This document shows positions 1-64,000 of a DNA stretch of 64,000 bases, in pieces. The stretch's first letter is position 1. Each line of letters opens with the position of its first letter. The DNA is taken from contig JAJEKV010000019.1 of NCBI GenBank assembly GCA_021234155.1, positions 6,090,284 to 6,154,283 on the forward strand, given 5' to 3'. The position numbers and the translations under genes are program-made. This DNA is from Isoetes taiwanensis (taxonomy: Eukaryota; Streptophyta; Lycopodiopsida; Isoetales; Isoetaceae). Under the pieces are notes generated by a model. It was not told where the DNA came from. It did no database searches and was given only the letters and a program-made list of their open reading frames with translations.

Positions 1-780
1 AGAGATGGCGTAGCGAGAACCTCTCCTTACTTGGCAGGTAGCCGCGATCCCGGTTCGCAATCATTGGCAATAGTTTTGAACATTTTGGGAAAGGGGGCAA
101 AAGCTATGGCAAGATAGCAAAGGAAGTGAAATGACGCTACAATTCTTGTATCTGGTGCGTCTGCAAGCAATGAAGCTATATTTGCTCTATTTCCTACATT
201 TTGTGGGTCACCGCGCATGCTTCTAGTGGTACTGCGGGTATGAAACTGCTGAAATCTTGTGGATTTAGCTGCAAGATTTTAGTAAATCTTATGTGGTTTT
301 TATGTTTTCTAGTGATATTTGACGAAAATATGATGGTTCAAGCAGAGATTACTCTAGAAATAGGTAGAATGACATGTTTTCTGGAATGTTGTTAGTGCCT
401 TTAAGATTCTAGGTCTCGTATTTTTTTTTCCGCATGCAGATATTGGTGAAGCCTCTGCAGTTGTTGAAGGCTAAAATGAAGCTACATTAGATATAAGTTT
501 TAGACTTTAAACTCTTAGTTTCTTCATATCTAGTTTCTTTACTTCTAGTTTCTTTAAGCTTCTTTAATTCTTAGTTTCTTTGATTCCAATTTCTTTAGTT
601 TCTTTAATATCTTAGTTTTATATCTAGGTGTTCATTTTCTGATTTTCGTGTATGGATGTGTTGAAGGTCAGAATGATGCAATCATTAAAGGCTAGAATGA
701 TGCACCTCTTGTCGCTATAGGTATGTGAACATAGCTCTACTTTTTTTAAAATCATTTCATATATTTTGACCATTTGAATG
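1..780. other. AT-rich stretch without a recognised gene
   Basis: Only short random-looking frames occur here and none resembles a protein I know. The one structured part is the degenerate TTTCTT-rich repeat near 510-630, listed separately. Confidence 0.5.
512..630. repeat. Degenerate short tandem repeat (TAGTTTCTTTA-like)
   Basis: A motif close to TAGTTTCTTTA recurs about eight times over roughly 120 bp with variable spacing and drift, giving a T/C-rich strand. It looks like an old, decayed minisatellite. No coding or regulatory role is visible. Confidence 0.6.
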
Positions 781-2740
781 TATTTGGTAGGTGTTGTTGA
801 TGTTGAAGATGGTCATTCGTTTAGTCTTGGTAGTGCAGTTGAGAGAATGGTAATTGAGAATAATCAGGAGGAGAAGGAGGCAAGAAAAGAACGTGATGTT
901 GATAAGTTGCATGTTGAGTATCAGGAAGGGTGCATAGAGAATCAGGAAGGATGACAATAGTTAAGCCCGTTGATCATCATTTTGGCAAGAAGCCTTTGAA
1001 GATCCAAGGTTTTAAGGATTTAGATCCAATGATCGTGGAAAAGGTAAATTTTATGTCTAGTAGTTCATCTGAAACTACTGATAATTAGGCCTGGGACCGC
1101 TTTGATGCATGGAGATTACGGGAATTGATAGAAAGATTGAGGAAATTCTGCTTGATGAGTTTGATGATCAGTAGGGATTCATTCTATGTGTAAAATGACA
1201 AATGGTGCGAGGTTCCCACTTGAGACATAAGTGTTATTTATTAGTTTGTAATATTTATATTTTTTAATTTGATAGGTTCTAACTTTCTGAATTTGTTTAG
1301 GTTGCAGAATCTATTCCGTATATTTAATAGAATTCTGCGGTATTCTCAAGATCTTCCAATTCTCAATACAAGACAAGATGAAAAGGTTATAGACATTTAC
1401 CATGATGTATATTTTTTTAAGATATGAAAAGCCTTGGAAGTAGCTATGCAGGAATCTGCAGTTGCTGGTTACATCAGAAAGAGGAAGATGGGCGATATAC
1501 TAAGCAGGGCAGATTAGATTAAGATTTTGGCACATTCAATGCATCAGGTTGGATTCAATACAGATTTGCAGAAGAGGTACACCTTGTGTCGCATGACACG
1601 ATTTCTTATCCGTGGTGGCAAAGAATATGCAAGTTTCGTGACTTTCAATTCAATGTTGGCAAAGATTTTGTACGAGATTATATTGAATACTTGAGACCAC
1701 TTCTAAAAATTGGACACGTACTATAAATAAGTGCAAGACTGAGAATTTTAGATAGCCAGTCCATTCTTATGAACCTTATGTTATTAATACTTGGAAGCTT
1801 TTGTTGTTTCATCTTTCGACTTATGAAGTCAAGGAATAGAATAGAATAGAATAGAATAGTTTAACGTCCATGGAGACCAATAGGTCATGGGACCCATACA
1901 ATGGGCTAGTACGGTAATCCATTTTCACTAGGATTAAAAACCCACATACCGAGAAGGTTTTTCCAAGGGAAAAACAGCTGCCGGTAATGATGATACTAGA
2001 CAAGCGGAGATAATGATGACCTCTTGAGGGCTCGGTAATTCATGACGTTTATCTAGAACCTCAAGTATGTATAATGCCAGTAAACACCTGGTGGTGCTCA
2101 CGAGAAGTTATTAGGCGTGGAATGGAATACTAAGGTCAAAAAATGATTCGGACTATCTCAAAGCGGGAATATGAAGAGTATGGCTTTTCATCTTCAATAA
2201 CTTTTAATAGCGGCAAGCGAGCACATAGTCACAAACTTCTGAAGTGGCAATTCGGCTGCACCATCTACTGTCTCAATCCGTGGCACAGTGGGACCGTCGC
2301 AATTGATCACAATAGCTACAAAGCGTTCTTTGGACAATGAAGCAAGCAAACTAAAGCACGGGGTACGAGATTGTGAGGTGGGATTTATGTGTGCATGATA
2401 AAATATGCGGCATGTTTATCTTTTTGTCTGCTATTAATTGTTCTAAGTCTAATACATGGTATTAGACGAACCATGCATCACAAAAAAGCCATTTCTACTT
2501 GGTTGAATGATATGGTGAGCGTTTGCAACATTGAAGGCCACTTCACGAATAAGAGTTGCAGGCATATAAGAATTATGCAAATGTGGGTTGCAGGTTCTAG
2601 CAGGGAGTTGGCATGGCAGCTTCCTGAGGGCATAAAACCCAAAGTCATACAAGAGGTATGACCAAAGTGGTGTCGTAGCTAAGCCTTCGGCAATGGATAT
2701 GTTATCTAGTGGAAAAACTAGTCTGAGTCTTTTCAACATA
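780..2740 (+). other. Degenerate coding-like fragments, unrecognised
   Basis: Short plus-strand frames at about 790-955, 1530-1690, 2143-2340 and 2389-2661 have protein-like composition, for example an E/K/R-rich helical stretch near 840-950, but they are separated by stops and frame changes. I cannot assign any of them to a family. They may be remnants of an old retroelement or a dead gene. No splice structure could be defended. Confidence 0.25.
1834..1859. repeat. GAATA microsatellite (about 5 copies)
   Basis: The pentanucleotide GAATA is repeated about 5.2 times without interruption. Confidence 0.9.
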
Positions 2741-5480
2741 ATGTTGAGAATCTCAACGTTGGTTTAGCTAAAATGCAGAGTCTTTGGAAAGGATGTAGGT
2801 TTGTGGAGCCTTTGAGCAATGTGATGGAAATTCCTAATCCATTTTTAGTAGTAGCCTTGTGAGTACCATAGCGAGGATTTGCTACTATGTTAGAGCAAAG
2901 GCCATAGTTAGAGATGTTGGCACCCCGATGTTGTTCTGATCATGGGTAGTGTGGCGCGGGGTTCTTCCACACTAAGAATGCTCGTTTGCGGTAGGTAGCC
3001 ATTAGGAATACTTTGTCATTAATGTTGCGAGTATGTCCAAAGCTAGAGCATTAGTTGAAAAAATGTAAGTTTATTACTTTCTTTCTTCTTCTCAAAGTTA
3101 AGTCTTACTTGTTTGTATGCATTATTCCACGGGAAAATCTTTAGGGCTAGAATCATAGCAAGGGTTTAAATGTGAAGTTGGGTCTCGTCTGATGGTTCAT
3201 GCATAAACGTTAAATTTCGTTAATTCTATTAGTGTTTTCTTGTCATTCTATTGGTAAGGTTTTGTTTATTCTATTTTAGGAATATTGGGAGATTTAGAAT
3301 CTACCTAGGAGACTTGGAAGCTAACGGAGAAACTTGGAGGTTTGGGCATGACATGGTACACATATTTATAGAGTTGAGATTTTTTGAAGTTGGAGACTTG
3401 GAGATGGCAGTCAAATTTGGAGTTGGAGATTTTAAAAGTTTACGTGGGACATCAAACATGGATCTGTTTAAATCGAAGTTCACATGGGAAAACTTGGTAC
3501 TTTGGAAGTTTACATGAAAAACTTTGGGAAATCAAAACTTTGGATCTAAATTTTTTTCTCTTTATGCATTGCCAAGCTTCGCTTATTTGTATAAAGCTTG
3601 GGATCTAATTTCTTATATATGTAAACTTCAGAATTTTCTTATTTGTGTAAACTTCAGAAACATGCAAATATGAATGCAAAAAAAAAAAAAAGGGTCTTAG
3701 AGCACCATTGTGGCAATTTCACGGGCTAAAGCATTTGGAATTGAAACACATCGGCCTAAAATAATCCAAAGACAAATTTCATGACCCAAATACCATATTG
3801 CTAAGTGTAAAGGTAGTGGTCATGGCAGCATCAATTTTGCATGGTGTCACTTTTTAGATATACTTTACGGATTTGGTAAATATCGGTGACTTGATATGCG
3901 TTTAAGAACGCATGCTTCAAACTCCTTCATAAAGTTCTCTCAATTACCACTCATTGGTTCCGATCTCTTTTCTCAGTTCTTTACTTTACATTACTTTATA
4001 ATAAACATCCCGACTGCAGAGTTATACTATAGGTAGTACCGCCGAAAATGATAATTAAGTGCTCATAAAAGGGAGTCGGCGGCTTGGGGTTTAGCAAGAT
4101 AAATTCAAACTGAGGGGCATAATCCGATTTACATTTAGCAGGTTTCTTAATTTGGAAAATCATCAGCGGTGCGGGTAGAATTATATGAATCTTGAGATCT
4201 ATTGGGTAATGATAGTAGTTATATCTTGAGATACAAGACGACTAATTGATAGAGGATTCCTAATATTCTGCATAAATACGTCATGCGAATATTTGAGGGA
4301 GGCTCTAGTTTCTGTATTGCCTCTCCTAAGTATTTGGCATAAGAACTTCCATCTAGTATATGCCACAAATCTATGTGCAAGATACTACAAAACCAAGTAA
4401 TAGAACACAAGATATCCACCAAAAGAATCAAGAGAGCTATACTTCAGTATAAGAGAGTGCGAGGAAAACCCAGGGAAACTGAAGCGAAATGGCGGAGAAC
4501 TAGCTATACATAGGGAATACGTATCTTGGTTATGCAGTACTGAGATACTAAGCGAAACTAGGGCTTCAAAAAAATGCCCAAAAAAATCAAGAAATTATAC
4601 AAAATACATGAATATACATGGCCTTTTTAGAAGCTGTGAAGCCTTTTGATTTGTTGTTTAGTAATATCAAAACGAATTATGTTCATATCTTTCAAATCTC
4701 TAATATCATTTGTTCGAAAAGTGGCATCTTGTACGACTGCCACATGGTGCAATGCACAATTGAGTTCATGCAATAAGGTGCTAGATGGCCGATGGTTGTA
4801 CAGACCATTCCTCTTCAACGCCAGTCATGGGCTTCTTTTGTGTCTAGATCCTGCTCATGATTTCATCAACAGTCTCGAGCCTTCTTGTTCGTATTCCCTT
4901 CTTCTTGATTTGCATTTTGGGCCCTGAAGATATTCTTTTGACTTGTAATTATTCGACTGGAAGTATATGATATAACTCAAAGTATTTGTATTTCTCATGC
5001 ATTATTCTTGTATTCTGCTCATATGCTCGTGATAGTTTACCATTATGTAAATCTTCCGGGGTAGAGATTTCCATCAAGTAAAAGTGCATTCTTAAAATTA
5101 AAAACTAGTACCCATATTGAGTGCGAAAGCTCTGATTACAGGTATTCCACAAAGAGTTACTAAATTAAGCGCTGTTTTCGGAGCCTTATCAATTCCACCA
5201 GAGGTGTATCCCAAAGGGAAGCAGTACTTAAAGGGTTAAAAGAAAGGGGATGGCACTGGAAACTAAACAGATATAGTAAAATTTCGCAATTGGCAAATTG
5301 ATGCGGAAAGCGAGGCAGGTAAGAAATCCCGATTTTTAAAATCGAGCATCTTTATGTCGGAGAGTGCGGATTTAACTGCGCCAAGATTATTGGATCTGTA
5401 GAGTGGATTATTTTGTAGATCCCCATGAAGATTGCGTACCTCCAGCTTATATATATGATGACATACATCAGCATAGCGAT
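2740..5480. other. Intergenic stretch, no recognised gene
   Basis: No protein family is recognised on either strand. A loosely repeated GGAGACTTGGA-like word occurs at about 3290-3520, and an A-run lies at 3678-3691. A 93-codon frame at 4646-4927 and its antisense frame at 4627-4818 match nothing I know. Confidence 0.45.
3678..3691 (+). repeat. A14 homopolymer
   Basis: Fourteen consecutive A residues. It could be the poly(A) remnant of a retroposed sequence to its left, but no retroelement reading frame is recognisable directly upstream. Confidence 0.6.
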
Positions 5481-5483
5481 TGA

Positions 5484-8160
5484 GGCGATGTCATACTACT
5501 TGGGAACTTCAATGCATGCACGGGTAGGAACAACCCATGAGATTTGATCCCTTGGTGATGATGTAGCCGGGTGCATGCTGCGAAGAGGCAGCCCACGGAC
5601 ATCGAATGACAATGGTCACGCACTATGGTAGCGATTGCTTTTGATTTTATTGTGGTGTCTTTGACTGTGTCTGCAATGGGCTGGCATAGTGGCGTTCACA
5701 CTTAAAAGAGCACTTGTAGAGCGAGGAGAAAACCATGGGGAGGATCTAGTGTGGTGGTGCCATGCGTGCTTTGAAGCATGATATGCATGTCGTTAAGCAC
5801 TTCCAGGTGGGAACGGCTAATAAGGATGAAAAGAAGACCGATTCAGGACCACTTACCACTTTAATTAAGGGGTGGCAGTTATCTGAGCGATATGGGAACT
5901 CCTCACATGCCTCAATGCGCAGGGTGGGATTATGAACATGCACAGGGCTTATGCTTTGGTCTTGCGAAGATGATCGGCGGGGAATTTGCAATATCACCAC
6001 ACTAGAGCAACATCTGAGGGCGGCTTACTGATGTGCTTAGAGCGTAAGCGAAGATGCTTTGGGATAAGGCGCGTGTGGCCTCGAAACACAACTTTCCACG
6101 TAATCGATGGTTTAATCACGGTCACGGGAACACAAATCTTTGGTACGCAGTCCGCAGAACCCCTACTACACCCACATGCGGTGGAATCGCTGCGTCTTCC
6201 GCCCAAAGCTAAAGAAAACGGATACATTGCAGCATCAAAGGGAAAAAATTTACCTCTGAAATCACCCGGGGACATACGAAGGGGTTTGCCGAGAAAACCC
6301 GATAGATTCGCGGGGAACATCACTTGCGGCGGTGGAGGCAATACTTTACAGCGACTATCACGACCCTCGGGGTGCACATGCGGCGGCTACTCCACGCAGC
6401 GAAGGGTCCGGTGCTGAAATCACGGTCGGATGTGGAACAAGGCTTACAGCGTCTTGCCAATGAAAGCGTTTGGATTGTATGCGGTATGCAAAAGTGGCCG
6501 AGCATCCATGGCCGCAAGCCGATAGCGCCTGTTCCCAGCCGAAGGCATTTATAGAAAGAGCTTTAACTAGGTGGGGCCAGCCAAGGATTGTTTTATCTAT
6601 AAGGCACGGGGTGTGACACTTCCCTTGACCCAAATTACAGGCAATCATAGTGATTCGGTGTTTACCAAAGCGCCCTGGCTGGATTCTCGAGCAGGGATTG
6701 ATATAGAGCTGGCGAGAGAAGGCGGCCAGATGTCGCGGAGCCCTCACCCGAGGCGAGGATTCCGGACCAGAGCGCGCGCCTCAACCATTGGCCACATTTT
6801 TCCGCGTTCGCGAACTCTGGTTGAAGACAGGGCACCGCCGGGATCTATATTGTGCTTTGTAGGATTTTGCGAAGTTTGACAACTGTGCCTCAGGAAGAAA
6901 ACTATAGGCAACATTACAGCGAGCTGGGGGGTTCTGTGGAATTTGCACAATCGCGATATCTGAGGCTATATAGAAGATGCTGGGTCGGTTGCAGTAGGCA
7001 AACCAACAAGCTGAAGTAGTAGTATTAGGGTTCTCGGGGATGCCCTCTCTCCCAACATTGTTTGGGCTTTTACATTGATCAATTGGAGAGTGATTTGCCA
7101 ATAATGCAGAGCCGAGGCTCACTTTGCGGGTCATCATGCGTTCAATATATGGCGTAATGTGGACCTCTAAGCTTACACACCAGCGGGGCAGCCGCGACAT
7201 CTCGATGCCACGGACACATTTTGCCAAGCCCGGCGTCTGGCCCGTCCGGCTGGCCCAGACTAAGGTGGTTCTCACGCGTAATCCCTCCGCGTGCGGTAGG
7301 ATCCCCTCCCAGCCGATTCACAGAAGCGAGAATGTGGAAGTGGCATCATACAAATATGTGGGAGTGGAGTTTCCTTCTACTATGGCTACAGTGGCTTGGC
7401 GGGGAAGGCACTATATGCAATGCAAAACAAAGAGTCATAAACTGAGGGGAATTTGCTTGATTGGGCGTAGTCACACGTTTCCGAATCTTAGTGGGCTTGT
7501 CCTTTTACTCACGAGGTTGATATAGGGGCCCAATAGTATCATACAGCTACAGGGCCAGCTTAAAACGAGGTCTGAAGCCTTCCTTTGATGCAACTGAAAG
7601 GTCCACAGTCCCATATCAAATTCTACATGAGGGAGGCGGGATTCTTGCCTGCTAGAGGCGCGGTGCCCGCAAGCGTATTTTCAGGTGGTCAATATGGACG
7701 TGCCATCTCCGTAGCGTGGCTTATAGCATGGCAATGGGGGTACACTTGTGCGCCTCAAGCCTGGCTGGAGGAAAGAGAGCTCAATGGTTGACTAGATGGG
7801 TGTGGGAACCTGAGGTGCATGTGCAAACAGGGAGGCGTGTAGAGGCAAATATCTTGGCGGCTTGCTTCCGCCCAGCGAGCTTTCTTATGAAGCAGTCAAG
7901 ACGGCACTGCGGGTCGACCAAATCCCATTTGGGCAGGGCCGCCTGTTGCCTACATGCGTGCCCACTTGCCTATGAAAGCCTTGAGACTCATTGCCTCCGA
8001 CCGCGCAGGGGGCACACTATGCTTGGCGGAGTGAGACAGGCGGAATGGATTGGTGAGCCACGCCGGAGACGGGGATTGCCAAATGGGAGTGGATTGAGAT
8101 GAATCTCATACCACTCATTTGCCCATCACTTTGAGTGTCCAGGACCAGCTATCTTTGGTG
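5484..8160 (+). mobile_element. Degenerate LINE: endonuclease + reverse transcriptase
   Basis: This is a non-LTR retrotransposon body. The endonuclease shows GDVILLGNFNACTGR at 5484, where autonomous members have GDFNAR, so the catalytic Asp is Asn here. Its C-terminal part is near 5792 (VKHFQVG, then TDSGPL where SDHxPL is expected, so the catalytic His is lost). Reverse-transcriptase blocks follow in order: DPNYR near 6630, a QAGFR-like RRGFRTRA and HIFPRSRTLVEDR at about 6740-6830, CFVGF in place of the catalytic CFVDF at about 6855, then AQTKVVLTRN (about 7255) and SYKYVGVEF (about 7350). The tail keeps VPYQIL (about 7610), RQAEWIGEPR (about 8035) and HFECP (8127). Frames change repeatedly and stops are frequent, so it is dead. 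The tract is clearly richer in GC than its flanks. The family style is one I associate with algae, mosses and other non-flowering plants. Confidence 0.8.
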
Positions 8161-8900
8161 GGGGCACGGCAATGACTTCACATGTGAAGCAGTGAGCACT
8201 TTGCGACTTAAGATGCGGACCCAGGATCATACCTTCGAGAGGTTATGGACATAAGGATCAACTATGTCCTTTCCGGGCACATGGCGAAGCATGTATATTT
8301 ACATATATTTATTTCATGATGATACTTATACGGTTTGACATCATTCTTATTACTGCTATGTTTTTCCCTGCGAAAACCCTTGGGGTAAGGGGTTTTTCGG
8401 TAATAAGTTTCTTTTGCGCTCATACAGGGTCCCATAGAAGAGTGATTGATCACCGGTGGGGCGATAAAATTATTCTTTCTTTCTTTCTATCTCAATGAAA
8501 CGCCCAGAGTGCAGCATCCCTTCGGCAAAGATTTTTTAGTTCTACTTTTAGCTTCCAAATTCAATAAGGTAAATATAATCCTTTTACTTTTAGCAAAGAT
8601 TCATATAATCCTTACGCCATTGCTTCAACTCCCATACTAGTCCATCAAGATTAATGTCCAATACTCTGAGCTACCATATAAAAACGAATTTGGGATATGG
8701 TTGTTTCAAATATTGGTTTTGCTCAAAAGACACTTATTTGGGGGTTTCGTCCCGATCCATGTAGATACAGAAGATGGACATTTTAATTCCAGCTCTTATA
8801 AACTCATATACCCTTGCAACTGCCTAGGAAATGGAATATATTGGTTGGGAAAGAGGATTTTTGTAAGAATCCTCTCCAAGTGAATTGAATGTCCTCGTTT
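8160..8900. other. Short intergenic stretch with a hairpin
   Basis: No gene is recognised. A near-perfect inverted repeat at 8371-8399 pairs CGAAAACCCTT with AAGGGGTTTTTCG around a GGGGT loop. Confidence 0.4.
8371..8399. repeat. Imperfect hairpin
   Basis: The left arm CGAAAACCCTT and right arm AAGGGGTTTTTCG form a stem of about 11 bp with one or two bulges. No T-run follows that would suggest a Pol III terminator. Confidence 0.5.
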
Positions 8901-8905
8901 AACAA

Positions 8906-9060
8906 ATTATGCATAGCCCCCCAAAGGTCAATTAAGAAAGAGGATGTTAATCTTGTATGTCCTATGTGTTGCCAGGTTGAAGAATGTTGGAACACTGCTT
9001 TGAAATGCAGGGATGTACAATCAACCTAGGATCAAATGAAAGAAGTGCTTGAGATTTCTA
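8906..9060 (+). pseudogene. LINE C-terminal zinc-finger (zf-RVT-like) scrap
   Basis: The plus-strand frame reads IAPQRSIKKEDVNLVCPMC and then a further Cys-containing stretch ending TALKCRD. This resembles the zinc-binding region after the reverse transcriptase in plant LINEs, where CPLC is followed about 10-20 residues later by a His/Cys pair. Flanking frames contain stops and no reverse-transcriptase block is seen upstream in the same frame. It could be a fragment of an AT-richer LINE unrelated to the one ending at 8160. The similarity is by eye only. Confidence 0.4.
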
Positions 9061-9720
9061 TTCCCATGAGATTTTATATCTAGTTGCATGGTCTTCTGGG
9101 AAGAAATTGGCTACTCAAAATATGGTTGTTGTGGATTAACTGGAAAAGGAGAAGGCTATTGTTTTTCTTTTAGAAATATCTCTATACTTCGACAACCTTG
9201 GAGTCTCTTAAGTTCAAGATCACAAAATAGATATAAGCTCTCGAAGATTAAAGCAAGGCCAACAATTATGAGGCGCTTTTTTCTTAAGAGGATATAGTAA
9301 TCAAATTGTGTTGCTTGCTATGTGATTACCCACGTGGGTGTTGCGATATCACATTGTTATGGACCTTGAATTTGTAACAAAATTAAATTAAATTTCGAGA
9401 CCTTGATTTCAAGTCGCATCCTCCATGAAGTGCATAAGGGTCGCCATGATGAACAACTAGGCAAAAGTAGGTACATGAAGAAGCCGCACATAACATAGGT
9501 GTCGAATGAGGATATTTGGAAATGATATGTTCTAGAAAAATGAATAAACATGCTCTTTACATTTATCGTCCTGTAACAAATTTGAATATCAGCGGTGGCA
9601 AACTGGCGACATGAGGGTTTCGGGCGTAGGCGGAGTTTGGTACCGGTGAAGTTTGGTGCGGCACGTTAACGGCGTTGCGGTTTTGACGTTGCGTATGGCG
9701 AACTTTGGCATCCCCAATTT
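9060..9720. other. Intergenic stretch upstream of CBM20 copy A
   Basis: No recognised coding sequence. Sequence resembling copy B begins only near 9720. Confidence 0.4.
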
Positions 9721-11121
9721 TCAGGTGTATTACCAAGCAATGGAAGCTGCAAAAATCTCAGGTTGCAAAATGCGTCCGTTTGGAGATTAGCATTCAAGGA
9801 AACATGCTTGGTTTGTATGCCAAGCTCTTGGGACAACTCCTCGCTGGCTGCTATTCGTAAAGGGCCGAGGTTCAGATTATCCATTATTGTATCCTCGTCT
9901 TTGGAGGTGAGGCTGCCCTGTAATCTTTTCAATTGTTAGTTTTTGTGCAAGTGACGGCTCTTTCAAAGCAAAATTTTTCATAAAATCACATATTGCTTAT
10001 AAACTGTTATTGATTTATAGGAAGGCAGAACCTGTCCCCAACCAGGTAATGCCTCCCTCATTTCTCCATTTTTGTTGGTTATCTGCACAATGAACATTTT
10101 TCATCGTCGTTAAGCCTCTCTGGAATTATGACCGACACTAGTCATCAAAGTCAATATGAGTGTTTCTAATGTAGTTTAATGTCGCCCCTGACTCAGATCT
10201 TCTTTCATGAACTGAAAAATCTAAGCCAAAGAAATAATAATCTAAGAATAAGTTTGCTGGCCCTTGATATGTTATTTTCTGCAATAATATTTGCATAATC
10301 TGTTGGGACATATTTACAGGCACATGTAGGAACAACGCACGCAACTCATGTTAGTTTATATAGTTGGGTGCTAAGTTTGTTCTCTGCCCTAAAACAAATT
10401 GGTCTTTGCTTATGATGAAGAGTCTCATTTTCTGGTAATATATTGTTTTTTACAGGTTTAAAAACGACAAAAGTGAAATTTGTATTGCAAAAGGAATGTA
10501 GCTTTGGCCAGAGTTTCAACGTAGTGGGTGATACACCGGAATTAGGTGCATGGGAAGCATCCTCAGGCATACCTATGACATGGTCTGATGGCCATATATG
10601 GACTGTAGACTTAGTACGTCCATGCCTGCTTTTTTCATTTCAAAGATGCTAGATCAATGATCAAATGCACTGATTGGGAATTTTTTATTGGGTCAGGACT
10701 TGCCACAAGGTAAAAGGTTCGAATACAAGTTTTTACTTAGAGATCCACATACAGTTGAATGGCAGCCAGGCCCAAATTGGGTATTTATAACCCATAATAA
10801 TTTATACTCCTTGACGGTTTCACAGTCTTGGGATTTTGATGAATCCTCAAATTAAAAAACACAGGTCATCCCCGAGGAAGAAGACCACCTTGATTCATCA
10901 GGTGATATTTGCTAGAGGAGGAAAGAGGTAAGCCACTTTGGAACCCTACAGTTTGGAAGGTCAATATAGTTTGGATGAATCTGCCCACTACTCTGCTATG
11001 GAGAATATGGAAGACACTAAAGTTTTAGCATTAGAGGTAAGGATTTTCAGGATTGAGAATGAAGATTTTTCTTAAGGCATTTATAATCTGCATCATAATG
11101 TTTTCTCCTTTCCATTAACAG

Positions 11122-11472
11122 GTACAGTGTAACTTAATCAACCATGATTTAAACATCCATGACAAATTGGCCTCTTCCATTGTGCAGGATGAGACACTAG
11201 ATCAAGAAAAATCATCAAAGGTCAAATACATTGAAGAGGAGACTGTTTCTAAGACAAGAGAGGGATCGAAAAATGTTGAGGATATTAGCAGACCGCCTCA
11301 ATCTTTATTACAAAAGAATATCACTCGAAGTGTGAAATTTGTATTGCAAAAGGAATGTAGCTTTGGCCAGAATTTTAGCGTCGTGGGTGATACTCCAGAA
11401 CTAGGTGCATGGGAAACATCCTCAGGGGTACCTATGACATGGTCTGATGGCCATATATGGAGTGTAGACTTA
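11122..11472 (+). CDS. CBM20 module 2, fused linker + first CBM20 exon (copy A)
   Basis: This is an open phase-0 exon of 117 codons, bounded by TTAACAG and GTAAGT. Its first ~70 residues are an acidic linker (DETLDQE, KYIEEET) that in copy B occurs only in the last exon. It then runs straight into the CBM20 start (KFVLQKECSFGQNF, LGAWE, SDGHIW). The carbohydrate-binding tryptophans are present. The exon belongs to a gene whose upstream part is broken, so translation in vivo is doubtful. Confidence 0.6.
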
Positions 11473-11556
11473 GTAAGTTCCATGCCTATGTTTTTCATTT
11501 TAGAGATTGCTAGGTCAATGGATAAATGCACTGATTATGAATTTTTATTGGCTCAG

Positions 11557-11874
11557 GAATTGCCACGAGGTAAAAGGATCGAATACAAGTTTTTACTTAT
11601 TAAAGGTCCACATACAGTTGAATGGCAGCAGGGCCCAAATCGTGTGTTTATAACCCATAATAATTTATACTCCTTGACAGTTTCACAGCCTTGGGATTTT
11701 GATGAATACGCAGATTTAAGAACACAGGTCATCCCCCAGGAAGAAGACCACCTTGATTCATCAAATGGAAATGTTACAATAGGGGAGGAAGAATTATGCA
11801 GTCATAGTTTGGATGAATCTGCCCACTACTCTGATATAGAGAATATGGAAGACACTAAAGTTTTAGCACTAGAC
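11557..11874 (+). CDS. CBM20 module 2, second exon (copy A)
   Basis: Open phase-0 exon of 106 codons, from GGCTCAG to GTAAGG. It holds the second half of the CBM20 fold (RIEYKFLLIKG, VEWQQGPNRVF) and an acidic tail with ENMEDTKVLALD. The 84-bp intron before it happens to be readable in frame, so exon 11122-11472, this intron and this exon form one long open frame. Intron retention would therefore not truncate the module. Confidence 0.6.
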
Positions 11875-11958
11875 GTAAGGATTTTCAGGATTGAGAATGG
11901 AGATTTTTTTTAAGGTTTTTATAATCTGCATGATAATATTTCTCCTTTCCATCAACAG

Positions 11959-12384
11959 GTATGCTGTAACTTATCCAACCGTGAAATTCAGGAGCAATTA
12001 AAGCTTGGTATTCAACAAGAAGATGTCGTCACAAGCTCTACTACAAGTGAGACGACATTTTTAAACATCCACGGCAAATTGGCCTCGTCCATCGTGCAGG
12101 ATGAGACATTAGATCAAGAAGAATCATCAAAGGTCAAATACATTGAAGAGGAGACTGTTTCTAAGACAAGAGAGGGATCGAAAAGTATTGAGGATATAAG
12201 CAGCCCGCCTCAATCTTTATTACAAAAGAATATAGCTCGGAGTGTGAAATTTGTATTGCAAAAGGAATGTAGCTTTGGCCAGCATTTCAGCGTAGTGGGT
12301 GATACTCCAGAACTAGGTGCATGGGAAGCATCCTCAGGCATACCTATGACATGGTCTGACGGCCATATATGGAGTGTAGACTTA
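11959..12384 (+). CDS. CBM20 module 3, fused linker + first CBM20 exon (copy A)
   Basis: Open phase-0 exon of 142 codons. Compared with the module 2 exon it keeps a longer linker (IQEQLKLGIQQEDVVTS). The remainder is nearly identical, including the fusion of the linker ending SLLQKN to the CBM20 start and the LGAWE and SDGHIW motifs. It ends in a GTAAGT donor. Confidence 0.6.
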
Positions 12385-12465
12385 GTAAGTTCCATGCTTC
12401 ATGAAACATTTCAGGAAGTTGCTAGGTCGAAGTAGAACACTGATTGTGAATTTTTATTGGCTCAG

Positions 12466-12819
12466 GAATTGCCACAAGGTAAAAGGTTCGAATACAAGTT
12501 TTTACTTATTAGAAATCCACACACAGTTGAATGGCAGCCAGGCCCAAATCGTGTGTTTATAACCCGTAATGATTCATATTCCCTGACAGTTTCGCAGTCT
12601 TGGGATTTTGATGAATACGCAGATTTAAAAACACAGGTCATTCCCCAGGAAGAAGACCACCTTGATTCATCGGATGGAAATGTTGCTATAGGGGAGGAAG
12701 AATTATGCAGTACACAGAGTTTGGAAGGTCAATTTAGTTTGGATGAATCTGCTCACTGCTCTGATATGGAGAATATGGAAGACACTAATATGGAGGACAC
12801 TACAGTTTTAGCATTAGAG
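12466..12819 (+). CDS. CBM20 module 3, second exon (copy A)
   Basis: Open phase-0 exon of 118 codons. It carries FEYKFLLIRN, VEWQPGPNRVF and an acidic tail in which NMEDT is duplicated. The donor is GTAGGG, weaker than the GTAAGG used at the same place in module 2. The intron before it contains an in-frame stop, so splicing is needed here. Confidence 0.6.
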
Positions 12820-12903
12820 GTAGGGATTTTCAGGATTGAGAATGAATATTTTTCCAAAGGTTTTTATAATCTGCATGATAATGTTTCTCCTTTCCATTAA
12901 CAG

Positions 12904-13257
12904 GTACAGTGTAACTCATCCAACCATGACATTCAGGAGCAATTAAAGCTTGGTATTCAACAAGATGTCATCACAAGCTCTACTACAGGGGAGACAAGGT
13001 TGTTAGGCATCCATGACAAATTGGCCTCTTCCGTCGTGCAGGATGAGACATTAGATCAAGAAGAATCATCCTCTGCCTCAAAGATGAAATACATTGAAGA
13101 GGAGATTGTTTCTAAGACAAGAGAGGGATCGAAAATTGTTGAGGATATTAGCAGCCTGCCTCAATCCTTATTACAAAAGGATATAGCTTGGAGTGTGAAG
13201 GCACTATCTAATCTTTTGGGAAATTTTGGGCTTTTGAAGATTGATGAAAAGTCCTGA
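12904..13257 (+). CDS. CBM20 copy A terminal exon
   Basis: Open exon from the TTAACAG acceptor to a TGA at 13255. It encodes the acidic linker and a C-terminal helix KALSNLLGNFGLLKIDEKS. Copy B continues for four more residues because it has TCA where this copy has TGA. Confidence 0.6.
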   Translation, partial: VQCNSSNHDIQEQLKLGIQQDVITSSTTGETRLLGIHDKLASSVVQDETLDQEESSSASKMKYIEEEIVSKTREGSKIVEDISSLPQSLLQKDIAWSVKALSNLLGNFGLLKIDEKS

Positions 13258-13840
13258 AGGAATGGCTAGTTTCTGATAGAAGGAAATCGGGTCTGTATTC
13301 TGTGGTTAACGCTAAAACAGAGCAGCGGTCTCCTCTTATCAGGTTGTTCTTCCATTCTTTGGTTAACTGTAATATGTATACTATGTATGCATGAGAATGA
13401 TAAAAGCAATCAAGTTGTGGGTGCGAGAATGTCAAAGCCTTTAATCTTGAATCACCACATGAGCTGTATTTGCTTGAAAATACACACATATCAAACTAAT
13501 AGATTGTGAGGCTGGCAACACAAGAGACGTTCCTGCCATAGACGCCCTCATTCGACAACTTGCCACAGCCTTTTTTAAGCAGCCCCCTTTCGATGGCCCC
13601 ACTGTGTTTATGCTCGAACTATGTGATCCAGAGATCCAGGCACAAGACTTTGGGCAAACCCTAGACTCTGTTTGCACCATCCTATATATGAGAAAAGGAT
13701 ATGAGTCAAATCTAGAAATATAAATAGGCACAGGAAGAAAAGGCATATGACAATAGAATGGAACTTCTGCACGTAAATGCAGATTATGATTCACATGATG
13801 TAGCATGAAAAGAAGATATAGCATCTGAAGAAGAAGAAGC

Positions 13841-13866
13841 AGCGTTCAAGGCAAGCGTTCAAGGCA
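13841..13866. repeat. 13-bp tandem duplication
   Basis: AGCGTTCAAGGCA occurs twice in direct succession. Confidence 0.85.
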
Positions 13867-15149
13867 AGCTGGATATTAAAGGAACAACCAACCAGAGAAG
13901 AGTCTTTGTCAGTAATCATGGCAAGGCCTTGAATTGAAAATCACAACTTCCATTAATTTGACGGAACATTTGGTAACAGCTGTTGAATGCGTAAAGACCC
14001 TTATCAAAATCATTAAGTTGCATGATCCTCCATCCAATAGGGCTGTGCAATCAGTATATATAATGCTGAAGAAAACAGGAGGAAGAACTGCAGTGTAAAT
14101 GAAGATTTTATATGTGATATTTGAGTGTATAGAAACTAAAAAGGGAGAGGGGTGGACAAAGGCATAGAAGGATGGGTAACCAAGCAATTGCCGAGAAATA
14201 AAGAATTCCTAGATTTATTGAAGGTTTTCCAACTCTAAAAGAGCTGCCACGACCTCCTCCCGGCAGTTATGGCACAGAACATACAGGCTGCTCCACAACC
14301 ATAGTCACGCCATCGCCTCCACCCGGCCATTGGCCACTCCTTCCCTGCAAAAACACCACCGGCAAAAAGCTAGCAAAAAATTGCAGGATTGGGGAAGAAG
14401 GCTGAGCAGATTTTTAATGCATTATTAATTTGTATTTCTTTGAATTTGGTGACATGCTAAGAGAATGTGTATTAGTATCACGAAGATATTTAAAGCATAG
14501 TTCATCCTTAATGGATCCTTTTGATAGGAAGAATCCACGTCCTAGCTGCGGCGTCCTAGAAATGTCACGGTTTCCTAAATGCAGCGAAGTGAGGATTACC
14601 CGCAGGAGTTTTAGCGGCTATATTAGCGGGGTTTTGGAAATGCTGCCGTGGAAGTGATGGCCACGACACGATGGAAGCTGTCGATTAAGCCTAGACTCTA
14701 TCCGCAGGGGAGCGGAACACGATGAAGCGTACTTCTTTTGAATTTTGATGGGAGCTAACAGGAGGTGAAATCCACTAATTATCTGTGGAGTACATTGTAG
14801 CCGTTATGGGTTGCAAAATTGGATCTGAAGCTTCAAGGGATGCTATATCTCCAATTTGGGTTGACATCTCTTAGATTGTTGGATGATAATCCTTTATAGC
14901 AAGCAATGTTTGCACAATAAATGCATTGAAGGCTACAATACAAATATTAGATGTTACTATAGACAAGGAAACAATCATGCTTTATGTACAAGTTGTAAAC
15001 TAAAGATTTTTCCACGACTTCCAATTGTAATATCAAACATGCCAAAATATGGATACAGAGCACAAGTTCATTAAGAGAGTACCATTTATAGAACTTAGGC
15101 GTTATCTTTTCACCAACAATTCAGTTGGAATATGACTTTAGGTTATATA

Positions 15150-15265
15150 AATGTTGACTAAAATATAAACACATAAACTCTAGAACATAGGCAAATACAA
15201 CACTTGTTGGGTTTTGATTGACTAAATATAAATACATAAAATATAAACGCATAAACTCTAGAACA
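15150..15265. repeat. Two short direct repeats
   Basis: Two copies of a segment reading approximately TAAACACATAAACTCTAGAA lie about 85 bp apart, each preceded by GACTAAA-like sequence. Confidence 0.6.
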
Positions 15266-17599
15266 TGAAAGAATAAAATAACGCATGAATTGGGTTGTTT
15301 GATTGATGGCTCTCTCTTGCTCCATAAGATGGTTGTCTCACACATTGCTCTCTTTTGTTCATAAAATGCTGTGCATATTACATGCATTACAATTTCCTTG
15401 CTAAGCTAAATATCTTTGCCGGATGCTGTATGTTTTTGTTGTCTCAACTACTCTAAAGCATAGAATCCGCCAAAATCCCAACTTCTACTAAAGATAGGTG
15501 CCGACATGCAAAGCAGCTTCCATAATGAGAGCCAAAGCAATCATTTCTCACCGCAACAGTCACTTATCTTTAATTACTTTGAAACTGACCGCATCTTTCT
15601 ACATCTATTGCATCATCACACACATCCTTCTTGTGAACTTTGAATCACAATGACAATGACAAATTATAACAAACATCTACAATATTGCTTATAGGGCATT
15701 CACAATATAATTGGCCAGTAACCTTTAAAGCACCCAACACATTGCGCGGTTCTCATAATATGGAATAAATTTGTTTTTAAACAACAATTTAAATGTTTTT
15801 TAAATATCGCCATAGAGATTTATTCCCTTTTCTTAACTTGATTAAAGATGGAAATGAAAGCAAAAGAGTACGATTCTGAGAGGAAACAATGGCAATCCGG
15901 GCGTCTTTAGCCACACATTTTTTACTCTGATAAAAAGAAGTTTCTTGGCGATTACAAAACAATGGCCTTGCGGAATAGCGGTATGTGCGGGACCAACCAT
16001 AATCTTTAAGGTCAAAAATGCTTGCAACAAAGCAAATGTGTTCCTAGGCCACTGTCACATTCTATTGACCCGCGTGCATAATTTTGCTTCTTTACAGTCT
16101 TGGGTTGTGCCAGAAACCTTTATCATCTACATGGAATTTTACGGAAAAACACTTTGCAACCTATAATGTTTTTGTTCTTTTTACCACTGCAGCGCACTTC
16201 CATGTCTGTTATTTGCTTTTACCAGCAAATAATAGTTATGAATATATTTTAGCCCCCTCACGAACATGGCTTATAACTCGTCATATAAGATATGAGAGGA
16301 TGTTAGATGTAGGTAAAATTACTTCTCGGGGCCATGCTTGGATTCCTTGCCCATAAGCGGTAGATCATAGATGCAAAGAAACCTGAAAGAAAGAATGGAG
16401 CAAGAAATGCATGTGTGGTAGCGAAAGGGTGCGCTTTTAATGATCTCTATGTGGCCATTGCTCCATCTCTAATTTCTTTGAGAAGGCGTGGGCAAATCTT
16501 CATTCAACTGCAGAAAGTTCTAATGTTCACTAATTTATAACAGCGATTTAAAAATTACGGCTTTGTCTCTCATTATGCTTGGCTGTTGTGAAGCTGAGAT
16601 CATGACTGCCATATATCTTATAGGGAAGCATAACCTTTAAATGCTAGGAAAATGAGTTATAAGCTTTTAGATGTTTTCTTGATAGATGGAGTTTACTTGA
16701 AAATAAACTTTCATTATGCGGTCGGAAACACCGATGTAAGTTAAACTTGATCTAAGCATGGGGAACCTAAATTTCTACTACTACAGGCGCGTGTTCCATC
16801 TGTACGTCTTCAATCTTATCTAGATTGTATTTATATAAATTTATCTTTGCATTACTATTTAGTCAATCATATAGGAAATGAAAACATGCCTGCGGTAGGA
16901 AAGATCCGATCCACTGGAATTTGCCTCTGTGAGAGAAGCGATTGAAATGATTCCCAAAGCCACCACAGGCTTCCTTTCCAAGGTGCAAATTTCCGCACGT
17001 GTAAAGTTTCTGGGAGGTGCAACAAAATATATATATTGCTAGTAAAAAGGGGCTGAGAAGATCCTTAGAAAGCAACAAGAAGGGCTTGAGAGAGGTTCAT
17101 TTGGGTTATAAACTCAATAAGATGAGTAAACATATGACATAGAATTTGAGAATAAATGTGTTGAAATTGAGATCTTGTTAGGACAAAAATATCAAAATCA
17201 AAATGAAAAATCTCAATAACTTACAAGGAAAATTATGGTGAAATCGAGGAAAGAAAGGGGAGGCATCAATGATCTTCATGGTAAGAATAAAGTAAGGATA
17301 CTTTGATCTTATCATGAGAAGCGATAAAGTATTTAGTACCCGAGAAATCCACTTTTATCCAATATGATAATACCAAGACTCAAGTTACTTTTTGTTTTGG
17401 CATTCCTTCATGGACACTTTGGGTGCCGCTCTTCTAATGCGCCCACATGCAATAAACTTCAGAATACTCGGCTTAGCCGAGAAACTTTTTTTAGGAGCAA
17501 TAATAGCGAGGGGGATTGATAAACATGAGAAGAGAAAATCCGCGAGGAATTAGCAATGGCAAGCTCTTGCCATTTTAGAGATATTTTGGAGTTTTAGGT

Positions 17600-19350
17600 G
17601 TCTACCTTTTATTTAGAAATTTCTCGAGTTTTCTCACTCCATAGGTGGCTGACATTACATCTAATTGCATAAAGGGATACCTAGGATCTTTGGGGCGTGC
17701 TTGGGGAGTTGCTCTGCCCATCCCATTTTGTTGGCCATCTGCTCCCCTTTTACCTGATTCTTAAGCGGATGGCCGATTTTGCGGATTAGATGCTGTCGAG
17801 GCTTCTCCAAGAAATGAGTGAGAATCTGTGAGTATTGGAAATTAGATTTTTACATCAGAGATTAGGATGAAATTAATCATCTTCAAAGTACCCATTAGGA
17901 TTTGATGCAGAGGTTGCTCGGGGAAGACTTAGCTACTAATGAGGGTTTGATATTTTTGGCTCCCTCCATCTTACCACGGAGGGCCTCCATAACAATCAAG
18001 AATAAGACAGGGGCTAGAGAGGACAACCTTGTTTGACCCCTCTTTGGAAAGCAAAGAAAGGGCTACATTCTCTATTGATGAGGACAGCAGATCACGAATT
18101 ATGAAGGATACCCTTGATAATTTGAATGCTTTCACTGTTGAACCCCAAAGCTCTGCAACATTTAAACAGAAACTGCCAACTTACTGTGTCAAAGGCTTTA
18201 GTTATATCCAGCTTGAGAAGGGCAACATCCTGATTAGAGTCCTTTGCCCACTGGAGCCCCAGGATAGCTGTAACCACATTGTCCAAGATAAACCTGTCCT
18301 TTAAGCAGATTGAGAGCTGCTAATTATAGTATTCAAGATCGATTTCAGCCTCGAAGCAATAGCTCCTGAGATAATCTTGTAGATAATATTAGAAAGAGAG
18401 ATTGGTCTGTAATCAGAGAAGGTAGTAAGGCAGTCAATTTTAGGAATAAGAGCAATAAAACTTGTATTAATTCTTGCATCCAAAATCTTTTTTTCTCTGA
18501 ACTCATTAGCAAGATTTGTGATACACTCCCCTAATACTGGCCAAGTCTTTTTAAAGAATTCTGCTGGAGGGCCATCTGGTCCAGGGGTCTTACCATTTTC
18601 CATCTCCTTACCTATCTGCCAAAGCTCACCATTAACAAACGGCTTGGAAAAGTTTAGATTATTCTCGTTATTAACCCTCATATTGAGATTAATAAATTGG
18701 TCCATGATCGTAGGATCAGAATCCATATTGGTGCCCATCATCCTGGAAAGTGATCTGCTGCAGCCTGTTTTAGTCCCCTATCATCTGATATCAAATTATC
18801 TTCAACTTTGACTTCATGAATATGATTTCTGTTCACCCTGAATTTGGCTTTTATAAAGAAGTACTTAGAGTTGGCTCTTTCATCTTCCTTCAGTTCTTTG
18901 ACTTTGGCCTTAAGCTTCCAACCATTTGCAATTTTAATCTCTTCTTTTTCTATTTGCATTCTAATGTTCTTTTTCTGATCATCTGAAGCATGACAGAGGC
19001 TATACTTTAGGTTGTCTAGATGGGCTCTACTCTGATAGAATAAACTCTTACCCAATGAGTCATGATAGGAGTAGACATTAGTAAAAGCAATTCTGCAGGA
19101 ATCAATTTTATCTACCATAATTTGCCACCTTCCATTAGCATCATTGACCATATAAACGTCTTCCAATCCCACCTTATGGCACCAGGCTATGGCTATACCT
19201 GCAGAAGAGTTGTTAGCTTTGATAGACCAGACTTTATAGTTTGGAGAAAGGACGCCCAAACTGATCCTTTCATGATTAGGATCATGAAGCTTATGTTCCT
19301 GAATAAAAAAGATGTCAGGGAGAAGAGAGGACAAGCAAACCTTTAAACGA
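17600..19350 (-). mobile_element. Degenerate L1-type LINE, endonuclease and reverse transcriptase
   Basis: Read on the minus strand from 19334: the start of an endonuclease domain (PDIFFIQEHKLHD, then GRWQIMVD, IAFTNVYSYHD), which jumps directly into the connector (LKEDERANSKYFFIKAKFR). The reverse transcriptase follows: GKTPGPDGPPAEFFKKTWP, then ALIPKID, DYRPISLSNIIYKI (about 18400), LKLDITKAFDTVSW (about 18210) and GVKQGCPL (18017-18040). A one-base shift after GCPL changes frame to PVLFLIVMEALRG. A block like LGIPLY follows near 17680. The YADD box is not seen. About half of the endonuclease domain is missing without breaking the frame. At least two frameshifts and several stops make it non-autonomous. 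Confidence 0.85.
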
Positions 19351-21200
19351 TTCCTCTTGATATCAAGTAATCATAGTAATAGACTTATTCATTTAAAATA
19401 TGTTTTTACCTGCATCCATCCTCGATTGGATGGCTAACTCTCGGGCCGACTCAGGTGGGCGAAATAGCTTTTAGTTTTGGCCTCGCGCGCTTTGAATTTA
19501 ACTGCTTTACGCGCCATCAGTCTTCTTCACTTTGAGAGGATTCTTCATCTTCAATTTTCTGATACTTTTATACTCTCAAGGCCGTCAGCTCCGATTGTTA
19601 GGAAAATTACAAAAGCATAGAAAGGGTATTAGTCCGCATAATTTTCATAGAAAGATTAGCTTTATTATGTGAGAATCCACCCATCAATGCTTAAATTTGG
19701 TATGATCTATAGATCTGGTTTCAATCATATTGTCACTAAGATTATTAAACCATCATCCAATTAAATTGGGATTATGTCAACTCCAAAATCACTAACCTCG
19801 CTATATTGTCTTCTAGGGTTTTGTTTTTTTAATCTTTTTTGACTTCGTACAATATAAGGTTGTGATTCACGTGACGCTCCATATGTAATTGAAATATGCA
19901 AAATGAAGGAGCAAAAGTTGCTAACATAGTATTTATGCAGGCAATTCCGCATCAAACATTTATTACATGGTACAAAATATTTCGCTACAAAAATATTATA
20001 TATTCCAATAAAAACATTAAGGGATCAACTACTTTTCCACGATTTAACAAGGTGTGGTTCCATGTCGCTCTTATCCAGCTTCGGGTACGACCCAACACCC
20101 ACCGCCATCCCCATAGCCAAATTCATGCATAATAGACACAACTTCACCGTAGTGTTCATCCGCTCAAGTTTTATCGTGAAGATGGTATCCAAAATCGCGT
20201 TTCGGGATTTGTGGTAGCCACTTTGAGAGAGCATCATCATCCACTATGATTATGGTCATCCTTATTCTATACCAAGTTCGCCCATCATGTTACTCAAGTG
20301 TTTGATGAAGATAGGCTTGCCCGCGGATCCCCTTGGGATTAGTGAACTTCACACATTTGTACCTGGATCCCAAAAGGTCAACCAATGTCTATGCATTTCC
20401 CCAAAGTGCTCCAAAGTATTCCTTGATGTTCCTTAGTTCCATGGATGACCAAATACCAACCTCAAATAACTAATGTGCCTCATCTAGCATCTCTGTAAGT
20501 GCGGCCGGATAGATCCTACTGGTGCTTGATTCTACTCGTGTCTCATGAAACCGTTTCTCTAGCCACTATTTCTTTCTCGAAAAGTCTTGCAAAGGACTCA
20601 TTTTAGGTCTAACACCACAACCTTCTTAGAAACGCAATGGTGCTTCTAAAGATCAAAACATGTGTATCCCATTAAAGATACTATAACACAAACATTGATA
20701 AACGCTACTAAGCGATTCTTTGGAAATAGTCATGGACCAAATTATGCCGCATAAGTAGATTTAGGTTTTAATGTAAATCTAAAAAACAATCAAAAGATCA
20801 GCTTTGGGCTGATGCAATCTTCACAAAAGGCAAATACAAATTAAATCATACCTACCATTCAGCCACGTCATTACTTCCGCCATTCTCCCTTCACACCCTT
20901 AATCTTCAAGGCTCTTCTTCTCCGACTCATAGAATTGTTTATTCTGGCTTAGTCTCCTACCAAGGCCCTTCATTAATCACATTATTCTTTTACTATTGAT
21001 TCGGCAAAAACCTGCGAATCACTTAGAGTCAGCCAAGGTTCTTCATTTTCTGCTTTCCCCACAATTAGTTCATCATAACCCGCGGAATCTACTCTATCGC
21101 TGTTGCATCACCCGCACGTGGGCAAAAATAGGCTCCCCAAGTTCGCCGCCATCACAAGATTTTGAGCGCCAGCTTAGCAGCCTATTTGTTCATTACCGCC
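19350..21200. other. Intergenic stretch, nothing recognised
   Basis: Frames on both strands are short and match no family I know. Sequence character is AT-rich, becoming more GC-rich to the right. Confidence 0.4.
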
Positions 21201-24200
21201 TCTTATCGCTGCGTATTACTAGTTCCCCACCGTATAACGCCCACTTTCAATTGGACAAGTTCCACGACTTTTGATGGTTGATGATTTCAGTTGCCATAAG
21301 GGCTCTTGTGGGACTTGCAAGCACATGCATGAGGAATGGTTCAAGAAAAGTTCGCCCTCACCATCACTCACAAAGCAAAGGACATCTTTCAGACCCATAA
21401 GAGCCTCTCTGCAACATAACTTCCAACATGCAGCTCCAAGGTGTTGTATCAATTGGAGCAAATGCTCCTCGACGAGGTAAGTGTACCATAGACGGGAAAT
21501 CCATTTTATTTAAGGGGCCCTTCTCCTAGGTTTGTAGCTCAGACTTCGATTTTCCCACTTAGAGGGGGGTCCCCAATCCTCATCCTCTTCCCCGACCACT
21601 CATCCCCGTTTCCTCGACCGATCCCCATCCGTGATGAAAAGAATATGCTCTAAGTCCGATCATCTAGAAGAAAAACATTCTTACGTAATCGCTATTGTCA
21701 CCCTTGGCCTTAGCAATATCATATTCGCTGGCCCCGATAAGCATGGCTATCATAATGAAGATCACATGCCATCTTCCTCGTGGCCGCTTATGTACCATTA
21801 TCCTTAACATCATATATTATGCATCCCTCCCCTAATAACTTTGAGGCACTCCGTGATCATGAGCGTACGGATAAGGCATGCGCATGTGACTCACCCTCGA
21901 AGGACAAATGATGACAGGGCCAGTGAAGGACCTCTCATTGTCAATCCTATACAACCGGTAAAGAAAGCTCAGTGTAGTCCTTCCGTTCATGCCCATATCT
22001 TCCTCTCCCACCGTCCAACACAAAGAGCGATATATTTTAAGGCCGGTTGGACGACTGCAAGAGACCTTTGTACCCAATGGAGACCTAACACCGACGCCTT
22101 CCAAGAATCTTCTGCCAAGTGGGCCACTTCTTCTTCTCAACTCCTACCAAGACCTTTTAGGGGTAGAGATTCTTTATGTTTTGTATTTTAGCCTCCAATT
22201 CTTTTAGGAAGTCCTTGACCAAAATACAAACTTCTTGATGTCATTACCTAATCTTTGTATTTGTCCAAAGAATCCAATTTCTCGTGACAATGCCACATCC
22301 CCCATAGCCTTTGTAACTCAGCCTCCTACAAATGACTCTTCATTGTATCGCATTATCCTTCTCACATGGTCAGGCAAAGACTCAACGGCGACATCCTATC
22401 CTTACTCATCTCCTCGGGCTACATTCAAGTCAAAGATGCTTACATCAACAGAGGCACTCCTACCCATAGTATCTCGGGTAAAATTTTCCCCTTATTGCAT
22501 AAGCCGCCCCCTGCACTCCATTCCACTTGAGCCATAACGCCTCCTTACAAAAACACAATCTTACATACCTAGGTCTCATATCCCACTCGCCATGAGCTTT
22601 CTCGTATGATCCGCAATGTCATCACCACCTTTTTCTTTGATTTTGCGCCTTCTCCTCAGACAATTGTTCATGACAGTCCGGCCTCCAAAGAGTTTGAATG
22701 CTCTCGTGACTTTGACCACCACCGCGGGCAAGGGCACATATTCCATCCAACCGTTGATTCGCTGCGGGCGCAGCCGAAACCTTAATGTGATGGACTCCGT
22801 AATTTTCAGTACTTTTACATTGAATCCCAAGATCATAGAATAGAAACACGCCGATTTGAATAGAATTGATCAAGAGAAAAATCACGCCGGCGGAAATGAA
22901 TAAAGAAGACACCACGCCAGTGCGTTTTCAATCAGTTCACCACGCTATGTGCGCAGTTAACATCGACTACGCCGCCAGCGCGGTTTTCAAATCAACGCCG
23001 GCGCGGAATACAATTTGCGAAACCAGTTGATTTGAAAACATCACCGCGGAATTCATTGATTTGGAAAACACGCCTCGGGCGTGAATTCATTGATTTGAAA
23101 CACGCCGGGCGCGGAATTGGTTTGATTTGAAAACACGCCGGGCGTGAATTCAATTTATGAACCGTGCCGCTGCTGCGAATTCAATTGAATTGAAAGCACG
23201 ACCGGGCGTGAATATTAAAATGTTAACATCCTAATGCGCTGGGTTACCTTTTGTATAGAAATGTTCTCCCCATTTCATTCAAAGTTGCACTAATCTCCAA
23301 ATCGCAGTGAAGTATTGGCATCCAAGATACGACACTCCGCATAATGCGATAAAGATTGTAGAACGCGCTTTTGGCCTCAAGGTTTTGTTCTGGCCGCTCG
23401 ATGAGGGCCTTTCTCTGCGGCTCAACACGCCACTACCGATGACTAATTTTAATTTAATATTTTCTATTTAACAATATCTCCTCGAAGTTCGCCCAATACG
23501 TTGTGGTGTTTGTTCGAGATCATATCCCAAGGTAGCACATCCGGCCGGGCATAGGCATTTGACTCGATTACTAATCGCGCTCAACACCCCATGGTATGTG
23601 GCCGGATCATATCTTCTGGCAAATGGAGCCGGGTGAATCCGGATGAGGGACTTACATGGATCGCAAAGTTTCTTAAGACCCAATGGATAATGGTCGAGTA
23701 TTTATTCAAATTTTGTTCATGGCCTCTAGCCCACTGGCCCCTGCTCATTCTCAAAACAAGCCTCCATGCCTTCGCATACAACTCAGCAGTTGAACATCCT
23801 TCCCTAGATCTAGTGACCTTAGAAGCTTTCAAGTCGCCTAATTCCCTAGTCACGCGAAATAGTGACTTGGTGCTCGCTTAGTGAACATGCTCTACGCATA
23901 CCGTAACCCCTCGGGCAAATAGATATTGGCGTAATCGCTACATTGGTTGGCCAACCATACTTAAAACATGTCTCACCGCTCACATCTGCCTTCGCGGAAT
24001 CTATCCTTGTATGCGTGAGCTTCATAGTGAGTAAGTCCTGGTGCTGCATCTTTCTTTCTTCGGCTTCGCGGTAATCTTCAAGAGCAATTTGCGCTTTGAA
24101 AATATCCTCTTCCTCACAAGAGATTAGATCCCTGTTTGGCCATCTTGTTCCGCTTCCTTTTTCTCGAAGAGAGTTAAGTCGAAGCTTGCTGCTATTTGTC

Positions 24201-25100
24201 TTGGCAAGGTCAACGCACTCACTCGCACCCCTCGGCCCATTTCCCTCTTCAGGGCAAAGTGTATCGTATGGGTTGCTATAAGAATCTACTTCCTTCATCT
24301 AAGGTGATCATATGGTACCGCGACCGGCTCGCCCCGCCTCTTTGCTTTGGCAGATTAGAACCCGACTATTAGGTTTCTTCCTCTCGGTTAATCGCAAAGA
24401 AGATGAGCACTTTTAGAGTACTTTTTCAGAACAAGAGATCACGGCTATGGGTATTTAAAACTTCAATTATATTAAATCACGCTGGCGTGTTGGTAGCTCC
24501 TATTATTGACCATGCTATGCGTGAATTTGAATCCAAATTATTTGCATCCACATTTTGCCACATACCCTTCACAAACTTACTATTTCACACTATTTAACCT
24601 CATTGAATATTAAGTATTCCAACTCGGGTTTAACACCGCTTATATTCTCGGCAAAACAGAGCAAAATTATGTTCTGCCTACGGACAACGAAAGCATTAAC
24701 TCCATGGTAATACTTAAAATTCATGCAAAGCATAATAACTCAAACTCATGCAAAGTATATTAATCAAGGCAAGGAAATATTCCCAAATTCATGCAAGTAT
24801 AATAATTTCTCCACACAGTGTGTATTCTGTGGCAAATTAAAATACCTTGAATAGGTTCTCGTGGTATTCTCGTGGTATTCTCGACAACGCCCCTCTAAAC
24901 TTGAGGTTGTTTTGCCAGATTCCTCTTCCACCGCTTCGGCCCTGGGCCAATTCGACATTCGCTTTAGAAGACATCTTCGAATCAGCTTAGTAACAGAGTC
25001 AAGTGTCGCCGATATCAGGCCGCTTGAAGAAATAGCTTTTCTACCCGTATGAAATAGAGAAATTAAATTCCCCAAGAAAACACACAAATGCAGCTTTCAA
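21200..25100 (-). other. GC-richer degenerate tract with minus-strand coding-like frames
   Basis: Minus-strand frames at 23846-24298 (150 codons), 23581-23853, 22235-22540 and 21219-21461 have protein-like composition and may be parts of one large decayed reading frame. None shows a motif I can name, such as protease, integrase, reverse transcriptase or transposase signatures. A dead retroelement gag-like region or an old gene are both possible. Confidence 0.25.
22880..23220. repeat. Minisatellite, 30-35 bp unit rich in CpG palindromes
   Basis: The unit is approximately GAATTCATTGATTTG followed by AAAACACGCCGGGCGT. Clear copies begin near 23048, 23083, 23113, 23145 and 23177; more degenerate ones extend left to 22880. 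Each unit contains an ACGCCGGGCGT-type palindrome and most an EcoRI-like GAATTC. Confidence 0.75.
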
Positions 25101-28100
25101 ATATTCTTTGACACATATTAAATAATAATGATTTAAGACCCGTCTCACGACTTCTTCATTAAGTTTTTAAACCAATCTACCCAAAAAGTATCCCGCCAAA
25201 TTTATCCCGCCTTCTAAACGAAGTTAACCTAATCTTTCACCAATTTTCCGACCGCCAGAGTTTATAGCGCCTTCTGCCAAATTTCAAATCGACTAAGAAC
25301 TCAAGAATTCCCCATTTTGAATCTCGAGTCGACGGATGCGAAGATTCACCTCATCAATGCATGTACCGTGATTCTCGGCGATTAGGATAAGAGGCCACCG
25401 CGATTACGCGCGCGAGCCCGTGATCTATCATTGCCCTCAAGGCCTGGGCCGCCATCATCATTACTTGATCCAAGCAATTCGTGGTTGCAAGATCGGTGCT
25501 CCACCTACTTGTGCTCTCTACGCGTTCAATCGCAATCGAGATTTACCGAACTGAGCCGGGCCGTGGATCGCCCAAATGTAATCTCCAATGCATCTTCGGG
25601 TCACCAACCTGATTAATGTAACTTCGGCATCTATCAATAGGTATGAGCTGAGTATCGCGATTCACGCCCCGGGCGTGTTATATTTATTGATTTATAAGGT
25701 GAAAATAAAAGCGTATGCAAACCGGGCTCATCTCTCTCAACCATTCTAAAACCGCCTAAATTGTCGCATCTTCCTCCCCACCGCTTCCTCCGGCCCCTCC
25801 TCCCTCTTCCTCCCTCCTCCTCTTCAGAGATTTCATTCTCTCGCTTCAGGTCAAGCCAACTCGGGCGTAGCTGCCATGTGTTTTGAGAGGACATTCTCCT
25901 TCTAACTTCCTCCTCCTCTTTCATCGAGGAGGAATCGAGGAGCTCAACTCCTCCTCTTTCCATAAACTACTTCCTTCCTCTTCCTCCCTTCAATGCAGGA
26001 GGAACTTATATAAATTCAAAGGGGCAAGAAAATCTATGAGGTGTGAATAGAAGGGGTTCTTCAACCCGAATGCCTCTTTGACGAGACTCGGGTTCTTCAT
26101 GAAGTTCGTTTGGTGTCAATTAATTTCATGCATGCGTAAAAAAATTTGGACGTAATGGAGGTCTTGAGAGCTAAAACGATTTATATAGGGTTAATTAGAA
26201 CAGCTAATAATTTGTCACTAAATAACACGCCAGCGTACAAATTTGCCATATCATCTAGTGGGTATATTATTATGGATAATAAAATTTCACCGCTTCATCG
26301 CCTATATGTCTTTTCGTAATCATATCCAAATTTCGACAATTGAAATTAGATAATATCATTTCCTTGTTGTTGCCAATGAAAAATTTTTGTTTTAAATGAT
26401 TTCGCTTACTTCATTGTTATTATTATATTAAACCTATTTCAAGGAATTTCTCGCTTAAAAAATTTGATTTACCTCTAAGCATATTCCTATAAATGTACGC
26501 ACTTTTTTATCTTATGGTGTAATAATTTTTCCCTACCATTAACTAAAAAGGTGCAATTTGCTCAGTCAATGGTGCCTCTCCAACTCAAGATGGTGTGCAA
26601 AATATATTGAAAAGAGCAATATCAATGAAAACCAACCCTAGCAAGAATATTGAAGAAAACAATTTAGTCCCTATAGTAGGGGTGCAATGGAGGAACAAGA
26701 AGGTGAGAATCATGCACAAGTGCAACAAGGAAATAGGAGGCCAAGGGAGTCATTAGCCGTTAATGATGGAAAGGTTGGGAAGACAATATTGGTATTGTAA
26801 TTTCGGATGTTGGAAGACAACCTGAAAGGTAAAGGTTTGGGTGACAAGGAATGCTTTGGTTGTGTCAAGCAATTGAGGTAGTTCCTTGCACTATGGCATG
26901 GCCTATAAGTAGTGTTCAATTTGTGGAGGATTATATTTTCCAGAGCCCCAGGTTGTTGGGGACAATGATTGTTCTGATATTGGATCCATTGGCGCTTGAA
27001 CTCTAAACCTAGGCAAAGGGGAGAAGTATCACCGCTGTGACATTATCCTGCAAAAGAGCCAAGTTGAATAGTGACACCCAAACGCAGAAGACAATGGTGA
27101 AGGTTAGGGGGCCTGGGATATATTGGAGGCTGTATGCAATTCTTTTACAATAGAACACCAGGAAGCAAGAGCCACTCTTCAAGAGTACAATCATATATAT
27201 AACTTACATGTACACAATCTTCGAAAGCATGCACTTCAAGATGAAATAGAAACCCAAACAAAAGATACCCCTTTGCTAGTAAATGGATATAAAAGTAAAA
27301 GCATGGCAGAGTATCCATGCAATTCCAACTTCTTCTTCATGGCATAATTGGCAAAAAAAAACAAAGAGGGGAAATGTGATTGCTTTTTACATGGAAATAA
27401 TGGTTTGTTGAGACCAAATGTACTAGGACTCTCAATTATGGAGATATTTGAAAATATATTGATTTCAATGCAGAGTCTGCCACACAAAAAGTAGTAGAAG
27501 GATGAAAAGGGAAGAGCAAAATGTTGAGAAAAAGTGCTACCACACACATTGTAATTCAAAAAGAGTATTTTGGAAGAAGTGAATTTCCTACTGAGAATTG
27601 GGGAATTCTTCCAGTCATCCCAACCTAGCTTTTTATGAGGTTATGAAGAAGTATTTAACTATGTCACCATAGCAACTTCCAAACAACTTTGCAAAGTGTA
27701 ATTTATGTACAAGTTGAAGGAGAGACTCTTGATAAGACTGCAAATCCTAGTCAAAGGGTTGGGATAAGGGAGCATATGAAGGACCATATGATCAATTAAC
27801 TATCATGTAGATCATGTTATCGATGTGGAGGGACTTCATCTCCATTTTGGAACCCAATAACTATTTATGCATTATACATGACAAGATGGACCAGTAAAGA
27901 CTTGTCTTCCACAATTCAAGTACATACTAAATTGCGCAAAGATCATACCCTTTACGTATCTCAATGATCAAGTAATATTGCATGGGCGTAATCAAACCTA
28001 CTATGGCTATTTTAGTTTGGAGTTGTGGGAGTGATGGTCCGTGACTTTCATATATTATTGGGAGTATCAAGTGAGGTGTTGAAACCGCAGCACGGATACA

Positions 28101-29730
28101 ATGGTCACCTCCTGTGACTCACCAGCCGTGCACTACATAGAGCATTATTGTTAGATGGAAACTTAACATTATTGAAAAGTTCATGAAGGCAAGGTTTAGG
28201 AAGCATGTAGTCTAATGAACATGTTGGAGCTTCAACTTCACGTATAAACCTCAAGATTCACCCAAAAGGTTTCTCTTGCAACTTACACTAGGCCGCCAAA
28301 ATAAGAACAGTGGATGTTTTCTTTCCTATCCTACTTTAATGTACCGTGGGGATATTTGAAAGAGTTAATTTAGGTTTTATGCCCGCATACCTTGCATGAG
28401 GATGTGGATGCATTATTTGGCAACATAGTTGTATAATCGAAGTAAAGAATAAAGGACTAACCAACTTTCCTAGGCTAATGGAAATCTTGCATGAAATCTA
28501 CTCCAAACCCTATAGCTTCTCCTCATAAGCAGAAGAAGTGCCCACTGGAAGAGCTTTGTGGATGGTTATACATTGGATCTTGAAGGTCATTCCGTGCCTC
28601 CTCATAGCTCACTTTTGGGCAGAGAGATGGGATTCAAATCTCCAATGGAAGATGAGACCTTCTCAGAGGATGAGGGAGAGGAGGGAGAAATATGGCTGCA
28701 AAGATGAGGTAAATGGCAAGCCTATGATAATTTAGGTCAACCAAAAGTTTTTAAAACCCATCAAGAAGTGAAGCAATTGGGATTGACTAAGGAAGGAATC
28801 CAAGACTATATAGCATTATAAACCAATCCAGATGACACCAACCGTGTCTTGGTGGCTTTCACTGGAAGAAGGTATTTAACCCTGCTGGGGGAGTATTATC
28901 CTCGTGATGAATTGGAAAGAAGGGTGGGTCGCTTCAAAACTAGGGTGGAAGACCTTTAGCAGGTAGCCGAGGATTTTGATGACACTGTAGTAGCACTGCA
29001 AAGCAATATGCCTCCTCCCTTCCGCCGACAAACACTATGTTGAATTCTCACAACAGGCTGCAAAGTTTCTAGGCATGGATGCTTATGAACCTTCCAAAAT
29101 CGACCGAATGCCACCAATTTGTGGTGGTAAAGCCAAGCAGAGTCTCGTATACATATCCGCTGTGGTTGGGGTTCACTATCTCGATATTTGCAAAGAAGAA
29201 GGTAATATTAACTTCAACTATGTGCGGGTGGAATGGTGGCGGTCCAAAGGGTAATCGACCGACCAACGATTCGATAAAAGAAAGGTACTCCGATTGCTGG
29301 ACAAAGAGATGGAGGAGAACTGAGTGACCTACCTTGGTTGTAATTCTGCAGCGTGTTTTTGTACTCTCATGGACTCCAAAACACTATTCCAAATGAAATG
29401 CGAGAATTACAATACCTCGTGGATACGTCAGAAGAAGGCTAAGTGATATCATTGGGGTGCTTGAAGAAAGTCAATAACTATGTAAATTTTGTTATCAATG
29501 CTTATGATATGGTGCTATACGTGAAATATTGACTATTTTGTAAATAAATACGATATTACGCTTTTCTACAATTTTGAGGTGAAATGTGTGAATTTGAATA
29601 TGCTACTAAAAAAAACATGCAATATGAAATTTCCGTCCCAAAATTAAGACATAAAACCCAATTTAATTGACTCCATGGTTACATACTCTTACTACAATCC
29701 CTTTTTCAAGAATTTTTGGTTCCATTCTGC
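25100..29730. other. Long stretch without a recognised gene
   Basis: 25640-25700 carries a single dispersed relative of the 23-kb minisatellite unit. 25760-25980 is strongly pyrimidine-rich. 26500-29330 contains scattered plus-strand frames, the best at about 29070-29250 (IDRMPPICGGKAKQSL, NINFNYVRVEWW), that may be remnants of one decayed coding sequence; I do not recognise it. Confidence 0.35.
25760..25980. repeat. Polypyrimidine (CT-rich) tract
   Basis: Long runs of CTTCCTCC-type sequence make the plus strand largely C and T. The antisense E/R-rich reading frame here is a by-product of this composition. Confidence 0.7.
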
Positions 29731-29737
29731 TCGAGAA

Positions 29738-30391
29738 TCACCGATTTTTTATCTCTTCCTTCTTTGCCTCGTTCTCTCCCTTAATACTGTTTTTGGACAT
29801 CTTAGAGTACTCAATTCGGAGATTAAAGACTGCATGTTCAAGCAACTTTACTTTAACTTCTCCTTTCCAACCCGCATTTATCCTCTTGGAAATACAAACT
29901 GAAGGGAAATTAGTCTGAGAAATGTTAACACCAATAATCTCCCCTAAGGTTTCCAAGATGGCTTGAAGATGAGAATAAGTCCAAAGCCCAAGGGGCAAGT
30001 TCGGGAAAGTAATCCATGTGAAGGTCGAGATCACACTAAAATTACCCGGGATATATGAAGGAATCCACTTCATGATATAGAAATCATAACCATTGAAAGT
30101 ATTTAACTTCTTTCTGAGAATAGTGTCCACACTGCCAGCTTCTCTACATAAGATTTCGAAGGTTCTGCTATCCATCTTGAGAATGGAAAGGATGGGGATC
30201 TTATGGTTTCTGGTAATCCAGAATTTAACTTCACCCAGAGATGGGCATTTGCCCGAAAAATGGATAAGAATACCTTTTCTGGAATATATGTCAAAGGCAG
30301 AGGAGTCCTTAACACCAAAGAGGTCAATAATCTCATTTCTCTTGTTACTCTTGTCCAGATTATTATCAATGAAGGGATAGAAACCTGATTA
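29738..30391 (-). CDS. LINE ORF1 fragment, DUF4283-type
   Basis: A single minus-strand frame of about 217 codons is open from just after a TAA near 30392. It matches the DUF4283 region of plant LINE ORF1 proteins, which precedes a CCHC zinc knuckle in full-length elements and is thought to bind element RNA. Recognisable blocks are FNGYDFYIMKWIPSY, then FTWITFPNLPLGLW and LQAILETLGEIIGVN. This corresponds to the family pattern of a Trp-rich strand, IWVRxPxLPLxxW, and LxxIGxxLG. No zinc knuckle or downstream endonuclease was found, so this is an isolated fragment. The open frame suggests it is younger than the LINE at 18 kb. Confidence 0.75.
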
Positions 30392-31370
30392 ACCTTATTA
30401 AGCAAGCATTTTTATAAGAGTGAGAAGAAGAACCTTTGGTAAAGGCTACTTTTAATGAGAATTGAATTCTGTTTTTGAACTGTGGTCCCTGCAGTCGGCC
30501 TAGTCTCTGCCCAAATAGAGGCTTGGATTTCACCACAGCTTATCAAGTAAATACATTTTCGATCACCGGGACAACTACATTGCTATCCCGGATCTTGCAT
30601 GCTTCCGTGTCCTTCTTTAGATGAATCTGGTATGCTTCATAGGATTTCTCGAAACATTTTCTGCTGTCCGCTATGCCCTTAGAAAGCGGCAAGTGTTTTA
30701 AAAGCTGATGTCTTTCTATTATATGATCCTCACCTTCTTCCGCTCTTTTATAAGCTTTGACAGGTTGTGGATTTCCAACTAAGTCGCATTTAATTAAAGT
30801 GAATCAGATCCTAACGTTTGGGCCTCAGGCTGAAAATGGAACTCATGCAAAAAAAAAGGTAAGTTGCCATTGAATCATTATTAGATTTTTTCTTGATAAA
30901 ATAAGAATAACATTTACATACGACAATCCGAAAAAATAAAGGGGGATGGTGGAGAAAGAAGAGTAGGAAGGAGACTAGAGGAGGGAGGGAGGGAGGGAGG
31001 AGGGAGGGAGGGCAAAAGGCAAAGGGGAGGGAGGGGCAAAAGGGCATGGGAAGAGTGAGGAGGGCCATAGAGAGAGCAAGGTAAGGGGATATGGGACCAT
31101 ATCCAAAGAGAGACAATGAAGCTAATAATAATTTTAAATACACAAATATAAATATAATAATTTAATTAACATAACAAATTAAACAAGCTAAAACTAATGC
31201 CAAATTAAACTAATTAAATAATTTTTTTCTTTATTTCCTCACCTTGGTAGGCGAACCCGGTGGCTACCAACCAAGTAAGGTGCTTCAATAAGTCTGCTGA
31301 GGGGATCCAAGAACTCAAACTACATTCAAGGTCGGCCCCAAAATACTAGAATAAATAGACATAACATCTA
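30392..31370. other. Intergenic stretch with a G-rich tract
   Basis: No gene is recognised. The G-rich segment at 30981 is listed separately. 31120-31230 is very AT-rich. Confidence 0.45.
30981..31040 (+). repeat. GGGA repeat, G-quadruplex-forming motif
   Basis: From 30981 to 31012 there are at least seven GGG runs separated by single A residues or AGGA, followed by further GGGG and GGG runs to about 31040. This satisfies the usual four-run G-quadruplex pattern several times over. Confidence 0.8.
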
Positions 31371-31371
31371 A

Positions 31372-31397
31372 CCTTCTCGACTTGCTAGTCGAGAAGG
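31372..31397. repeat. Perfect 11-bp hairpin, TGCT loop
   Basis: CCTTCTCGACT and AGTCGAGAAGG pair perfectly around TGCT. A related word, CTTCTCGACTTGCTA, recurs at 33691, and CTCGACTCGACTTGC lies near 33287. Confidence 0.75.
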
Positions 31398-31399
31398 GG

Positions 31400-33060
31400 A
31401 TTTGCTAGTTGAGAGCGGATAAGGCAAGCGCGATGTGGGCAGTGGGAGGAGGTATTCGCTTCTACCGCATCAACCGTATCGCTAACTTAACAAAAAATAG
31501 ATCATGCTCTCTCGCCGCACTCCTCATTACTCATATAGCGTCATCGCGGCCATAACCGCCTTGCTTATCCGCTTCTTCTTCCACTATGGCGCTTGGAAGA
31601 TGTTTGAATCCACATCTCTCTATTGATGCTTCCCAATACACCGCCAGGCCCGCGACTTTACAAGTTGTCTTTTCACGTAAATAAGAATATTTGCACCGGA
31701 AGGAGTACTTGTTTGTCAAAAGAAATTGGTTCGTGACTTGCTGATAATGGCATCGGGCGGGAGATCAGCTCCACAACTCGACAAAAAATCAGCATATATT
31801 ACCATCAAGATCGATCCATTATTGTTCGTATATAAAGCCATCGAATCAAGGCCGGCACTATCTCGCTACTGTAGTGGCTATCGCGAATATCATTTTGTGG
31901 ATGGAAGTATTTCCCTAAGTAATAAAAGCGGCTTATCCGTAGTTCTCGCCTAAATCTTTAAGCCGAAGGTTCCGCTAACAAATGTTGATCCGACAACCAA
32001 ACCAAAGGTGAAGTTTAGATTGAAGATTGGGCATTGATTCTCCGGGTTTCTGAAGGCCATGGCCGAGCTTCTTGGAAAGTATGGTCGGGCTTCTTTAAAA
32101 GGAAGGCGTCGGCCTGGAGCATCGGCATAAGGTCGGGCTCCGGAGCATCGTGAAGTATATGTTAAGCTGTTCATCATCGTGGCACCAGCACAAAACCATC
32201 GTAAACATAAGGTTGGCCCCTCGGTGCCTGACGGCTCCATTAAGGTCTTTTATTAATAGCCCTTTATAAGCTTCGACTCCGCTTCCAAAAATGCACATCC
32301 TAGAGGCTCATTATTTACTTCCAGATCCTTCAAGAATACTTCGGGCTTCAGAGGATGCGATGTGGCCACCAAGAAAGCTGCCAGCTTTGAAAGAAGCACA
32401 CGACCGATCGCTCTTCAAGAACGCTATGGCTCTAACGCGCTTGGACTCAAAGGTGCGACCAAAATCTCACCCAAAATTCTGCATTAAATTTAAATGTTAA
32501 GCACAGCGGAAAAAAAGCTTCCTCTCAAGGTTTTGATTGGTTAAGTATTATATAACTATCATAAGTATTCTAAGTTTTGGGTATGGTCGTTGAATAAATA
32601 TGAGTATCTAGGGCTAGTAGAAATGTTGTCAAACTAATGATTATACTAAGTCGAAATTTAATCAAAAATATTGTTGTATGTATGTGTGTGCATATAAAAC
32701 ATAAAAATTGTATGGATCTAATGAAATATAATGGAACCATGATTTTCTTAATACATTTATGTTTCATTAATGTACTAAAGATTATGTTAAAAAACGGTGC
32801 ATTTAATGAAGGTCGCTTTTTTATGTGTATGGCTATTACTTGCATATATCTATTTGGCTCCGGCCAGCTAACTAACAGTTAGTTATCATAAGCACGCATA
32901 GGTTTGCATAGGCTTAATAGGCTTTTCATGGTTCAACGTATACCGGTATAGCTTTAATCTTTTCACGCCTTTAGGGCGCTAATGCATAGGTTTGTTTAGT
33001 TTGAATGCATAGCATTCAAATTGGTTTTTTCACTCGGGCCTCGAGCCAGCGCCTTCTTCA
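31400..33060. other. Intergenic stretch, nothing recognised
   Basis: Short frames on both strands only. The 32540-32840 part is AT-rich. No repeats of note apart from the TATACCGGTATA palindrome near 32939. Confidence 0.4.
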
Positions 33061-33070
33061 CCCGCGAAAT

Positions 33071-33256
33071 GAGAAAGGCCCTCAATTTCTTTCTTTTTTT
33101 TCTTTCTTTTTTCGCATTGAGGGCCTCAGAAAGGCTCTTAGAGGGGCCTTGAGGGCCTTTCTCAACGTCGAGAAAGGTCCTCAAAAAAAAAAGTTTTTTT
33201 CTCTATTTTTTCTTTGAGCGATGCTGCTTGACTCGCGAGTCGAGAAAGGCCCTCAA
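33071..33256. repeat. 15-bp motif in direct and inverted copies
   Basis: GAGAAAGGCCCTCAA occurs exactly at 33071-33085 and 33242-33256, with one mismatch at 33170-33184, and as an exact reverse complement at 33149-33163. A partial inverted copy begins near 33117. T-rich tracts separate the copies. Confidence 0.85.
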
Positions 33257-33706
33257 ACCTGCATTTTCCAATCTGAGCTTCTTTTCTCGACTCGACTTGC
33301 TTTTTTCAGAAATAGCCCTTAGAATTTTTATTTGTATTGTCTATAGGGTCACTTCTCTAACTTGAGTTTATCTCTTCTAGTCCAGATCGCGAACAGAAAG
33401 GAGTCATGGAAAGACCTATTCGTTGAAGAAGGAGGACGAAAAGAGGTTGATGACATGCATTGGGCAGGCCAGAGCATTCAGATTTCTATTATCTTCAAGT
33501 TGCTTTCGTGGCTTAGAACACCTCGGACCTTTTTCCTAGTAGGTGGTCTGTGCGAAAACGATGTAATAGTTGTCTTCAACCACTATAAAATACAATGCAG
33601 TGAAATAATTTATGAATAAAAATTCAGGGCAGATTACCACTTTGTTTACAGCGAGATAGCATTTTCATTGGTTTTAGATGTGCTCTTTACCTTCTCGACT
33701 TGCTAA

Positions 33707-33754
33707 TTGAGGAAAATAGACCATGTAGTTTTGAGGAAAATAGACCATGTAGTT
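33707..33754. repeat. 24-bp perfect tandem duplication
   Basis: A 24-bp unit beginning TTGAGGAAAATAGACC is present twice head to tail (33707-33730 and 33731-33754). Confidence 0.9.
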
Positions 33755-33939
33755 TTCCTTAACATTTTTTTTTTTGCACGGGAAAAAAGGCATCTTCTAA
33801 AGCAATAAAGGGGTTTCAAAAGTTTCCCTCGTCCTTTTCGTGTAAAATAACAGGGTTCCAAAAAAAAGTGGAAATGGCATGTGACCCACTTTAATTAAAT
33901 GCGACTTAACTAAGGTTCTCCAATTCCACTATAGTTCCT

Positions 33940-34320
33940 TTAACTCTGTAGGATTTCATCCATAGATCTTTGGAAGATGTTATTCTTAAGGCTGCAACAA
34001 TCTTTTTCCGTATGCCCTTGTTTGGTTGAAATCAGCTTGTAAAGGTTTCTGTCCATTTCTTGGAGGATTTCCAGGGTGATCCATGCCCAGTCCCGATCAT
34101 TCGTCCTCCCTTTTGAGTAATCCTCCTCTAGTTTTCTTATCTTGCTTAAACAGTTGTGAACTGAGCCATCTTCCGAAACATCCATGCAAAAAGCCATTGC
34201 TCTCTGCTGATCTTTTATAATCTCGAAGGCTATGCAAAGTTCTTTGAGGTTCTTCCAGCCCACATCCTTTCTGTCTTCCAGTTGAAAAATAATGGTCCAT
34301 TCCTTATCCTCAACCCTTCC
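33940..34320 (-). CDS. Unrecognised 107+-codon minus-strand frame
   Basis: The frame from about 34320 to 33940 reads as a plausible soluble helical protein (WTIIFQLEDRKDVGWKNLKE, then KIRKLEEDYSKGR, WAWITLEILQEMDRNLYKL). I do not recognise the family. The composition resembles LINE ORF1 or other retroelement-associated proteins in plants, and LINE pieces lie on both sides, but no diagnostic motif is visible. It ends at a TAG, and its upstream border is not defined. Confidence 0.3.
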   Translation of the reverse strand, partial: GRVEDKEWTIIFQLEDRKDVGWKNLKELCIAFEIIKDQQRAMAFCMDVSEDGSVHNCLSKIRKLEEDYSKGRTNDRDWAWITLEILQEMDRNLYKLISTKQGHTEKDCCSLKNNIFQRSMDEILQS

Positions 34321-34329
34321 TGTGGTCCC

Positions 34330-36000
34330 TATTAGGATTTTTCCCTTCGGCCACTACTCCCTTGCTAACGGCATTGTTACCCGTCATATTTTATCAATTT
34401 GTTGCAACTAACCTCCAAATTACGATATCAAGATCAGAGAGGAATTGAGCCAGCCTGAGATCAAAGAAAGACGTCCAGTGCCAAATATAGGTTCAGTTCC
34501 AAATTCTTCCAAAATGGAGATAAGAAAGAGGTTTCTTGAAAATCTTCCCATGGCCAGGTACCCGTAGAGTTAAGGAGTCGCAACCCCAAAGCCCAACTGC
34601 CAAAGCAATGCATCACCGGCGAAAATGCTGCGATCGGCGACACCCAATAAATCCTATTCTAGAATTAGAGTTGTACGTCTGACTGATTATACTATCTAGA
34701 AAGGCTATTGTCACATCATGATCATTGGGAATGTTTGGAAATCTAAGTCCCTGGAGAATAGCCTCTAGCAAGGCCTCACCCATCGGGGCTCGGGCTTGCA
34801 CAGGTCCCAAGAAGGTGCTTCTTGTTGCGCCTAACGTTCATCTCCCCCTCCGCTTACCATTAATTCAACCTCATTAACTGTTATTACACCAAAATGGCAC
34901 CAAACTGATTCTCCATCAGGTATAATGGTCTCGAGCTTTGTATGATTGCAAAGTTCATTATCAATTACCATACCTCCATAAAAACAGTTCGGATCATGAA
35001 GTTTTGAGAAGAACTATTGTAGGACGCTTAGATGTATAAAATGTAAAGTTAAAGTGAATTTAAGCAAAGGCGGCCCAGAAAACTTCATAATTTATTTCTT
35101 TTTCAGAGAATAGTGTTTACCAACTCACAAGTCCTGAAAGCAGTATGCTTTTTGAAAACTCTAGTAATTGTTCCCAACTTGCAAGGCAAATGATACACAC
35201 TTAGAAACTCTAGTGCTCAGCATTCGGCATTCTATGGGCAAACGGTACCGAATAATGAGAATGGGGGAAGAAGGATTAGGGGAAGGGTATAATTTATTAA
35301 GGTTCGCTTGAATAATATATGGGCTAAAACTTGAAGTGCAAGAAAGGTACGGATTAAACATAGCAAAGGCATTAGAGTGTCGGTCTTCGATAGTTGTTTG
35401 TCCGACTTTAGGCAAAACCGTAGGCATGAAGCATTTTTTACAGAAGGCACAGCACTAGATGGAGTTCAAAAAACTAACCTGATTAAGAATCTATATTCTA
35501 AAATCTCTTCCGCTGACCATCTTCTCCATCATGCATTCAATCAGAGTTAGGATGACTAGGTAAAAGCTATGACGAAGAATATTGCCTGTGTGACCCCTGT
35601 ACATCCGGATTTAGGTATATCTCACAAAGAAGCGGTATCTTGCAAACAAAACTTGTTGTTGTTGATCCCGCCGAATGAAGCTGTTGTATGCCTTTCACAA
35701 TTTTGAAGCATTGATGAAGAAATGATAAGGGAGGTAGCCTGAAAATACGTCACGCAAATGAAATAACAAGCAGTTATTCATGACCTTTTCCACCTCTGTG
35801 CCCTTTTTTTTAGCCATTTTCTAATTGCTCTGGCCGTAGATCTTTAAAAAAAAAAAAAAAAATCTAACGAGGAAAATTACTGAGATATCGATTTTTTATG
35901 AGGTGGACATGCGACATGGATAGGCTAGAATTGCAAGAAAGGCTATAGACTTGGTTGGGCTAGCGTGCTAAAAAAAAAAAGAAAGACACCAAACCCCATT
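34330..36000. other. Intergenic stretch, nothing recognised
   Basis: Only short frames. An A17 run lies at 35846-35862 and a second A-run at about 35970-35980. Confidence 0.4.
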
Positions 36001-36009
36001 TTCTAACGT

Positions 36010-36700
36010 CATCAAAGTACGGTTTCGACATATTCACACTTGTCGAAATCGTAATAAATGGTACCTTTATACTTCGTGTGTTTTAAAACGGGATAAAGTT
36101 TCTCCACATCAGGAGTTTGCCACCGCCATGGCCTCTCTTCGCGATCAATCTTCGCCTGCTTCCGCTTCCTCGCTGGGCACCCTGCTCGATACAAGTAATC
36201 ATTGCTTGGCTTAGGAGCAAGCACTCCTTCTCGCCACTTCTACCGCACATGATAGATCCGACAGCTTTCATACCAAATCTTGGCAGATTTCTTGCCAGAT
36301 CCGGCAGATCTCTTGATCAAATCTTTCGCAGATGCTTCGCTTGCTTTGGACCTAAAAAGATGCGTTTAAACGCAAAGGAAGATCATTTACATCAAGAAAG
36401 CATAGGATTTTCGTCAAGAAAAAAAAAAGTGAAGCCACAGCTAGAAACAAAACGGGAGAAAAGGGAGCCGGTTCTGCTTGGAAATTTGAAGATGCATCGC
36501 GATTGATGGAAAAATACCCTCTCAAGTTTTCCGCCGAGGGCAATCCGCCGCTGGGCGTCAGCTTAACGGTTCGCCGCCACAGACCGCACCCCGTGGCGCC
36601 GGCCACAATTACCCCTAAAACCCTCAGGGTATTTTCCCTTATACATAGAAAATCTTATGTAAGCCCTGCCCTTTCTTCAATCTATGAAGATAAATAGCTC
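36010..36700. other. Overlapping unrecognised frames in a GC-richer segment
   Basis: The plus strand has a 129-codon frame at 36117-36506 and a 64-codon frame at 36503-36697 (KYPLKFSAEGNPPLGVSLTV). The minus strand has frames at 36012-36224 and 36352-36606. At least one strand could be a decayed or unusual exon, but no motif decides between them and no splice pattern could be supported. Confidence 0.25.
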
Positions 36701-36999
36701 ATTTTAGAGTACATTTGAAAAGTGTGTAGCAAAATTAGATTTGATGTTCATTGTACAATTATACATACAAGACAAGTATGAGGCGGCGTTTCCGCACTGG
36801 TTAGATTCCAATGGTTAGATATAACTTGGGAAGATTAGATATGATTGAAGTTATGAAACTTTGTAGACATGGTTATAATAGTTTATAATCACATCCTATG
36901 TGATGTAGTTTGTATTTTCTGTTCGGAAAATAATTAGTTCCTATGCCGCAATTTTCGCTTCCCTGTAGGCGACACCTGGTCAGTTACTTAGTTCAATTG

Positions 37000-37260
37000 A
37001 AGTGTTGTCTGGAGTCCGCCGATCTAAGGAGCCATAGGCATCGCTCATAAATCCAGGAAGTCCACTGCGTTTTGCATGTAGCTGACTGACGGATTATCCA
37101 CTGGAAGCGCCCAAGTTTTGCCAAGTCTGCAGATCGAGCAACTGTGAATCTGTTTTTGCGCAACAATTGTAAAAAGAAATGGGGCCAAAGGGCATCCTTG
37201 TCTGATACCTCTCCCAACAGAGAATATGTGTGAGGGTTCACCCTGGTACAACATTGTTGC
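37000..37260 (-). pseudogene. Reverse-transcriptase fragment of a LINE
   Basis: The minus-strand frame contains NGEPS-like QGEPSHIFSV followed by GRGIRQGCPLAPFLFTIVAQ, which is reverse-transcriptase block 4 of plant LINEs. It continues into a degraded stretch where the FADD/YADD box would be (YMQNAVDFLDL). It has no flanking domains. It is distinct from the LINE at 18 kb, whose equivalent block reads GVKQGCPL. Confidence 0.7.
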
Positions 37261-37779
37261 CTTAGCTTACCTCAACAGATTCCATAATCTATCACAGAAA
37301 ATAGGTCTGAAGCCCAATTTGAGCATAATTTATAGAAGAAAGATTCAAGAAAGGAAGCAAAATGTAGCTAATTTCCTTCCCTTCTTTGCCAACTATATTT
37401 TTTTCATCTGTTCTTCGTGATCGCATCCTCCTTTCCTATAGATGTGACCAACAATGCACAATATTTGTCTCAATGGATGTGAAGAAATAATTTGTTGAAC
37501 GACAACATGACCTTTTATTTATCAGTTTACGAGTTAAGCAATAATCCTTGAAATTTCTGCTAGTAAAAATTGAGCATTATGTTCCTATTTGGATTGCCCA
37601 ACATAAACATGCTGCCAAACAACTATTTGGTCTAATGCTTGTTGAAAAAATGTTTCAAAAATTTATACTTTTAAACTCGGAACTAAATTGATTTGGGAAT
37701 CTTTAAGAGAGGTACCTTCGAGATAGCTAACCAAGTCTGGCAACTAGATAGCATATAAAAGTGTGATTCAATTGATATG

Positions 37780-37855
37780 GCAATGTTTTCATTTTCTTTT
37801 TGATGCTATGCTCTTAGGCCAGAGCTACATGCAACACTTCATTGATAGACAATAT
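37780..37855 (+). repeat. Direct repeat, copy 1
   Basis: Shares the core GATGCTAT-CTCT-AGGC-AGAGCT-CATGCAACACT with the copy near 39163, at about 75-80% identity by eye. Confidence 0.55.
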
Positions 37856-39162
37856 GAATATTTATTAATGGAACAAATGCAAATGCAAGCCTAGAGCATG
37901 CTAATGCAATATGCACCACCTTGCAATGAGATTACTAAGAGGGACAATCATTTCTGGCCCCTTGATAACTCATGTGTTGCATTTTTTAAATTATATATAA
38001 AATACATGCATCATTGTAAGTGACGTTCTTGGAGGCTTTGTGAATTGAGAGATTTATCAAATTCATAAGGCAATAATGCAACTGCTTGTGGTCAAGCTAG
38101 TACTATAGAAAAAAGATGCAAAGAATGCAGATAACCATGCCTTTCATGTCTGCATATTAGATGGTTTACTCCTTAGATTCACATCCTAGGAATTAGAAAT
38201 TACAATAGTATGTCTTAGCAAAAAGCTTGGAACAAGAGGATTTGATTTGCATATGATGGTACCAAATGGTAAGAAAGTTTCAGTTAACAAATAAGGGGGA
38301 TAGAGCACCTTCTATTTTGCTTTAGGGCAGTTGCGGCGGCGGCCCATTGAATAGAGCTTGCAAGGGATAGTTTCACTGCTGGGGGAGTAGCAAAGTGTTG
38401 CTGCCATCCCCAAAGCCATAGTTGTAAGCTCAATAGGTATGCCCATTTAAATTTTAAATCTGCCTCAAGTATACAGGTGTTCGCTTTTTGAAGTACGTCG
38501 CTGCTTTCCAAGCTTCTTCTTCCAAGTACCGCACTGCTGACCCAAGCGGTTTCCTAATGCCCTGTGAGATGTGTTTTGAGTCGAGTAGGTTAGAGTTTAG
38601 CCACAGCCGGGCCATCATGGGCTATGGCTAGATGCTCCAGGTTGTTTGAGTATGATTTTTTAGTTTTGTGATTATGCTTTTGTATTAGAACGAGAAGTGT
38701 TGAAATGGTAGCCCTAGAATGCACGTATTGCATTTTGAAGGCCGACGTCTCTGCAGTTTTGGGATATGGCCAGTTAGGCGGGTTAATTAAGTCTCGATAG
38801 CTGGAGAGGTGAGGTGTGAGAAGCTTAGAATGGGTTGCAATGTAGTAAAAGAACGGAGTCTCGGTGATGTGAGTCCGCTTTGGCTACGTGGGTCTATGGA
38901 TCTCGCCATGTGGTTCATTTGCCACGGTCTTATTGGCATTATGGGAGTGGGTGAGCAATGCCATGTCAGAAGAGGGAGGATCAATATGTCATTGATGATC
39001 GTACCCATGTGACTACCATCTTTGTACATATGAGTATTATACTTGTGTGTGTAAAGATGGTCGTCACAACCTCCTTGTCATCAGAATTGTCATCAGAAAG
39101 GGCAAAGTAAATAAAAATGTGAGTCAAGTGATAAAAATTTATAAAAATGTGAGTTAAGTGAT

Positions 39163-39238
39163 ATTGAAGAGCTTTTGTTTTCTTTCCGATGCTATACTCT
39201 CAAGGCAGAGCTCCATGCAACACTCCCTTTATAGAGCA
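39163..39238 (+). repeat. Direct repeat, copy 2
   Basis: Partner of the repeat at 37780, about 1.38 kb away in the same orientation. The pair could be ends of a decayed element or two insertions of one repeat family. Confidence 0.55.
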
Positions 39239-41867
39239 AGGAGTGCTATCTTCTACAAGCATGTTATTCAGAGAATAGATCAAGCAAAGAAGAAGGTCGA
39301 ATGAAAGCAATGTTCCGGCTTCCAGCGATCATTAAGTGAGTGATTTTTCTACGCAGTGCTGACCGCCATAGTTCAGGACAATAAGCACAATTTCATTATT
39401 TTTGTAATAAACACCAATTTGTGGACCTTTTTGGAGAACTGCTTCATGATGCTTTTACACACTCAACAGTATGCATATGCTTCAACAACAAAGAATTGTG
39501 AACCTGACATGTTGGATAGCTTTTCTTATTGAAGAAGCCTGCCAATGAGTCTCTATCTCACTACCAAAGCAAATATTAAATTCATCTCGCTCTTCAACAA
39601 TTGACATAATTGGATGGGTACACTGTTCCTCGACAGTGACGTGCTCCCAACAAGTCGCTTTGTATAGTCTCTCGTAGTTCTTTTTCTTATCATCCATTTA
39701 GGGTTCTTCAAGAGTATATTACCCCCGCCCATGTCAAAAAAACAAGTTATCATCGTGACGCGCCACTATAAACGTAGCTCTTATCTTGAAATGGATTGAA
39801 TTCGCAGATAGGTTTATCCGTCCACGTAGCAACGCTCCTTATGTGATGGCTTGACGCCAGGTACACATGATGGGCCATTCTCAAGCTCCAAAACTAGAGG
39901 CCCAATATGCCCCATCAACCTCTCTCATCATCACGTATGCACACATGTTTATTGAAAAGATAAAGATATGAAATCACACACCTATTTCGCTTTGTATAAA
40001 TAAATCACCAATTTGCAAGAGAAATTTCATTGAAGACCTTCATGATGGCTCGGGATCAAATGGACCTTTCAGTACTCACAAACAGCCCAAAGATATCGGA
40101 GAATAGATAGTGCCAACTTCGGCGAAAGTGCATTCTTATCAAAGTGCAAGAGCTCTATGTCCTCGGATGACACATACGCCTTGGCATTATAGTAGTCCAT
40201 ATATAATGAAATAGTCCAAAAATGAAAGTTGAGATTGTTAGGCGATAGAACCTCAACGAATCCAATATGTTCAATCCTAGAAATTGGTCGTAGGACTGTG
40301 AATATCCCTGGCCTCGGTGAAAATAATGACTATTCCCGAAGATACGTGGCGCCGGCGTCACATTCCTAATTATTCAAGGTATACCTAGTTAATGTGCTGC
40401 CCCTACTACATCTTCCACCGCCTTTCTTTTTAGGAGTTCGGCTGTGCCGGCTCAATGTCAATCCGGATGCACAGGCCAACATCATGGTTCCAGAGTCTTA
40501 GGCTCCCTAGAGTATTCTCCTGCAGACCTCCATGGGCAACAAAAACCCTTTGGCAAACTGTGACGTCCACCTTTGAATAACAATGCCGAACCTTCTGCTA
40601 TGGATTCAATCCTAGAAACCGTCACACACGACGAAAGATATATCATTACAAATTGGCGTCACTTCATTTCAAGCACAATACACATGAAAATCATATCAAA
40701 CTTTGGTGAAAATGTCTTTAAAAAAAAAAGAGAGAGAAAAATTGACTCTCTACATTATCGAGCCCAAAATTCGGGGTAGACAACCAATTTTGGGGTTATG
40801 GCTCTTAACATGCCTAATTTGGGCCTACAAAATTGAGCCTCGCCAAATTTTATTTGGGTTTCCAATTGGCCGCCCCCGCCTCTATTTCGCAAGGTGGTAT
40901 AAGATTCAAATTTATATGCATAAAATTACATCCCATTTCGCTAGTAACGAGATTTGGTTCAAAGATGTCGCGGCCTCGCACATCCTTAATTCAAACCCTA
41001 CCACAACTAGCTATGTGGATTGCATAAAGTTCTAACCTCTTCTTGGAAGCCTTAAGATGTGTCTCATCATCTCATCAAGAGTGTCGCGAATGCATACGCA
41101 ACTCTGAAGGCCAAGAGCATTAACCAAAGGAGATCAAGACCATTAAACATTTAAATTACAATAAAACTACTCTAGAATAGTAATAAGATTACACCGTTAG
41201 TAGTGCATTACACTAGTATATGCTATGTGCTAATAAAAAAGACAAAAATCACCGTGTGCAAACTACGGTCAAGAGCGCCAAAGATGGATGGCAAGATGTC
41301 GAGAATATAGAATGGGTAGTAAGAGGTTTTGGCAATATTAAGTTTGAGGGGGAAAATTCAAATTTGCACTTTTGAATTTCAATAACTACACGTAACTTTA
41401 TTTTAAATTTTAAATAGTCATAAAAGGGGGTTTATTTGTTACCCATTATGGCCCACCAAATATCCCCACATCTTCCTCTTATGATGCCACGTACATCCTC
41501 CACATGCAACCTTTATCCATGTGTTTTCAAATATTAGACATCATTTTAGAGTCAGTAAGGTGGTTGTTTTCTTCCTCCTCCATTGGGTGTGCTCGGCCCG
41601 TGAAGGTACCCCATCTTTAGAAGACTTTTTGGAAGCATTTTTGCATGTCCAAGACCGTGGAAAGGTTAGTGCATTTCATTTTTTATCGCTATTCTCTTTT
41701 TTGTATATAGTTTTGTCCTCCTTACATGCTTTATATAATGCGACATCAAATGTTGTTCCCTTTACTTTTTGACATGATGACCCTTCCTTTTTCGCTTTTG
41801 CGGGAATACATGTCCTTTGCTTTTCTCTTTATCTTGCTATAGGACATATGTTGCCCACTAGCAAAGA

Positions 41868-43020
41868 ACAAGCTTCAACGTAGATAAAATGCCAAAACGG
41901 AGTCCGATGCATAAATTATATCAAAAAGTATTTTGCCTCCTCGAAGTTTCTCCAAATTGGGTCAACAATTTGAGCCCAATTTATGAGCCCATCTCTATAA
42001 ATATATGTCAATAGTGTTCTATCAAAGCCCCCTCTCAACAAGCCTTAAACGAGATAAAAATGCCAAAAATCAAAAGTCTGAGGCAAAAGTTATGCCAAAA
42101 AATCTATTCGCCACCCCGAATCCCTTAAATTGGGCGCCCAATTTGAGCCCAATTTACGAGCCCATCTCTATAAATAGTATGTCACAGTGCCTCTATCAAA
42201 GCCCTCCTCAATAAGCTTTCTAACGAGATAAAAATACCAAAAATCTGAGTCCGAGGCAAAAGTTATGCTAAAAAATCTATTCTCCCGCCACCCCTAACCT
42301 TCTCTTAAATTAAGTGCCCGCCCAATTTGAGCCCAATTTACGCAGCCCATCTCTATAAATAGTATGCTTCATTAGTGTTCTATCAAAGTCAAGAAGCTTT
42401 TCCAACTATATAAAAATGCCAAAATTGGAGTCTGATGCAAAAAGTTATGCTAAAAAATCTATTCTCGCTAATCTCAGAATCCTCTAAATTAAGTGCCCGC
42501 CTAATTTGGATTCCAATTACGAGTCTATCTCCCTATATAAATAGTATGCTTCATTACCTCTATCAAAGCCTCCTTGAAGAAGCTTTCCAAATAAAAATGC
42601 CAAAATCTGAGTCCTGATGCAAAAGTTATGCTAAAAAATCTTCATTCTCGCCACCTCAGACCTCTAAATTAAGTGCCCGCCTCAATTTGTTAAATTTAAT
42701 ATTTAAGCCCACTTCTCTATAAATAGTATGCTCATTAGTACCTCTATCAAAGCCCCCAAAGAAGCTTTCCAACGTAGATAAAAAATGCCAAAATTGGAGT
42801 CTCTGATGTGAAAGTTATGCCAAAAATCTATTCTCGCCACCCCTAAGCCCTTAATTGGGCCAGCCTAATTTGAGCTAAATTTGGGGACTATTTGCATAAA
42901 CATTATGCCCGATAGATATTTTATCAAAGCTCGACAAGTTTTCATCCAGCTAAAGAACGGCCGCGAATGAGTCCGGATGCAAACGTCATGAAAGAACAAT
43001 CTATTCTCGCCAACCCGAAC
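41868..43020 (+). repeat. Satellite-like array, ~180-bp unit, about six copies
   Basis: The landmark CTCTATAAATA occurs near 41991, 42167, 42348, 42530 and 42713, with a decayed form near 42893. The spacing is therefore 177-183 bp. Other landmarks repeated in step are ATCAAAGC, GAAGCTTTCCAA, AAATGCCAAAA, GTC(T/C)GATGCAAAAGTTATG, CTATTCTCGCCACC and GCCCAATTTGAGCCCAATTT. Units differ by many small indels. The last one is the most divergent. The unit length is in the range of plant centromeric and heterochromatic satellites. Confidence 0.9.
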
Positions 43021-43021
43021 C

Positions 43022-43185
43022 ATTTAAGGGTTCGAGGGTGGCGTAATAGAACTTTGGCATAACTTTTGCATTCAATTCCATTTTCTATGTTCTTTGGTTC
43101 TTTAGAAAGCTCACTCGTGAGGGACTTTAATAGACATAATAATTAAGCATAGTATTCATACAAATGGGCTCCAAATTTGGCTCTT
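43022..43185 (-). repeat. Inverted satellite unit closing the array
   Basis: Read on the minus strand this is another full unit: GAGCCAAATTTGGAGCCCAT, an AATACTATGCTTAAT segment, GTGAGCTTTCTAAAG, GAATGCAAAAGTTATGCC, TTACGCCACCCTCGAACCC. With the adjoining direct unit it forms a large imperfect palindrome. The centre is CGAACC (43016) against GGTTCG (43029). Confidence 0.85.
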
Positions 43186-43699
43186 AGGGTCGTCTCAAAG
43201 GTGCAAGGTAACACCATCTAGGGCACTACTCGGCCATTCTCAGGAAAACTTCTTTTACACCCGCTTGGCCCTCTGGGGACATAATCTTTGTTCTAACCTA
43301 ACTTTTATCACAGGCGTAATCAAGGGCTATGAGAGTCTCACAAATCGAGAAGCCTACTTCCACATGAGGTAGAAGAGGAGGGAAATAAGTCAATCGAGCT
43401 TCCAAGAATTCATGGAGAGGACTAAGCTTTGAATAGACACACCGCCATCTCACCTACCGCACGCATTCCCAAAATTTTGCATCATTCTAATAAAAAAACC
43501 CCTATATTCTAAAAATTCGTGTCTATTTTGGCGCATATGGACTTGTAAGTTCATATATAATGAAATCAGGCTCAATCTGGCATATATAGCAATGTTGTGT
43601 CACGATGGTTAACCCGTATAGTGTTTTTGGAATTTATATGGTATTAAAGTGGTTAATTTGGACAGTGTGTGTTTAGAATTTACGTGGTGTTGTGTTTCG
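43186..43699. other. Spacer between satellite array and recombinase
   Basis: No gene is recognised in this ~500 bp. Confidence 0.4.
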
Positions 43700-43740
43700 T
43701 TGTCATAGGAATTGGAACACGCACTTGTCATAGGAATTGG
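43700..43740. repeat. 25-bp tandem duplication at the recombinase 3' end
   Basis: TTGTCATAGGAATTGG begins at 43700 and again at 43725. The period is 25 bp with 1.6 copies. It covers the codons around the predicted catalytic Tyr of the recombinase and shifts the reading frame just after it. Confidence 0.85.
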
Positions 43741-44559
43741 GGTTCTTATGGCCCGTAATGCTCATCCCGACCTCCATTGGAACATTTACGGCTGATAAAC
43801 GAGAAATCAAAGACACGCGTCCGCTCTGATTACAGATTTGTATCTCAGGACCAATGACACGGGCCATGACTTTCAACCATTTGGATATGTTGTTCGTTCC
43901 GACAGGTGTAACAGCATACCAGACCTAAAAAAAGACATGCAATTGAATTAATATCACAAATAAAAGAAACTTACATAAGAAATGACTTACATTTTCCCTA
44001 GGCCACAAAATGGGCTAAAGAAATAATGCTCACTGAATCCTCGCCTTCCTTTATTTTCGTAAATGGCGACGCGGAGGTAAAAATTAAATCGACTCATATG
44101 CTCAAACAGTTTGTGGAAGAAGTGTTCATCAAACTTCTCAGAATCGAGGACATGGTTCTACTTCTATTTCCCCATACTTAATGATTTCACCACCCATATC
44201 AGTATCAAAACATGCATCAATCCAAAACGCAACTCCTTTGCTCCCCTAATCCCAAACCTCGTAGGCATATAATATGCTAAATGATTGATGCACCCTGACG
44301 GATGAGTTACTTGGTGATCTATATCAGCCAAGATCTCACGTTCTTCAACAAAGGTTATTGTTGAAGCCTTATTCATAGGTCTATCATAGTTTCCCTCCTC
44401 CCTTGTCTTTTTTATAGCACAAATAAAAGTCTCACGGCTGGTACTGAAAATCGGATTATGTAGAATCTCAAATGGTAGCCTCACGTATACCGCTTTCTCC
44501 CTAATTCTCTCCCTCTCCATTCTCATTATTCTACTAATTCCACTAACAAACAACTTAAC
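43703..44559 (-). pseudogene. Crypton/DUF3504-like tyrosine recombinase, two visible exons
   Basis: Exon A runs from a TTTTTTTAG acceptor at 44560 to a GTAAGT donor at 43990. Exon B starts at 43924 after TTTTTTTAG and ends at a TGA at 43703. Exon A carries KASTITFVEEREILADI, then HPSGCINHLAYYM and FGIRGAKELRFG, matching the first catalytic Arg box of DUF3504-type tyrosine recombinases. A one-base shift leads into DTDMGGEIIKYGE, and another into EKFDEHFFHKLFEHMSRF. Near the donor, one frame reads PRENV and continues across the intron as VWYAVTPVGTNNISKW. Exon B continues with NQSGRVSLISRLSAVNVP (the HxxR box, with Gln where His is usual) and SITGHKNPNSYDKC (the GH box and catalytic Tyr). The family cuts and joins DNA through a Tyr-DNA intermediate. 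Three or more frameshifts and a stop indicate decay, or assembly errors. The N-terminal core-binding domain was not found. Confidence 0.75.
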
Positions 44560-46200
44560 CTAAAAAAAACAAAAACAAAAATATAAAAATTTCCAACCAA
44601 GAAATATTACATAATCCACGTTACTTCGCATTGCCGGGCGATAACGCTTTTGTTTTTCTTCTTACCTCGCAATGAAGATACAAAGAAATAACACATATTA
44701 GTATTTTTTCATATTAAATAAATGTAATTACAAATTATGTCAAATAAAAAAGAAAATATTCGCGAACATGAATCGCTACAGAGTCTATCTAACGCGGCAA
44801 GACGTAATCTTCTCTCGTTTTAACAAAAACATCATGATTGGAATGCCTTTCTCCACTCATCGACCCCGCCTCTTTGGCCCACTTGTTTCACCCTGAACGC
44901 TCAAGGCCCACCGCATAAAGCATCAAATAGTATACGGGCTGCCGGATTCCAATCATCTCGAGAAGCCGCCTTCATCCTCATCACATCTCCAAAGACAAAG
45001 TTCTCGGGCCAAGATTTGCTCCCGCTCTTCGCATCATGAACTCAAGTAGGAACTCGGCGCATCGTAAGTATCATAAATCGCCTTTGCTACTAAATTAAAC
45101 GATGGTTCTCACATTTCGCCATTCTCAATTTAACAAACACAACTATAAAAATGTCGAAAAGTGCGATATCATTCCCTCCACCGCTAGAATGTTGCGTAAC
45201 CCGCAAATACCATGTGTCGAAATGTTTATGCCTCAAATTACGCCTTAACAAGTCTAGCAAGTCCAACAAGCCTTATCTAATCTAGCAAGCCTTATCTAAT
45301 CAAACACTGTTCTTACCTAACAAAACTTCCTGCAGATACACTTCAATTAGTGGCTAGTGGCTTATCAAGACATCTCAGTTGCAAATGATCTTCAGTTATA
45401 ACAATTCACTGACATGCAAGAACAACAACAAGTAACAGTGATACCTGAATGAAATATGAAGATTAGGGACCTATAAAAACATTACTCTAAGTAAAACAAG
45501 AACACAACTAAAAAAAATCGTTCAAGAAAGTACTTAACCCGAAATCTAGAAGAAGTATACCCGTACCAAAATGTAAATTTGACCAAAAACACTAAAAAAT
45601 CAATTCGAACATCGAAGAACAAGGCGAAATGCACTTAAAACTCGACTCCGAAACACAAGAACAAAGAAAAATATTAACCCAAAGAACAAAAACAAAAACC
45701 ACAGCTACGAGATGAAGCCTCACCTACCGATCTCCACAAATAAGAATGCCCCTCTCTCAAGGCCCGATCACACCTCCTGCCCAAAATGAAAAACAGAGGT
45801 GCCGGGAAGGAAAGGGGGGAAGAATGCTACGCCAAAATTTTCTTAAAACTCTCGCTTACCGCCACCTAATCGGAAATTCTTCCAATACGCATCCCCGAAA
45901 GCAGTAAGTTTATTACGTTTGATATTTTCAGGCGGTCGGGATTCCGCCGTCCCTACTGGAAATTATTATCAAACATATTAGTAATGAATGGCTACTCTCC
46001 TCATTTCATGTTCAATGCTTTATCTTCCAAATGTATACTCATCAAAAAGGATAATAACGGGCATATAGAAAAGGGATGGATTTGTCACGAAAATAGAAGG
46101 CAAGGAAATTTATTGTCCCCATTTTTTATGAGCGGAAACAGGGAAGGGAGGGAACTACCTGTTTTTTCCCAGAACTTCGTCCCATTGCAGTGACGAATGG
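44560..46200. other. Region upstream of the recombinase, no recognised gene
   Basis: An earlier recombinase exon would be expected here on the minus strand but none could be shown. A short minus-strand frame near 44985-44920 (MKAASRDDWNPAARILFDAL) is protein-like and could be such a piece. A 19-bp near-tandem word (AAGCCTTATCTAATC twice) lies at 45268-45301. Confidence 0.3.
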
Positions 46201-46224
46201 AGATTCTGTGGATGATTTAGAAAC

Positions 46225-46234
46225 TATATATATA
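46225..46234 (+). promoter_or_regulatory. Candidate TATA box of CBM20 copy B
   Basis: TATATATATA lies 129 bp before the predicted start codon at 46363. This is a usual distance for a plant core promoter with a short 5' leader. No other promoter evidence is available. Confidence 0.35.
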
Positions 46235-46362
46235 ACACCCAGATGATATATTTTATTGTTTTTTATTACGGACACATGCATGAACAAAGTTGTGGCGTTT
46301 TAAGTACATCCCTTGTTTCCAGGTGTGTTACTACAAATTTGGTGCAGAAACTGTACTGAAAA

Positions 46363-47919
46363 ATGCGTCCGTCGGTAGACAGCATTCCGAAAGAAACATG
46401 CTTGGTTTCTATGCCAAGCTTTTGGGGCAACTCCTCGCCAACTAGATTCAGATTTTCCATTATTGGGTCCTCGTCCTTGGAGGTGAGGCTGGCCTATAAT
46501 CTTTTCAATTGTTAATTTTCGTGCAAGTGATGGCTCTTTCAAAGCAAAATTTTTCATAAAATCAGGGTTTTAGACAGATTGCTTACAAACTGTTATGGAT
46601 TTATAGGATAGCAGAGCCTGTCCCCAACCAGGTAATGCCTCCTTCCCTTTTTGTTGGTTATCTGCACAATGAACATTTTTCATCATCCTTAAGCCTATTC
46701 AATGTTATTGTTTGAACCCTGGAATTATGACCGCATGAGTTATCAAAGTTAATATGAGTGTCTCTAATGTAGTTTCCAATCATATAATCTCGACCCTGAC
46801 TGAGATTTTCTTTCATAAACTGCAAAATCTAAGCCAAAAAAATGATTTAAGAATCATGTTGTTAGTTTATATAGTTGAGTGCTAAGTTTATTCTCTGCCT
46901 TAAAACAGATTGGCCTTTGCTTATGACGAATAGTCTCATTTTCTGGTAAATATTTTTTTTACAGGTTTAAAAACGACAAAAGTGAAATTTATATTGCAAA
47001 AGGAATGTAGCTTTGGCCAGAGTTTCAGCGTTGTAGGTGGTACTCCAGAATTAGGTGCATGGGAAGCATGCTCAGCCGTACCTATGACATGGTCTGATGG
47101 CCACATATGGAGTGTAGAATTAGTAAGTTCCATGCCTACGTTTCTCATTTCGGAGATTGCTAGGGCAATACTGATTGTGAAGTTTCATTGGCTCAGGAAT
47201 TGCCACAAGGTAAAAGATTCGACTACAAGTTTGTACTTATTAGAGATCCACATACAGTTGAATGGCAGCCAGGCCCAAATCGCGTGTTTATAACCCATAA
47301 TAATTTATACTCCTTGACAGTTTCACAGTCTTGGGATTTTGATGAATACGCAAATTTAAAAACACAGGTCATCCCCGAGGAAGAAGACCGCCTTGATTCA
47401 TCAAATGGAAATGTTGCTATAGGGGAGGAAGAATTATGCAGTACACAAAGTTTGGAAGATCAATCTAGCTTGGATGAATCTGCCCACTACTCTGATATGG
47501 AGAATATGGAAGACACTAAAGTTTTAGCATTAGAGGTAAGGATTTTCAGGATTGAGAATGAAGATCTTTTTACAAGGCCTCAAATCTGCATGATGTTTCG
47601 CTTACCAATGTAAATAACAGTATGAAAACATGATTCAAACCATGAAATTCAGGAGCAATTAAATCTTGGTATTCAACAAGAAGATGTCGTCACAAGCTCT
47701 ACCACAAGGGAGGATGAGACATTAGATCAAGAAGAGTCATCCTCTGCCTCAAAGGTCAAATACATTGAAGAAGAGACTGGATCTAAAAATGTTGAGAATA
47801 TTAGCAGCCCACAATCTTTATTACAAAAGGATATAGCTTGGAGTGTGAAGGCATTATCTAATCTTTTAGGAAGTTTTGGGCTTTTGAAGTTTGATGAAAA
47901 GTCCTCAAGGCATGGCTAG
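46363..47919 (+). CDS. Plastid-type CBM20 starch-binding protein, copy B, five exons
   Basis: The proposed exons are 46363-46482, 46607-46631, 46965-47122, 47197-47535 and 47653-47919. All phases agree, giving 302 residues from an ATG with an in-frame TGA two codons upstream to a TAG. Residues 1-48 are rich in Ser and Arg (SFWGNSSPTRFRFS), like a chloroplast transit peptide. Residues about 54-145 form one CBM20 domain: KFILQKECSFG, LGAWE (Trp81), SDGHIW (Trp97), FDYKFVLIRD and VEWQPGPNR (Trp124). These are the aromatic sites that grip starch-type glucans. An acidic linker and the helix KALSNLLGSFGLLKF follow. There is no catalytic domain, so a role in binding starch or recruiting partners is inferred. 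The 25-bp microexon is conserved in copy A. The last exon uses an AG about 20 bp downstream of the copy A acceptor, because the equivalent site would shift the frame. Confidence 0.75.
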
Positions 47920-47957
47920 TGTCTGATAGAAGGAAATCGGGTCTGTTTTCTATGCTT

Positions 47958-47963
47958 AATAAA
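47958..47963 (+). terminator. Polyadenylation signal of CBM20 copy B
   Basis: AATAAA lies 39 bp after the stop codon. Copy A has lost it at the matching place. Confidence 0.55.
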
Positions 47964-47969
47964 GCAAAT

Positions 47970-49030
47970 TTGCACAGCAGCCTTCCTCTTATCTAAGTTG
48001 TATCAAGCGAAGATACTATAGCTTAGTCCCATTCAAGTTGGTTAGCTGGAAATTTGTTAGTGTATGCATGAACATGAAAGTAAACGTCGTGTATCATAGG
48101 AACAATTCAGACAAAAGCAAGGCAGTTATACTTTTTGTATACTCGTTTGAAGGCTGTCAGTACCCTACTAGTTATGTTGGAAATGCATAGCAAAGGCATT
48201 GCTATAGAAGATAGAGAAGGTGACATGCCTTTGTGTGCTTTCTTACGTATTCAACATAACACATTAAGGCATGCATTCTCAAGTAGTGCACTTACTCCCG
48301 TTATTACATATACAATTGCGTCATAGCACCAGTATGTACATACAACGTACAAAAGTTCAGTTTCTTATTAGGTAATCAAAACATGAGGACTTCCTATGAC
48401 TTCACATTCTAAACAACATGAAGGATGGTGATGCTATCAATACTTTGCATATAACATTTACTTTGTGGTTTGGGTGCTTACCATATTCTAGGAATCAATG
48501 CAAAGATAAAAGTAAAAATAATATTTGTGGGATCAAAGATCCATTGCGCATTCAACATGTACTTCTGATAGGAAGTTGTTGTGCATGCGGGTGGTGCAAC
48601 TCAATAGTTGTGGGACTCAAAAGAGATTTAAATTGCATGGCTAAAAAAACTCTAGCCCAAGATATTATATATACTTCTGCCCATAAAAATCTCCTTCCAC
48701 ACTAAATCATATCTAAAATGATTGAACCCTTCAAAAGTTATGGAGCGTACGATGGAATATTTGGACATTTTCCAAATAGCCTGTTTATCGTACAGTAAAC
48801 TGTTTGGTCCTCAACAGTTCATGCAAGTAATAGAAAGATTCAGCGTACTCATGCAAGTATGTGACCGGCAATTGGTTATTATACAATAAGCAGATGATGA
48901 CTTTGTCTCTAAGTGGGCATGCATGCCACCTTGAAAAATTAACATGATTCATTGTCCCATTAATCGAGTGGGGATAAAAAGCATCCTTTGCAATGTCCAT
49001 CAGATCTAGAGGTAAAGAACTTTGGTAATG
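47970..49030. other. Intergenic stretch between CBM20 copy B and the SOUL pseudogene
   Basis: Homology to the 3' flank of copy A fades by about 48020. No other gene is recognised. The 144-codon minus-strand frame 48785-49219 overlaps the end of the SOUL pseudogene but runs past the family's normal C-terminus. Confidence 0.4.
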
Positions 49031-49039
49031 GAACACTTT

Positions 49040-50143
49040 TGACAAACTTATCCATACTCTCAAGTTAGTGCGCTTAAAGATTTCTTTTGAAGGGGAATTA
49101 TATCGGGCAACGATATGAACCTGATGAAAACTGGCCTGCTGGTTCCTGTCCAAACTGCAGCCACAATGATGCTGCCGAGCCATATTACCCTGGTACAAAG
49201 CCAGAAAATTTTTTCTCACAGCAATGCACCGCCGTCTCCAAATAGTTTACAGTCAACTTTAATTCTCGCTTAATGGAACAGGAGGATCAGCCTGAAATTT
49301 TTGTGGCAATATAGAAGCTTACATTGAATGCTGATGTGCAAAGGGACCATCCTCGGTGGAACAATACTTGTGAGAACTGGTCTTGTCAATATTAAGTGTA
49401 CAAGTGATGAATTCAAATTAAGTAACTTTGTATGTACTGAAACAAACTGTATAGGAAACCATTTGAACCATTGGATAATTTCAAAAAAAGCATGTAATGA
49501 AAATGATCCATTCTACAAAATCTAGAAAACCAAAAGACATTCTTGTGTGAAATAAAAGGATTAGTGACTTGGCAAATAATCCAGGACATTTGAAAAATGA
49601 CAGTACGTGTATAGTTTTAAAACAGCAAAAACATCCGTGTATAAAGAAATGAGCAAATCTTTCCTTCAAAGCGCTGCCATCCATATCAAACTCTCTCCAT
49701 GATTTTTGATTTTTAACCAGAGGACCATCACTTTGCAATACCAATAGAAATCAGTTTACAATACCAACATCTCTAAGTCATTTGCTCAAAAGACGAGGCC
49801 CTCATTTTATTGTATTATTAATCAAGACTTAAGCAGCATGTGGAATACAATAACAACTCTATGCTTCAAAATTTCTTTATAAATTAGGTAAAGATGAAAA
49901 ACAGAATGGGGGCAAGCATTCAAAAGCATTTGAGGATCATGAAAGAAAGACTAACCTATGAAAACCGTGTCGTGTAGCAGTGAAAAAGGAAAAGTCCTCC
50001 TGGTATGAAACCATCCAAACAGCAGGTCTATATCTTCTGATTTCAAAACTGGATTCTTCATGGACGGTCTCGTACTGGGGGGCTTCTAATTCCGCCGCTG
50101 CAAAACAGGCGATGACCAAAAGAAGCCATATCAAGCTCTTCAT
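49040..50143 (-). pseudogene. SOUL haem-binding family gene, frameshifted
   Basis: Exon 1 (50143-49956) is intact. It has a signal peptide (MKSLIWLLLVIACFAAAELE) followed by the SOUL N-terminus YETVHEESSFEIRRYRPAVW and FTATRHGFH, ending at a GTTAGT donor. A ~510-bp intron ends at TATACAG (49447). The rest follows the family in order but hops between frames: LFQYIQ, NLNSS, RPVLTSIVPP, FNVSFYIATK, FQADPPVPLSE, RCIAVRK then FSGF one base out of step, then HIVARYNSPSKE and NLRVWISL at about 49045. At least four frame changes lie in exon 2. SOUL proteins bind haem or tetrapyrroles; plant secreted or vacuolar members have this signal-peptide layout. Sequencing error could explain some shifts, but their number favours a pseudogene. 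Confidence 0.8.
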
Positions 50144-51380
50144 TTTCGTCCTGAAAAGCCTGTTGTTTCAAGTCTTTGAGAGTGGCAAAATATCCTTTCG
50201 ACTAAATTACGACGTCCACAAACGTATCTAGTCTAGAAATTGCCACGTAATAGGTTTCAAGGGGGACGGGGTTCACACTATGGGGTTTAATTAAGTTAAA
50301 TTTGAAATTAACTATTTGCTAGTTATCTTTAATTCAAGGGAAACTTAAGAGTTGGTTCATACCATTGGTTATGTTACTAAGGGTCCATTCAAACCCACCC
50401 ACCGTTAAGTTAAGGTAAGTTAGCACTTTTAACTACAATTGTCTTCACACTTCAAATTAAGTTAACATAATATTATAGAAATAAGTTAGTCGTAGTTATT
50501 TTTTTTTAAACCAAAAATGTTAACAAATTGTTCTTCAGACTCGACATCGTAGTTAACGTGTCGTTAACATCGATTTAACTGGACCCTCAAATTTTAACTA
50601 CAAAATATCATAACTTATCACCGCCGACGCGACTTTTACCTCCAGCTAAAATGGCATGTAGCGACTGACGCTACGGACGGAGCGCATATGGATCGAGGAG
50701 GTCGGGCGCAGGCTCCGCATGTGGGCTGAGGGCATGATGCAGGAATCGGCTCCTCGCGATAGGGATGAATGTAATTTTTTAAACTCATCATTGTTCTTCG
50801 CGGACTCATTGTCGCGATTGATGCATTCTTGCATTGCATTACATACATCGGAGAAGGGCACAAAATAGATGTGATTATATCGGGCAAGATCATCTTTTGT
50901 AAATTAAAGAAAAATGCTCAAATTCCTTTGCTTAGTTCTTCTGCCTCAAATGATAGTAATCCCTTTTTTCTCAGAGCCGCCATATCATGATTGTGAGCAC
51001 AATCAAGACTCTTTTTAGTGCAATTGATGCTTTGTAGCCCGGTGGTCATGTTATCGCTAAATTTCTAGGTATTTTGCAGAATGGGAAATCGCGAAACCAT
51101 TGTGTATGCACATCGAGTTGTACATGGCCCTGGGCCATAAAGTCATTTTAATCTTCCAGCTTTATCCTAGTGGGACAAGCTTGTACGGTGGACAAGCTTG
51201 GGTAAGTGTGGTTTGAGGGATCTCAATTCATTGAGTTGATTACTTGGAGACATTAAAATTCCCCACTCATGACAAGAATGACATGTTCCTTAATCGGGTG
51301 ACGGGCTAAACTACCTTGGACAATTTAAGTGAGTTTCTTAATTTGTGCCTAATGATAATTCTTTATGTTAAGAAGAGTTT
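50144..51380. other. AT-rich stretch with a possible small inverted-repeat element
   Basis: AGTTAAGT-like words are frequent from 50290 to 50600. A minus-strand frame at 50646-50890 (AMQECINRDNESAKNNDEF) is protein-like but unassigned. Confidence 0.35.
50381..50586. mobile_element. Possible MITE
   Basis: A 206-bp AT-rich segment starts with GGGTCCA and ends with TGGACCC, resembling the short GGG-starting terminal repeats of PIF/Harbinger-like MITEs. The flanking trinucleotides (TAA and TCA) do not match, so a target-site duplication is not supported. Confidence 0.3.
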
Positions 51381-53370
51381 TAAAGTTTAAAAGAAGCTAA
51401 CCAACCGGACTCTCTAAAAAATGCCTCGCTGAGATTATAGTTTGGTGATGAATCCGGATTATCGGGTTCTTTATGCAAACTTTGTTGGCCAAACCGTCTT
51501 GCACTGGATATGGACTTCTTCTCGCAAACACAATAAATGTTGCCACACAATCCACTAGTTGGTTGTTTCCGCTTCAGCCGGGATGACACTATACTATTAA
51601 TCTTCAAATAGGGTTCAACTTTTCGCACTTGATAACACCAACATGTTGCTTTCATGAGACTTGTGGGGATATTGCATCCACGGTCGAGTAGAACCAGACA
51701 TCTCAAGGTAAAACCCAGAAATTCTAGCCGCAGCATCTCAATGCTAACAAAGTTGCAAGGTTACTCACTATTTTGCTATTAAATATGAGAGCAAGAACTC
51801 AGCTAAGATGCTTAGAAGTAAGTGATTGCATGTGCACGCTTCCTTCCAACGCTTACCTAATCATCTTGTTTTTGGTGAACAAACACAAATTTGGAACAGC
51901 TTGGTGCTTTCATCCGATAATAATGTATTGCCTTCTTTTCGATGAAGACTAGTGCGTAATTTCGTGATACTCAAATTCTCATAGTTGTTCTTAATTGGAA
52001 AGGCATTGCGTGAGGAATAGGTAGGAGGTTTAGTTGGCATGTTCATAATCCCTCTCAGGGTGACCTCAATTATATGTTGTGCCTCAAAAATCACTTACAA
52101 CTCTAAGATGAGAAGGATGAAGAGGTTGCAATATTGGCTAGTTCTCAAAAGCTATGTTTTTCCTACTAAGTTTCATTTTGAAGACTCAAAATACCACGTA
52201 AGATTTTTTCAGAATCAATTGAAGCTGGGGCCTTTGGAGAAGTTTACAAGGGAAAGCTTGCAGTGGTGTTGAATACAAAGAGGAGGTGAAGGTTGATCAT
52301 AAGCATGGCGATGAGTACGAGCAAGAGAAGAAGCATGACGGTATTTCTTTTCTAATCTTCAAGAAGGTGAGCACTAACTGGTTGAGCATCATGATGCCAG
52401 TGCTTATCAACATAAGCATGCTCTAAAAAAGAGCAAAAGATGGCCACCATAGTAGCCCTAAAGTATGAAGTTGATGGCCGGGCATAAGGTCAATGATGAA
52501 GATGAAGTCAATGCATACTGGGCTCAAAGAGGATTGATATCTAATCCTTTGGTGGATATTGATGCTATTGTGTTGTTTGTTGAGTGAGACTCATTGGGTT
52601 TGTTTTAATTTGTATATTAATTCTTATTATTATTTTACTAAACCTTATTGTATATTCTTTTCTTTAATAAATATTGCCTTTTATCCAAATGTTCATGATC
52701 GGAAGCCTGGAATTATCATCCATGCAATTGGAATGTTGTCCATACCATATACACCTTACATAACCTGCTCATGAGGCATGCACAGAACTGTTTTTAATGT
52801 GGACAGATCGAAAATACAACCTTGGTGGGTTACATCGACCTTTTGGTTAACTCGAGCCAGAACATGAAACTAAATTACCGACTTGGCAAAAATACTAAGA
52901 GTTGAGGAATCATAAAAGCCATCTGAGTATATATGCTAAGACTGATGGAATGTGAGGTCGTTCAAAAAAAATTGTATTTCCATGCTAACATTTACAAGTA
53001 ATAGAGCAAAATCCTTTCCAGTAATGGTCTTTCAACTCATGGTATTCACATAAGTATCTGCTTGGAGTATAAGTTCTAATGAAATATTCCACGAAAAGAT
53101 TTAGAATGGATGGACACACAACTAAGCGGCTCCCGAAGTACAGTGGAAGACCCAATTTCATGTGGATAACCAAAAGAGTGATTGTTGATGCAAGGATTTG
53201 CTTGAATCCACCTGCAGAAACTGATAACGTAAAGCCACATGCAGTTTTTATGACATATGCAGTTTTATCAAGGCCATAACCTGAGATATGTTCCATAACC
53301 TGGCATATAGGCTGCTGCAGGATTGACAACCAAAGATTGCTCATGTGTCTCATAATTACTTGCAGGAAGG
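51380..53370. other. Degenerate region with possible receptor-kinase and exon scraps
   Basis: Apart from the kinase-loop fragment at 52215, frames here are short. A His/Glu/Lys-rich stretch (VDHKHGDEYEQEKKHDG) follows it at about 52288-52345. Nothing else can be assigned. Confidence 0.3.
52209..52270 (+). pseudogene. Protein-kinase glycine-loop fragment
   Basis: One plus-strand frame reads SIEAGAFGEVYKGKLAVV, matching subdomain I of receptor-like kinases (IGxGxFGxVYKGKL). The frame closes soon after and no VAVK or HRD block is seen nearby, so this is at most a fragment. A chance match cannot be excluded for so short a segment. Confidence 0.35.
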
Positions 53371-53459
53371 GCGTGGAGGGGATCTTCCTGGACATGGAGG
53401 GCATGCTGAATTCAGAGAAGGGCATGGATTGAATGACCACTTAGATGGAGATGAAGAGG
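53367..53459 (+). CDS. Exon-like Gly/His/Glu-rich segment
   Basis: An open stretch encodes EGRGGDLPGHGGHAEFREGH and ends with DHLDGDEE. It is bordered by TTGCAG and GTATTT, which fit acceptor and donor sites. The upstream His/Glu/Lys-rich stretch at about 52290 has a similar composition and could be part of the same gene. No family is recognised. Confidence 0.25.
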
Positions 53460-55440
53460 TATTTCTATACATCACCCCTTCTTTTGCTCATAACATAGGT
53501 CCCAAAGATAAAAATTAGCAAAGTAAAACCCAAAAATAATCAAGTAGATCACTTGTTTTATAGTGCTGTGTCAAATTGATTCTCGATTCTCAATTCCATC
53601 CGGCGTCTCACAAAAACGTAAAAGATCAAGGAACCGATACTTCGTGAAACCAGATGCTAGTTGAGTTTAAAAAGGAAGAATGGCTAGTTTTAGAGGTGGG
53701 TCTTTAGCTAGGGATAGAGGAATCACGCATTGAGATGGAAAAAAAAAATTTGAAAAGATGGCGTGCATATATGTTTTGATGATAGGGATGCAAATGGATG
53801 CAAGTCAAATACCTAAAACCTTATTGGGGAGTACAAACAAGTTCATGATTTCAAAGAAAAGGACCTAGATGCCCGAGTATTTTTCTACATGGTCCAAACA
53901 TGATTAAGAAAAAGGTTCATAATCTTCCTGGCCATAGATGAACAATCTATAATGCTAGATTCATTTCTGGCCCTCTAGGCCCCGGCCAGGACCTAGAATA
54001 TATACAAGGTCATACCCTCAAATGAGGGAAGTTGTCATGCCATTGAGTGTAGGTAGCTAGGTCGCCGTGGATTGAGCTCGCGGCGTTACCGCTTAACAAA
54101 AACAATGGAATATAAATAAATGACAAACTTGTTGCAATGATGGATGACCATTTTTCAAGGGTTTAGAAGTAGAAAGAGCTTTAAACCGGGATTAAGCATA
54201 AACTCTTGGTTGGGTCAATCAAGATGTAAGTGTGGGCGCTAAAAATGGGAAATTATTTTGCAAGTAAGATCGCCTCAAGTCACAAATGTGTCTATTTTCT
54301 AAAAGTCCTTAGCCAAATACACCGCTAAATATTTTGAATTTTAATGACTAATTTGCGATCGTAATTTTAGGTGTTGACACAATACCTTAGACTGGGAAGA
54401 ACATCGTGTGTACTCGATTTGTAGGGAGAGTATGGATGCAAACCTTCAGTGGCAAAGATCCTTTTTTGTTTGATAATCAATTTGCAATATGATATGCCAT
54501 TACATATTTTGTGACAACACGATGATACTTTGTAATATGTTAGTATAAAATCATATTCTATTCTAATCTTTATATCCCAAACTCTTCCACTATATAATTG
54601 TTATGATGGTCTGTTATATAAAAATTGAGGTTATGATATATTCATTATATATTCATTATATAAAGACTGGCAAAGGTGGTAAACCTGAAGGACAATAATA
54701 ATATGATACCAAATTTTGTTAAAAGAGGAGATGGAATGGAACTATAGCAGTGTCACAAAGCAGAACCTATATAGCCTAATGTAGAGCACTAGGAAGTGTT
54801 GCACTTGCATAAATACGCATGCATATGTGTGTTTCCGTCGTAAATACTTTTTAATGGGGTCCTCTCGCTTCAATATCTCCCTTTGGATCACCAAACAAGT
54901 TTGAATTTCTAGTCCTTTCTAAATAATTGTTTGCAAAATGATAATAACAGCTTGTCCTGAGAGTAGTGACCTTCCCATTTGCTATGTTATATTATAACAT
55001 ACTAATAAAAGTATACAGATCCCTGGATTCCCCGTTACTTGTCAATCTCTTCAATTTTCTTCTTTCATTTTGTACGGCATTAGCCTAAGTTCACTTTGCA
55101 CTTGCAGACCCTGCATCGCACTCCAAGTTTACCGTGAGATCAAGACAAGCAAGATTTCTCACCACACAAGTTGATATTGCTAGTGTGAACAAGTATCGAA
55201 AAGGCTACTTCGCTTTGGTGATTCCAAAAATTAGATCTTGCACATAGTCGTGAGCCGAGCCGCCTACTTCAATGAATTCAGCAGCACCTGGACTCATAAT
55301 AATGCTACTTTTCTTTCGTCCTGTTTTCAGCTTTATAAAATGAATATATAATGAAATTGAGGTGCAAAACTGAGATTATGCATTTGATCCAAATCTAATT
55401 GTTTTGATTCAAATATAACATAACAGTGAACAACTTTACC
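53460..55440. other. Intergenic stretch, nothing recognised
   Basis: AT-rich, with short frames only. A small ATATTCATTAT duplication lies at about 54636-54662. Confidence 0.45.
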
Positions 55441-55456
55441 ACTGATATAGGCATTG

Positions 55457-55522
55457 GGTGCAGATCTATATCCAGATCCATATCCAGATTGTTATGAGTC
55501 AGTCCCCAGATCCATATCCAGA
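55457..55522. repeat. CAGATCCATATC short repeat
   Basis: The 12-bp word CAGATCCATATC or a close variant occurs four times, in two pairs separated by about 20 bp. Confidence 0.7.
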
Positions 55523-56061
55523 GGAGCATTACATCAATTGATACAAAACCTATTGATGCCTAATTGATGCTAAATGCTTTTTCTAGTTTGTCTAAAGTAG
55601 CCAACTTGCTCAGACAAGGAAAAATATTCGTAGGCCTAGCAGAAAAGAAAAAGAAATACTCACATAATTCTGGCCAGTTTCATTCAAAATTCCTGCAGCT
55701 CCAGATGCAAAATTTACTCCTTGGAGTATGTCAACTTGTTTGGTTGTCGTGGAGCAGTAAACCAACTATTACTAAGTTGATATAATAGCTGTTTACGCCT
55801 GTCACCAGTTGTTTTTATAATCAATTGATAATGATAAATTGTTAAAAAGCCAGATATTGCAAGATATGACGTTTTGGTTGAGCCATGAAAAATATAGGAG
55901 GAGTAATCAGGAATTAGAGTGATGCCAGGTTTAGATATTCCAACATATGACGTAGATATGCTTAAGAAAAAGGAAGAAAAAATTTGCATATGTTTGACTC
56001 ATATCCACATTGAGTCTATGCCCCTGATCTTGAGGAAAAATCACATACTTATTTCGTACTA

Positions 56062-56132
56062 AAAATGTTGATGTCTTGTTAGAATTCAGGCTAAATATTA
56101 ATGTTGATGCCTTGTTAGAATTGAGGCTATGT
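56062..56132. repeat. ~39-bp near-perfect tandem duplication
   Basis: AATGTTGATG(T/C)CTTGTTAGAATT(C/G)AGGCTA is present twice with a period of about 39 bp. Confidence 0.75.
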
Positions 56133-56139
56133 ATTTCCA

Positions 56140-58690
56140 TTTTTCTCGGTCATGTTTGGCAAAAGAAGTTGGCTCTTATTTTTGGAATAGATACAACATT
56201 CATTGGTCCCTCAAGCTTCATCGTTGAGGCGTACTTTTAATGTCGCGCTTTTACATCTTTATTATTTATGTGGCTCCCAGATGTGGTTTCATATCATCTT
56301 CTCACTTTATACTGAGTATGAAGAGAGTATAAGCTAAGATCACGCCCTTAATTCGCGATTCTATACTTTGAATTTACACCCGCGGTAATTTACAAAATGA
56401 TATTCGCTTTATGGGACCTCACGATAGAGGATGTCGTGCATGTATCTCAAAAGACTGGATTCTTCAAATGCAATGTGATAGACTACTTAAGAGCTTTGCA
56501 TCGTGATATAATGACAATCGGTGAGAACAAATTGTTAAGAAAATTGAGGTAGTTGTTTATGGTAGATTTTTACTTTCAGAATATATTGGCTAACACGATA
56601 AAAAAGATGTATGCTCGTGAGTTGATGATTTGTAATGGTCTTCTGTGACAAAAATAGAATCAAAGACATTTTTTATTATCTTTTCTCATAGATGAGCAAG
56701 AGAAAGTTAAATTATCTTTCTCTACGTAGGCCACTGTTCTAGTTAAGTTAAGTTAAGTTATCCACATGAATTACCCTCACACATGTTCTGGTTAAGTTAT
56801 AGGCTATTGGTTCTTTGGAAATTGCTCCTTACCTTTCAACTGTGTTGGTGTAAAAGATGACACAGACTAGGTGCATTTATAGGTGCATAATTTGATAAAA
56901 TAACTTAACGTCTAATGAGACTATTGTGCAGCTTTATAACGAGGACCAAGATCAACTAGTGCGCGCGAAATGATGATAGTACGGCTCGACATATCACAAT
57001 CTTACGCCGCTACAACAAAATGAAGATAACTCCATCGGGCAAGCTAGTACAAGATGAGGTTACTACATTGCAAGCTTTAGGGTATGAGAAATATTTGTGG
57101 ACATCGCTTAGGGCGAGAGTGGTGGGTGAAGCCAAGAAGCTTTTTACTTGGTTTGATCGCTTGTAAAGGATACATACGATGATGCTGCTGTGGAAGAGGA
57201 CCTTTAGATGTCAAAGGATTGCTTTGAGCTGCGCAAATGTTTTGAGTAATGAGATTGAAAAGCAAGACACTTACATAGCGCCATCCTGTGGATGTTGAGT
57301 AGGATGTTGCCCGCTAAAATTGTTTCTAGAGTGGGTCTAATTATCCGATCTTATCTGAGAAATTTGGTATAGGGAGTAGTGCACATATGATAAGTGATGG
57401 AAGTTTGCAAAGCTATTGTGGGAAGCCGCTTGACATAAAATAAAAATCCCCATTGGGTGCGTATCAGAGGAGATCAAAGGTTGGATTTCGTCAAAAGTTT
57501 CAAACTGCCAAATGTTGGTGAGTTTCAGCTTCCCCATGATCTATGCTTTGTCAATTTTGTTGTTGATTTCACTTTGTCAAATTTGTTGTCGATTTATGCT
57601 GAGTTATAGAATTCAAGGATGAGATGAGCTTGAATGGAATTAGGATAACTTATGTGATATGATGATCTCTGTTCAAAATTTCTAAATTATAATTTTTAAA
57701 CATCACTTAACAATAATATGGAATTCTATTATAATGGCATAATTAGTACGTGCCGTGAGGCAAGGAAAGGGAAGGGCAGAATGGGTTGGAGGCTGCGTCA
57801 AAGGACTTGGACTCGGAGCGGTGTGGGCGGTGCTCAGTTTGTGATCGATCCGCTGCCTCAGAGCATTACCTTGATAATCGGGCGTAGGCCCGTGATATGC
57901 AGTGAGCCGCGATGGGCGTGACCATCTAAAGGCTTTTGATGATGCAGGATCGAGGAATGCAATCCAGGTTCCTCCAATGCCAAAATTTATACATCAATGT
58001 GGCCGCCCCTCGCACGTTTACCAAGAGAACTGGGATCTAGGTAATAGATGCATACAAGGGTTTAATGATCTAGTTTGGAGGCTAAAACCAAAGGGACTTG
58101 GACTCTCGCGAAAGAAAGGTGTAAGGTGATCGGTGTTTCTATGCCCTCGGTCCGGAGGAGATCCCATGGTCCCTCTCTACAACAAAGACTACAAATAGTT
58201 GCTACCATGGGACTCGTTTCGAGTCACCTTTAGCTAAGCCAAAAGCGACTCCAAATGTTGTTGGTTGTAGCCGCTCTGAGCCTTTAAACAAATCTACCAT
58301 TAATCTATTTTTATCTTCAAACCCCTATCCCCGCCTCGACACGCCAATTTCAAATTTTTCTCGCAAGCCTAGTTGATGCAATAGTCTGGCCCAGAGGAGG
58401 CCGTTGAAGGCAAAGTGTCCTTGGCAAATTTTGAAAGGAATTTGAACCGCACTTTTGTGCATTCTCGTGCATTTGAAATGTTAAGCCATCTTGCATCGCT
58501 ATAATCTTTAAGATTAGCAAGATCAATGTAAAACATCGCTGGCAAAAGTATGAAGAATTAGATGAAGACATTAGTATGAATTAGAATTAGTATGAAGAAT
58601 TAGGATGCTATAATCAATGGGTGGTAAAATGAAGACAGATCTAAGACAACACAATGGCTTGAACTGGCCATAAATCAGATACGTGGAATA
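56140..58690. other. Unrecognised stretch with scattered coding-like frames
   Basis: A plus-strand frame at about 57018-57165 (VQDEVTTLQALGYEKYLWTS) and others at 57718-57921 and 57902-58129 look protein-like but match no family I know. AGTTA is repeated four times at about 56742-56760. Confidence 0.3.
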
Positions 58691-60140
58691 TACTCAAAGA
58701 CCAAGCCTTTATGTTATCAGCCAGGACGCCCCTAATTCCTTATACGAGCGCATCGTATCCTAAGGGGAGGAGCATCTCCCCGGCGTACCTACACCGGCTG
58801 GGCTATCCACCTGACCCACTCCCGGAATGAGCTCACAAGGGAAGAATGGATGTCATTCACCCTTCCATCGGGTCGACCCATTCATGGAAGCGCCAATAAA
58901 CAAAACATGAGCACAAACCAATAAAGATACATAAATACAACCACCCTCATAAGTGGACATATCATAAACATCACAAGAGATAACAACATCAACATAAACA
59001 ATAACAGAAAGGGAGAAATCCTACCCAAGGCTCGACTAAGGGGTATGACCGGACGGCTTGGGGTTCCGTGAGTTCATTGCGCATGCAATTCATGGCAATG
59101 GATTTGGCCGTGGTATAGAACATGGCTTAGGTAGTCCACTCCATCCGCTTCCCCGCTGCTAATAATTTCTGCGTATAGGCCGGCGCGTTGGGACTTGACC
59201 GTAGCCCGCCGCACAGCCGTAGGGGCTACTACCACTGGTTGTGACCCCCGCACTCGGCGAGGCAGCAGAAGAGAGTTGCTCTCTCCGTGAGGCATCCATG
59301 CTCATCACAGCGCTAGAGGGCCACCGCCTCATTCACTTGAACTCACCGGAAGGTCATATCCACCACCCCATCTAGTGTCGAAGCTCATGCCTTGCCCACA
59401 CGCTAAAGGACAAGCCATTAAGCCTAGCCCCGCAGAGACTCATAGGCCTTACTACCGTGAGGGGTCACCAAGGATGAGACAAGTTCCTCCCTATCAACCT
59501 CTAGCCCCCTTCACCCACAACAGTGGGCTCTGCAGAATGGGCCGCGATGTAACAGTGGAACTAAGGTGCTATGCTAGGAACATCTACTACACAGCCTTTG
59601 GGGCCCCTACCCCCCTTCCCCATACATGGAGATCACAGAGTGAAATACATCCATCATCATCTAACCTAAATAGAAAAATAACATCTAAACTAACTAACTA
59701 CATAACAGAAAGTTAGGGTTCCTTTGTTAGGAGCTTCTATCTCTGATCTATAAGGCCTCTAGAGATGATCTAACATGTTAAACCTAAGATATTGCCATGC
59801 CTAAAGACGGTTTTGGTACAAATGCACGACTAGATACCGCTTCCTCACTCGGGCCTCCCACCTGGAAGGCCCATACCTCGACCTCGTGAACAATGGTCGC
59901 TTACTCAATATTCTCGTTGTGCAACCGCTTTCCGTGCAGCCTAGTACGCTGTAATTGGGGTCCTACCTTACCTAAATGGCCCAAGAGAACCCTAAATGCA
60001 AAATGGGAAGGAACTCTAGGAAAAACCCTAAATGGTCAAACGAAAAGAGAGCTAGGTTCAGGGTTTTAGCCCTTATATAGAACCCAGGGTTAGGCTAGAC
60101 ATTGGCCAAAATGGGATTTAGCCAATTGGCAATGGGGTCC
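58690..60140. other. GC-richer block, possible decayed LTR-element sequence
   Basis: The block is distinctly richer in GC than both neighbours and holds no recognisable protein. It has many C-runs and a TATA-like TTATATAGAACCC near 60074. These traits would suit a long terminal repeat or untranslated part of an LTR retrotransposon, but no second copy, primer-binding site or polypurine tract was found in the window. Confidence 0.25.
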
Positions 60141-63100
60141 ATATGTGGGCTATTTATCGGTATGTTTATTTAACATGCACAATAACGCTCGGGATAAGTT
60201 GCCCCCTAGGTGCAACTCTGCTCCTCAGGTGCAACCTTATATCGTCGGCAGTACATGTCATTCAGATGATGTACGTGACGGGCAAAGATAATATATGTAT
60301 TGGGAGCTGTATATTATGCCGAACGCCACATTTCCTCCCTCATCTTGACTTGATGCTGCCGCCCTTTCAAAGACGCCTCCCCACCTTGGAAACCCCGCAT
60401 ATCTTGCAATCACATTTAATTTACACAGCATGTATAGCAAAATTACCCCAAGGTACCATATTTCTAAGTTTTAATTTCTTATAACACATCCTTGTTTAAT
60501 ATCATACTATGGTAAGGAGTCTTTCACCTCTTTTACTTTATCATCTATTATTATTATTCACAAAATTTTATAGCTTACAATCTATTATTATTAACATAGT
60601 TCCAAAATTTCCTACTTAAGGTTCCACATCGCTTCCTTACAACACATCGCGGACAAAATTATGTGTTGCAAGTCTTTGCAAGTAGGACTCTTCTCCCGTA
60701 GATTCCCTATTGGCATGTGTGTCCAATAATTACGCTTAGCATACATTTAATTATTATAGATATTGGCTGCTAGGAAACCACCCATTAAATACACAATTAT
60801 ATGATGTACATGGTTCCTTATGTTACTGCGTTTCTTCCATCATGGCTCTGTGTGGGAGACACCTATCATGCCTATATGCCACCTGCTATGCCTACATTCG
60901 TAGTTGGCCAACGTAGAGATGTGGTCCTTCCCTACAGATATGGGGCGTGAAGGCCCTCCCGTGAGGCATTCACTCGTGAGGTGCTTTTTCTCCTATCATG
61001 CATTCCTCAATGACCTCTTATCTTCGAGGTCGCCTACTTCCGTGGGACGGCACCTTCTAATCTACCTCCCAACTGTAAAGCAAAACCACGCACACATGCC
61101 TACAATGACACACACCACCCCAGAGATCACCGTAGAGTGGTCTCATCATCGTAGTGAATAACGCGATGCAACCCATACCTAGCATAGGTCGACGCGATTA
61201 ATATTAGCTACACATGAAATTTAATCTAAAACCCAAATCTATTACTGCCCTCGAAATGCATTTCTTGGGTGCGTTTCCATGCGTCGACATTTTGATCTAG
61301 GCCGCACCATTGCATTGCTCCATGAGTTGCTGGGTACTACTTCTCAAGATCTATTTGTAGTGCCCATGTACGCCTTCCACTTGTAAGGTTCTTTCACTCG
61401 GTATTGAGGATTGAGATCTTCTTGTCTTCTTTATAGATCTCAAAGAAGATCCTCCGGAACAACCAAGGTGACGCCCATTGTTTTGCAAGAACTTTGGTCC
61501 TCTCCGCATTTCCTCCGATTAGGAATGTGTTTTAGGAGACTTACCTGAAAACACTATGTTTTTAAGGTACGTAAGGTGTCCAACTTATAGGATTGTTACC
61601 TACTCTTTGGTTATCCTGAATTGTCTCAAATTTCACCTTCGGTGCAGTTTTTGCAATTCGTCGATGCAGATTCACCGAGCGCCGTAATCGCCGCATGTGA
61701 GCTTCATCTATGCAATTGTCGCATGCGTAGCTTGTCGCTATGTTTTTCTCGGCTCTTGCCGCTAGAGGATATCTTTGTACTTCCTCCACCAACCGGGCGT
61801 ACGCCTGGCCAGCATCCGCTAACGCCTTAAATAAACACATAGCCTTGGACCCCTCGCATGATCCTCGCCGACTTCCTTAATGCATGCAATTATATTACAC
61901 TACCTTTACTAATATTTTTATATTAACATTATAGTAGTATCGATATATCAAGCTCAATAGTATTACATTTAACTAACTATTATATGATAACTTTATTTAT
62001 CTTTTAAGATATGTCATCATACGATTATCGATGCCATACTTAGTTTGAAACGTATTTTAATTGTTTATCATATGGTTGTGGATTTATATTCATCGGATCC
62101 AAGTGTTGAGCGTGAGTGACTCTCTTTCCTTACTTGGTTGGTGATGTATCAACCTTTACATGTATATACTCTTATATTTGCTATACTTATGGAAAGATAG
62201 ACAAATTTTTATTATATTTGTCGATCCTATGAAAGTTACTTAAATGCCTTGAAGGTTCACATCCCCGCTAAGGTTTTAACCAAGATTTTATGTACTATTA
62301 TTCATTTTTATCTCGACATCGTAGATATCTACACAAGACAAAACTATCTATTTAGGGCTATTACTAACATATAATTTATCAACAAGGCATAGTGCTTTTC
62401 TATGATACATGCCATCATGGAGTGCTATCGATGCCCCTGCGATGATAACATATTTAAGATTATATAATTTATGTAGTTATATGGGGTTGACAACTCAATA
62501 CCTAATTAAGAGCTTTGTGGGCTACTAGCTCATATTCCTAGATGCTTAATGCAAACAATAGATCATGGCGTAAGAAATTTATGCAAAGCCTCTCCCCACC
62601 TTAGTTGCCTCACCCGCTTGCTGGGCTAGAATACATCTCCCCATTGAGCTTCCAGTAAGGTTTCACTAATTTGGAGACTTAATTTGGTCGCTGTATTTCT
62701 TTCCATTGATTCGGCCCTCATGGTGCAGCTTGGTTACCGTGATTAATCTTGCATGCCGGCGACACATAGACATTAAGCATCTATCCATCTTACGCCTATG
62801 TGCTTTGCTACTTGGCGAAAAGGAACTCTATTCTAAGGGCTCACTAATTGGATGGCTTATTCAACCCCTAAGATGTAGGTAGATCCAGCCCTAAGATTGA
62901 GCTCCCCTTCCCACTTCTCTTCATAAGAAAGTGGTCCTACACCTCAATGTATCCTATCCCCTTAATTGATGTTGTCATAACATCTTAGCTATTCTATTTA
63001 CCTTAAGAGGTTATATATGCTTCTTACCTAACACATTAATTCTACCAGCCTTGAACATATTTAATCATCTATGATGGATGCGTTTCATCATGTTTAAATA

Positions 63101-64000
63101 CACTCATCCCGTTTATGAGTTATTGAATTATCAGAACAATTCTAAATTGCAAGGTTTTATTATCATGTGATAATTCTTTTTGCTCTCAAGAGACTATATG
63201 TGATTATTATGTTTCTTATTTCTCAATGTGCCTTTCTATGTGCTATTTAATTTTTATATTCTAAATATCCCCTTTCTTAGTTATTTACTCTCTTGGAATA
63301 TTCCTATCAATTGAATTGATGTCATCATAACAAGTTGGCCTAATTTTGTTGTGGGATTACTTCTTTCATTCGATTGATTATTCCTTGAGGTACTAGCTTT
63401 ATACATGTCAACAATTATCCTAGTAATGATTCCTTCTTAGCGAGGTGGTGATCGGGCCTCAATGGCGGTTTCAATATGTTGAGTTCCAACAACGTATAAT
63501 TTTGTTACTCCTATGCATTTCCTTCCCAATCGCTGACGCCAGCTCAACCTCGCAATCCTCATAAGAAAATCTAGAAATGCCTTCCACTCCATTGTTTTAC
63601 GTCGCCATCCATAAGTCTCATCTGCTCGCAGCTCATCCACTCACCGCCTTCTTGAGGGTAACGCTCTTCGAGTTGCTCGCCAGACTGCCCTCCCTCGGCG
63701 TAGAGGTCAACTTTCCCATGTAGAGGCTTCCCATTGTTGGTGGTTTTGATGGGCGTAGTTGACCACTTGAAATCTTCTATGTTGCTTCCCAAAAGTTCAA
63801 GGTGGTTTCGCGGAGAAACATCTGGCGCTAAAGATGCCTCTAGATCCGGGATCTTATTGTGCCAACTCCATCCCCGAGTCCCAGAAGGTTGACGTACGTT
63901 GAGGGATGTTACAGCCGCTTCATGCCTTCCAATTGTCCCAAGATTCTTTGACTGCTATAATCGAGAGAGAAATAAAAGGGAAATATGCATGCAAGTCATA
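60140..64000. other. Mostly AT-rich terminal stretch, nothing recognised
   Basis: Frames are short on both strands. The minus-strand frames at 63437-63640 and 63571-63792 and the frames at 61562-61840 have no recognisable motifs. 61870-63400 is very AT-rich. Confidence 0.4.

Follow-up and report, generated by a model that had tools for sequence, protein, structure and literature searches.

The window, by which we mean the whole 64,000-nucleotide stretch of Isoetes taiwanensis DNA that was analysed, carries on its minus strand a 5' fragment of a repeated element. In blastn searches and DNA alignments to the complete element L015 and its relatives, this copy extends from about 45973 to 43723, where the similarity ends, with 2251 bp left of approximately 3.6 kb; the alignment to L015 shows that the last third, with exons 5 and 6 and the 3' terminus, is missing. 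The copy proved longer than a previous sequence-only reading of this DNA had stated, with its 5' end directly after TATG (45974–45977), a target core whose position equals that of the TTAYG-like core of other copies. A degenerate 5' inverted site of the recombinase type (CGTAAT..., 45888–45917) was placed by by-eye alignment with L015 2332–2357, a strict match being absent. It is followed by a remnant of exon 1 with approximate edges (44757–45118), encoding an acidic N terminus and a WA..RF.EWRKAF region in broken frames, which was located by tblastn of L015 exon 1 together with DNA alignment, and by a remnant of micro-exon 2, also of approximate edges (44625–44668; VKKKNNKLYPPAT in L015), recognised by DNA alignment. 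Reading frames, relatives and DNA alignment delimited a frameshifted exon 3 (43991–44562), with box I (FGIRGAKEL) and the region after it. A 66-bp GT-AG intron (43925–43990), apparent in the sequence and in the DNA alignment, separates it from exon 4 (43725–43924, from frames and relatives), which contains VWYAVTPVG, box II (NQSGR; NKSGR in the family) and box III (TGH). The order of four boxes that had been claimed for the minus strand was confirmed in two translated pieces, P0001 (44559–44167, minus), containing FGIRGAKELR, and P0003 (43924–43706, minus), containing VWYAVTPVG, NQSGRVSLISRL and ITGHKNPNSYDKC; the intron had likewise been recognised correctly, and its homologue in L015 is also 66 bp long (4435–4500). 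The copy had been suspected of being dead on account of frameshifts, and the DNA alignment to L015, to which it is about 75% identical, displays both frameshifts and stops. A tandem repeat with a 182-bp unit (41966–42882) lies downstream, on the element's broken 3' side.

Elsewhere in the window, repeated pieces of a starch-binding (CBM_20) gene, 78–87% alike, flank the element on both sides (9764–13309 and 46357–47959, plus strand). Retroelement remains at 18304–19370 and 29741–30388 on the minus strand comprise a DUF4283 domain and a weak reverse transcriptase match that stays below cut-off (E 0.001). The region 6000–8000, with a GC content of up to 0.525 and overlapping open frames, is possibly organelle-derived DNA. 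No Rfam family reached its gathering score within the window. What we read as a second, more decayed recombinase relic occupies 1245–2700 on the plus strand, with profile matches in the frames at 1518 and 2377 (E 0.001 and 0.007) and a tblastn match (E 0.002) inside it at 1693–1827.

The Isoetes taiwanensis assembly (1,658,258,908 bases in 1110 contigs) was searched for relatives of P0003, and 150 places including P0003 itself were retrieved with E values from 4e-44 to 5e-14. Because all 150 places scored, out of 969 first-look candidates, matched at such values, the similarity is far beyond chance and the family has at least 150 loci. A tree composed solely of copies of this genome, 42 plus an outgroup, resolved many subfamilies with good support, 23 of its 40 inner branches being starred, and grouped the window copy with L015, L016, L017 and L043 (99/97) on a long branch. 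Eight of 39 loci (L044, L062, L065, L070, L072, L076, L079 and L080) were excluded from the tree, as were L013, L014b, L018 and L021. Many copies bear stops. Repeats in close order, 92–93% alike, were also seen, with two copies about 5.3 kb apart in L011 and a partial duplicate in L013.

Candidates for the live relatives whose search had been proposed exist in the same genome, where copies with an open gene share the intron of the window copy. In L015, a frame of 573 codons runs to the final stop across six exons (3310–3666, 3747–3784, 3846–4434, 4501–4700, 4771–4874 and 5053–5486) separated by GT-AG introns. No start codon was found, and a further coding exon upstream of exon 1 is likely. The exon matches of L019, L016 and L020 are also 66 bp apart, corresponding to the same intron, and other subfamilies differ in its length (84 bp in L046, for example). 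In L009 (3977–4705, minus), a single open frame fuses exons 3 and 4, with the intron missing and exon 4 shortened by its four initial residues. The C-terminal exon was matched in 9 of 15 copies compared and has no Pfam match. Complete elements of 3583 and 3611 bp carry a single recombinase gene, and the longest frame outside the exons of that gene in L015, on the minus strand, has 108 codons. The gene is under strong purifying selection between subfamilies, as evidenced by a dN/dS of 0.048 for exon 3 of L015 versus L019, at a dS of about 2.2 that is near saturation. Close pairs gave values of 0.52 (L015/L016) and 0.42 (L019/L020) for the same exon, a weaker constraint that would be expected of copies in decay after insertion.

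The sequence-only reading had assigned the locus to a Crypton/DUF3504-type tyrosine recombinase and proposed a search with DUF3504 and phage-integrase-type HMM profiles as a check. The window pieces alone gave nothing relevant in a Pfam scan, DUF3504 included, but a link could be established through their relatives. DUF3504 was the top Pfam family in six of the ten copies scanned, namely L015 (E 0.0029), L014 (E 0.022) and four of seven further exon-joined copies, L046, L055, L061 and L069 (E values across the four of 2.1e-5, 9e-5, 0.015 and 0.032). It was not matched in the remaining four, L009 (up to E 10) and L045, L075 and L078 (up to E 1), and no scanned family member exceeded the DUF3504 cut-off of 29.7 bits, the best score being 25.1. 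Just upstream of DUF3504, weak matches to QRICH1 were observed in L015 (E 0.22) and in the N-terminal part of L014 (E 0.088), a model of a neighbouring domain in animal DUF3504 proteins; the N-terminal part of L023 had no match in the Pfam scan. One of the seven exon-joined copies also matched Phage_integrase (E 0.045), a family placed in the same superfamily as DUF3504 (excerpt of PMC8371274).

A genome search with PF12012 identified two places above the cut-off, L022 (C31:87500–93500) and L023 (C606:40500–46500), and none in 14 control genomes. Both belong to a second recombinase family and have an FNFSF stretch near the C terminus; box II of L023 contains Lys (NKTLRHYAVTR). When an HMM of nine members of the first family was run against 1804 frames, which included the rest of the window as a control, it matched five L022/L023 open frames collinearly (E 4e-9 to 5e-4), and the only other matches better than 0.01 were the window frames at 1518 and 2377. 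With DUF3504 as top family in six of ten copies and a sister family above the cut-off, the presence of such a recombinase in a plant genome is supported, and the gene can be predicted to encode a tyrosine recombinase of the DUF3504 branch. Structural models were poor and lent no fold support: for the open frame of 243 residues in L009, AlphaFold yielded two models with pLDDT of 47.6 and 52.9, and a Foldseek search with the second of them gave 117 matches at E 10 or better, none at 0.001 and with no recombinase among the best 50 of the 117. The two PDB sequences that matched the profile at E 10 are not recombinases; the L009 frame matched NCBIfam at noise level only; and scans of viral and prokaryote contigs produced 25 and 53 pattern matches, among which no relative was confirmed. 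The Pfam scan of the 573-residue L015 product showed no GCR1_C match and no reverse transcriptase or RNase H domain.

Active-site residues were compared among copies. Box II reads NKSGR in 44 of 54 copies, and at its His position Lys is present in 52 of the 54, Gln only in the window copy and Glu in L064, which rejects the suggestion that Gln characterises the HxxR box of the family. The box I Arg is found in 40 of 41 copies with a readable pattern (11 more have exon 3 with the pattern unreadable), the box II Arg in 50 of 54 and the box III His in 53 of 54. A Tyr nine residues after the box III His occurs in all 46 copies whose exon-5 match begins at residue 1, a count that is biased by this choice. 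This Tyr is the first residue of the next exon (SYDK/YDR, the slash marking the exon border), which is absent from the window copy, and L023 has a Tyr at the same place and none at +6. Because the +9 Tyr opens the next exon, and given the arrangement in L023, the catalytic Tyr is probably that of SYDK/YDR in the exon missing from the window copy; the Tyr of NSYDK, which had been put forward as the candidate in the window copy, is probably not the catalytic one. Of the Crypton-type signature R...HxxR...H...Y, the R, R, H and Y are mostly kept and the box II His is not. A Lys likewise occupies the His position of box II in archaeal integrases of the SSV1 type (R...KXXR...Y; excerpt of PMC8371274), which serves as a precedent only.

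The element starts with TATTAGATAA and ends with ATTACG. Near the 5' end, in a position that is not terminal, lies a 26–27-bp site (CGTAATCACCACTTGCCGGGATTACG in L019) whose inverted, imperfect partner makes up the 3' end, and by eye the two sites largely covary between subfamilies. In the site, an 8-bp spacer separates inverted arms of 9 bp each, which is the layout of a recombinase binding site. The stretch that leads from the 5' end to the inner site contains a hairpin, with z-scores from −5.8 to −11.1 in five long versions that were picked for their length, and the hairpin takes a shortened form in L015, L024–L027 and L036. The distant L014 subfamily has a different start sequence, yet shows a similar hairpin and inverted ends of its own.

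Insertion sites of the element share a short target core. Across 19 left flanks, the five terminal bases mostly resemble TTAYG, with T in 14, T in 16, A in 16 and G in 18 of the 19 at positions −5, −4, −3 and −1, respectively. The left flank agrees with the 3' end of the element at a mean of 3.9 of 6 bases, as compared with 1.6 elsewhere in the flanks, and none of 100,000 resamplings gave a value as high. L016, whose 5' and 3' ends are without the motifs, was left out of the flank count, and L018 is without the usual 3' end. Twelve further left ends, of which L130 and L131 have a common flank, were inspected: nine agree in their start and three have no recognisable one. Empty sites were represented by six paralogous sequences for each of L025, L027 and L030 (18 of 118 rows listed), and all 18, for these three insertions, are uninterrupted and indicate no target duplication. 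No bases were lost at the junctions of L025 and L027; the filled site of L030 lacks 6 bp, five bases to the left of the junction, that are present in all six of its empty sites. Agreement of the target core with the element end is perfect in L025 (ATTACG) and imperfect in the other two (ATTATG, TTCAAG).

The fate of the core was followed at both sides of the element. In ten copies with both ends, nine of them informative, the left core is that of the target and the right core is ATTACG. Sixteen right ends had earlier been chosen with a pattern that tolerated one or two mismatches, and for this reason 20 right ends, taken from the 40 in a BLAST list, constitute a fairer test, although the rows are partly non-independent, L111 and L113 having a common flank and L102 sharing one with L037. 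Seventeen of the 20 end in ATTACG and L104 is unclear; L117 and L119 differ in the last base, where mutation and exchange of that base are indistinguishable. Neither TTATG nor TTAAG occurs among the 20, though 23 of 28 left cores have a non-C base at the corresponding position.

The family also contains traces of movement. Over 1074 of 1074 bp there is no difference between L024 and L025, which lie on the same contig at a distance of about 96 kb and point in opposite directions; their flanks show no better alignment than the flanks of other pairs do. Deletion derivatives of 746 bp and of about 1.0–1.2 kb have both ends in common; the 746-bp L026 is an internal deletion of an L019-like element, to which it is 96–98% identical. 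Some copies keep an open gene, or are alike to a degree that implies recent movement. L014 contains a head-to-tail dimer, 96.8% identical over 3.7 kb, with the junction TTTACG/ATGGAGG, which looks like a circle junction, as would result if a circle had integrated at the 3' end of a copy already in place.

On this evidence, the window locus is very probably a fragment, now dead, of a Crypton-like DNA transposon in the genome of the lycophyte Isoetes taiwanensis. Tyrosine recombinases are likewise encoded by retrotransposons of the DIRS/Ngaro/PAT type, which are known from green plants, as Kangaroo of Volvox (excerpt of PMC4157794), and the element might be such a retrotransposon of which only the recombinase gene is visible. 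We regard this as very improbable: with a longest non-gene frame of only 108 codons (in L015), the complete elements of 3583 and 3611 bp could not accommodate a reverse transcriptase, the gene product has no such domain, and the short derivatives keep both ends. The 26–27-bp inverted sequences near both ends and the non-autonomous short copies would also fit the capture of a recombinase gene by a cut-and-paste DDE transposon bounded by terminal inverted repeats. This is highly unlikely in view of the lack of target duplication in all 18 empty sites of three insertions, the non-terminal position of the 5' inverted site, the absence of a transposase-length frame beside the gene in L015 and the strong purifying selection acting on the recombinase between subfamilies.

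That same selection could instead reflect a family of non-mobile host genes, domesticated recombinases of the DUF3504 type such as animals possess (excerpt of PMC3212892). The sequence-only reading had offered a domesticated recombinase as an alternative, but at least 150 loci with defined ends and empty sites rule out a single domesticated gene. For the copies examined, a host-gene origin is refuted by common ends, empty sites, derivatives, identical copies in unlike flanks and many stops, and for the locus we give it hardly any weight. Contamination with fungal or animal DNA would agree with the groups in which Cryptons are best known and with the non-axenic culture of the source plants (excerpt of PMC8566536); the location of copies on large scaffolds of up to 53 Mb, and of three copies in sequences repeated elsewhere in this genome, makes it the least credible of these explanations, with practically no probability left.

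For the Crypton-like transposon, a cycle can be proposed in which the recombinase would bind the two inverted 26–27-bp sites, one of them close to the 5' end and the other forming the 3' end, and, acting as the catalyst, excise the element as a circle. The circle would then insert right after a short core resembling its own 3' end, (T)TAYG, with no target duplication. Canonical tyrosine recombinases exchange strands over an overlap of 6–8 bp, and a double-strand exchange over an overlap of 5–6 bp should leave about every second insertion with the core of the target at its right side. Since the target core was never seen exchanged to the right end, a single crossover point is favoured; the data hint at it, and biased repair could give the same picture. 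By analogy with integron integrases, which use folded attC sites, strand exchange might be confined to one point and probably proceed on a single strand in folded form, an idea that we advance tentatively and hold to be rather unlikely as it stands. The variable-length hairpin would in that case bring the 5' end beside the inner recombinase site, the target core would stay on the left and the element's own core on the right. The resemblance to integron integrases with folded attC, which is an analogy only, comprises the single crossover point, the short target core and a structured end of variable hairpin length. If true, the element would represent a eukaryotic counterpart of structure-guided, single-strand tyrosine recombination.

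Compared with described Cryptons (CryptonA, I, F and S; excerpt of PMC3212892), the quillwort element is alike in having one DUF3504-related recombinase gene, a short terminal core that is alike in all copies, and non-autonomous derivatives. Its relation to DUF3504, the lack of a reverse transcriptase and the uniform short terminal repeat without random target duplication are features of the Crypton superfamily. It differs from Cryptons in having Lys for His in box II, and in its imperfect inverted sites and 5' hairpin, whereas animal Cryptons are without terminal repeats according to the same excerpt. The C-terminal exon present in 9 of 15 copies also sets it apart, since animal Crypton groups have no C-terminal domain and CryptonF has GCR1_C: the element lacks the GCR1_C of CryptonF and possesses both the C-terminal extension and the terminal repeats that are absent from CryptonA and CryptonI. 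Its host, a lycophyte, is also unlike those of the known Crypton groups. The animal DUF3504 genes (ZMYM2-4, QRICH1, KIAA1958 and KCTD1) resemble the quillwort copies in the best Pfam matches, to DUF3504 and weakly to QRICH1; however, these host genes have the domain without most catalytic residues (excerpt of PMC3212892), whereas the quillwort copies are mobile elements in which R, R, H and Y are for the most part retained. Several animal regulatory genes derive from Cryptons, according to the same source in excerpt.

Table 1 of Kojima and Jurka 2011 lists fungi, animals and stramenopiles as Crypton hosts, and no plants (excerpt of PMC3212892); CryptonV was added to the groups later (excerpt of PMC5753468). 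A 2015 survey names Crypton among the superfamilies in all groups studied, land plants included, without a description in the portion available (PMC4438587). The available portions of PMC8969392, PMC3537659 and PMC11630846 (Crypton with Selaginella) describe no plant Crypton, and no literature was found on Crypton together with Isoetes. The earlier suggestion of a lineage under-described in plants therefore holds insofar as no description of the lineage of the quillwort element was found in the literature searched, but not as regards the listing of Crypton in land plants by the survey. Because of that listing, Cryptons are taken here as a known kind whose quillwort lineage is apparently undescribed, and no first is claimed. 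Copy numbers of Cryptons are given as 'a few dozen' (excerpt of PMC4157794) or 'generally low' (excerpt of PMC8969392), as against at least 150 loci here, but in medaka the autonomous and non-autonomous copies number more than 2,700 (excerpt of PMC3212892). A direct reading of Crypton insertion sites was not met in the available text of the literature searched. The quillwort family, with at least 150 loci, an open gene, recent copies, derivatives and empty sites, provides a system for reading the target rule and the crossover point. It adds a documented lycophyte host, and its terminal sequences can be used to search other plant genomes.
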